Assembly (NCBI GenBank): GCA_003142535.1
Contig: PLMQ01000064.1
Span: 131,568 to 174,763, forward strand
Direction of reading: 5' to 3'
DNA length: 43,196 nucleotides
Source: Syntrophaceae bacterium
GTDB lineage: Bacteria; Desulfobacterota; Syntrophia; Syntrophales; Smithellaceae
The notes below the pieces were generated by a model. It ran no database searches. It was not told the origin of the DNA and worked only from the letters and a program-made list of their open reading frames with translations. The position numbers and the translations under genes were made by a program. Position 1 is the first letter of the stretch; every line of letters begins with the position of its first letter. Shown piece after piece: positions 1 to 43,196 of this stretch.

Positions 1-59
1 GGTTACCTGTGACCTTTAGGTTATGCGCTATGCTTTCGGAATTGGAGTTTCACAATAAT
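1..59 (+). repeat. Partial copy of the modular intergenic repeat family
   Basis: The window opens inside a repeat that recurs near 35412-35561 and 41677-41951. It contains the palindromic module ACCTTTAGGT (12-21) and the terminal block GGAATTGGAGTTTCACAATAA (about 38-58, given here as a 21-base span of which the core is AATTGGAGTTTCA). The same terminal block, with one or two changes, ends the copies at 18120-18140 and 35540-35561. The repeat runs into the first coding region. Confidence 0.7.
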
Positions 60-1541
60 TTTCTGAAAATAATTCTGGCGCTGATATTATTTTTCAGCCT
101 GACCTCTTCCTCTTTTGGATTTGATCTGGAAAATAAAGTCAGCAAATTCAAACTAAAAAACGGCATAACCGTGCTGATGCTGGAACGCCATATCAGCCCG
201 ACTGTTTCTCTCTATATCCGGCATCGTGTCGGCGCTGTTGATGAAACCGCAGGCGAAAGCGGCGCTGCCCATTTTCTGGAACACATGATGTTCAAGGGAA
301 CCAAATCTATCGGCACCAGAAATTATCCGGCGGAAAAAAAGGTATTAGAAGCAATTGAAAAAACAGGCAACGCTCTGGATAAAGAAAAACAAAAAGGTAC
401 AAACGCCGATGAACAGATAATACAAAAGCTGACCGCACAGCTAAAGAAACTGCAAAACCAGCACAAAAAATATTTCATCCCTAACGAAATTGATCGCCTG
501 TATACCGAAAACGGCGGCCTAGATATGAATGCCTCCACCGGTCATGATGTGACCACTTACAAGGTCAGCCTGCCTTCCAATAAAATTGAGCTTTGGGCCC
601 GTATCGAATCAGACCGTTTAATGAATCCCGTATTCCGCGAATTCTACACAGAGCGTGATGTTATAATGGAAGAAAGAAGACAGCGTGTCGAATCAGACCC
701 TGAAGGCAAGCTCTACGAACAATTTCTTTTAACCGCTTATAAAGTTCATCCCTATCGCAAGCCTGTTTTGGGGTGGACAGAAGACATGAAAAATCTAACC
801 CCGGATTCCGTCAATAAAATTTTCCAGAAATACAAAGCGCCGCAAAGTATTGTCATTGCTGTTGTGGGCGATATCAACCCTCAGAAGACATTACGGCTGA
901 TTGAGAAATATTTCTGGCGGATTCCGGTAAGCGTTGAACAAAAAATGGAGATTCCCGCCGAACCAAAACAAACGGAAGAAAGAAGAGTTACCGTAACCTT
1001 TGATGCCAGCCCCATGATGATTGTGGGCTATCATAAACCTACTGCTCCCGCCTATGATGATTATGTTCTTGATGTACTGGAAACAATCCTCACCAAAGGC
1101 CGGACCAGCCGCCTCTATAATTTACTGGTTACGGAAATGGGCATTGCCGAAAGCGTCAGTGCTTCCAATGGCACGCCGGGAACAAAATATCCGAACCTCT
1201 TTACCATATTGGCCGCACCGCGCAATCCGCATACTAATGCTCAATTAGAGGAAGTTATTCTCCAGGAAATTGAAAAATTAAAAACACAACCGATAGCTGA
1301 CGCGGAACTGGCCAAGGCAAAAAACCAGATAAAGATGGCATATATTCAGGGGCTGGATTCCAATTCGGAAATAGCTTCTACCATATCTTATTACGAAGTG
1401 CTGCTCGGTGATTATAAATATTTCGCCAATTATCTAAATGTTATTGATAAGGTTACGGCTGCTGATATTCAAAAGGCAGCCAAATTGTATTTTTACAAAG
1501 AAAACCGGACAATCGCCCAATTAATTAAAAAGAAAGAGTAG
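30..1541 (+). CDS. M16 family zinc peptidase (catalytic partner)
   Basis: Predicted exported or envelope zinc metallopeptidase of the M16 (pitrilysin/processing-peptidase-like) family, which degrades peptides. The inverted zinc motif HFLEH is at about residues 81-85, with a downstream EERR segment likely giving the third ligand. A hydrophobic stretch (IILALILFFSL) near the N-terminus looks like a signal peptide or anchor. A charged, probably coiled insertion of about 60 residues separates the zinc motif from the rest of the N-domain. The start is uncertain: GTG at 9, ATG at 30 and TTG at 42 are in frame and all lie in the dispersed repeat, so the first residues are repeat-derived. ATG 30 is chosen. 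The gene is followed after 12 bp by a second M16 gene lacking the zinc motif, the usual two-subunit arrangement. Confidence 0.85.
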   Translation: MLSELEFHNNFLKIILALILFFSLTSSSFGFDLENKVSKFKLKNGITVLMLERHISPTVSLYIRHRVGAVDETAGESGAAHFLEHMMFKGTKSIGTRNYPAEKKVLEAIEKTGNALDKEKQKGTNADEQIIQKLTAQLKKLQNQHKKYFIPNEIDRLYTENGGLDMNASTGHDVTTYKVSLPSNKIELWARIESDRLMNPVFREFYTERDVIMEERRQRVESDPEGKLYEQFLLTAYKVHPYRKPVLGWTEDMKNLTPDSVNKIFQKYKAPQSIVIAVVGDINPQKTLRLIEKYFWRIPVSVEQKMEIPAEPKQTEERRVTVTFDASPMMIVGYHKPTAPAYDDYVLDVLETILTKGRTSRLYNLLVTEMGIAESVSASNGTPGTKYPNLFTILAAPRNPHTNAQLEEVILQEIEKLKTQPIADAELAKAKNQIKMAYIQGLDSNSEIASTISYYEVLLGDYKYFANYLNVIDKVTAADIQKAAKLYFYKENRTIAQLIKKKE

Positions 1542-1553
1542 CTGGAAATTCAT

Positions 1554-2990
1554 ATGATACTTAGAACATTTAACATGTATATGAAATGGGTAATTATTTT
1601 TATTTTGATTGCCGGAGGATTTTATGCTTCTCCCGCTTTAGCTGCTTTCCGAGCGCCGTCTCCCGATAAAATTAAATATGCGCCATTGCAATTTGCTTTA
1701 CCGCAAGCCGAGCGTGTGGTTCTGGAAAACGGTATTGTGCTCTATATTCTAGAAGATCATGAATTGCCGCTGGTGAATATCAATGCTCTTATTAAAACAG
1801 GAGCAATGTATGATCCAGCCGGCAAAGAAGGCGTCGCCAATCTTACCGCGTATGTCATGAAAACCGGCGGCTCGCAAAAGTTAAGCAGCAGCGAGATTGA
1901 TAAGCAGTTTGATTTTCTGGCGGCATCCCCTTCTATCACTGTAGCCGCTGATTCTGCACAAATTGACTTTTCTCTTTTAAACAAAGATATTGATCATGGC
2001 CTTGATCTTTTAGCGCAAATACTTATTACACCTTCCTTTGAACAGAAGAAACTTGATCTGGCCAAAGAATTAAAGATTGAAGATTTAAGAAGATTGAAAG
2101 ATGACCCGCAAAAGCTGGCATTCCGTGAATTCAGCCGGGTTATTTTCCGCGACAATCCTCGTGGCAGGAATGCATCCCTTAAATCTTTAAAAAACATCGG
2201 ACGCAATGATCTTGTGGAATTCCACAGCCGGTTTTTTCAACCGCAGAATATAATGTTTGCAGTAACCGGTGATATCACCAAAGCAGAAGCAATAAGCAAA
2301 ATCAGGCGTTACTTCGGTAATTGGCAATCGGCAGGTCCCATTAATATTGCCCCGCCTCCGCCTCTGGGTTCCAAAGCCTCGTTGTATTTCATCAACAAAG
2401 AAATCCCTCAGGCTACAATTATCAGCGGAAATTACGCGCCGGGCAAGAATAATCCTGATTTCTATGCTTTCACTGTTCTCGATTTCATTATCGGCAGCGG
2501 CGGATTCCCCTCCCGCATCTTTAGTGCCGTACGCAATAATGAAGGCCTGGCTTACAGCGCCGGCAGCATATACCGTCCCCGTTCGGGACACGGGTTTTTT
2601 GCCGCGTATGCCTTTACCAAAACCGAATCTACACAAAAGACTCTTTCGCTTATTGATTCCGTACTGGATAAATCAAAAAACAATTCCATTACAGAAAAAG
2701 AAATTATCTGGGCTAAAAAATCCATCAACAATGGCTTTATTTTTTCTTTTACCTCTGCGGAAAGCATAGCCTGGCAGCAGATGAAAATGGAATATGAACA
2801 TTTACCTGCCGATTATCTTTCGGCCTACAGAAAAAAAATTGATAATGTAAAAACCGCAGATATCAATAAAGCCGCCGCCAAATATCTGGATAAGAAAAAT
2901 TACGTTGTCTTGATTTTAGGAGATACCCGGCAATTCGGTCAAGCCTTAACGGGTTATGGCGAGCCTGTTATCATCATTCCGCAGGATTAA
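1554..2990 (+). CDS. M16 family peptidase-like protein, non-catalytic partner
   Basis: Second M16-family protein of 478 residues. An N-terminal hydrophobic segment (about residues 11-30) ending in ALAAF looks like a signal peptide. At the position where the family has HxxEH this protein reads ANLTAYVMKTGG, so the zinc ligands are absent. In known bacterial M16B pairs such a subunit supports a catalytic partner, here the gene just upstream. Both M16 domains are recognisable (for example GDITKAEAISKIRRYFG at the end of the first). No strong ribosome binding site is seen before ATG 1554; an in-frame ATG 21 bp downstream is an alternative start. Co-transcription with the upstream gene is inferred from the 12-bp gap. 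Confidence 0.82.
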   Translation: MILRTFNMYMKWVIIFILIAGGFYASPALAAFRAPSPDKIKYAPLQFALPQAERVVLENGIVLYILEDHELPLVNINALIKTGAMYDPAGKEGVANLTAYVMKTGGSQKLSSSEIDKQFDFLAASPSITVAADSAQIDFSLLNKDIDHGLDLLAQILITPSFEQKKLDLAKELKIEDLRRLKDDPQKLAFREFSRVIFRDNPRGRNASLKSLKNIGRNDLVEFHSRFFQPQNIMFAVTGDITKAEAISKIRRYFGNWQSAGPINIAPPPPLGSKASLYFINKEIPQATIISGNYAPGKNNPDFYAFTVLDFIIGSGGFPSRIFSAVRNNEGLAYSAGSIYRPRSGHGFFAAYAFTKTESTQKTLSLIDSVLDKSKNNSITEKEIIWAKKSINNGFIFSFTSAESIAWQQMKMEYEHLPADYLSAYRKKIDNVKTADINKAAAKYLDKKNYVVLILGDTRQFGQALTGYGEPVIIIPQD

Positions 2991-3009
2991 AATATCAGCA
3001 AGGATACCT

Positions 3010-4251
3010 ATGTTCGACAAAGATACTTTTCAACGCATTGCCCGGAGAATAGACTCTTACCGCGATGATATGATTGAACTGCAAATAGCACTCAGCGCCA
3101 TATCCGCTGTGGGACCGGAAAACGGTGGAGACGGCGAATTGCTGAAAGCTAATTTCTTAAAAAAACGACTACTGGAAATGGGATTTAAAAATTACCGGCA
3201 TTTTGACGCCTATGACGAAAGGGTTTCTTCAAAAACGCGTCCCAACCTTATCACTACAATCGAAGGAAAAAATAAATCCCGCTTTATTTGGCTAATAACC
3301 CATCTGGATATTGTTCCGCCGGGAGAAATCAAACTCTGGAGCCATGATCCCTATAAAGCTTACGTAAAAAACGGCCATATATACGGTCGCGGCACCGAAG
3401 ACAATCAGCAGGATATGATGGCTTCCATTTTTGCGGCTAAGGCGATTTTGGACGAAGGATTGATTACAGAAAATTCAATCGGTCTGGGTTTTGTTGCGGA
3501 TGAAGAAGCCCTGGGCGATTTTGGATTATCCCATATTCTTAATATCAATAAAAATCTTTTTAGTCCTGATGACTTCATTATCATACCGGATTGCGGAAAT
3601 TCGCAAGGTTCTCTTATAGAAATTGCCGAGAAGAGCGTGCTTTGGCTTTCTTTTAAAACAAAAGGTAAACAATGCCATGCCAGCAAACCGCAATTAGGCA
3701 ATAACGCCTTTGTGGCGGCATCGCATCTCGTAATGAAACTGGCCCAACTAAAAAAGATATACCCGAAAAAAGATCCTTTATTCGATCCACCTGCCAGCAC
3801 ATTTGAACCGACAAAGAAGGAACCCAATGTCGGCAATATCAACACCATTCCCGGTGAAGATGTATTTTACATGGATTGTAGGATTCTTCCCTGCTACAGA
3901 CTGGAAGATGTAATTGAATCGGCGAAAAATATTGCGGGAGAAATTGAAAAGAAATTAAAAGTTAAGATTGAAATATCGCCGTTTCATTATTTACAATCCC
4001 CTCCGGCAACTTCTGCCGATGCGCCTGTTGTTCTTGCTCTGCAAAAAGCCATCAGAGCTGTTTATGGAGTAAAAGCATTACCGGGCGGAGTCGGCGCCGG
4101 AACTCTCGCTTCTTATTTCCGGAAAATAGGCTATCCGGTTGCCGTCTGGTCGAAAACCAATCAAACCGCGCATCAGCCTGACGAAAACTGCCCGATAAGC
4201 AATATGCTGGGTGACGCTAAAGTGTTTGCCCACATATTTTTGAACGTTTAA
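3010..4251 (+). CDS. M20 family metallopeptidase (ArgE/DapE-like)
   Basis: Predicted cytosolic di-zinc amidohydrolase/peptidase of the M20 family, 413 residues. Metal and catalytic residues are visible: HLD (98-100), the bridging D131 in GTEDN, the E165-E166 pair, D194 in PDCGN, and a late histidine in TAHQPDEN. A dimerisation (lid) domain lies between. The substrate cannot be told from sequence; succinyl-diaminopimelate, acetylornithine or dipeptides are all family substrates. The start ATG 3010 follows AAGGA at a good distance; a longer reading frame back to 2956 would overlap the preceding gene. It sits 19 bp after the M16 pair, suggesting a peptide-degradation operon. Confidence 0.83.
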   Translation: MFDKDTFQRIARRIDSYRDDMIELQIALSAISAVGPENGGDGELLKANFLKKRLLEMGFKNYRHFDAYDERVSSKTRPNLITTIEGKNKSRFIWLITHLDIVPPGEIKLWSHDPYKAYVKNGHIYGRGTEDNQQDMMASIFAAKAILDEGLITENSIGLGFVADEEALGDFGLSHILNINKNLFSPDDFIIIPDCGNSQGSLIEIAEKSVLWLSFKTKGKQCHASKPQLGNNAFVAASHLVMKLAQLKKIYPKKDPLFDPPASTFEPTKKEPNVGNINTIPGEDVFYMDCRILPCYRLEDVIESAKNIAGEIEKKLKVKIEISPFHYLQSPPATSADAPVVLALQKAIRAVYGVKALPGGVGAGTLASYFRKIGYPVAVWSKTNQTAHQPDENCPISNMLGDAKVFAHIFLNV

Positions 4252-4309
4252 ATTGTATTGCTTTGAATTGACTACAGTGATAGAAACTCACGATTAATTT
4301 TATGGTAAA

Positions 4310-4383
4310 ACCAATTCTAAATCAAAGCGCTATCTTTGTTGGCAGCGTCGTCGGCTCGATATCATCTTTGATTTAGAATTGGT
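4310..4383. repeat. Short inverted-repeat element with 18-bp perfect arms
   Basis: A 74-bp unit has perfect 18-bp inverted repeats at 4310-4327 (ACCAATTCTAAATCAAAG) and 4366-4383 (its exact reverse complement), enclosing 38 bp (4328-4365). It lies between the M20 gene and phoH. It could be a miniature transposable element or a cruciform/transcript hairpin. The right end runs into TATAAT (4383-4388), so it might contribute a -10 to the phoH operon. Only one copy occurs in the window. Confidence 0.7.
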
Positions 4384-4461
4384 ATAATATCAAATTGCCA
4401 TCATTAAAGGCGACTTGATGCAACAGATACGGCAAACCATAATACAAAGGCTCATAACTTT

Positions 4462-5460
4462 TTGAAGCAAACAATTAAAAGCATATCTGTAGAGAAAGTT
4501 TCCTTTACAGACCACAATTTGCTGAAAAATCTCTGCGGAGAACACGATAAACACCTGAAGCTTATCGAAAAACTCGAACCGGTCAAGGTCAAAGCATGGG
4601 GAAATCATATCTCTATCTCCGGTGGCGAGCAGAGTACTAAAAAAATAAAAACCATGATGCTACAGCTTTATTCGATAATGGATAAAGGCTGGCATATCCA
4701 TTCCTCAGACATAGATTATGCTCATCGCATTCTTTCCGAAGACATAACTTTTGATCTGGCCAGAATATTTCTTGATACTGTATTTATCTCATCCAAGAAA
4801 AGAACTATTACACCGAAAAGCATTGCGCAAAGACTGTATATTGAATACATGAGAAATTATGATATGGTTTTCGCTATCGGCCCTGCCGGTACGGGCAAAA
4901 CATATCTGGCTATGGCAATGGCTGTTTCTTATTTGCTGGAGAAGAAAGTTCAACGCATTATTCTGGCCCGACCGGCTGTAGAAGCGGGTGAACGTTTAGG
5001 TTTTTTACCAGGGGATCTGACGGAAAAAGTTAATCCGTATTTACGGCCTTTATATGATGCCTTATATGATATGATCGAGTTGGAACGGGCTACGGCTTTA
5101 ATTCATAAGGGATTGATAGAAGTAGCGCCCCTGGCTTTTATGCGCGGCCGGACGCTTAATGATTCCTTTGTTATTTTGGATGAGGCGCAAAATACCACTT
5201 CTGAACAGATGAAAATGTTTCTTACCCGTCTGGGCTTTGGATCAAAAGCAATCATAACCGGCGATATCACTCAGATTGATTTACCGCTGGACAAAACCTC
5301 CGGTTTAATCGAAGCCGAAAATATTCTTTCTAAAACAGAGCGGATCCGCTTTGTCCATTTTTCGGAAGTTGATGTTGTCCGTCATCCTCTGGTTCAAGAT
5401 GTGATTAAAGCGTATGCCAACCTGGATAAAGAAAGAAAAAATAACCACAACGGTAGATAA
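4462..5460 (+). CDS. phoH: PhoH-like ATPase
   Basis: PhoH/YbeZ-family P-loop ATPase, 332 residues, thought to work with YbeY in rRNA maturation and RNA metabolism. The Walker A GPAGTGKT is at residues 140-147, Walker B VILDEAQN about 95 residues later, and the family segment GDITQIDLP follows. The N-terminal third has the small KH-like region typical of the longer PhoH proteins. The start is a TTG at 4462; it overlaps the TGA of a 15-codon reading frame that begins at ATG 4418, so translational coupling is possible. It starts the phoH - 7TM-HD - ybeY operon, with only 3 bp to the next gene. Confidence 0.92.
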   Translation: MKQTIKSISVEKVSFTDHNLLKNLCGEHDKHLKLIEKLEPVKVKAWGNHISISGGEQSTKKIKTMMLQLYSIMDKGWHIHSSDIDYAHRILSEDITFDLARIFLDTVFISSKKRTITPKSIAQRLYIEYMRNYDMVFAIGPAGTGKTYLAMAMAVSYLLEKKVQRIILARPAVEAGERLGFLPGDLTEKVNPYLRPLYDALYDMIELERATALIHKGLIEVAPLAFMRGRTLNDSFVILDEAQNTTSEQMKMFLTRLGFGSKAIITGDITQIDLPLDKTSGLIEAENILSKTERIRFVHFSEVDVVRHPLVQDVIKAYANLDKERKNNHNGR

Positions 5461-5463
5461 TTT

Positions 5464-7824
5464 ATGGACTTTATTGATTCAATAATAAAAAAATTATCGC
5501 TAATTATCAGAAATCAGATCGAAAAGCATAATTTCTCTTTCGGTTTTCTGGCCAATCCCGTTTATCAAAGATGGGCAATCGGATTCAGCCTTTGCCTGAT
5601 TTTAGCCGTTATTCTTGCGCCGGAAATTCATTTTTCTGCGCCCAAATATAAATTGGGAACAATCTCTACCAAGAACATCAAAGCCGACCGTGATTTCCTG
5701 GTGGAAGATAATGAATCAACCAAACAGAAAAAGATTGATGCAGGAGAAAATGTCAAATCAGTTTATGATTTTGACGGCAATGTTCCCATCAGTATAAAAG
5801 CTAAGTTAAGTAAATCTTTTAATTCTGTCGAACTCTTTTATCGAAATCATTCTACGGAAAAACCGTCTGAATATGGTTCCATCAATATTCACGAAACTCA
5901 AAAAGCAAAAAAACTTCTGGAAAGCAATCTGGGATTTGCAATAAGCACGGATCAATTTTATGCCCTGAAAGAGCATAAGTTTTCCTATGAATTGCAGCAG
6001 AGGCTTTCTCGATTAATTGTCTCTTTCTACGAAAGCAGATTTATTACCAATGCCATTTTTTCTAAAATTGAAAAGGAAAAGGGCCTGATTATCCGCAATG
6101 TAAAAACTCACGCGGAAGAAGAAATAAAAGATGTAAGCCAAATTTCCAGTATAAACGATATTGATTCCGCCTTGATAAAAAGAGTCAATTTTCTTTTTCC
6201 ACGCGATGAGCAGGAATTGAGGCGAGCAGCATTCGCCCTAGCTAAAAAATTAATCGAACCTAATTTGACTTTTAATAAGGAAGCCACAGAGAAGAAAAAA
6301 TTTGCAGCGGCGGAAGAAGTTAAGCCCGTTTTTTTTCAGGTCCAAAAAAATGAAATGATCATTCGCGAAGGTGAAAAAATTCATCAAGCGGAGATAGCAA
6401 AACTGGACGCTTTTTTTAAAGCAACAGGTGATAACAGGTTCTCCAGCATTGCCGTTCTTCTGGGGATTTTCTTTACAGCATTATTTCTATCCACTGTTTT
6501 ATATTTCTGGCGTACGAGAAACTGGCCGAAAATTTCCACTCGTTCCAACGTTGATTTATTTGTCTTTGGAATTATCGCCCTGCTGCAAATAATATTTGTA
6601 AAAATGGGGATTTTCCTTTCGAGCGCTGTAAACAGGGCATTCCCTTTCATATCAATTGATGCCTGCTATTTCGCAATCCCTTTTGCCTTGGGTGCCATGA
6701 TCATCTCTGTATTGATTAACAGAAATGTCGGTTTGATAATCAGCGTTCTCACTTCTTTCCTTATCGGTTTTCTTTTTGATGAAAAAGTAATTTTCCCTTT
6801 ATTTGCTTTTCTGGGATCAGTCGCCGCATCATATCAAATCGTCAGCAGTCGGCAACGATCTGCTTTTATAAAGGTTGGTATTTTTCTGGGCATTATCAAT
6901 ATGACGGCTATTATCTGCTTGAACCTCGTAGCCGGAAACCTGCTTAATGAATTACCATCACGGCTGCTTATGGGCTTTGCCGGTGGAATTTTAACCGGAA
7001 TTCTTGTTGCCGGAATCACGCCGGTTTTCGAAAGTTTCTTTGGCTTTATGACCGACATTAAACTTTTAGAACTGGCCAATCTCAATCAGCCTCTTTTTCA
7101 GAGAATGGTTATTGAAGCTCCGGGAACTTACCATCACAGCATAATTGTAGCTTCACTTGTCGAAGCGGCAAGCGAAGCCATTGGTGCCAATTCATTACTG
7201 GCCAAGGTCAGCGCTTATTATCATGATATCGGCAAGCTGAAAAAACCACAGTATTTCATTGAAAATCAGCTCAACAATGAAAATAAGCATAATAAATTAT
7301 CACCGAAAATGAGCAGCCTGATTATCATTGCCCATGTTAAAGACGGGTGTGAACTGGCATCGGAAGTCCGAATCGGCATGCCGATTATCAATATCATTCG
7401 TGAACACCACGGCACCAGTATTGTCAGTTACTTTTATGACAAAGCCAAAAAAGATAAAGACGAATCCATCCGCGCTCTCTCTGAAAGTGATTTCCGTTAT
7501 CCCGGCCCGAAACCGCAAACAAAAGAAGCAGGCCTGGTTATGTTGGGTGATGTAGTGGAAGCATCGTCGCGCACGCTTTCCAATCCTACTCCCGCAAGAA
7601 TTCGTTCCCTGGTACGGGAAAGAATTGAACGCATTTATACTGACGGACAGCTCGATGAATGTGAATTAACTTTAAAGAACCTCAATACCATCGCTGAAAC
7701 TTTTACAAGAATTCTGACCGGAATATTCCATCACCGGGTTTTTTATCCTGAACTTACAAATAAGGATTCTAACGGTAAAAAGAATAATGAAAATTCAGAT
7801 CGAAAACAAACAGAAACATTATAA
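5464..7824 (+). CDS. 7TM receptor with HD phosphohydrolase domain (PgpH-like)
   Basis: Large membrane HD hydrolase of 786 residues. Order: a membrane segment near residues 37-53, a long extracytoplasmic 7TMR-HDED-type region (to about 325), a run of about seven transmembrane helices (about 328-540), and a cytosolic HD domain with H587-D588 in YYHDIGK and further HD-family histidines (YHHS, EHHG). In Firmicutes PgpH hydrolyses cyclic di-AMP; whether this organism uses that nucleotide is not shown here. Position between phoH and ybeY is the usual one. The 3' end overlaps ybeY by 38 bp, so the pair is probably translationally coupled. Confidence 0.9.
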   Translation: MDFIDSIIKKLSLIIRNQIEKHNFSFGFLANPVYQRWAIGFSLCLILAVILAPEIHFSAPKYKLGTISTKNIKADRDFLVEDNESTKQKKIDAGENVKSVYDFDGNVPISIKAKLSKSFNSVELFYRNHSTEKPSEYGSINIHETQKAKKLLESNLGFAISTDQFYALKEHKFSYELQQRLSRLIVSFYESRFITNAIFSKIEKEKGLIIRNVKTHAEEEIKDVSQISSINDIDSALIKRVNFLFPRDEQELRRAAFALAKKLIEPNLTFNKEATEKKKFAAAEEVKPVFFQVQKNEMIIREGEKIHQAEIAKLDAFFKATGDNRFSSIAVLLGIFFTALFLSTVLYFWRTRNWPKISTRSNVDLFVFGIIALLQIIFVKMGIFLSSAVNRAFPFISIDACYFAIPFALGAMIISVLINRNVGLIISVLTSFLIGFLFDEKVIFPLFAFLGSVAASYQIVSSRQRSAFIKVGIFLGIINMTAIICLNLVAGNLLNELPSRLLMGFAGGILTGILVAGITPVFESFFGFMTDIKLLELANLNQPLFQRMVIEAPGTYHHSIIVASLVEAASEAIGANSLLAKVSAYYHDIGKLKKPQYFIENQLNNENKHNKLSPKMSSLIIIAHVKDGCELASEVRIGMPIINIIREHHGTSIVSYFYDKAKKDKDESIRALSESDFRYPGPKPQTKEAGLVMLGDVVEASSRTLSNPTPARIRSLVRERIERIYTDGQLDECELTLKNLNTIAETFTRILTGIFHHRVFYPELTNKDSNGKKNNENSDRKQTETL

Positions 7825-8239
7825 GATTTCCAAACGCGAAATTCGCCTCACTGTTACCAATCTTTTGCAATGTCTCAATTGTCTGGATAAAGAAGTCAGT
7901 ATTTCTTTCGTTGACGACTTAATAATTCGTGAGCTGAACAATCAATACTTAGGAAGAAATAAACCGACAAACGTTCTTTCTTTTTCTTTGCAGGAAGGAG
8001 AATTCTCCGGGATAAATCACCATATTTTGGGCGATATTGTGATTTCAACTGAGACTGCCGAGCGCGATGCTGTGAAGGGCAGACTGACATTCTCCCAGGA
8101 AATTGATTTTCTGATTATTCACGGGCTGCTGCACTTGCTGGGTTACAATCACGAAAACACGAGCAGAGAAGAAGCAAAAAAAATGCAGAACATGGAAAAG
8201 CTGTTATTCAAGATTATATATCCGCATGACCAAATCTAG
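7787..8239 (+). CDS. ybeY: Endoribonuclease/rRNA maturation factor YbeY
   Basis: Single-domain metalloprotein of 150 residues with the YbeY signature HGLLHLLGYNH; zinc ligands H112, H116 and H122. YbeY proteins act in 16S rRNA 3'-end maturation and ribosome quality control together with PhoH-type ATPases, which fits the operon. The gene starts inside the end of the HD-hydrolase gene. It is convergent with the mltD-like gene, with a 25-bp gap holding no clear terminator hairpin. Confidence 0.93.
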   Translation: MKIQIENKQKHYKISKREIRLTVTNLLQCLNCLDKEVSISFVDDLIIRELNNQYLGRNKPTNVLSFSLQEGEFSGINHHILGDIVISTETAERDAVKGRLTFSQEIDFLIIHGLLHLLGYNHENTSREEAKKMQNMEKLLFKIIYPHDQI

Positions 8240-8264
8240 CCACTTACATTTTATACGTCTTCAT

Positions 8265-10181
8265 TTATTTAATAATTAATATTTGACCGGGCGTCAGCGT
8301 TACGTCAGCTGATAATCTATTCAACTCCGCCAGCTTGGCTGCATTGATATTATTCTTTTTGGCAATGATGGATAAATTATCGCCCCTGGTAACGATATAT
8401 TTATTTGTTCCCAGTTTTTCAACATCCGCAGCCGATAATGTTTTACCTGCTACCTGCTGTTTTTTCGCTTCTTCTAATTCGGCATTATTTTTATTTTCAG
8501 CAGCACCACTCACCTCCGCTGCGGAAAGCTTCAATACCTGTCCTATACGAATCGAATTACCTTCCAAATTATTTATCTCTTTTAGCTGCTTCACCGGAAT
8601 ATCGAAACGCTTGGCAATAATTAAAAGGGTGTCTCCTTTTTTAACTCTATACATATTTTTGGACTGGAGTATTGGAGCCTGGACCCTATTCGTTCTCGCA
8701 GCATGTTTATTTCTGAGCAGACGTTCTGCCCGATAGATTGGAATCTTCAACCTTTGTCCGGCAACTAATCTTTTCTTGGAACTAACATTGTTGTAAGATG
8801 CTATTGCCGAGGCGGATACTTTATACCTTTTAGCAATAGAACTGAGCTTTTCTCCACTTCTCACGCGATGCCGAACAAAAACTATCCGGCTGTAAGCAAT
8901 TTTTGGTTTCTCACTTTCGGGTATTTCAGCGGCAACTGAATTATACCGGGCTACGGAGGCGGTGGGAATTTTTAAATCATATTCCCTATCCGGTGTAAGC
9001 TTATATCTCAATTCTGAATTTAGTAAACCCAATGTGTCTTCAGAGATTCCCAGTTTCGCGGCAATGTCCTGAAGCTTCATAATTTTTTTAGCTTTGACAA
9101 ACTCATAATTAACCTGCTTATCAATATTGGTTCCCAAATCCATTCCATATTTTCGCGGGTCTTTAATAATATGCAGCGTAGCTAAAAAACGGGGAACATA
9201 GCGGGCAGTCTCGTTTGGCAACTTGTAGTAGAGATCCCAGAAACGATCAAAATAGTTTATGTGTTGACTGGATATGACTCTGAGCACCCTTCCCTCGCCG
9301 CAGTTATATGCCGCCAAAACTGTAAGCCAGTCGCCGAACATGCCGTGCAATTCTTTTAAATAGGCTATAGCCGCTTGGGTGGATTTTTCGACATCCATAC
9401 GTTCATCAATCCATTCATCACGATTCAGGCCAAATTTATATCCTGTCGAAGGTATGAATTGCCAGAGACCAAGCGCCCGCGCTCTGGAGAGGGCTAATAT
9501 TTTAAAACCGCTTTCGACGAGTGGCAACCAGGAGAGTTCTTCGGGAAGACCGGCTTTTTTCAATTCCTTGATTATGATCGGACGATACATTCCCGATCGC
9601 TGAAACGATGTAATAAAAAAATCGCGTTCCTGTCCCTGAAAGGATCGAATTTCTTTTTCGACATCGGAATTCATAATCAGTGGAATTTCACTGGCCTTGC
9701 CATTAGTTGCAGATTGTTTAGCGGAGTAAACTGCCAGAATACGTCTGGAAATTAACAGCCGCAAATCGTCTTTCTGGCGCGAAACCGCCATATCGCCATT
9801 GGTCTCGAGAATCAGGGCATAAGCCTTATCTAATATGTTTAATGTATTTTCGACATCTCCTTTTCCCCAATAATTATCGGCGACTTCCATTAAATCCACT
9901 GCCTTTTCCATCAAGTCCTGCTCTTCTTCCTGTTCTTCCTCTTTATCTTTCTTTGTGTTTCCGGAAACAGTAACTGCTGAATTTTCTTCTTTTGGTTCTT
10001 GAGCCTTTTGTTCTTCTTTTGCCAATTTTTCCGCTTTAATTATTGTTTTGCTTTCATTTTTTATTACTGCGGTTTCTGATATTTTTTTATCAGTCATAAT
10101 TTGAGCTTTACACGCCGGAAAGATGAAAATCACACTGAATATCAAAACACAAAAAACAAAATAACTCTTAATTTTAAACAT
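8265..10181 (-). CDS. mltD: MltD-like membrane-bound lytic transglycosylase with LysM repeats
   Basis: Predicted outer-membrane lipoprotein that cleaves peptidoglycan glycan strands, 638 residues. ATG 10181 is chosen because GGAG sits 8 nt upstream and it opens directly into a lipoprotein-type signal (FPAC, Cys24). A charged low-complexity linker (about 50-95) follows. The SLT domain has the catalytic glutamate E223 in LVESGF and the AAYNCGEG motif. Three C-terminal LysM repeats for glycan binding begin at HRVRSGEKL, YRVKKGDTL and YIVTRGDNL, the last ending at the C-terminus. Before insertion of element A it would have followed prfB on the same strand. Confidence 0.9.
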   Translation of the reverse strand: MFKIKSYFVFCVLIFSVIFIFPACKAQIMTDKKISETAVIKNESKTIIKAEKLAKEEQKAQEPKEENSAVTVSGNTKKDKEEEQEEEQDLMEKAVDLMEVADNYWGKGDVENTLNILDKAYALILETNGDMAVSRQKDDLRLLISRRILAVYSAKQSATNGKASEIPLIMNSDVEKEIRSFQGQERDFFITSFQRSGMYRPIIIKELKKAGLPEELSWLPLVESGFKILALSRARALGLWQFIPSTGYKFGLNRDEWIDERMDVEKSTQAAIAYLKELHGMFGDWLTVLAAYNCGEGRVLRVISSQHINYFDRFWDLYYKLPNETARYVPRFLATLHIIKDPRKYGMDLGTNIDKQVNYEFVKAKKIMKLQDIAAKLGISEDTLGLLNSELRYKLTPDREYDLKIPTASVARYNSVAAEIPESEKPKIAYSRIVFVRHRVRSGEKLSSIAKRYKVSASAIASYNNVSSKKRLVAGQRLKIPIYRAERLLRNKHAARTNRVQAPILQSKNMYRVKKGDTLLIIAKRFDIPVKQLKEINNLEGNSIRIGQVLKLSAAEVSGAAENKNNAELEEAKKQQVAGKTLSAADVEKLGTNKYIVTRGDNLSIIAKKNNINAAKLAELNRLSADVTLTPGQILIIK

Positions 10182-10297
10182 GAAGAAATGCTCCTTATTT
10201 TTATCTTTCTCAGTAATTGGCAAATCAATATATTCTAACCTGCCTGAATATTATCAATTTAATTTTATAACATACTCTTCTGTTTTTCCCTAAGGCT

Positions 10298-10305
10298 AAA
10301 TGTTA
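10298..10305. repeat. Left target-site duplication of element A (AAATGTTA)
   Basis: The 8 bp AAATGTTA immediately precede the left inverted repeat and recur immediately after the right inverted repeat at 13582-13589. An 8-bp duplication is typical of IS1-family transposition. Confidence 0.88.
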
Positions 10306-10327
10306 GGTAGTGACTCATTTTGAATAT
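10306..10327 (+). repeat. Left terminal inverted repeat of element A
   Basis: 22 bp starting GGTAGTGACTC; exact reverse complement of 13560-13581. The first bases GGTAGTG are shared with the end of element B. Confidence 0.92.
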
Positions 10328-10398
10328 AAATATTTTTGTTGATTAATTTCATAAAAAGCATACAGTTTTTCTCCAATAATAAATAAGGGGGAGTAAAT

Positions 10399-10554
10399 AT
10401 GCTGTCTATTGATAATAAGTTAAAGGCAATGGAATTGGTTGTTAGAGTTGTCGAAAAGATGGCAAGCCCAGCACCAACATCACGCCCTGATCTAGCCGGA
10501 ACCGCTATTGAAGAAATTTACAAAAAAATTACCGAGCTTTTGGAGAAGGCTTAA
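10399..10554 (+). CDS. 51-residue protein of unknown function (element A cargo)
   Basis: Short reading frame starting at ATG 10399 behind a strong ribosome binding site (AAGGGGGAG, about 6 nt away). The protein (MLSIDNKLKAMELVVRVVEK..., ending KITELLEKA) is mostly helical with one Pro-rich break (SPAPTSRP) in the middle. I do not recognise a family. It is the first gene inside the left terminus, and its last 26 bp overlap tail-to-tail with the opposite-strand 48-codon gene. Being so short it could be spurious, but the ribosome binding site and the absence of rare-codon oddities support it. Confidence 0.5.
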   Translation: MLSIDNKLKAMELVVRVVEKMASPAPTSRPDLAGTAIEEIYKKITELLEKA

Positions 10555-10675
10555 TCTTCTTTGCTTTCTCGCTCAAAAGCTTAACTAGGCAGCTATAGGT
10601 TTTTCCCAGTTCCTCGATGGATGAATCTTTGGCGTAACCTTGTGCAAATCGCAAAAGTTCAATTTTATTATCCAT
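10529..10675 (-). CDS. 48-residue protein of unknown function (element A cargo)
   Basis: Reading frame on the minus strand from ATG 10675, preceded by AAGGAG at good spacing and by a near-consensus promoter with palindromic operators (10718-10757). The product (MDNKIELLRFAQGYAKDSSI...) is helical and basic at its C-terminus (KAKKIKPSPKAR). No family recognised. It is convergent with the 51-codon gene and overlaps it by 26 bp. The combination of a small protein, an opposite overlapping small gene and a repressor-type promoter could suit a regulatory or toxin-antitoxin-like unit, but nothing in the residues proves this. Confidence 0.55.
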   Translation of the reverse strand: MDNKIELLRFAQGYAKDSSIEELGKTYSCLVKLLSEKAKKIKPSPKAR

Positions 10676-10717
10676 GATATTATCTCCTTTTTAATTACTA
10701 GCATAACTATCTATTTA

Positions 10718-10757
10718 CTAATAATTAATTATTAGAACGATCGTTCTACTATGTCAA
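10718..10757 (-). promoter_or_regulatory. Promoter with two overlapping palindromes, one LexA-box-like
   Basis: Reading leftward: -35 TTGACA (10757-10752), 17-bp spacer, -10 TAATAA (10734-10729). The spacer contains the perfect 16-bp palindrome TAGAACGATCGTTCTA (10733-10748), which fits GAAC-N4-GTTC as in Gram-positive-type LexA sites. A second perfect 18-bp palindrome CTAATAATTAATTATTAG (10718-10735) covers the -10 and likely start site. Both arrangements are classic repressor-site positions. It drives the 48-codon gene. Which repressor binds is unknown. Confidence 0.75.
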
Positions 10758-10832
10758 GGGGAAAATTTAATTAAAATTAATTTGCCACAAGCGGTTATAT
10801 CGCTGTATGCTTCTTGTGAAGAAAAAAAGTGT

Positions 10833-10863
10833 TTGCTGTACAGCAATTTTTTGTGCTTATAAT
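10833..10863 (+). promoter_or_regulatory. Candidate promoter with 14-bp palindrome
   Basis: The perfect palindrome TTGCTGTACAGCAA (10833-10846) begins at a possible -35 (TTGCTG) and is followed by a consensus -10 TATAAT (10858-10863), a 19-bp spacing. It lies about 30 bp upstream of the 28-codon ORF. The long spacing makes the -35 assignment uncertain. Confidence 0.5.
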
Positions 10864-10891
10864 AGCGCAAAGAATAGAAAGGAGAATTATT

Positions 10892-10978
10892 ATGCCGCCC
10901 CCAATATTCCAGCCCCGCAGCTATAAGCTGGCGGGCGGGGTGAACATAGAAATAAAAAAATACAGGAAAGAGGGTTAA
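10892..10978 (+). CDS. 28-residue leader-like peptide (element A)
   Basis: ATG 10892 lies behind AAAGGAG (8 nt) and a TATAAT-containing promoter. The peptide is MPPPIFQPRSYKLAGGVNIE followed by IKKYRKEG. Its second half overlaps the left arm of a 12-bp hairpin (10961-10972). The GC-rich start, which itself can fold (CCCCGC...GCGGGG region), differs sharply from the AT-rich surroundings. It may be a leader peptide/attenuator ahead of the transposase or a small functional peptide; I do not recognise it. Confidence 0.4.
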   Translation: MPPPIFQPRSYKLAGGVNIEIKKYRKEG

Positions 10979-11004
10979 CCTTTGCCGGTGGTCTCTTTCC
11001 TGTA
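10961..11004 (+). terminator. 12-bp perfect hairpin upstream of the transposase
   Basis: TACAGGAAAGAG (10961-10972) pairs exactly with CTCTTTCCTGTA (10993-11004) across a 20-nt loop. No U-tract follows, so it is not a canonical terminator. It could block read-through transcription into the transposase gene or be part of an attenuator with the 28-codon ORF. Confidence 0.45.
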
Positions 11005-11085
11005 TCCCGCACCTTTTTCAAGGCACATTGTTCATATGCCTGAAAATAATCCCAAAAAATAAATCTGTCAAGTGCAAAATAATGC

Positions 11086-11135
11086 TTGACATGCTTGAGC
11101 CGCTCAAGTATATTAGCCTCAAGATTAACTTGAGG
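11086..11135 (+). promoter_or_regulatory. Transposase promoter with paired CTTGAG palindromes
   Basis: -35 TTGACA (11086-11091), 17-bp spacer and -10 TATATT (11109-11114). The spacer is almost filled by CTTGAGC-C-GCTCAAG (11094-11108). A second palindrome, CCTCAAG-attaa-CTTGAGG (11117-11135), lies between the -10 and the ribosome binding site. Both use the same CTTGAG half-site, so they look like a two-site operator; the second could also fold in the mRNA next to the ribosome binding site. Confidence 0.75.
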
Positions 11136-11143
11136 TGAGGAAA

Positions 11144-11965
11144 ATGAACAAACTAAGCACAGAAAAAAGAACACAGATTATAAGCTGTCTTGTAGAAGGT
11201 AACTCGCTTCGCGCCACTGCAAGAATGTGTGATGTTGCGTTTAATACCGTTCTTAAATTCATACCCGAAATAGGAATGGCTTGTGATGAATATCAAGACA
11301 AGGCTTTTCGTAATCTCAACTGCAAACGAATCCAATGTGATGAAATATGGACATTTTGTTATGCCAAAGAAAAAAATGTACCGGAAGATAAAAAGGGTAC
11401 TTTTGGTTATGGTGACGTGTGGACTTGGGTAGCCCTTGACGCAGATACAAAGCTAGTACCTTCGTTCATGGTCGGCAATCGTGATGCAAAGAGCGCCAAA
11501 ATATTCATGGATGATCTTGCCGCTCGTCTTGCTAATCGTGTTCAATTAACAACTGATGGATATAAAGTATATCTGGAAGCCGTTGACAACGCCTTTGGTG
11601 GCGATATTGATTATGCAATGCTCGTTAAGACATATGAATCAAGTCAAGAGGAAACTCGTTATAGTCCGGCAAAATGCAAAGGAAGCGATAAAAAAAGAAT
11701 TTGCGGAAATCCTGACACGAAAAATGTTTCTACCAGTTATGTTGAACGTCAAAACCTGACTATGAGAATGTGCATGAGAAGATTTACTCGACTAACAAAT
11801 GGGTTTAGTAAAAAGATTGAAAACCATGTTTATCATTTATCCCTGCATTACATGTATTATAATTTTTGTCGTGTCCATAAAACATTAAGGGTAACTCCGG
11901 CAATGGAAGCGGGGATTACAGATCACATTTGGGGTATTGATGAAATTGTCAGACTTATTGGCTAA
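11144..11965 (+). CDS. IS1-like DDE transposase (element A)
   Basis: Single-ORF transposase of 273 residues. An N-terminal helix-turn-helix region (about 5-40, SLRATARMCDVAFNTVLKF) should bind the terminal repeats. Catalytic residues are D66 (QCDEIW), D138 (TTDGY) and E201 (YVERQN), with the family blocks [12 protein letters not shown] and [10 protein letters not shown] near the C-terminus. ATG 11144 is chosen over an upstream in-frame GTG because GGTGAGG then serves as ribosome binding site. It is clearly homologous to the element B transposase throughout but far from identical. The gene appears intact. Confidence 0.9.
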   Translation: MNKLSTEKRTQIISCLVEGNSLRATARMCDVAFNTVLKFIPEIGMACDEYQDKAFRNLNCKRIQCDEIWTFCYAKEKNVPEDKKGTFGYGDVWTWVALDADTKLVPSFMVGNRDAKSAKIFMDDLAARLANRVQLTTDGYKVYLEAVDNAFGGDIDYAMLVKTYESSQEETRYSPAKCKGSDKKRICGNPDTKNVSTSYVERQNLTMRMCMRRFTRLTNGFSKKIENHVYHLSLHYMYYNFCRVHKTLRVTPAMEAGITDHIWGIDEIVRLIG

Positions 11966-11969
11966 AAAC

Positions 11970-12000
11970 AACAAAGCCGGAAAAACATCCCGGCTTTGTT
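11970..12000 (+). terminator. Rho-independent-type terminator after the transposase
   Basis: An 11-bp perfect stem AACAAAGCCGG / CCGGCTTTGTT with a 9-nt loop, starting 4 nt after the transposase stop codon and followed by an AT-rich tract (TTAAATATTAATTT). It separates the transposase from the oppositely oriented cargo. Confidence 0.75.
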
Positions 12001-12113
12001 AAATATTAATTTAAAAAACACTAAAACCCTCTTTCTCCGTTCATAATTAGCTCCTCCTCTTTCCAGTTAACTTGTGTCAATACTTAATTGCTTTTTATTT
12101 GTCAAGCAAATAA

Positions 12114-13019
12114 TTAATCTTTAAATTCTTTAAATTTATCTTCTTCTTCAAAAAGCCATTTTAAATCATTATCGTTTTTGGCATACAAAAGAAGTCCATT
12201 AGATAATTCAACCGAATTTTTAAAAGCGTCATATGCCTCATTTATTAATCTATCGTGTTCCATTGGATTGTCAATAGTATTTTGTGCTTTTAAGGCATGA
12301 TAACAAGCTATATTATAATATGCATCCGCTTTATCAATAGAGTCATGGGCTTTATTGAATTTATTAGTGTTATTATCAATTTCCTCTATAAAAGCCCTTA
12401 ATGTTATTATTGCTTCATTATATTCTTTATTTGCCCGTAAAAGTCTACCAAGATAGATATTTAAACTTCTATCACGTTTAAATTTATTACGTATTAATTT
12501 TAAATTAACTATAGCTGAATCTATATCAACTTTTTGTTTTGTGTTTAGAGCAGTTTCTGCATCTAACATTGCTTTGGTATATTCCATGTTTTCATTGGTT
12601 ACGGTAATTGCGCTGTCTACTTTTTCACTGACTTTGTCAATCTTTTCATTAATTATTTGTTCTGCAAGCTTTCTTCGCAACTGTGGTAATATAGTAAATC
12701 CTATAGTACCCGCTGCAACACAAAAACAAGACAAAAATAATAAATTCCCCGTTGTGGCTTCGAGTGAAAGCTTTCCCATCCAAAAACCTAGAAAGGAAAC
12801 ACAAAATGCACCAGCTATTCCTATAAGTGCCCTCCGGAAAAAATAAGCATTATTACATTTGATACAACCATGTTCTATTGGTTTTTGTGCTGATTGCGTA
12901 TCAAAATTGTCAAAGATTGAAGACGCAAAGCCACCAAACCCACCGCCCAGTATTATAATTAGTAATACCTCAAAAAAATTCAACGCATTTGAAGAAACAT
13001 TCACGGGTACATTAACCAC
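12114..13019 (-). CDS. Membrane protein with C-terminal TPR-like helices (element A cargo)
   Basis: About 301 residues, function unknown. The N-terminal part has three likely membrane segments (near residues 14-34, 62-82 and 90-110) with a CIKC pair between the first two. A helical, coiled-coil-prone stretch follows (QIINEKIDKVSEKVDSAIT). The C-terminal half looks like TPR helices (YLGRLLRANKEYNEAI; ADAYYNIACYHALKAQ) and ends with a DNDLKWLFEEEDKF tail often seen after TPR units. Start: the longest frame opens at TTG 13025, but GTG 13019 stands 7 nt after AAGGAA and is preferred. It is carried on the mobile element, opposite to the transposase. Confidence 0.7.
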   Translation of the reverse strand: MVNVPVNVSSNALNFFEVLLIIILGGGFGGFASSIFDNFDTQSAQKPIEHGCIKCNNAYFFRRALIGIAGAFCVSFLGFWMGKLSLEATTGNLLFLSCFCVAAGTIGFTILPQLRRKLAEQIINEKIDKVSEKVDSAITVTNENMEYTKAMLDAETALNTKQKVDIDSAIVNLKLIRNKFKRDRSLNIYLGRLLRANKEYNEAIITLRAFIEEIDNNTNKFNKAHDSIDKADAYYNIACYHALKAQNTIDNPMEHDRLINEAYDAFKNSVELSNGLLLYAKNDNDLKWLFEEEDKFKEFKD

Positions 13020-13161
13020 AATCAATTTCCTTAAATTTATTATTGATGATTAATAAATTAACATTTATACATCTTATAATCAATAAAAGATTTATCCAAT
13101 ATTGTTATCGTCCAACAGTTAACTATACTTAAATTTAAGCATAATATATACCATATATATC

Positions 13162-13179
13162 TCAAACTGACCCACTACC
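13162..13179 (-). repeat. Internal IS-end-like sequence 1 in element A
   Basis: TCAAACTGACCCACTACC matches the right terminal repeat of element B (TCAAACTGATACACTACC) at 16 of 18 positions and has the same orientation as element A's own right end. It is followed by AAAAAATC. Confidence 0.65.
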
Positions 13180-13241
13180 AAAAAATCAATATGATTGCAC
13201 AACTACATTAAACATATTATAAGGAAAGAAAACAATTATGA

Positions 13242-13261
13242 TTAAAACTGAACCACTATCC
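13242..13261 (-). repeat. Internal IS-end-like sequence 2 in element A
   Basis: TTAAAACTGAACCACTATCC resembles the same IS end with two or three substitutions and one extra T before CC. It is again oriented like a right end and is followed by AATGTTTG, which resembles the outer target duplication AAATGTTA. It lies just before the 3' end of the small basic protein gene. A 10-codon frame beginning at ATG 13238 spans it and is unlikely to be a real gene. Confidence 0.45.
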
Positions 13262-13270
13262 AATGTTTGA

Positions 13271-13516
13271 CTATTTTTCTGAAAGGTTTTTACTTTTCCA
13301 CCTAGCTTTAGCAGCTTTTTTTGCTATTTCTGAACGTTTCTTAGCGGATAAACTTTCCGCCCTTGCTTTGCCGCCCTTTAAACCGCCCTTGCGTCCGATT
13401 TCGGCTAGGTATTTTGAAATCTCTGATCGCTCCGGTTGTTCTTCGGTAGAAAGCTGCACAATAGCGTGCGCCAATTTATTCGCGTCTTTCGGTAATGGTT
13501 TGCTTGATCGCCTCAT
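13271..13516 (-). CDS. Small basic KGG/IAKKAAK-motif protein (element A)
   Basis: 81 residues. The N-terminus (KDANKLAHAIVQLSTEE) is followed by a glycine-lysine-rich block (GRKGGLKGGKARAESLS) and the basic end RSEIAKKAAKARW. The same layout occurs in the element B protein at 24641-24859, so this is one family. Histone-H1-like annotation is sometimes given to such sequences, but function is unknown; nucleic-acid binding is a guess from charge. It is the gene nearest the right terminus, about 45 bp away, and reads inward toward the membrane-TPR gene. A second ATG lies 4 nt upstream in another frame; no strong ribosome binding site is seen. Confidence 0.7.
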   Translation of the reverse strand: MRRSSKPLPKDANKLAHAIVQLSTEEQPERSEISKYLAEIGRKGGLKGGKARAESLSAKKRSEIAKKAAKARWKSKNLSEK

Positions 13517-13559
13517 GCATCCAATATATTAAAGAACTGGAAAATAGTCAAGCCGTGAT

Positions 13560-13581
13560 ATATTCAAAATGAGTCACTACC
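13560..13581 (-). repeat. Right terminal inverted repeat of element A
   Basis: 22 bp ending GAGTCACTACC, the exact reverse complement of 10306-10327. It is followed at once by the second AAATGTTA copy (13582-13589), which abuts the prfB stop codon. Confidence 0.92.
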
Positions 13582-13589
13582 AAATGTTA
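13582..13589. repeat. Right target-site duplication of element A (AAATGTTA)
   Basis: Second copy of the 8-bp duplication, directly between the right inverted repeat and the TAA of prfB. Confidence 0.88.
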
Positions 13590-14724
13590 TTAATTACCTC
13601 TATCGGCAGTGGGTGCAGCGAGCCCCGTCGCGTTCATCAGATACGCGTAAATAAAATCATCGATATCACCGTCAAGCACCCGATTGGCATTTCCATTTTC
13701 CAAATCCGTACGATGATCTTTAACCATTTTATATGGATGCAGGATGTAAGATCTGATCTGACTGCCCCAGGCAATATCTTTTTTTAATTTATTTTCTTCA
13801 CTGATTTTGTCTTTTTTCTGCTGTAACTCCCTTTCATATAACCTTGATTTCAAATATTTCATCGCCATTGATTTATTCTTATGCTGAGACCGTTCGTTCT
13901 GGCATTGCACCACTATCCCGGTAGATAAATGAGTTATTCTAACCGCCGAATCCGTTTTATTGACATGCTGTCCGCCTTTCCCTCCGGCCCGAAACGTATC
14001 TATCCGCAAATCTTTTTTCTCATCTATTTCAATTTTAATATCATCATCAACTTCCGGATAAACATACACTGAGGCAAAGGAAGTATGGCGCCTGGCACTG
14101 GCATCAAATGGTGAAATCCTGACCAGACGATGAATACCGATCTCCGCCTTGGAGTAACCGTAAGCGTATTCACCTTCCATCGTAAATGTCACACTCTTAA
14201 TCCCGGCTTCATCACCCGGCAGGCAATCAATTATGCTTGTGGTGAAATTTCTTTTTTCCGCCCAGCGCAAATACATCCGCAATAACATTTCCGCCCAATC
14301 CTGCGCTTCCGTGCCTCCCGCTCCTGCGTGAATAGAAACAATTGCGTTCATCGGATCCTGTTCACTGGAAAGCATCAGCTTCAATTCTTCCTGACTGACG
14401 ACAGAATCAAGCTTATCTAACTCATTGCTTAAATCACCAAGAACCTGTTCATCTTTTTCCGAAATGGCAATTTTCCATAAATTATCAATATCATATATTT
14501 CATTATTGAATTTCTTCCAGTTTTCTAATTTCTCGGACAGTTTTGTTTTTTTCTGCAGGATGTCACGGGCAGTTTCCTGATTATCCCAGAAATCACTCTT
14601 TAAAGATAACATTTCCAGATCTTTAATCTTCAGTTCCATTTCGGGAACGTCAAAGGCACTCCCCTATATAGTTGATACGTTTTTTTAAATCGTTAACCGT
14701 TTCCTGAATATTTTCTACCAGCAT
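13590..14724 (-). CDS. prfB: Peptide chain release factor 2 with programmed +1 frameshift
   Basis: RF2 ends translation at UGA and UAA. The long frame (from 14651 on) contains the tripeptide-anticodon-type segment ISPFDASARRHTSF and the catalytic GGQ loop RAGGKGGQHVNKT. The true start is ATG 14724, behind GGAGGA. Its first frame codes 24 residues (MLVENIQETVNDLKKRINYI...) and stops at TGA 14652-14650. Skipping one base at CTT-TGA-C moves reading into the long frame (DVPEMELKIK...), giving about 377 residues in all. This is the autoregulatory frameshift known from most bacterial prfB genes. The start overlaps the end of lnt by 32 bp. Element A has inserted right after the stop codon. Confidence 0.93.
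14650..14667 (-). promoter_or_regulatory. prfB: prfB programmed +1 frameshift site
   Basis: On the minus strand the sequence reads TAGGGGAGTGCCTTTGAC: a purine-rich Shine-Dalgarno-like AGGGGAG followed by CTT TGA C, as in Escherichia coli prfB. Low RF2 slows termination at this UGA and favours the shift. Confidence 0.9.
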
Positions 14725-16288
14725 TTTTTATCCTCCCTGTCAAAATCCATAAAATTGATATTAAAACAAATCCAAAGCAAATAAATACTAATACATCTCC
14801 ATATTGAGCGTAAATAGTCTGTATATAAGCAAACTTAACATTTCCTTTTGCGGCAGCTTTCTCAAAAATTCTTGTTTGCAAAATAATCTCCCCTTTCGGG
14901 CTGACTATTCCGGAAATACCGGTATTGGCGGCTCTGACCAGAAACATCTTTGTTTCCACGGCTCGAAACACCGCCATGAAAAAATGCTGAAAAGGGGCCG
15001 ATGTAGCGCCAAACCAGGCATCATTGGTGATGTTTATCAATAACCCGGCACCGGCGTTTTTATACATTCTCGAGGCAAAAGGCAATATCCCTTCATAACA
15101 GATTAATACTCCGACTTTCCTGTTATCCAGATTTAACGGGTAATAACCTGTCCCCACGCTGAAATCACCCATTCCCGCAGTCAGTTTTCGAATGAAAGGA
15201 AAAATGTCACGTAGCGGCACGTATTCACCATAAGGCACCAAATGAACTTTATCATACTTGCCTTTAATCTCTCCATCGGGCGCCAAAAGATATGCACTGT
15301 TGTAATAATCCTTATCCCGTTCTTGTTGCACGTAACTTGTAGAACCGAATATAAACCAGTTTTTCGTTTTAACCGCTATGCCTCTAACCTTCTGCTGGAA
15401 ATCATTTTCATCCTGATAATTGAAAGGCAAGGCTGTTTCCGGCCAGATAATCAAGCCGTCTTTTGCCGGTGTATTTTGCAAAGATAGTTGCTCGTAAATG
15501 TTTATTGTTTCCTTCTGATAACTCTCATGCCATTTTATAGATTGATCAATATTCCCCTGAACCAGCAAAACTTCGATCGCTGATGCATTTTTTAAATAAT
15601 TATCAACCTGCTTTGTTCTGTTTATACCGTATATTAAAATTGCCACAATAATTAACGCCACTATGGATAGAAGGATAAATGCATTTCTTGATCTTTTTAT
15701 GATGACTTCCAATAAGGTTGCGTTGGCCAGGACGATCAAAAAGGACAGTCCATACACTCCGGAAATATCCGCAAATTGAATAAGATTAATATGCAGGTAT
15801 TGGGAATAGCCGAGATTTTCCCAGGGGAAACCGGTCAGAAAGTATGATTTACAATATTCCAGGCATACCCATAAAACTGGCGCCATAACATACACGGCAA
15901 TCCTTCGCCGGAAAAAAACGATACCAGCAGCAAAGATAGCTGTATAAAGGCTCAAATAAGCGGCCAGTAACAGCATTAAAATAATTCCCAGATAAACGGG
16001 CAAATAGCCGTAATTTACAACTACATAAGTTATCCAGTATATTATGCCGATATGGCCTATTAAACCGGTAATGAAACCAAGGAGTAATGCCCGACTGATA
16101 GTTTTTGTCTCTTTGATCGCCCAAAATAGGGGAATCAAAGCAATCCAGGCAATAAGGCCTGAACCATACTTGGGAAATGATAGAAATAATAATATGCCGC
16201 TGATGACAGCAAAAAATAAATTATTCCAGGGAAAGTCTGCATTTCTTGTTGAGGTTTGATATTTCGTCAGGACAGGCTTATTCATCAT
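14693..16288 (-). CDS. lnt: Apolipoprotein N-acyltransferase
   Basis: Inner-membrane enzyme that adds the third acyl chain to lipoproteins; 531 residues. About six to seven N-terminal membrane helices (to about 222) precede the periplasmic nitrilase-like domain, whose catalytic triad is visible as E284 (IWPETALPF), K347 (KYDKVHLVPYG) and C397 (LICYEG). A last membrane helix lies near 505-522. It overlaps corC-like upstream by 11 bp and prfB downstream by 32 bp, so the three are probably one transcript. Its presence agrees with the lipoprotein signals in the mltD-like and parvulin-type genes. Confidence 0.93.
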   Translation of the reverse strand: MMNKPVLTKYQTSTRNADFPWNNLFFAVISGILLFLSFPKYGSGLIAWIALIPLFWAIKETKTISRALLLGFITGLIGHIGIIYWITYVVVNYGYLPVYLGIILMLLLAAYLSLYTAIFAAGIVFFRRRIAVYVMAPVLWVCLEYCKSYFLTGFPWENLGYSQYLHINLIQFADISGVYGLSFLIVLANATLLEVIIKRSRNAFILLSIVALIIVAILIYGINRTKQVDNYLKNASAIEVLLVQGNIDQSIKWHESYQKETINIYEQLSLQNTPAKDGLIIWPETALPFNYQDENDFQQKVRGIAVKTKNWFIFGSTSYVQQERDKDYYNSAYLLAPDGEIKGKYDKVHLVPYGEYVPLRDIFPFIRKLTAGMGDFSVGTGYYPLNLDNRKVGVLICYEGILPFASRMYKNAGAGLLINITNDAWFGATSAPFQHFFMAVFRAVETKMFLVRAANTGISGIVSPKGEIILQTRIFEKAAAKGNVKFAYIQTIYAQYGDVLVFICFGFVLISILWILTGRIKNAGRKYSGNG

Positions 16289-17099
16289 TTTTGCTCTTGT
16301 TTAATTTTCGGACTTTCACTCTTTTAATGCTTCTTTCGTCGGCATTTTCTATCGACATCTCCAATCCTTCTATCTGAAATTTTTCTCCGGTATGCGGTAT
16401 TCTCTTTGTTGAATTCAAAATAAGACCGCTTAGCGTTTCATATCTCCCTTTTTCCAAATTAATATTGAAATATTCCTCTACTTTTTCAATTTCCGTTCTG
16501 CCGTCAATAATAAATGATCCATCAGTGGTTTTCGATATTCCATCAATTGCGGTAATATCTTCATGTTCGTCACGAATTTCGCCGACAATTTCTTCCAGCA
16601 GATCTTCCAGTGTCACCAGGCCCGAAGTCCCGCCATATTCGTCAATAACAATTGCTATGTGCTTCTTATTTTCTTTCAGCTCATGAAACAGTAAATGAGT
16701 ATTTTTTGTTTCCGGAATGTAGTATGGTTTGATGAGACTAGCCAGTAAATCTTCCTTGGTGATTTGTTTCGACCAGAATTTCAGTAAATCCTTTACATTC
16801 AGTATTCCTATAATATTATCGATCGTACCGCGGTAAACTGGAATTCGCGTATGCCTCGATTCGATTACTTCCTGTATTATTTCTTCAATCCTTGCTTCGG
16901 TACTCACGGCGATTATTTCTGTGCGCGGAATCATTATTTCCCGTACCAGGATATGGGTAAAATCCAAAATGTTTTCAATCATTTCTTTGGACGACGAATC
17001 CAATAAATTATACTTCCGCGCCTTACACAGAGCGGCTTCAATTTCATTCCTTATATAATCATGAGAGTGCCAGAAAAAAAATTTGTTCTTGATCGTCAT
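16278..17099 (-). CDS. CorC/HlyC-type CBS-domain protein
   Basis: 273-residue cytosolic protein with a CBS pair (about 60-180; [17 protein letters not shown] opens it and [20 protein letters not shown] closes it) and a C-terminal transporter-associated (CorC_HlyC) domain from about 195. Family members are linked to magnesium or cobalt efflux and often sit beside lnt, as here. There is no membrane domain, so it is the short CorC form rather than the full-length DUF21 protein. The start is ATG 17099. Confidence 0.88.
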
Positions 17100-17121
17100 A
17101 TTTTAATAATTATCTCCTGCA

Positions 17122-17994
17122 TTATAATCCACGTAAATATTCCGGTCTCATTTTGCTTATGTCTTTGGCATCAATAATGGAACCGATCAAATTTAATATT
17201 TTTCCCTTATCTCCCGGTAAATATGCCCTGACCGGTAGATAATTGGAAGCATGATTGGCAGTAAAATAGCAATTTGTAAAATTGGCATTAGCTATTATTA
17301 GATAAAGTTCCCGGAGAAAACCAAATTTATCCGGTAGGGCAAAGCGGCCGGAAATATAATCATTATAAAGTGGAGTTTGCGGAACAAGCATTAAGGTTAA
17401 TGCCCCTACATAATCCGGATCAATATCAGATAATATTCTGGCGGTATCTTGAGCATACTCAATACTATTTTTATTTCCGCCCAGTCCCAAAATTACAGTT
17501 ACCGAAAGAGTGATTCCCGCTTCTTTTACCCGGCAGGAAGCTTCCACCATTTGATCGTAGGTTACGCCTTTTTTAATTTTTTTTAGTAATTCGCTATTAC
17601 CTGTTTCCACACCAAGATAAATTATTTTTAATCCCAGTTCCTTCAGCCTTCTTAAATCATCAACTGATTTTATTAATATGCTTTTGGCATTGGCATACGT
17701 TCCGATTCTTTTTATATTATGAATGCTTGCGTTAATTAACTTAAGTATTTCTTCAAGACGAATCTGCGGTATTATCAGGACATCTCCGTCGCATAAAAAT
17801 ACTTTTTCCACACATCCGTAAGAACGGGCTTCCGCTAAATCTTGCTTGATTATATCCAGAGATTTAATTCTGAATTTCTTTTCCTGATAAGTTCCGCAAA
17901 ATGTGCATTTATTATGCGAGCAGCCAACTGTCAATTGCAAAAGCAGGCTATCTGCTTCACTGGGCGGCCTTATTATTAAACCTTCATAATCCAT
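17122..17994 (-). CDS. Radical SAM protein
   Basis: 290 residues with an iron-sulfur binding motif CSHNKCTFC (C-x4-C-x2-C instead of the commonest C-x3-C-x2-C) near residue 25 and downstream SAM-contact segments (YLGVETGN; ILGLGG). This spacing is known in a group of uncharacterised radical SAM proteins of anaerobes. Substrate unknown. It lies 22 bp upstream of the corC-like gene on the same strand and may head that operon. Confidence 0.85.
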   Translation of the reverse strand: MDYEGLIIRPPSEADSLLLQLTVGCSHNKCTFCGTYQEKKFRIKSLDIIKQDLAEARSYGCVEKVFLCDGDVLIIPQIRLEEILKLINASIHNIKRIGTYANAKSILIKSVDDLRRLKELGLKIIYLGVETGNSELLKKIKKGVTYDQMVEASCRVKEAGITLSVTVILGLGGNKNSIEYAQDTARILSDIDPDYVGALTLMLVPQTPLYNDYISGRFALPDKFGFLRELYLIIANANFTNCYFTANHASNYLPVRAYLPGDKGKILNLIGSIIDAKDISKMRPEYLRGL

Positions 17995-18060
17995 ATCTTA
18001 TTCTTCATCTGAATACTTTTTTTCTAAACTACTAGATTGATTGTCAAAAAGCAAGTAATT

Positions 18061-18140
18061 GGGTAATCCCGCCAATGCGGGATAGTTCGACTTGCCAATT
18101 CCACTGCGCTACGCTTGTATGATTGGAGTCTCACTAATAA
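18061..18140 (+). repeat. Short copy of the modular intergenic repeat
   Basis: Contains the block CGACTTGCCAATTCCACTGCG and ends in ATTGGAGTCTCACTAATAA, the same end as the copy at 35541-35561; the ATCCCGCCAATGCGGGAT start is itself a hairpin. It lies between the radical SAM gene and the tRNA terminator. Confidence 0.7.
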
Positions 18141-18142
18141 AA

Positions 18143-18172
18143 AAGGGAGTCGCCACAACGGCTGACTCCCTT
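18143..18172 (-). terminator. Terminator of the tRNA-Val/tRNA-Asp transcript
   Basis: Read leftward: AAGGGAGTC-A-GCC, short loop, GGC-GACTCCCTT and then a run of T. It stands just downstream of tRNA-Asp and is a typical rho-independent terminator. Confidence 0.85.
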
Positions 18173-18180
18173 AGATTTTC

Positions 18181-18257
18181 TGGCGGGGCCGATGGGACTT
18201 GAACCCACGCCCTCCGGCGTGACAGGCCGGCGTTATAACCAACTTAACTACGACCCC
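18181..18257 (-). tRNA. tRNA-Asp (GTC)
   Basis: 77 nt including an encoded CCA. The minus strand begins GGGGTCGTAG and ends GGCCCCGCCA; the anticodon arm GGCCTGTCACGCC shows anticodon GTC. The T-loop GTTCAAGTC is standard. Confidence 0.95.
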
Positions 18258-18295
18258 AAAAAATCATTATGTTTAGTCAAAAATACTTTCTTTTA

Positions 18296-18371
18296 TGGTA
18301 GGCGGAACAGGGCTCGAACCTGTGACATCCACGGTGTAAGCGTGGCGCTCTCCCAGCTGAGCTACCCGCCC
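18296..18371 (-). tRNA. tRNA-Val (TAC)
   Basis: 76 nt including CCA. Starts GGGCGGGTAGCTCAGC, anticodon loop CTTACAC gives TAC, and the T arm holds GGTTCGAGCC. It lies 38 bp upstream of tRNA-Asp and is probably co-transcribed with it. Confidence 0.95.
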
Positions 18372-18395
18372 GCAAGGTCTCAAAACAATGTGAGG

Positions 18396-18424
18396 TTTCT
18401 AGCAACATTGATAATACTTGTCAA
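18396..18424 (-). promoter_or_regulatory. Probable promoter of tRNA-Val/tRNA-Asp
   Basis: Reading leftward: TTGACA (18424-18419), 17 bp, TAGAAA (18401-18396), about 25 bp before tRNA-Val. Confidence 0.6.
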
Positions 18425-18438
18425 GCGTTAAATCTTCT

Positions 18439-20844
18439 TTAATTCACTGATGGAGCGCTTTCCGACATAACCGGAGCGCAGGCTGGGCGAAAATCATCAT
18501 CATCTTTTACAAATGCTCTTTCCAATACTTCGTCAATGTGATCGACATAAATTATTTCCAGTGCATTTTGCACATTTTGCGGAACTTCCGCTATATCTTT
18601 TTCATTATCCTTGGGAACAATAACTGTCTTAATATTTCCGCGATGTGCAGCAAGAATTTTCTCTTTCAAACCGCCAATCGGCAGGACTCTGCCTCTTAAG
18701 GTAATTTCTCCGGTCATGGCCAGATCAGCCCTTACTTTTTTCTTCATTAAAGCTGAAGCAATCGCTGTGGCCATGGCAATACCAGCGGATGGCCCATCCT
18801 TGGGAATTGCACCTTCGGGAACATGAACATGGATATCAATCTTTTTATAAAAATTCTTGGCTAAGCCGAATCTCTCCGCTCTGGCGCGAATGTAGGTCAA
18901 AGCAGCCTGAACTGATTCCTGCATGACATCGCCCAATTTACCGGTCATAACCATTTTTCCCGTACCTTCCATTATGGATGCTTCAATTGACAGAAGCTCG
19001 CCCCCAACTTCGGTCCAGGCAAGCCCTGTGGTCAGGCCGATTTCGTTTTTACCTTCTGTTTCTCCGTGCCGGAATTTCGGAACTCCCAGATATTTAGGAA
19101 TGGACTTGGCCGCAATGATTATTTTATTTTTACTGCCATTGCTGACCAGTTCTTTGGCAATTTTACGGCAAACAGAGGCAATTTCCCTCTCCAGATTTCG
19201 GACACCGGCTTCCCGCGTGTATTGACGGATAATTCTCAGCAACGCTCCCTTACTGAATTCGATATTTCCTGGTACAAGACCATTGGCTTCCATTTCTTTG
19301 GTTATTAAAAATCGTTTTGCTATTTGATATTTTTCCTGTTCCGTGTATCCGGCAATTCTGATCACTTCCATCCTGTCCTGCAGCGGCGCAGGTATTGTCT
19401 GTAATACATTCGCCGTAGTAATGAACATTATATCGGACAAATCATAATCAACATCCAGATAATTATCATTAAAGGCAAAGTTCTGCTCCGGATCAAGAAC
19501 TTCCAATAGAGCCGAAGATGGATCACCCCGGAAATCAGAGGTAAGTTTGTCCACTTCATCCAGACAGAAAACAGGATTATTGGAACCGGCCTTTTTCAGC
19601 GACTGGATAATTTTACCCGGCATAGCACCGATATAAGTTCGACGATGGCCGCGTATTTCCGCTTCATCGCGGACACCACCCAGGGATATTCTTACAAATT
19701 TCCTATTTGTTGCTCTGGCCACAGATTTCGCAATTGATGTTTTTCCAACACCGGGAGGGCCAACCAGACAAAGTATCGGTCCTTTGTTTTTCTTTACCAG
19801 AAATTGCACTGCAAGGTATTCAATAATGCGTTCTTTGACTTTTTTCAGACCGAAATGATCTTCTTCCAGAATATCTTCTGATTCTTTCAAGGTATGCTTA
19901 TTTTCCGTTTTTTCCGACCAAGGCATATCCAATAGCCAATCGATATAATTCCTCACTACGGTGGCTTCTGCGGACATTGGCGCCATCATTTGTAATTTCT
20001 TAATTTCCTGCCTGACTTTTTTTGTTGCTTCTTCGGACATCTTCTTCGTTTTGAGCCGTTTTTCCAGATCAACTATTTCATTGCGGAAATCATCTTTTTC
20101 ACCCATTTCTTTTTGAATGGCACGCATTTGTTCATTGAGATAATAATCCTTTTGCGTCTTTTCCATCTGCTTTTTAACACGTCGCTTGATCTTTTCTTCC
20201 ACCTGCAGGATTTCGATTTCTGAAAGCATTAAGGAGTATATTGCTTCGAGACGTTCCGTAACATCGAATACTTCCATTATCTTCTGTTTATCTTCCAGTT
20301 TCACATTGAGATGAGTAACAACAACATCGGCAAGCTTTGATGCATCTTCAATTGCCGCTATCGTCCCCATCATTTCTACATGGATTTTTTTGCTGAGTTT
20401 AAGATAAAGCTCGAAAGATTCTTTTATGCTGCGCATCAGCGCCTGTTTTTTTATATCGTTATGATCATCAATATCTTCAATCTCATTGACTTTCGCGAGA
20501 AAAAAATCATCATTTTGCAAATATTCCTTGATTTCTCCGCGCATCTTACCCTCGACCAGCACCTTGACTGTTCCGTCCGGCAAACGCAAAAGCTGAATGA
20601 TGATGCCAATTGTTCCTACACGGTAGATATCTTCCTGACCGGGATCATCTTTCTTGGCATTCTTCTGGGCAACCATAAAAATGCCTTTTTCATATTTCAT
20701 CGCTGATTCCAGCGCTGCTATTGATTTTTCCCGTCCGACAAATAACGGCACTATCATATGCGGAAACACTACAACATCACGCAGCGGCAGAAGCGGAATG
20801 ACTATGGTTTTTTCTTGATTATTAATATTCTTTTCATCAAACAT
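18439..20844 (-). CDS. lon: ATP-dependent protease Lon
   Basis: 801-residue cytosolic AAA+ protease that removes damaged and regulatory proteins. It has the N-terminal substrate-binding domain ([16 protein letters not shown]), a coiled-coil middle, Walker A GPPGVGKT, Walker [10 protein letters not shown], and the C-terminal protease domain with catalytic Ser in PKDGPSAG and Lys in GGLKEK 43 residues later, as in Escherichia coli Lon. Length is usual. The start ATG 20844 is 22 bp after clpX. It is the last gene of the tig-clpP-clpX-lon run. Confidence 0.97.
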
Positions 20845-20866
20845 AACTATTTACCTGTATATTCTC

Positions 20867-22102
20867 TTATGCAGATTCCGATTTTGTTTCATATATCAAA
20901 ATTGGTTTTTCATTATTCGTGACGACATCTTCACTGATGACACATTCTTTAATATCACGCTGCGATGGAATTTCGTACATAACTTCCAACATTGTATTTT
21001 CCAATATTGATCTTAATCCACGTGCTCCCGATTTTCTTTCCATCGAAGCTTTAGCCACAGCCCGTAGAGCCCCGTCTGTAAATTTCAAATTTACGTTTTC
21101 CAATTCAAACAATTTTTTATACTGCTTAATAATGGAATCTTTCGGCTCCATTAAAATACGAATTAAAGTAGCTTCATCCAGATCATCCAGTGCCGCTATA
21201 ACCGGCAGCCGGCCGATGAACTCGGGAATTAACCCGAATTTCAATAAATCCTCTGAACGAACTTCCGAAAGTATTTCGCCTATTCTTTTTTCCCTTTTGC
21301 TTTTTATTTTGGCGCCAAAACCCATGGCATTAGCACCAAGTCTTTTGGAAATAATATTTTCCAGATCGTTAAATGCTCCTCCGCAAATAAATAAAATATT
21401 GGTGGTGTCCACCTGAATAAATTCCTGCTGCGGATGCTTCCTGCCGCCTTTCGGTGGAATATTAGCCATCGTTCCTTCCATAATTTTTAATAGCGCCTGC
21501 TGAACTCCTTCACCGGAAACATCTCTGGTAATGGAAGGATTGCCTGATTTTTTTGCTATTTTATCTATTTCATCAATGTAAACGATACCTTTGGATGCCC
21601 TGGTAACATCATAGTCGGCATTTTGCAGTAGACTTAATATGATGTTTTCTACATCTTCGCCGACATAACCTGCTTCCGTTAACGTTGTTGCATCCGCTAT
21701 CGTGAAAGGAACATTAAGAAATTTAGCTAATGTTTTCGCCAAAAGCGTTTTTCCAGAACCGGTGGGTCCGACCAAAAGCACATTGCTTTTTTGAATATCT
21801 ACTCCGTCGGCATCTACATGGGAAAATAATCTTTTATAATGGTTATAAACGGCTACTGATAAGATTTTTTTTGTTTTTTCCTGTCCGATTACATATTGAT
21901 CTAAAAATTTCTTAATTTCTTTCGGTTCCGGTAATCCCTTTTTGCGGTCATTCTCTATTGATTTATCTTCTTCTTCCTCTACAATACAGCGACAAAGCTC
22001 AATACATTCATCGCATATATAAGCCGTAGGACCGGCAACCAGCTTTCTTACTTCGCTTTGCATTTTTCCGCAAAAAGAACAAAAAAGCATACCCTGCCCC
22101 AT
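20867..22102 (-). CDS. clpX: ATP-dependent Clp protease ATP-binding subunit ClpX
   Basis: 411-residue AAA+ unfoldase that feeds ClpP. The N-terminal zinc-binding domain is visible (CSFCGK ... CDECIELC), then Walker A GPTGSGKT, Walker [11 protein letters not shown] and the ClpP-docking loop IGRLPV-type region. ATG 22102 is preferred (AAGGA 7 nt upstream) over a GTG 27 bp earlier. The start overlaps the end of clpP by at most a few bases, or lies 10 bp after it, depending on start choice. Confidence 0.97.
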
Positions 22103-22112
22103 ACGATTATCC

Positions 22113-22742
22113 TTACTTCTTTTTATCACTTACTTTCTCCTTTATTTGTTCCGTAACTGAGGGCTTTCTTATTATTATATCGTCAATTAAACCATAATCC
22201 TTAGCTTGCTCGCTGGTCATATAATAATCACGGTCCGTATCATTTACAACTTTGGCGAGAGACTGACCGGTTAAATCGGCCATGATTCTGTTTAATTCAT
22301 CTTTTAATCTTAGAATTTCTCTAGCCTGAATGTCAATGTCCGTGGCCTGACCTTGGAAACCGCCCAAGGGCTGATGGATCAAAATGCGTGAATGCGGCAG
22401 GGCAAACCGCTTCCCTTTTTCTCCGGCAGCCAGAAGCAAAGCGGCCATGCTGGCTGCCTGCCCCATACAAACTGTCGAAATTGGCGATTTAATATATTGC
22501 ATCGTATCATAAATTGCCATACCTGAACTGACATGACCACCAGGCGAATTTAAGTAAAAGAATATTTCTTTATCCGGGTCTTCTGATTCTAAATACAGCA
22601 TTTGCGCAACAACAAGATTGGCAACATTATCATCTATAGCCGTACCTAAAAATATAATACGGTCCTTCAATAGTCTCGAATAAATATCAAATGCCCGTTC
22701 TCCGCGGCCGTCCTGTTCAACCACCATGGGAATTAATGTCAC
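22113..22742 (-). CDS. clpP: ATP-dependent Clp protease proteolytic subunit ClpP
   Basis: 209-residue serine peptidase forming the ClpP barrel. Catalytic S98 (GQAASMAA), H123 (ILIHQPLGG) and a downstream aspartate near 172 (TDRDYYM) are present. The start is GTG 22742 placed 7 nt after a full GGAGG, and it overlaps the TAG of tig; an internal ATG six codons on is weaker. Confidence 0.97.
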
Positions 22743-24064
22743 TATTTAACCTCCGGTTCCGTTCCTGTTTTTTCAATAGTCTTAATATTGGCATGTTGTT
22801 CTATAAAGTCAAATACCTTTTTTTGTAGTAATTCAGCCCGGAGACTATCTTTTCTTTCCTCTTTTTCATAGGCACTTTTTAATTGTTGATAATCCCGACC
22901 ATGTTTTACGTCCAAATCTTTAATATAATTATCCACATCAGCATTATCAACTTTCAGAGATTCTTTTTCGGCAATCTTTTTTATGATAAGAAAAGATTTA
23001 ACAATTTTAACGGCATCATCTTTAAATTTGTCATGCATTTTCAAACTAAGCTCGGTGACATTTTTTTCATCCATACCGGCAGAAGTCATTCTCTTATGTG
23101 TATCAGCCATCATAAAATAAATCTGCCTTTCCACAAGCGATGCCGGAACCTCAAAATCATTATCTTTGATTAACGAATCCAAAATTCGATTCTGCAGGTT
23201 TGTTTGCGATATCCTCCCCGCCTCTTCTTCCAAAGATTTGCGAACATCATTTTTAAAATCTTCGAGGGAACCGTATTTGTCGAAATTCTTGATGAAATTT
23301 TCATCTATTTCCGGCAGTTTTTTTTCTTTAATGTCTTTTACCGTTACGGAAAAAGTTACATCTTTGCCGGCAAATTTCTTTTCATGGTATTCTTCAGGAA
23401 AAGTCACTCCAATAGATTTTGTCTCTCCACTTTTCATACCAACCAGTTGTTCTTCAAATCCAGGAATGAATTTCTTTGATCCGAGTTCTAAAAAATAATT
23501 ATCGGCTTTTAATTCCTTAAATGATTCCCCGTTTAATGATCCTGTAAAATCTATCGTTACGAAATCACCAATTGCCACCGGCCGTTCTTCCTTGATTTCT
23601 TCCATAGTGGCAAACATTTGTCGTATTTGCCCCAGCCTGTCTTCCAGATTATTCTCTGTTATCTGAATTCTTTCCTTCTCTACAGCCATTCCCTGATAAC
23701 TTTTGGGCTCGAAATCCTGCTCAATTTCAAATGATGCGGTAAAAGAAAAATCCGTATTTTCTTTTATACCTTCCTGAGCAATATCCGGTTTGGAAACCGC
23801 TGCTATTCTCCTTTCTTCCATAGCCTGCCAGTAATATTTATTAATTATATTGGTTATGGTGTCCTCTTCGGCATGATCTTTAAAATATGTTTCCAAAACT
23901 TTGCGGGGTATTTTTCCCGGACGGAATCCTTTGATTTTCGCCTTTTTTCCGACATTACGATATGCTGCATCAAGCTCTTCTTTAACTTCAATCCAGGGAA
24001 TTTCAAACGACATCTTTTTCTTCACCGGACTAAGATCTTCCAATTTAATTACAACTTGGCTCAC
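22742..24064 (-). CDS. tig: Trigger factor
   Basis: 440-residue ribosome-bound chaperone and prolyl isomerase. The ribosome-binding signature [13 protein letters not shown] is near residue 46, the FKBP-type domain spans about 155-245 ([14 protein letters not shown]), and the C-terminal chaperone arms are helical. The start is GTG 24064 preceded by AAGGAG. It is 46 bp downstream of tRNA-Leu on the same strand, so it may share the tRNA promoter or use the TATAAT-like box between them. Confidence 0.96.
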
Positions 24065-24110
24065 CTCTTTTTATCTCCTTCTATTATAAAATATTATTTT
24101 CCGTCAGTAA

Positions 24111-24197
24111 TGGTGCGAGAGAGGGGATTTGAACCCCTATCCGCTTAGGCGGGCTGGATCCTAAGTCCAGTGCGTCTGCCAATTCCGCCACTCTCGC
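24111..24197 (-). tRNA. tRNA-Leu (TAG)
   Basis: 87 nt including CCA, a long-variable-arm tRNA. The 5' end GCGAGAGTGGCGGAATTGGC is typical of tRNA-Leu; the anticodon loop CTTAGGA gives TAG; the variable arm is GCCCGCCTAAGCGG. Confidence 0.95.
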
Positions 24198-24216
24198 TTG
24201 GGGATAATACTGAATT

Positions 24217-24244
24217 ATATTATCATTACCCGAATAAATGTCAA
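24217..24244 (-). promoter_or_regulatory. Probable promoter of tRNA-Leu
   Basis: Reading leftward: TTGACA (24244-24239), 16 bp, TAATAT (24222-24217), about 20 bp before the tRNA. Element B inserted about 150 bp upstream, leaving this promoter intact. Confidence 0.7.
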
Positions 24245-24389
24245 CGCGGATTATATTCCATATTTTTTAAAAAAAACAGTTACATTAACCTATTAGCGAG
24301 CGCTCATGTAATTGATTATGTGTTTTATTGCAAGAGAAATGTCTTTATAATCTTAATCTTATATCAAATCCAGTAATTATTATCTCTGC

Positions 24390-24397
24390 GAATTGTT
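24390..24397. repeat. Left target-site duplication of element B (GAATTGTT)
   Basis: GAATTGTT precedes the left end and recurs at 26964-26971 right after the right end. A neighbouring C could extend the match to 9 bp. Confidence 0.85.
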
Positions 24398-24415
24398 GGC
24401 AGTGTATCAGTTTGA
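24398..24415 (+). repeat. Left terminal inverted repeat of element B
   Basis: GGCAGTGTATCAGTTTGA; differs from the reverse complement of the right end only at position 3 (C for T). Confidence 0.88.
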
Positions 24416-24640
24416 TTCTTGGGCCCCTTGATTTCCTGCTCATGAGTCTATATAATAAATTAAAATATTGCCATTATATTTAGTATATGGCATAGGGCTT
24501 GCTGCTAAAATATTGCATATATTAGCCGATAAATAAGGCTGATAGTGCTTTTGGACTTATTAAAAAAGTGTTGTTATTAAAAACAATATGCTATAAAAGC
24601 ACAAAGCGTTGTAATAAATAGTCACGAAGGAGTCATATTG

Positions 24641-24859
24641 ATGGCAGTTGGCCCGAATGGTGAGCATAGACCGGCTGATTTAATCGGATGCGCCATTGTA
24701 TCTGCACGTCTTGCTACAGGCGAAATAGAAGAATTACTTAAATCAAAATCTGGCAGAACTCGAAGCGGGAAAGCTGGTGCGAAAGCACGTGCCGACAAGC
24801 TAACAAAACAACAACGATCAGATATTGCCAAAAAGGCAGCAAAGAAGAGGTGGGGGTAA
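24641..24859 (+). CDS. Small basic KGG/IAKKAAK-motif protein (element B)
   Basis: 72 residues from ATG 24641, 8 nt after GAAGGAG (an in-frame TTG lies one codon upstream). The N-terminal half (RPADLIGCAIVSARLATGE) corresponds to that of the element A protein, and the C-terminal half (GKAGAKARADKLTKQQ, then RSDIAKKAAKKRW) matches it closely. It is the first gene inside the left terminus and reads inward, as its relative does in element A. It heads a four-gene operon. Function is unknown; binding to DNA or RNA is a guess from the Lys/Arg content. Confidence 0.75.
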   Translation: MAVGPNGEHRPADLIGCAIVSARLATGEIEELLKSKSGRTRSGKAGAKARADKLTKQQRSDIAKKAAKKRWG

Positions 24860-24861
24860 AA

Positions 24862-25119
24862 ATGGCTGAAAATAAGTTCAAATTGCAGCTTCCTAATGGT
24901 AACATTGGGGAAGGGGTGGATGTACCTATTAAGGAATCAAGTGAGAGTTCGGCTATTGTAAAGCTGGAAGATGGCACGATTCTCCGAGTTAAGTTTTCAA
25001 TAATTCAGGTAATAAGAGCTGATGGCGAATATGATCCAGATGGGAATACCTTTTATGCTGTAAAAGGTGCTCCCATGGTAGCAATAACGTCTATTAAAGA
25101 TGAACTGCGGAAAAAGTAA
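24862..25119 (+). CDS. 85-residue protein of unknown function (element B cargo)
   Basis: Starts at ATG 24862, two bases after the preceding stop codon, with GTGGGGG as ribosome binding site; an earlier in-frame ATG at 24850 would overlap the upstream gene. The sequence (KFKLQLPNGNIGEGVDVPIK..., SSAIVKLEDGTILRVKFSII) looks mostly beta-strand, possibly a small barrel. No family recognised. Its TAA overlaps the next ATG by one base (TAATG), indicating translational coupling. Confidence 0.7.
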   Translation: MAENKFKLQLPNGNIGEGVDVPIKESSESSAIVKLEDGTILRVKFSIIQVIRADGEYDPDGNTFYAVKGAPMVAITSIKDELRKK

Positions 25120-25616
25120 TGAGTGGTATTAATTATATAAAAGCTGAGACAGCGCAATCATCTAAAGCGATATATCCTTTGGAATATGTCGCTCCCATTT
25201 CATGTTTCCCGCCGAACCAGACCGGAGAATACATGGGAACAAGTGGGGGCAATATTATTGCCGTAAATATAAATATGGAGGTCAGTATAATGATTATGCC
25301 AGTTCAACAAACTCAGCAAGATATGTCATTAATGCGTAACGTTATATCTGCCTTATTTCGCAATAGAGATTTTCTCGGATATCAGTTGAGCTATTATAAA
25401 GGTAATTTAACAAAAAAACAATTCGACATTGTGAAAAAAAAGTATCTTGTCCCTAATAATGTTTGTGATGTTAATATCTTAGCGAATAATGTTTACACAT
25501 TAATTAAAAATACAGAACTTAATTTTGACGCAGATAAAATTTCAACAATGTTTCAATGTGATATTGATGTTGCGGAAGAAGCTCTTACAAAATTAGAAAA
25601 TAGTTTAACTACATGA
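25119..25616 (+). CDS. 165-residue protein of unknown function (element B cargo)
   Basis: Begins at the ATG of a TAATG overlap and ends in an ATGA overlap with the following gene. The first 55 residues look irregular with scattered Pro, Gly and Asn; the rest is helical (MRNVISALFRNRDFLGYQL; CDIDVAEEALTKLEN near the end). No signal peptide, membrane segment or recognised motif. An internal ATG at 25278 with GGAGG upstream is a possible alternative start giving about 112 residues. Confidence 0.7.
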   Translation: MSGINYIKAETAQSSKAIYPLEYVAPISCFPPNQTGEYMGTSGGNIIAVNINMEVSIMIMPVQQTQQDMSLMRNVISALFRNRDFLGYQLSYYKGNLTKKQFDIVKKKYLVPNNVCDVNILANNVYTLIKNTELNFDADKISTMFQCDIDVAEEALTKLENSLTT

Positions 25617-26029
25617 CTGAATTCGTGAGAGTTGGCGAGTCAATTGAAGGATTAAAAATAGAAGGATGTTCCCGTGATCTTTTAAGTGACATGGGACTTT
25701 GTCGTTATAAAGATAAAGATTATAATCGTTATATTGCCTCTTTTAACGTAAAATCAAGAATCGTATCAAAAATACCCCAAAATATACAAAAGATTGATGA
25801 CGCCGCACATTGCGATTCAAAGGATGAGTTAACCTGCGATAAAGTTTTTATTCATTCCCTTAGTCACAAATATTCTTCAAAGGCCTCAAGTAATATTTCT
25901 GCAAGACATGGTGCAAATTTATGGCGTTTTCCCAAACAAACAAATGTAAAAATTACTCTACCTCATCACGAACTACAAAATGCTATAAGCAAAAGAGAAA
26001 CAAAACAGCTTGGTATTTCAAAAAAATAA
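25613..26029 (+). CDS. 138-residue protein of unknown function (element B cargo)
   Basis: Starts in an ATGA overlap with the previous stop codon, so it is translationally coupled. Cys- and His-containing segments (EGCSRDLLSDMGLCRYKDKD, HSLSHKY, LPHHEL) are present but no known metal-binding or catalytic pattern emerges. The C-terminus is basic (KRETKQLGISKK). It is the last cargo gene before the transposase, 70 bp upstream. Family unknown. Confidence 0.68.
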   Translation: MTEFVRVGESIEGLKIEGCSRDLLSDMGLCRYKDKDYNRYIASFNVKSRIVSKIPQNIQKIDDAAHCDSKDELTCDKVFIHSLSHKYSSKASSNISARHGANLWRFPKQTNVKITLPHHELQNAISKRETKQLGISKK

Positions 26030-26093
26030 TCCCAAAAAATATTTATTTAAACTGAAAATAATGCTTGCTATTGTGGTTTTCCTGTGTTATGTA
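26025..26093 (+). promoter_or_regulatory. Upstream region of the element B transposase
   Basis: AATAATCCCAAAAAAT (26025-26040) and AAAATAATGCTTG (about 26055-26067) recur at nearly the same spacing (35 versus 36 bp) upstream of the element A transposase (11045-11088). A weak promoter TTGCTA (26065-26070), 17 bp, TATGTA (26088-26093) would put the transcript start at or beyond the ATG, so the message may be leaderless or come from the upstream operon. Confidence 0.5.
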
Positions 26094-26099
26094 TAAGCC

Positions 26100-26954
26100 A
26101 TGAACAAGCTAACTTTAGATAAACGAGTCCAAATCCTGAACATGCTTTGCGAGGGTTCTTCCATGCGATCTATTTCTCGCGTGGTTGGCATTTCCATTAA
26201 TACGGTTGTTAAGCTATTAGTGGACGCGGGAAAGGCTTGTGCTGCGTACCATGATGAACATGTCCGTAACCTCAAATGCAAACGTATTCAATGCGACGAG
26301 ATTTGGGCTTTTTGTTATGCTAAACAGAAGAACGTAGAAACCGCAAAAAAAGTTGTTTACGGTGCTAGTGATGTTTGGAACTGGACAAGTTTAGACGCTG
26401 ATTCAAAGCTGATCTGTAATTGGGTTGTGGGTAGTCGTGATGCTAGTTATGCATACGCCTTAATGCACGATCTATGTAGTCGCCTCACTAACCGTGTCCA
26501 ACTTACAACAGACGGTCACAAGGCATATTTAGAAGCTGTTGAAAGTGCATTCGGTGGTGATATTGATTACGCACAACTTGTTAAACTTTATGGTGACACA
26601 CCGGAATCAGCAAAAGGGAAATATAGTCCTGCTGAATGTAATGGCTCCCTAAAAAAAGTAATTGAAGGAAAACCTGATAAAAAAGACATAAGTACATCTT
26701 ATGTTGAACGTCAAAATCTAACCATGCGTATGTCTATGCGCCGTTTTACACGCTTAACCAATGGCTTTTCAAAGAAATTAGAAAACCATGAACACGCTCT
26801 CGCGCTCTATTTTGTTTATTATAACTTTGTACGGATTCATAAGACTTTGCGTGTTACTCCTGCTATGGCAGCAGGGATAACTGATAAACTTTTTGAAATG
26901 GCAGACATTGTAAAAATCGCTGATGATTATTTAGAAAAACAAAATTCAAACTGA
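26100..26954 (+). CDS. IS1-like DDE transposase (element B)
   Basis: 284 residues, homologous over its whole length to the element A enzyme. The N-terminal HTH ([20 protein letters not shown]) is followed by catalytic D66 (QCDEIW), D138 (TTDGH) and E203 (YVERQN), and the blocks [12 protein letters not shown] and [10 protein letters not shown]. No ribosome binding site precedes ATG 26100. The stop codon TGA (26952-26954) lies inside the right terminal repeat, so the end sequence is partly coding. The frame is intact and the enzyme may be active. Confidence 0.9.
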
Positions 26955-26963
26955 TACACTACC
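26946..26963 (-). repeat. Right terminal inverted repeat of element B
   Basis: TCAAACTGATACACTACC, followed at once by the second GAATTGTT copy (26964-26971). It overlaps the last codons of the transposase. Confidence 0.88.
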
Positions 26964-26978
26964 GAATTGTTATATTTT

Positions 26979-27007
26979 TTGACATTGTCTATTTTTCAGG
27001 TTATGAT
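26979..27007 (+). promoter_or_regulatory. Near-consensus promoter with no clear gene
   Basis: TTGACA (26979-26984), 17-bp spacer, TATGAT (27002-27007), 8 bp beyond the element B target duplication. Downstream, 27008-27236 has only very short frames (for example 15 codons from ATG 27064) and a small hairpin GGATCA-TCTA-TGATCC at about 27055-27070. It may start a small RNA or be a chance match; otherwise I see nothing in this stretch. Confidence 0.4.
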
Positions 27008-27235
27008 TTTTATTGGATAAGAAATACAAACACTTTGCATTATAATAAATAAATGGATCATCTATGATCCAGAAGTTGATAAGAGCATTTCCAGAATATT
27101 TCTGCTCATGAAATATTCTTCATTACTTAAAAGCGTCTTTGCAAGAACTCTTAGATACAGCAGACAAACTGTTATAAGAACAGAACAGAAAAAATGGAAG
27201 AAAATAACTACTAACAAAAAATATTAATTTTTTAA

Positions 27236-27313
<78 letters not shown>

Positions 27314-27334
27314 ACATGTTGAAAATTGCTGAGG

Positions 27335-27363
27335 TTATTACCATCATAGTATGCCTCTGTCAA
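27335..27363 (-). promoter_or_regulatory. Probable promoter of tRNA-Pro
   Basis: Reading leftward: TTGACA (27363-27358), 17 bp, TAATAA (27340-27335), about 22 bp before the tRNA. The rest of 27364-27577 shows no gene; it precedes the transglycosylase gene. Confidence 0.7.
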
Positions 27364-27577
27364 GAACAAACGAATATTATTGAATCATCTTCTTTTCTTA
27401 AAGATATTGCCTCACAAACTCGATATATAATACATATGCAAACGGAATTTATCGGTTAGTCTGATGTCATTAGAAATCAGAAAAAACCGGTAATAAAATT
27501 TTTATATTATGGTGATAATGAATATTGCTCAAAAAATATATCTTGAAGTAATGACTACAATAAAGTAAAATTAGACT

Positions 27578-28198
27578 ATGTTTAATAAATTACATATAAA
27601 TTTTACCTTTAACGGAAATATTTATCTAACAACGCTCCTTGCCGTGTTTATTATTTCCATATTCATGGCATTCAATTTTGCCCACGCCGATATTTATAAA
27701 TATGTTGACAATGAAGGCGTTCTGCATCTCACCAATATGCCATCCATACCTAATGCCAAATACGTTCTTATTTTGAGAGAAAAAAGAATTCTTTTCCGTT
27801 CGAATATAGATATAAATAGATTTGATCAGATTATTACTAAAATGGCCGAAAAATATAAAATTGATTCGGCGCTAATCAAAGCTGTTATTAAAGCAGAATC
27901 GAACTTTAATCATCACGCGATTTCGCCCGTCGGCGCTCAGGGATTAATGCAACTCATGCCGGCAACGGCTTCTCAATTGCAGGTAGAAGATGCGTTTCAT
28001 CCGGAAAAAAATATTGAAGGTGGTGTGCGCTACCTCAAGTATCTGCTCAATAATTATCGTGGAAATTTAGTGCTTGCGCTTGCCGCCTATAATGCCGGAG
28101 AAAGAACAGTAGCAAAATACAATAACAGTGTCCCCCCCTACCGGGAAACAAGAAATTATGTTAAAAACGTCTTGAGCTATTATAATTCTTTCAAATAG
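27578..28198 (+). CDS. Small lytic transglycosylase with DUF4124-like N-terminus
   Basis: 206-residue exported peptidoglycan lytic transglycosylase. A hydrophobic segment (about 18-35) ending AHADIYKYVDNEG merges signal peptide and a DUF4124-type start; the SLT domain follows with catalytic Glu in VIKAESNFN, the GAQGLMQLMPATA motif and LALAAYNAGE. It is shorter than Slt70 but usual for deltaproteobacterial SLT proteins. It is convergent with the ComEA-like gene, 9 bp away, with no clear terminator. Confidence 0.88.
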   Translation: MFNKLHINFTFNGNIYLTTLLAVFIISIFMAFNFAHADIYKYVDNEGVLHLTNMPSIPNAKYVLILREKRILFRSNIDINRFDQIITKMAEKYKIDSALIKAVIKAESNFNHHAISPVGAQGLMQLMPATASQLQVEDAFHPEKNIEGGVRYLKYLLNNYRGNLVLALAAYNAGERTVAKYNNSVPPYRETRNYVKNVLSYYNSFK

Positions 28199-28207
28199 TT
28201 TTCACCG

Positions 28208-28756
28208 CTATTCCACAAACAGATACTTTCTAAATTTTGACAGTTTCTTTTCTTTTATTCCCTTTATTTGAGTCAATTCTTCGATTTTATTAAAACGACC
28301 TATTCTCTTTCTAAACTCTAATATTTTTTGTGCTGTTTTCTCGCCAATTCCCGGTATTAAAAGCAGATCATCTTCTGTTGCCCGGTTAATATTAATAGGC
28401 ATTCCCAGCGCAAGCCTGTCAACATTATCTATTTTTGCAGTTTTGACTGAATTATCAGAGCCGGAATCAATTTCTATTTTTATTCCATTTTTAAGTACAA
28501 AATCTTTTTGGGCACCTAAATGGATTCCCGTTGAAAGCAACAACTGATTAAAAGTTGATTGTGGCGCGACAAAATAAACTCCCTTATTTGTATTTCTCTG
28601 GACGATTTTTACTGCTAAAGAATTGCCGGATTGGTTGGCATATTTCGGGATTTTATAGTCAAAGAAAGAATGGGAAAAAACACTAATAAAGGGAATAATC
28701 GCTAAAAGAAAAAATATAGCAACTAATCCCTTTATTTGTTTTTCTAATATGTACAT
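28208..28756 (-). CDS. ComEA-like helix-hairpin-helix protein
   Basis: 182 residues: one N-terminal membrane segment (about 9-29), a middle region resembling a SLBB-like or linker domain, and a C-terminal double helix-hairpin-helix (ININRATEDDLLLIPGIGEK; IGRFNKIEELTQIKGI). ComEA proteins bind DNA at the cell surface during uptake, but no other competence gene is in the window. It is the last gene of the leftward tilS-to-lysC run. Confidence 0.82.
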   Translation of the reverse strand: MYILEKQIKGLVAIFFLLAIIPFISVFSHSFFDYKIPKYANQSGNSLAVKIVQRNTNKGVYFVAPQSTFNQLLLSTGIHLGAQKDFVLKNGIKIEIDSGSDNSVKTAKIDNVDRLALGMPININRATEDDLLLIPGIGEKTAQKILEFRKRIGRFNKIEELTQIKGIKEKKLSKFRKYLFVE

Positions 28757-28765
28757 TATTTTCGA

Positions 28766-29989
28766 TTATGAAGATTTTTTTTCCAAACCGAAAGCATCAT
28801 GGAGCACCATTACGGCAAGCTCTGTATATTTTCTCTGAATAACGCAGGAAATTTTAATTTCCGACGTGCTAATCATCATTATGTTGATGCCTTCATCGGC
28901 CAGTGTGGAAAACATTTTTGCAGCAACACCGGAATGGCTTGCCATTCCGACACCGATTATAGATACCTTGGATACCTGATCATCAATCTCGACCTTTTTT
29001 GCAACAACTGCTTTTGCTGTATCCTGAATAATCTTTTCCGCTTCTTTTAAATCCTTCTTAGAAACAGTAAAAGTGACATCGGTAAAACCTTCCAGACTGA
29101 CATTTTGTATAATCATATCCACGATTATATTTTTCTCAGACAATGGCGTAAATAACTTAGCAGCTACTCCCGGCTTATCCGGAACATGAACCACTGTAAT
29201 TTTGGCTTGATCACGATCATAAGTTATACCTGATACTACTTCTCTTTCCATATCTTTGTCCTCCTTGGTTACAAGTGTTCCTCCTTCATCGGAAAAAGTT
29301 GATTTCACGTAAACAGGAACATCATATTTTTTAGCCATTTCCACTGAACGCGGCTGTAATACCTTCGCACCGGTCATAGCCATTTCGAGCATTTCATCAT
29401 AAGAAATTCTATCCAGTCGCCTTGCCTTGTTGCATATATTGGGATCAGTCGTATAAACACCATCGACATCTGTATAAATATCGCATTGATCTGCATTTAA
29501 TACTGCTGCCAGTGCCACGGCACTTGTATCGGAACCACCACGTCCCAGTGTTGTTATGTTATTGTCCTTATCTACCCCCTGAAATCCGGCAACAACAACA
29601 ATCGTTCCCTGCTTGAGTTCGCTTTTTACTATTTCAGTATCAACAACCAGAATTCTGGCTTTTTTATGGGCATTATCTGTTAAGAATTTAATCTGGGATC
29701 CCAGAAATGATTTTGCCGGATAACCCATCGAGTTTAAAATCATTGCCAACAGGGTTACAGTAACCTGCTCACCTGTTGATATTAAAGCATCATATTCCCT
29801 GCCGTCAGGTGATTCTACCGCATTATGAGCAAGGGCAATCAGCTTGTCCGTTTCACCGGCCATTGCCGATAAAACTACAACCACATCATTTCCCGCTTTT
29901 TTTTCACGGATTACTTTTGCGGCAACATTCTTTATTTTCTCGATGTCAGCAACCGATGTTCCTCCAAATTTCTGAACAACCAAAGCCAT
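28766..29989 (-). CDS. lysC: Aspartate kinase
   Basis: 407-residue cytosolic enzyme phosphorylating aspartate, the first step to lysine, threonine, methionine and diaminopimelate. The kinase domain has KFGGTSV at the start, and [13 protein letters not shown]; two ACT domains at the C-terminus (about 265 onward; [20 protein letters not shown] in the second) imply feedback control by lysine and/or threonine. ATG 29989 follows GGAGG. It is a monofunctional, single-chain form of normal length. It starts 5 bp after tsaE. Confidence 0.95.
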
Positions 29990-29994
29990 TTGTA

Positions 29995-30480
29995 TTAACC
30001 TCCGCTTTTGTTATCTAAGGCAAATTCTTTGAGCCTTTCTTTCAGGCCTTTAATGGTAATTTTTCTCTCATTTTCATCAATGTATTCAAAATTTATGCGG
30101 AACGCGTTACCCGGAATAATTTTATCAATTTTTTCCGCCCATTCTATAACTAAGACACCTTTACCGGAAAAATATTCTTCATAACCTAAATCATCCAGGT
30201 CTTCATAACCGCGAAGCCGATAAACGTCAAAGTGATAAAGTTTACATCTTCCCGGATACTCATTGATTAAAGTGAATGTAGGACTGGTTATCGGATACTT
30301 ATCGCTGATTCCCAGTCCACGAGCCAGTCCACCGGTAAAGCAAGTTTTACCGGAACCAAGCTCGCCCGATAATGCTAATATATCACCCTCTCTTATTTTT
30401 TCTCCGATACATTTTCCCAATTGGGTAGTTTCATTAGCACTGCAGGTTATAATTTCCAGCTCTTTCTTTTCCTGTTTCAT
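29995..30480 (-). CDS. tsaE: tRNA threonylcarbamoyladenosine biosynthesis ATPase TsaE
   Basis: 161-residue P-loop ATPase required with TsaB and TsaD for t6A37 formation on ANN-decoding tRNAs. Walker A GELGSGKT is at residues 39-46, and the family segments [12 protein letters not shown] and HFDVYRL follow, with VIEWAEK near 110. ATG 30480 is chosen; a TTG one codon upstream is the alternative. It lies between acpS and lysC on one strand. Confidence 0.93.
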
Positions 30481-30496
30481 CAAAACTCGCGGCTAT

Positions 30497-30892
30497 CTAG
30501 CACTTTATTATATTTTTTTCCAATAAAACAATGGCCGTTGCATAGTTATCAGTATGTGTTAAACTCAAATGAGTTTTCGTGATGCATCTCTTTTCAATTT
30601 GTTTTTTGGCTTCACCGCGGAGAGCCAAATCAGGTTTTCCATTATTATCATGAACTACTTCGATTTCTCTTAATTTAACACCCATACCCAAACCAATACC
30701 CAGCGCTTTAAGAAATGATTCCTTGGCCGCAAATCTGGCCGCAAAATGGATTGATGCCTTGGCGTGTCTTTCACAGTATTTGATCTCTCCATTCGAGAAT
30801 ACACGCTGCAAAAATTTGGATCCCCATCTGGTGATAATCTTTTCTATACGATTATTCTCCACTAAATCAATTCCAATACCGTAAATCATCAT
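30497..30892 (-). CDS. acpS: Holo-[acyl-carrier-protein] synthase
   Basis: 131-residue phosphopantetheinyl transferase that activates acyl carrier protein. Signature GIGIDLVENNRIEK at the N-terminus and FAAKESFLKALG in the middle contain the magnesium-binding Asp and Glu. Two adjacent ATGs (30892 and 30889) lie behind AAAAGG. In related genomes an nnrD gene often sits between acpS and tsaE; here it is absent. Confidence 0.94.
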   Translation of the reverse strand: MMIYGIGIDLVENNRIEKIITRWGSKFLQRVFSNGEIKYCERHAKASIHFAARFAAKESFLKALGIGLGMGVKLREIEVVHDNNGKPDLALRGEAKKQIEKRCITKTHLSLTHTDNYATAIVLLEKNIIKC

Positions 30893-30899
30893 CTACCTT

Positions 30900-32093
30900 T
30901 TAAGAATGGAGTATTTTATCCGTTATAGCTGCTACTTTTTTCATATAGACAACATCATGCACACGGATGATATGACAACCGTTCATTATTGCCGCAGTCA
31001 TTGAAGCAGCCGTGCCTTCTATTCTCTGATGCGGTTCCCCACCCAATACTTTGCCGATAAAAGACTTTCTTGACGTACCGATGACAATGGGCAACCCCAA
31101 TTCTGTCAGCTCGGCAAGATTTCTGATAATTCGAAAATTATCCTCCGGTGTTTTACCAAAACCGATACCGGGATCTATGGCTATGCTTTCTTTAGCAATA
31201 CCAGCCGCCAAAGCCCGGTCTTTGCTTTTTTTCAGATAGGCAATAATTTCACTCATTAAATTATTATAAACTAAATCTCCTTTTTGCATATGGGGGGGGG
31301 TTCCTCTCATATGCATAAGGATTAAGGCGGCATTCGCATCCCTTACCGTTTTGGCCATCTTTTTATCGCCATGAAGTGAGCTGATATCGTTTACTATTTC
31401 TGCACCGGCAGCAATTGCCTGAACGGCCACCCCTGCTTTTGTTGTATCAATGGAAATCGGTATTTTAATTTGCTTCACCAGACTTTCCACTACGGAAATT
31501 ACCCGTTTTAATTCGTCTCTAAGTGATATGGATTTTGCGCCCGGACGTGTTGATTCTCCCCCGACATCAATAATATCGGCACCTTCGTCAACCATCTGCA
31601 ATCCATGATCTATTGCCTTTTGCTGATTGTAAAAAAGCCCTCCATCAGAGAAAGAATCAGGTGTTACATTTAATATGCCCATCACCTGAGTTTTTCCCCC
31701 CATCTTTATATTCCTGCGGGATGTTTTCCAGTTATATTCTCTTTGTCCGCTATTTGTTATTATTTCCAGGATGTCTTGCGCAAGCTTATTCAATCCGAAA
31801 GGCTGTTTTTCGATTTTCTTCGCCATAGCCGTGATTTGCTTGATTGTGCCTATGATCAAGATACGGCTCGAATCAATACTACAGGCAACACTTCCGCGGG
31901 CGACTGCGGCATCTCCACCCAAAGACAACATCTCCTGCTTGATAATATTCGCAATTTTGCAGGGTTGTTTTTCAATTAAAATATTAAGATTAATTGTTTT
32001 TGGTGTCATTGCATCTATCCCGTAGGGATCGACACCGATTTTCTTAAAAACTGCTATGGCCTCAGCGGAATCTTTAATATTGATTATTTTCAC
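30900..32093 (-). CDS. folP: Dihydropteroate synthase with N-terminal extension
   Basis: 397 residues; makes dihydropteroate from hydroxymethyldihydropterin diphosphate and p-aminobenzoate in folate synthesis. The DHPS signatures MGILNVTPDSFSDGG, DVGGESTRPGA and GTSRKSFIG place the catalytic barrel at about 135-397. The first about 130 residues are an extra domain, longer than the roughly 280-residue Escherichia coli enzyme; such extensions are known in deltaproteobacterial and archaeal-type DHPS. The start is GTG 32093. glmM, a common neighbour of folP, is absent here. Confidence 0.93.
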   Translation of the reverse strand: MKIINIKDSAEAIAVFKKIGVDPYGIDAMTPKTINLNILIEKQPCKIANIIKQEMLSLGGDAAVARGSVACSIDSSRILIIGTIKQITAMAKKIEKQPFGLNKLAQDILEIITNSGQREYNWKTSRRNIKMGGKTQVMGILNVTPDSFSDGGLFYNQQKAIDHGLQMVDEGADIIDVGGESTRPGAKSISLRDELKRVISVVESLVKQIKIPISIDTTKAGVAVQAIAAGAEIVNDISSLHGDKKMAKTVRDANAALILMHMRGTPPHMQKGDLVYNNLMSEIIAYLKKSKDRALAAGIAKESIAIDPGIGFGKTPEDNFRIIRNLAELTELGLPIVIGTSRKSFIGKVLGGEPHQRIEGTAASMTAAIMNGCHIIRVHDVVYMKKVAAITDKILHS

Positions 32094-32164
32094 AAGAATA
32101 TCTCAAGCTCAAATATTTTAAAGATAAATTGCTCTCAGCAGATATTTCTAAATTATAATTTTTA

Positions 32165-33973
32165 TCAGCTTACGGATTCCTTCGGTAAAGAATCACCAAT
32201 CAAGGCATCAATTTCCGCACCGTTTAATACTTCTTTTTCCAGAAGCTCTCCTGCTATTTTATGCATAATATCGATATGATCATTAAGCAGTTTTTTTGCC
32301 TTGTCGTAATTCCGCATGACTAAAGACATGACTTCGACATCAATATTTTTCGCGGTTTCTTCGCTATAATCTTTATGTGTTGCAAATTCTCTTCCGAGAA
32401 ATATCTGTTCCTCTTTTTTTCCATAACTCAATGGCCCCAGTTTTTCACTCATTCCCCACTCGCAAACCATTTTTCTGGCTAGATTTGTCGCCCGTTCAAT
32501 GTCATTGCCGGCACCTGTAGTAAAGTCATGTAAAATTATCTCCTCTGCTGCTCTCCCACCGAGAAGAATAGCTATATTATTATCTAAAAATTCCCGTGGA
32601 TAAGTATGTTTTTCATCTATCGGTAACTGCTGCGTTAAACCCAACGCGCGACCTCTGGGAATAATGGTTACTTTATGAATAGGATCGGTGCCCGGCATTA
32701 AACGGGCGACAAGAGCGTGCCCTGTTTCATGATATGCCGTATTGCGCTTTTCCAGATCACTGATGACCATGCTCTTTCTTTCCGTACCCATTAATATTTT
32801 ATCTTTGGCAAATTCGAAATCGCTCATATTGACTTTTTCTTTATTGTCTCTGGCGGCATTAAGCACAGCTTCATTAACCAGATTCTCAATATCGGCACCT
32901 GATGTTCCGGGCGTACCTCTGGCTAAAATAGCAAAATTAACATCTTCCGCAATGGGCGCTTTACGCGCATGAACTTCAAAAATTTTTTCCCTGCCTTTTA
33001 CATCGGGCAGCGGTACAATTACCTGCCTGTCAAAACGTCCGGGACGCAGTAATGCCGGATCGAGAACATCGGGACGGTTTGTAGCAGCAATGAGTATCAC
33101 GCCTTCGTTAGATTCGAACCCATCCATTTCTACCAGCAACTGATTGAGCGTTTGCTCTCTTTCATCGTGCCCGCCACCTAATCCGGCACCACGATGACGA
33201 CCAACCGCATCAATTTCATCAATAAATATAATACAGGGCGCATTTTTCTTGGCCTGGCCGAACAAGTCACGTACACGTGATGCTCCAACACCGACAAACA
33301 TTTCCACAAAATCTGAACCGCTGATACTCAAAAAGGGAACTTCCGCTTCGCCGGCTATAGCACGCGCCAAAAGTGTCTTCCCTGTTCCCGGAGGGCCGAC
33401 CAACAGCAACCCCTTGGGAATTCTTCCACCCAGCCTTGTATATTTTTTGGGGTCTTTTAAGAAATCTATTACCTCTTCCAATTCCGCCTTGGCTTCATCA
33501 ATACCCGCAACATCTTGAAAAGTCACCTTTTTTGTCTTATCGGTGATCAGACGTGCGCGGCTCTTGCCAAAAGCCATTGCTTTTCCGCCGCCGGCCTGCA
33601 TCTGACGCATAAAAAAAATCCAAACACCTATTAATAGAATCATGGGAAACCATGATACCAGCAGAGTCATATACCAGGGTGATTCTTCCGGCGGTTTAGC
33701 CGTAATTTTCACACCCTTTTCTCTGAATTGTGTAACTAGTTTTTCGTCTTTCGGAGCAAACGTTTTAAAAACGTTGCCATTGGTCAGTTTACCGGTAATA
33801 TTTTCACCTTGAATAGTTACTTCGCTGATCTGGCCACTTTCCAAATAAGAAATCATTTCACTGTAAATCATGTCCTTTTGTGGTGTTTTTGGCTGATTAA
33901 AAAACTGCCAGACAAGCAAAAATACAAGAAGGACGGTAAGTACAAGCGCAATATTTTTTTGAAACGGGTTCAA
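32165..33973 (-). CDS. ftsH: ATP-dependent zinc metalloprotease FtsH
   Basis: 602-residue membrane AAA+ protease. Two membrane helices (about 7-25 and 102-122) flank the periplasmic domain; Walker A GPPGTGKT is at 193-200, the second region of homology [17 protein letters not shown] follows, and the zinc motif HETGH lies near residue 417. The start is TTG 33973, 8 nt after GGAG; no ATG is available near the N-terminus. It follows tilS by 58 bp on the same strand, a common pairing. Confidence 0.96.
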
Positions 33974-34031
33974 GATTTTTCTCCTTAAATTAATTATTAT
34001 TGTAGAGCTTTATAATAATATCGAAATTATC

Positions 34032-35405
34032 TCAAATTATTTCTAATTGAAGAATATTTTTTGTTTTGGGAGTTAATTTGACTCTATCACTTAAATGTAT
34101 ATTTTCTATCCAGATAACCGATTGCTGATCGGCCAGCAACATAACTTCATTTCGTTTCTTTTGAGGAATTTTATGGTCAATAAACAACGATTTCAGCTTT
34201 TGTCTGCCTTGCGTACCGAGTGGCTGAAACCAGTCACCATCTCTCCTATTACGCACTACCAGTGGAAGTTGTATTTTATCCAGATCAAAATAGTCTTTAT
34301 TCTTAACGGTGAAATCAACCTTATCTTTTTTAATCTTTTGAAAACTGATTGTTAATTTCCGTTCCTCGATGAAAATCGTTCCCGGAATTTCGACACGATG
34401 TTCACCGGCAGTCCTGCGGGTAATTTCTCTTCCTTTTTCCAGAATGAGATTTTCATATTCGCGCCTTGCTTCAATGCCGAATGGTAAAGAAATCTTTTTC
34501 CCCGATTCGCAATGCCGCAATAGATGGTTAATTGAATTTATATGTAAAAAAGAAATACCATTTTTTTGCGGACTGAAATCCTCTAAAAGCACCTTCAATA
34601 ATCTCCTCTGAATAGCCACGGGCAGCATACAGAAATATTCTATATTAATAGATATAATATTTTTCTTCTTTTTAATACAGGTTGATTTTAAGGCATTACC
34701 AACACATTCTTTCATGTATTTATTTTCTTCACGGATAATTTCGGCCATTTGCGCCAAAGTTTCAGCAATTTTAGGATTAAATTCCTTTCTTAAATAGGGT
34801 AGAAGATCCAAGCGAATTTTATTACGCAGATGCAATTTGTTTTCATTGGAAATATCTTTACGATATGGAGTTCCGGTGTCTTTTAAAAATGAAATAATTT
34901 CTTCTCGTGTTATTTCAATCAGTGGCCTTATATATTTCCCGTCGCGTAAAGGTAAAATACCTTGTAATCCTTCCGGGCCGCTGCCCCTCAATAGATGAAG
35001 TAATACTGTTTCGGCTTGATCCTGCAAATTATGTCCCAGGGCTATTTTATGGGCATGGTAAGTCCTGGCAACTTCTTCTAAAAATTTGTATCTCTGCTGG
35101 CGATAATAATCTTCCGGAGAAATCCCCTTTTTTATTGACTTAATTTGTATTTTCTTTGTGATGTAAGCCCAACCCAGTTTCTTCGCCAATTTCCGAGAAC
35201 ATATTTCGTCATTATCCGCATCTTTACCACGCAATCCATGATTAAAATGAGCAACAATCAACTGTATCCCCCATTGGGAAACTATTGGGGAAAGGACTAC
35301 TAAAAGCGCTGTGGAATCAGGACCACCCGATAGAGCCACAACAACACGCTCATCGTTTTCGAGTAATCTATATCTTTCTATTGTCTGTATAATTTTTTCA
35401 ATCAT
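34032..35405 (-). CDS. tilS: tRNA(Ile)-lysidine synthetase
   Basis: 457-residue enzyme that converts C34 of the CAU anticodon of minor tRNA-Ile to lysidine. The PP-loop SGGPDS is at residues 26-31, HFNHGLRG follows, and the C-terminal TilS domain (VRNRRDGDWFQPLG) is complete. ATG 35405. It is the first gene of the leftward run to lysC and the ComEA-like gene. A repeat copy lies immediately upstream and may hold or displace its promoter. Confidence 0.94.
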   Translation of the reverse strand: MIEKIIQTIERYRLLENDERVVVALSGGPDSTALLVVLSPIVSQWGIQLIVAHFNHGLRGKDADNDEICSRKLAKKLGWAYITKKIQIKSIKKGISPEDYYRQQRYKFLEEVARTYHAHKIALGHNLQDQAETVLLHLLRGSGPEGLQGILPLRDGKYIRPLIEITREEIISFLKDTGTPYRKDISNENKLHLRNKIRLDLLPYLRKEFNPKIAETLAQMAEIIREENKYMKECVGNALKSTCIKKKKNIISINIEYFCMLPVAIQRRLLKVLLEDFSPQKNGISFLHINSINHLLRHCESGKKISLPFGIEARREYENLILEKGREITRRTAGEHRVEIPGTIFIEERKLTISFQKIKKDKVDFTVKNKDYFDLDKIQLPLVVRNRRDGDWFQPLGTQGRQKLKSLFIDHKIPQKKRNEVMLLADQQSVIWIENIHLSDRVKLTPKTKNILQLEII

Positions 35406-35411
35406 ATCTAA

Positions 35412-35561
35412 TCACTGACATTATATCCCTGCTTACGCGGGATAATTCAACCAGCAAACTTCAGCTTGTGACCTCTTGCCACCTCTTGTGCCCTTTAGGG
35501 TATCAGGTGGTTAGGGTATTAGGTTATATGCTTCGCTTGCGGAATTGGAGTCTCACTAATA
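35412..35561 (+). repeat. Full-size copy of the modular intergenic repeat
   Basis: Blocks in order: CCCTGCTTACGCGGGATAAT (about 35427-35446), the nested palindrome CCACCT...CCCTTTAGGG...AGGTGG (35479-35510), AGGTTATATGCTTCGCTTGC and the end GGAATTGGAGTCTCACTAAT. The same blocks occur in other orders and lengths at 41677-41951 and 42951-43196. The last bases form the stop codon of the HAD phosphatase gene (CTA at 35556, TAG on the minus strand). Confidence 0.8.
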
Positions 35562-36200
35562 AAAGAGTGAATTAATTTCCAAAATGTTTTCACAATAATA
35601 ATCGGCTTTTTCCGCCAGCAGGTCTTCTCGTTTACCCAGTCCGTTTAAAAAAGCACAGCATAATATTCCAGAATTCCTGGCCAAAATAATGTCATTAATA
35701 CCATCACCGATAATAACCGTCTTTTCTCTAGCCGCATTGTATTTATTGAGTAGCCAATCAACCAGGCACCGGTCCGGTTTAATGTAAGGCGTGGAACCTT
35801 CGCCGATAATTTCCACAAAGTGTTGATCAATTTTTAATCCCTTTGCGATGGCAATTGTGAAACTAAAACGTTTGTTAGTTAAAATAACCTTTAACTTCTC
35901 AGCAAAATACTTTAATACATTTTCAATTGCCGGATAGAGTATTGTATTATCTAAAAGGTGCTCACCATAATATTGACTAAAAATTACCATGGCTTCTTCA
36001 TAGCGATGCAAATTGCCTTGTCCCAATGCCCGTTGCATCAGCTTTTTTACACCATCGCCGACAAAATCGATTATTTCCTCGTCAGTTCGTTTATTCAAAC
36101 CAATAGTTTTCAAAGTAAAATTTACAGCATTGGCTAAATCCGCTCCAGATGATACCAGTGTACCGTCAAAATCGAATATCATTAAATCAATTTCTTTCAT
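35556..36200 (-). CDS. HAD-family phosphatase (phosphoglycolate phosphatase-like)
   Basis: 214-residue haloacid dehalogenase-type hydrolase. Motif I DFDGTLVSSG is near residue 10, motif II ILTNKR about 110, the lysine of motif III in YIKPD near 140, and motif IV IGDGINDIILA near 165. A helical cap lies between motifs I and II, as in Gph proteins; substrate not determined. ATG 36200 with GGGTGAG is chosen over TTG 36212. The stop codon falls in the intergenic repeat, so the C-terminal end may have been altered by it. Confidence 0.85.
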   Translation of the reverse strand: MKEIDLMIFDFDGTLVSSGADLANAVNFTLKTIGLNKRTDEEIIDFVGDGVKKLMQRALGQGNLHRYEEAMVIFSQYYGEHLLDNTILYPAIENVLKYFAEKLKVILTNKRFSFTIAIAKGLKIDQHFVEIIGEGSTPYIKPDRCLVDWLLNKYNAAREKTVIIGDGINDIILARNSGILCCAFLNGLGKREDLLAEKADYYCENILEINSLFY

Positions 36201-36281
36201 TATCTCACCCAATATTTATATAGCTAAGTATATCGCTAAATACAAGGTGGACTTTAAAAAGTATTTGACTATTATAGGTGC

Positions 36282-36389
36282 CTGTGTTAATAAGCTTTAC
36301 CGCTTGGATCCTTTTAACTGACTGAGACGGCAACGATAAACACTAAACTGTCTGACAAAGGTCTTCCGTTTGCGGGAGACCTTTTTTTT
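36282..36389 (+). ncRNA. Candidate small RNA with its own terminator
   Basis: About 105 nt on the plus strand lie between a possible -10 (TATTAT, 36270-36275; the -35 is weak) and a good terminator, with no reading frame. Local pairings include AAGC/GCUU (36292-36306) and AGACGG/CUGUCU (36325-36352). I do not recognise a known RNA family. A read of the region as a leader for the next gene fails because the terminator precedes it. Confidence 0.3.
36358..36389 (+). terminator. Rho-independent terminator
   Basis: AAGGTCTTCCG-TTTG-CGGGAGACCTT followed by TTTTTTTT: a stem with one mismatch and a clear U-tract. The plus-strand transcript it ends is not assigned, which supports a small RNA upstream. 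Confidence 0.75.
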
Positions 36390-36390
36390 G

Positions 36391-36540
36391 TAATGAGACT
36401 CCAATCGCGCAAACGAAGTGAAGCGGGATTGGCAAGTCGAATTATCCCGTGAGCATAGCGAATCGGGATCAGTGACACCATAAAGAAACACAGCAGAATT
36501 TGTTAGTTGAACTATCCCACGGAAGCAGTGATTGGGAAAT
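36391..36540 (-). repeat. Reverse-oriented copy of the modular repeat
   Basis: Begins TAATGAGACTCCAATCGCG, the reverse complement of the repeat end ATTGGAGTCTCA, then GGGATTGGCAAGTCGAATTA. Two diverged tandem units follow: GTCGAATTATCCCGTG (about 36437) and GTTGAACTATCCCACG (about 36506). It runs up to the start codon of the next gene at 36542. Confidence 0.7.
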
Positions 36541-36541
36541 T

Positions 36542-37444
36542 ATGAGAAAAAAAATATTTTATAATTTTGCTATTATTGGCCTGGGTATGGTGGGAACAGC
36601 AATTGGCCATTTATTAAAAGAGGCAGGACATGAAATTGTCGCCATATCCGATAAATCAGTTAAATCTTTAAATAATGCCCTGCGCTATACCGGCGGTAAA
36701 ACTTACCTTTCACAACGCAAGTCTATAGCAAATGCTGATTGCATTTTGATTACTACTCCGGATGATTTCATCCTAACGGTATGTGAAGAGATCTCCCATT
36801 CCGAAGCCATTGCAGGAAAATTTGTTTTTCATATGAGTGGCGCGGGAAGCCTTGATCTCCTGGAGCCCGCCAAGAAAGCCGGTGCCTTTATCGCCAGCAT
36901 ACATCCTGTGCAAAGTTTTTCTTCAATTGCAAACGCCATTCAAAGCATTCCGGGCAGCGTATTTGGAATTACTGCTGAAAAAAAAGCCGAAAAACAGGCC
37001 AAAGAAATCGTTGTTGATTTAGGTGGAATTCCCTTTTTTATTTCCCCCCGGCAAAAGCCGCTTTACCATGCTGCCGCCTGCCTTGCATCCAATTATCTTG
37101 TCGCTTTATTATATTCCGTCGAATTAATTTATCAGTCTGTAGGCATTAATGAATCCAATGCGAGGAGGGCATATTTACCCCTGGTTTACGGCACACTAAA
37201 AAATATTGAGAAATCCGGTTCTATTCAGGCGCTGACCGGTCCCATAGCTCGCGGCGACTCAGGAACAGTTCAAAAGCATATCGCCGCGATTAAAGAAACT
37301 TTGCCTCATTTTTTACCTTTGTATTCAACGCTGGGGTTGATTACAAATAACATTGCCCAAAAGAAAGGAACTTTAAATTCCCAACAGGCCAAAATAATCA
37401 ACAAATTTTTAAAAGGAGCTATTGATCATGAGCACTCAAAATAA
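36542..37444 (+). CDS. Rossmann-fold DUF2520 family protein
   Basis: 300 residues. The N-terminal Rossmann domain has the NAD(P)-binding GLGMVG at 13-18, in an arrangement like F420/NADP oxidoreductase and 6-phosphogluconate dehydrogenase folds; the C-terminal all-helical DUF2520 domain ([19 protein letters not shown]) follows. The reaction is unknown. Its end overlaps panB by 17 bp; in other genomes DUF2520 genes often lie beside pantothenate genes, so a role near ketopantoate reduction has been considered, without proof here. ATG 36542 is preferred over a longer frame from 36500 because that part is repeat sequence. Confidence 0.83.
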
Positions 37445-38246
37445 AAGCAGCCGTAAAACTATTCTGGATATTAAGAAAATGAAAGAGCTTGGTGAAAAAA
37501 TAACTGTTCTTACCGCCTACGATTATATGACTTCTTCCATTCTGGATGAATGTGGTATTGATATAATTCTGGTAGGCGATTCACTGGGTAACGTAGTTTT
37601 GGGATACGACACTACCTTACCCGTTACTATGGAAGATATGATGCATCATACAAAAGCTGTTTCCCGCGCTGCACAGAACTCCCTTGTAATTGGGGATATG
37701 CCCTTTCTTTCTTATCAAATTTCACCGGAACTTGCATTAGCCAATGCCGGCCGCTTCCTGCAAGAAGCGGGAGCACAGGGGGTAAAACTTGAAGGAGGCA
37801 GAGAATCTGCGGAAATTGTGCGCAAAATCACTTCTGCCGGAATTCCGGTAATGGCTCATATCGGCTTAACGCCGCAGTCAATACATCAACTCGGCGGCTT
37901 CAAGGTTCAAGGCAGAAAAGAAGATGCCGCAATCAAAATAATTGAAGACGCCAGGATACTGGAGGAGGCAGGAGCTTTTTCGATTGTTTTGGAATTGGTT
38001 CCGGAAAAATTAGCTCAGCAAATATCCCAAAATCTCACCATCCCGACAATTGGCATCGGCGCCGGCATATATTGCGACGGACAAGTTCTCGTAATCAACG
38101 ATATGCTGGGAATGTTCGATAAATTTACACCAAAGCACGTAAAGAAATATGCCAATCTAAATGCGGAAATCAGGAAGGCCGTAAACACTTACATTACCGA
38201 TGTGAAAAATTGTTCATTTCCGGATAGCGAACACAGTTTTAAATAG
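37428..38246 (+). CDS. panB: 3-methyl-2-oxobutanoate hydroxymethyltransferase
   Basis: 272-residue cytosolic enzyme making ketopantoate from ketoisovalerate and methylene-tetrahydrofolate, the first committed step to pantothenate and CoA. Signatures: [40 protein letters not shown] and the late [14 protein letters not shown] segment. ATG 37428 follows AAGGAG; a TTG two codons upstream is possible. It overlaps the DUF2520 gene. panC and panD are not in the window. Confidence 0.95.
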
Positions 38247-38256
38247 AAAGAATCGG

Positions 38257-39084
38257 CTAGCGGGACATATTTGCTGACAGATGTTTTAACATCTGACAAT
38301 AGACACCGTGAAGAATTTCCGGCGCGATGATATAATCAGGATGTTTGCTGTAGTGTTCTTCCACAAGGACAGCGGCTGATTTATCAATATCTTTTTCAAT
38401 AATCAATGTCTGTTCAAATTTTGTTTTCAATTCAGCGGTTGCCTTGATGGTTTCCTGCACATAATTCTTTGCTTCACCTTCAATAATATACCCGTAATGG
38501 TCAGCGCCAATGATTTCTATTTTAAATTTATTCATCTTTTCCAGGCTCTGCTGGTATTGAGCAATACTGGAGTTCGCTGCCACAATCAGATCATCTTTAA
38601 AAGGAATTGCAACGGCATCCGAAGGAAACAAAGCCGACATTTGCGGAATATAGGCGGAAATTGAGCAGGAAGAATGTCCCGGCGTTTCGTATATTTCTAT
38701 TTGAATATCACCTAAATCAATCTTTTCACCGTCTTTGAGCGTTGCGCCTCGGACATCATCGCGCCACTCCCAATCCATTCCGACAATTTTATTTTCCGCG
38801 CCGGCAACTCGTTGTGTCACCAGCCTGCTGAATTGATTGATGACATTAATTGCTTTGGGATTGGAAAGCACTGCCCACCCGCGCGCAGATGCATAGACGG
38901 TAATATCCGGGAAATGACGTTGGAAATAAGGAACAATGCCCACATGATCAAAATGCGCATGCAAAATGATCATATGGGCGATGTTTTTTTCATTTATCTG
39001 GAAATTTTTAAACTGGTTGAGAACTTCCGGCAAAATAAAATTCATTCCGGCGCTGATTATGGCAGATGATTTACTTCCTGCCAC
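38257..39084 (-). CDS. Metallo-beta-lactamase-fold hydrolase with damaged or unusual 5' end
   Basis: 275 residues from GTG 39084, with the MBL motif HAHFDHVG and further ligands in TPGHSS and GADHYG. Substrate unknown. The same frame stays open upstream to 39156 and codes a fitting first strand (GKINDRLWLLGTEESCVYLV), but no ATG, GTG or TTG occurs in it. An ATG at 39160 is one base out of frame with it. Either a base is missing or extra near 39155 (assembly error or real mutation), a rare start codon is used, or translation begins at 39084 and lacks the first strand. It lies 16 bp after the parvulin-type gene. Confidence 0.78.
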   Translation of the reverse strand: MAGSKSSAIISAGMNFILPEVLNQFKNFQINEKNIAHMIILHAHFDHVGIVPYFQRHFPDITVYASARGWAVLSNPKAINVINQFSRLVTQRVAGAENKIVGMDWEWRDDVRGATLKDGEKIDLGDIQIEIYETPGHSSCSISAYIPQMSALFPSDAVAIPFKDDLIVAANSSIAQYQQSLEKMNKFKIEIIGADHYGYIIEGEAKNYVQETIKATAELKTKFEQTLIIEKDIDKSAAVLVEEHYSKHPDYIIAPEILHGVYCQMLKHLSANMSR

Positions 39085-39175
39085 TAAATATACACACGAT
39101 TCTTCCGTGCCCAGAAGCCAGAGACGATCGTTTATTTTACCGGCCTTGCGGATTTCTCATCCTTTTATATCAATT

Positions 39176-40216
39176 TTAATAGATAACTATTTTGGCATTT
39201 TCTCTCAATTTCTTTAAAAGAGCACTAAAAGCTTCCGATTGTTTCTTTTGTTCCAGAAAAGCTGCGATTTTACTTTTAACTTCTTCCAGAGAACTTGTCT
39301 TTGATGGATTTTTTTCTAATACCTGAATTACATGATAGCCATATTCGGTTGTTACTACCGGTCCAATTACATTTTTTTCCTGCGAAAAAGCAGCGTCTTC
39401 AAAAGGTTTGACCGTTTGTCCTTTTTTAATTAAACCCAGATCACCGCCATTCTCTTTACTGGGACAATCGGAATTTTTCTTGGCAACTTCGGCGAAATTT
39501 GCCCCGTCCAATAATTGCTTACGCAGGCCTTCTATTTTTGCCTTCTTTTCCGCTTTTACTTTTTCATCATCACCTTCAGCCAACGTCACCAGAATATGCC
39601 GCACATGCACATTTTCCGGCATAATAAATTTATCCTTATTTTCATCATAAAATTTGCTGATCTCTTTTGGCGATGGCTTAGCTTTTTTACCCATATCCTG
39701 TAATACTAGTTTTTTCACTTTGATGCCTAAAATAATATCATCTTTGCTAATTTTGTTTTCCTTGAGAAAAGCATCCAATTTTTTATCGGGGGGAAGATTG
39801 GCCGCTATTTGATCGGTTGTTATTTTAATTTCATTTTCCGTAGCTGCAACTTTTCTTTTAGCAACTTCGTTGGTCATAAGAGTGCGCATGATAAACTCTT
39901 CAACCATCTGCTTTTTCATATTAGCCCGAACTTCTGTAACCTTATCGGCGGGTATCTTATCTTTGAACGTATTTAGTTTTTCTTTTATATCCTTTTCAAT
40001 TGTTGATTTTTTTAAAACATTCCCATCAACACTGACAGCAATATCATTAGTACCGGCTTGCTTTACGGCACTCGCCACCGGAGCAACCGAACCGGCAGCA
40101 ATGGTTGAACTCTGATCGTCCTTCTTCTTTTCCTCACTGTTACCACAACTTGCCGGAAAAACACATATAACCAGTATGAAGACAAATAACAGATATTTAT
40201 TTATTAGCTTATTCAT
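39176..40216 (-). CDS. Parvulin-type peptidyl-prolyl isomerase lipoprotein
   Basis: 346 residues, SurA/PrsA-like chaperone predicted to be anchored as a lipoprotein: signal NKYLLFVFILVICVF and Cys24 in FPASC. A SurA_N-like helical region (about 60-180) precedes one parvulin domain (about 190-300; VHVRHILV, ENGGDLGLIKKG, TEYGYHVIQV). ATG 40216 with GGAGGA is chosen over a longer frame from 40270. It likely helps fold outer-membrane or periplasmic proteins. Confidence 0.88.
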   Translation of the reverse strand: MNKLINKYLLFVFILVICVFPASCGNSEEKKKDDQSSTIAAGSVAPVASAVKQAGTNDIAVSVDGNVLKKSTIEKDIKEKLNTFKDKIPADKVTEVRANMKKQMVEEFIMRTLMTNEVAKRKVAATENEIKITTDQIAANLPPDKKLDAFLKENKISKDDIILGIKVKKLVLQDMGKKAKPSPKEISKFYDENKDKFIMPENVHVRHILVTLAEGDDEKVKAEKKAKIEGLRKQLLDGANFAEVAKKNSDCPSKENGGDLGLIKKGQTVKPFEDAAFSQEKNVIGPVVTTEYGYHVIQVLEKNPSKTSSLEEVKSKIAAFLEQKKQSEAFSALLKKLRENAKIVIY

Positions 40217-40312
40217 TAATTTCCTCCAGTAATTATTGACGATTGATTTTGTGTTTTGACCTATATTCAAAATAAACTACTACGTCAAGAAGATTATCCT
40301 GATTCTATATAA

Positions 40313-41647
40313 TTATGTTATTTTGCGTATGTGTTGCAGAATATTTTTCTGTCCCTCTAAATCAGGGTCATTACCGTATTTGTGTTCGCTCATTCCCAAC
40401 TTGTTTAAAATTTCATTCACAGCGGTAAACATATTAATCGGCGCATAAACTTCTTTGGACATATAATTGATTAATTTAAGTGTTTTAAAACCGTCAAACC
40501 AATCGTTAAATTGCCGGATCATTACTTTTTCGTCTTTCACATTTTTTCTGATCCGCGACCAAACAGCGGCAAAATCGCTCTTGATTAAAAAAGATTCGAG
40601 GATGGGATCAATAAGCCTAGCTTTTGTTAAGATATCTGATTCATTATAATTGAATGGCGTGCGCATAATTTCTAACCATACAGCCAATATTTCAAATATC
40701 CGCGGATTGTATAAAAGATATTCATCATGAGTACCGGCAAGAAATCTTTGTATTCTTTTTCCGGTGCCAAAGGGAACACGCTGTGAAGGGCGAGCCGAGG
40801 GATAAACACATGTTTGCTTATTGTAACCGATTTTGCCAATTTTCGCCAATTTATTGAGAAAATAAAAATCTTCACCGGCATCCCGTCTGTTCATGCCCCG
40901 TACTTCCAGATAGGCATCTGCAGAACAGCTCATTGTGGAACCTATGGAATGAAAGGCGTAAGGCGAGTTTGCGTATTTCAATCCCAGTACCCAGTAGCGT
41001 AAAAAAATCTCATAGCAGTAAATGGCCGCCATTTCTTCAGGAATTATCGGTTCCTGATGTTCATAAGCTACGACTGCCGATTTTATATTTCCGGTAAAAT
41101 AATTTTTTACTGAACTTAAATAATTGCTCTGGACTAATGTATCGGCATCGAGATTTATAATTATTTTCTTTGACGTCGAACAATTTCTGATTACATTAAG
41201 AGCGGCATCCATTCCAATTTTCCTGGCCATTCCTACGCCACCGGCGTTTTCCAGCATTTCATGACCTTCCGACGATGCATCAATGAAGCCAATTCTTAAA
41301 CGAGTATCGGCTATAATCTGCAATGTTTTATTTAATTCTTTAGCAAATTTAAAAATCCTTTTGCCCACTAACGCTGACAGATATTCGATGGTTTGCCTGT
41401 TATTCGTCTTTATTTCAGTTGCAGCCCTCTTTTTATTATTGATTACGCATAAAATAAGCGTGCCTTCCAATGATGAATTATCGTTTTGGGCAAGCGATGT
41501 CAGTGTTGAAAAGAGCATTTCCTTTTCCGCGTAAGCGGGTATAACGACGATCTGCGAAATATTTTCTTTATTATCAGTGATTATTTTCCATTTTTCACTG
41601 ACTGTTGAATTATTTATATAATGATCAATTGAGGAAGGTTTTTTCAT
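40313..41647 (-). CDS. Family 2-like glycosyltransferase
   Basis: 444 residues, no signal peptide or membrane helix. A GT-A fold is suggested by IVVIPAYAEKEMLFSTLTSL near the N-terminus and the DxD-type motif D167-A-D169 in IINLDADTLV, and by GEDFYFLNKLAKIGKI (an acidic ED as in family 2 enzymes). The C-terminal 150 residues are not recognised. Sugar and acceptor unknown. It stands alone, with repeats upstream and the parvulin-type gene 97 bp downstream. Confidence 0.72.
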   Translation of the reverse strand: MKKPSSIDHYINNSTVSEKWKIITDNKENISQIVVIPAYAEKEMLFSTLTSLAQNDNSSLEGTLILCVINNKKRAATEIKTNNRQTIEYLSALVGKRIFKFAKELNKTLQIIADTRLRIGFIDASSEGHEMLENAGGVGMARKIGMDAALNVIRNCSTSKKIIINLDADTLVQSNYLSSVKNYFTGNIKSAVVAYEHQEPIIPEEMAAIYCYEIFLRYWVLGLKYANSPYAFHSIGSTMSCSADAYLEVRGMNRRDAGEDFYFLNKLAKIGKIGYNKQTCVYPSARPSQRVPFGTGKRIQRFLAGTHDEYLLYNPRIFEILAVWLEIMRTPFNYNESDILTKARLIDPILESFLIKSDFAAVWSRIRKNVKDEKVMIRQFNDWFDGFKTLKLINYMSKEVYAPINMFTAVNEILNKLGMSEHKYGNDPDLEGQKNILQHIRKIT

Positions 41648-41676
41648 TGAAGATATTTAATAAGGCTTTCTTTTAA

Positions 41677-41951
41677 TCACGGGAACTCCAAAGCAAACTT
41701 TGGAAACTCATTCGCGAGCTCGCTGCGGTGTATTATACCCTCCGCTGCGCGGGATAATTCGACCTGCAAGATTCGGTGCACTTTGTTTCCGAATCTTGGG
41801 TCTCATTACAACTTACCTATTCCGACTTGTGACCTCGCATGACCTCTTGCCACCTCTTGTGCCCTTTAGGGTATCAGGTGGTTAGGTTATTAGGTTACTT
41901 GTGACCTTCAGGTTATACGCTTTGCTTTTGGAATAGGAGTTTCAACAATAA
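41677..41951 (+). repeat. Longest internal copy of the modular intergenic repeat
   Basis: Opens with TCACGGGAACTCCAAAGC and a hairpin TCCAAAG-CAAA-CTTTGGA, the palindrome GCGAGCTCGC, and CGCTGCGCGGGATAATTCGA. It then has the nested palindrome CCACCT...CCCTTTAGGG...AGGTGG (41850-41881), TGACCTTCAGGTTA and the end GGAATAGGAGTTTCAACAAT. The last part encodes the C-terminus of miaA on the minus strand. Confidence 0.8.
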
Positions 41952-42827
41952 ATTATAATCATCTCCCCCGATCCAATTAATCCTAATGCCTTTTCTTTCC
42001 ATGCGCCTAAACCAGGTTTCCTGTCGTTTGGCAAATTGATGGATGCTCGTGTTTAATTTTAAAAACATTTCACTGTAATCAATTTTCCCTTGCAAATATT
42101 GAGCAATATACCGATATTCTAAACCAAAACTATCAAGGCGTTCCCATTTTAATCCCGACAACTGCAGAGATTTTACCTCAGCAATCATTCCGTTTTCCAA
42201 TCTTTCTTTTAACCTTGCGGTAATTCGCTTCCGCAGTATGGATCTTTCCCAATGGATACCGAATACGGCAGCGTCAATGAGGGGCTTGGCGATATCTGCG
42301 GCTGAACCTGCTTTGCGTGCTCTTTCTATTTCTATGGCCCTGATTAATCTATTTTTATCTTCACAATCTGTTTTATTATGCAGTTGCGGCTTTAATTCCA
42401 AGAGTGTTTCCCTCAACTCATCTATTGATTTTGTTTTTAACATTCCCCTGAATTCTGTATCCGGAAAAGCCGGTGACAGCTGATAGCCGAGGAGAATTGA
42501 CTCCAGGTAAAGCCCCGTCCCGCCGACCAGGACAGGTATTTTGTTTTTTCGAATAATTTTTATATAAACTTCATAAAATTTTTTTTGGTATTCAAACAGA
42601 TTGAATTCTTCATCAGGATTGATAATATCAATTAAATGATAGGGGATACACTTTCCTTCTACATTATATTCGCTTAAATCTTTACCCGTGCCAATATTCA
42701 TGCCTCTATATACTTGACGCGAATCGGCCGAGATTGTTTCAGAGTTTAAATCATGTGCCAACTGCGCTGCCATTCTTGTTTTTCCTGATGCCGTCGGTCC
42801 TAAAATAACGATAAGATTTTTTGCCAT
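41913..42827 (-). CDS. miaA: tRNA dimethylallyltransferase
   Basis: 304-residue enzyme adding a dimethylallyl group to A37 of tRNAs reading UNN codons. Walker A GPTASGKT is at 10-17, ISADSRQVYRGMNIGTGK and PVLVGGTGLYL follow, and QFAKRQETWFRR lies near the C-terminus. The last roughly 11 residues (LLKLLFQKQSV) and the stop codon are written in the intergenic repeat, so the original 3' end has been replaced or extended; they are beyond the conserved core and should not matter for activity. Confidence 0.94.
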   Translation of the reverse strand: MAKNLIVILGPTASGKTRMAAQLAHDLNSETISADSRQVYRGMNIGTGKDLSEYNVEGKCIPYHLIDIINPDEEFNLFEYQKKFYEVYIKIIRKNKIPVLVGGTGLYLESILLGYQLSPAFPDTEFRGMLKTKSIDELRETLLELKPQLHNKTDCEDKNRLIRAIEIERARKAGSAADIAKPLIDAAVFGIHWERSILRKRITARLKERLENGMIAEVKSLQLSGLKWERLDSFGLEYRYIAQYLQGKIDYSEMFLKLNTSIHQFAKRQETWFRRMERKGIRINWIGGDDYNLLLKLLFQKQSV

Positions 42828-42950
42828 TTTTATTGCCTTGAAATTATCCGTCTTTGCGTGTAATCAAGCACACCTTTACTATAAACATCAACTTTTTGCC
42901 ATTATTGATGATGCTGCAAAAAGTTGTAATATTCGACAAATCATCGGCAA

Positions 42951-43196
42951 TCACGGGAACCCCAACGCAAGCTTGGGAAACTTATTCGCGAGCTCGCTGC
43001 GGGGTATTATACCCCTGCTTACACGGGATAATTCGGCTTACAAACTTCAACTTGTGACCTCTTGCCACCTTCAGGTGGTTAGGTTATGCACATTATTTCT
43101 GAAGTTTGGGTCTCATTACAACTTGCCAATCCCGGCATGTGACCTTCAGGTTACTTGTAACCTCGCGTGACCTCTTGCCACCTTCAGGTGGTTAGG
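42951..43196 (+). repeat. Repeat copy running off the window end
   Basis: Block order resembles 41677-41951: TCACGGGAACCCCAACGC, GCGAGCTCGC, the perfect hairpin GGGGTA-TTA-TACCCC, ACACGGGATAATTCGG. It has two CCACCTTCAGGTGG palindromes (43065-43078, 43178-43191) where the other full copies have the longer nested version. It continues past the window. The stretch 42828-42950 between miaA and this repeat shows no gene. Confidence 0.78.

Follow-up and report, generated by a model that had tools for sequence, protein, structure and literature searches.

A complete IS1-family transposon with a clade-associated accessory gene and a three-gene cargo of possible toxin–antitoxin type

The four tightly packed genes P1 to P4 in the window, by which we mean the whole stretch of 43,196 nucleotides of Syntrophaceae DNA analysed here, lie inside a complete IS1-family element, hereafter element B (24398–26963, 2566 bp), upstream of its transposase. 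The first gene, P1, recurs throughout this transposon clade, and the remaining three most likely constitute, judging from their relatives and architecture, a tripartite toxin–antitoxin-like cassette. Taken alone, the identity of the transposon and the assignment of P1 as one of its parts are held with high confidence; the whole reading, in which an IS1-family unit transposon carries P1 as a helper together with a tripartite toxin–antitoxin-like or abortive-infection-type cargo (P2–P4), we regard as evenly balanced between right and wrong. The features of element B, in order along the window, are as follows.

24390..24397, no strand: left copy of the target-site duplication (GAATTGTT, 8 bp)
24398..24421, + strand: left terminal inverted repeat (GGCAGTGTATCAGTTTGATTCTTG)
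24428..24456, + strand: predicted promoter-like sequence (TTGATT-17-TATAAT) close behind the left end
24641..24859, + strand: P1, ORF for a 72-aa basic protein (pI 10.6) with a tail of the type GGxARAxxLTxxxRxxIAxxAAxxRW
24862..25119, + strand: P2, ORF for an 85-aa acidic all-beta protein, in a family of its own
25119..25616, + strand: P3, orphan ORF of 165 codons, with a helical C-terminal part in a low-confidence model
25613..26029, + strand: P4, orphan ORF for a 138-aa basic protein (pI 9.4)
26065..26093, + strand: candidate transposase promoter TTGCTA-17-TATGTA, predicted by comparison with upstream regions aligned from sister elements
26100..26954, + strand: IS1-family transposase of 284 aa in a single frame, recognised by family profiles; the fifth gene, after P1–P4
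26940..26963, - strand: right terminal inverted repeat, pairing with the left end
26964..26971, no strand: right copy of the target-site duplication (GAATTGTT)

The two ends of element B match at 19/22 positions (GGCAGTGTATCAGTTTG / GGTAGTGTATCAGTTTG) with arms 88% complementary, and the end pattern occurred five times in the window against 0.29 occurrences expected by chance. The 8-bp duplication GAATTGTT was found on both flanks, within the 8-9 bp characteristic of the IS1 family. The transposase scored 27.1 bits against PF03400, above the cut-off of 24.1, and 67.9 bits (E 1.1e-18) against NF033558, which is under the equivalog cut-off of 100. Transposase type, inverted repeats and target duplication are thus all those of the IS1 family, confirming the placement of the four genes within IS1-like ends that had been proposed in the sequence-only reading. 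Element B is located between a tRNA-Leu gene and a tRNA-Pro gene, and its own genome harbors one complete copy of it, in addition to a 61% related element A (10306–13581). The latter is a mosaic with perfect outer ends (22/22) and the duplication AAATGTTA; it carries P1 on the minus strand (13271-13516), and its interior contains the end of another element (13163-13179) adjoining the gene for a 303-aa protein that matches YLATT (PF20303) weakly. Within element B, the TTGATT-17-TATAAT site, whose score was not above shuffle expectation, is the probable promoter of P1–P4, and TTGCTA-17-TATGTA is a possible separate promoter of the transposase, at a position where the sister elements exhibit better, TTGACA-type promoters.

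The layout of the operon was exactly as first described, with ORFs of 72, 85, 165 and 138 codons joined by a 2-bp gap (P1/P2), a TAATG overlap (P2/P3) and an ATGA overlap (P3/P4). Their coding character was supported by host-codon log-odds, which were positive for all four ORFs in their own frame and negative in the other five, and by dinucleotide shuffles of the region, 0/500 of which gave an ORF of at least 138 codons. The earlier remark that none of the proteins bears a familiar motif also held: scans of Pfam, NCBIfam, PHROGs and PADLOC returned no significant family for P2, P3 or P4 and, for P1, solely a short motif of an unknown PHROG, and the anti-phage defence models of PADLOC matched none of the four. 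The GC content falls from 0.40-0.47 in P1, P2 and the start of P3 to 0.28-0.34 in the P3 core and P4, which is the pattern expected of a swapped-in tail.

The assignment of P1 follows from its distribution. Among 27 related elements with both ends delimited, collected from viral contigs and genomes and including two identical copies, an exact 8-bp duplication was observed in 21 and P1 in 26 (the match in L024 being weak), nearly always leading the gene order from the left end or standing within its first few genes. Of the 15 transposase-bearing genomes in the phylum sample, 14 also have P1 (Fisher p 4e-23), and a single genome outside the transposase-bearing set, G455 in a slightly larger second sample, was found to encode it. 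Where P1 and a transposase are neighbours, the two share a strand in 14/15 pairs, with P1 0.8–2.0 kb upstream. The conserved portion of the protein is the GGxARA...R..IA..AA..RW tail, and the gene recurs beside entirely different cargo in sister elements. Judged from this distribution, P1 is an accessory gene belonging to this IS1 transposon clade whatever the cargo, and it can reasonably be viewed as a probable DNA-binding protein that assists or regulates transposition. The inference of joint function from tight packing, made in the sequence-only reading, was not supported, as P1 keeps company with unrelated cargo and P2 occurs alone in archaea or heads different tails.

Further observations concern P1 and its relatives. 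The P63C-domain proteins carried in L006, L008 and L166 start with a motif of P1's RxxIAxxAAxxRW type, and an IS1 element of this kind that deletion has shortened to 776 bp (L139, 3848-4623), bounded by an 8-bp duplication, retains P1 and a fused transposase stump. In L123, L127 and L025, palindromes like TGCTTGAGCGCTCAAGCA lie either between the promoter hexamers or close to them, for P1 as well as for the transposase; in L166 this was seen for P1 only. Their presence before both genes in some sister elements suggests one shared regulator; element B exhibited no match to this operator palindrome upstream of either P1 or the transposase.

Sister elements, those with 61-71% identical transposases among them, carry other genes in place of P2–P4, and family scans identified the following individual cases. 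Gp49/RelE-type proteins with an HTH partner were found in L121, together with a true DUF3467, and in L123; HTH–IrrE-peptidase proteins in L025, L013 and L007; PIN in L020; PemK in L017; and Abi_2/PD-T4-5 in L016. A DNA methylase with an Mrr domain is carried in L023, a type II methylase (MTase) in L008, SDH-type proteases in L117 and L124, and P63C in L006; in the cargo of some other sister elements no defence domain was recognised. The second cargo gene of L004 was considered as DUF3467-like and rejected, having no Pfam support. On contig 60 of the same genome as element B, a third copy of P1 is situated behind a left IS1 end without a transposase (L166, 3232-6260), and precedes a P63C-like gene that opens with a P1-like motif, a complete MqsR–MqsA–SecB module and, just after SecB, a possible decayed right end (TTTCAAACTGAC).

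A P2 profile built from three distant relatives led to 57 loci, and none of 36 family members gave a Pfam match apart from one weak hit; on these comparisons, P2 is an undescribed and widespread family of small beta-proteins in bacteria and archaea, for which no Pfam entry was found. Modelling P2 from the 36-sequence alignment yielded a confident structure of five strands (pLDDT 89). The structure-based search advocated in the sequence-only reading gave no significant fold match for P2: a search of solved folds gave no clear match and none with a Z of 5 or more, Foldseek returned SecB chains at an insignificant E of 0.84 and worse, and the Tudor-like, SecB and NAC rows were all weak. The gene stands solo in Methanophagales, Archaeoglobi and Dehalococcoidia, and because it does so in many archaea as well as in Dehalococcoidia, P2 is not a dedicated toxin–antitoxin component. 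Across the archaeal loci (within L047-L096) the solo gene is well conserved in Methanophagales and Archaeoglobi, and P2 is sometimes a tandem domain (L065, L092; archaeal loci). In several bacteria, P2 heads a short operon in which the next genes vary, the tails being HEPN-like (L046, L064), HicA-like (L062), DUF7689 (L043), DUF29 (L028) or unknown; the HEPN and HicA matches lie below the Pfam cut-offs.

Two of these P2 operons are enclosed in transposons bounded by target duplications, one IS1-type (L064) and one IS1595-type (L030). In L064, from a Bryobacterales MAG, a left end, P1, P2, P3, a P4 with a HEPN domain and a right end matched at 14/22 positions follow one another within 1570 bp, flanked by an exact 8-bp duplication (GACCGGTT) and with the transposase absent. 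The neighbour survey suggested earlier recovered the P1-P2-P3-P4 layout inside IS1-type ends with a duplication and not the same gene set, the P3 of L064 being unrelated to that of the window and its P4 being of the HEPN type. A viral contig (L136) exhibits a left IS1 end, a P1 83% identical to the window's, a P2 34% identical (E 3e-6) and another gene in third place; in L041 a partial P1 precedes P2 and again a different third gene, and a search for element ends at this locus found none. In L030 the P2 operon lies within 20/22 ends and an exact duplication (CATCCGCG); its last gene was considered as HicA-like and rejected as unsupported on the family check. Taken together, these four layouts indicate that P1–P2 is a recurring head, that P2 has also been taken by another transposon family and that the genes following it are exchanged.

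The tail in element B, P3 and P4, consists of orphans. No significant relatives of either were detected in viral contigs, 297 genomes of the phylum or 155 genomes of the class, and nothing significant was found for P4 in phages or for P3 in plasmids. The best P4 matches (4.8e-4 in G019, 3.8e-4 in G393) were rejected for internal stop codons, the former also overlapping unrelated genes. Sequence searches of the PDB gave insignificant matches only, LsoA for P4 at E 0.44 among them, and P3 predicted without an alignment reached a pLDDT of 41, too low for interpretation. The annotated starts of P3 and P4 have weak ribosome-binding sites, and the only good Shine-Dalgarno near P3, which is the strongest ribosome-binding site of the operon, is a GGAGGT inside P3 (25278..25283, + strand), about 7 nt before an in-frame ATG at 25290 (codon 58). 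The best GC change point also falls within P3, at 25251 (0.41 to 0.31), codons 1–57 having a GC of 0.40 against 0.28 in the remainder (permutation p 0.013). Because the strongest ribosome-binding site precedes codon 58 and GC drops inside the gene, a P3 core of 108 aa is likely; the true P3 may start at ATG 25290, with codons 1–57 perhaps serving as a leader or N-terminal extension. An N-terminal extension common to P3 proteins was considered, and a motif search by eye found none.

The 108-aa core would be near neutral (pI 6.2) and is followed by the basic P4 (pI 9.4), a pattern of size and charge that is common in toxin–antitoxin pairs and proves nothing by itself. The pair also has the dimensions of a type II toxin–antitoxin module, with 108 or 165 aa plus 138 aa and an ATGA overlap. 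What speaks against the cargo reading is that searches of Pfam, NCBIfam, PHROGs and PADLOC linked neither P3 nor P4 to any toxin, antitoxin or defence family.

Of the undescribed system envisaged in the sequence-only reading, a role in defence or element maintenance stands as the best guess for the cargo, a role as transposition helper stands for P1 only, and a single four-gene system does not; the genes being found singly and scattered, which that reading had named as evidence against it, proved partly true, for P1 and P2. A broader proposal is tentative: P2 may be a common partner of many unrelated toxin–antitoxin or abortive-infection pairs, forming an undescribed class of mobile tripartite cassettes that two or more transposon families mobilise and in which P3–P4 would be a new effector pair. 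It is rather unlikely that P2–P4 were captured by accident, have a different (phage-related, metabolic or regulatory) role and constitute neutral cargo. P3 and P4 without known relatives, P2 as a widespread and mostly solo archaeal gene and the location of some relatives in phage contigs would all suit such a capture, but P2-headed operons with toxin–antitoxin-like tails are repeatedly found as transposon cargo, in two families at least, and the sister IS1 elements often carry defence-type genes. Less probable still, P3 and P4 might be decayed or frame-shifted remnants of earlier cargo, open by chance and non-functional; the missing homologs, the weak sites at the annotated starts, the low GC and the low-confidence P3 structure agree with decay, whereas the uninterrupted frames of 165 and 138 codons, a coding-type codon use confined to those frames, a length of 138 codons that no shuffle reached and stop-start overlaps consistent with translational coupling speak against it. 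That all four genes serve transposition, P1 as a DNA-binding accessory and P2–P4 as regulators or target-choice factors, is the least probable, for although they lie between the ends upstream of the transposase and P1 clearly travels with it, sister elements with 61-71% identical transposases have other genes instead of P2–P4, and P2 is found outside transposons as well as together with a transposase of the unrelated IS1595 type.

Under the toxin–antitoxin-like reading, for which all biochemical roles of P1–P4 are predicted ones, the operon would be transcribed from the promoter near the left end and the transposase from its own, with P1 acting on the element ends or promoters. The basic P4, encoded last, would be the toxic effector, to be neutralised or regulated by its partner P3 or the 108-aa core of P3, and P2 would serve as a conserved accessory for different partner pairs, for example in folding or stability. 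Such a cassette would help the element to persist and might also limit phages. These observations separate a transposon-borne helper, P1, from exchangeable cargo and indicate that toxin–antitoxin and defence genes, a cargo usually considered in connection with larger transposons, also travel in IS1-type elements of 1.3–4.2 kb. For locating more such cassettes the P2 family offers a sequence handle, and the small size of the orphan pair P3–P4 makes direct testing practicable.

Single-frame IS1 members with passenger genes presumably correspond to the ISMhu11 subgroup of ISfinder. Element B resembles this subgroup in its one-frame IS1-type DDE transposase, its GGYAGTG end starts and its 8-bp duplication, and differs in being larger (2.6 kb, four passenger genes) and in the conserved P1. 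A partial literature search found no paper mentioning ISMhu11 and none on IS1 elements with P1 or P2, so that novelty is provisional. Small transposons with integral toxin–antitoxin pairs are known in the Tn3 family (PMC7157771), with which element B and its relatives share varied toxin–antitoxin-type pairs beside transposition genes and transposase-less cassettes (compare L064); here, however, the transposase family is another one, no resolvase is present, and the shared P1, joined in element B by the P2 head, precedes the varied tail. Defence cargo is likewise known from Tn7-like elements (PMC8649781). In toxin–antitoxin–chaperone (TAC) modules, one conserved partner serves different toxin–antitoxin pairs (PMC5105189), a three-gene logic that P2 could follow by analogy, although the 85-aa P2 cannot be recognised as a SecB and a true MqsR-MqsA-SecB module is located elsewhere in the same genome. 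As for HEPN-type toxin modules, the window's P4 exhibits no HEPN match, whereas L064, with a HEPN-domain protein as its last gene, shares the P1-P2-P3-P4 layout of element B.
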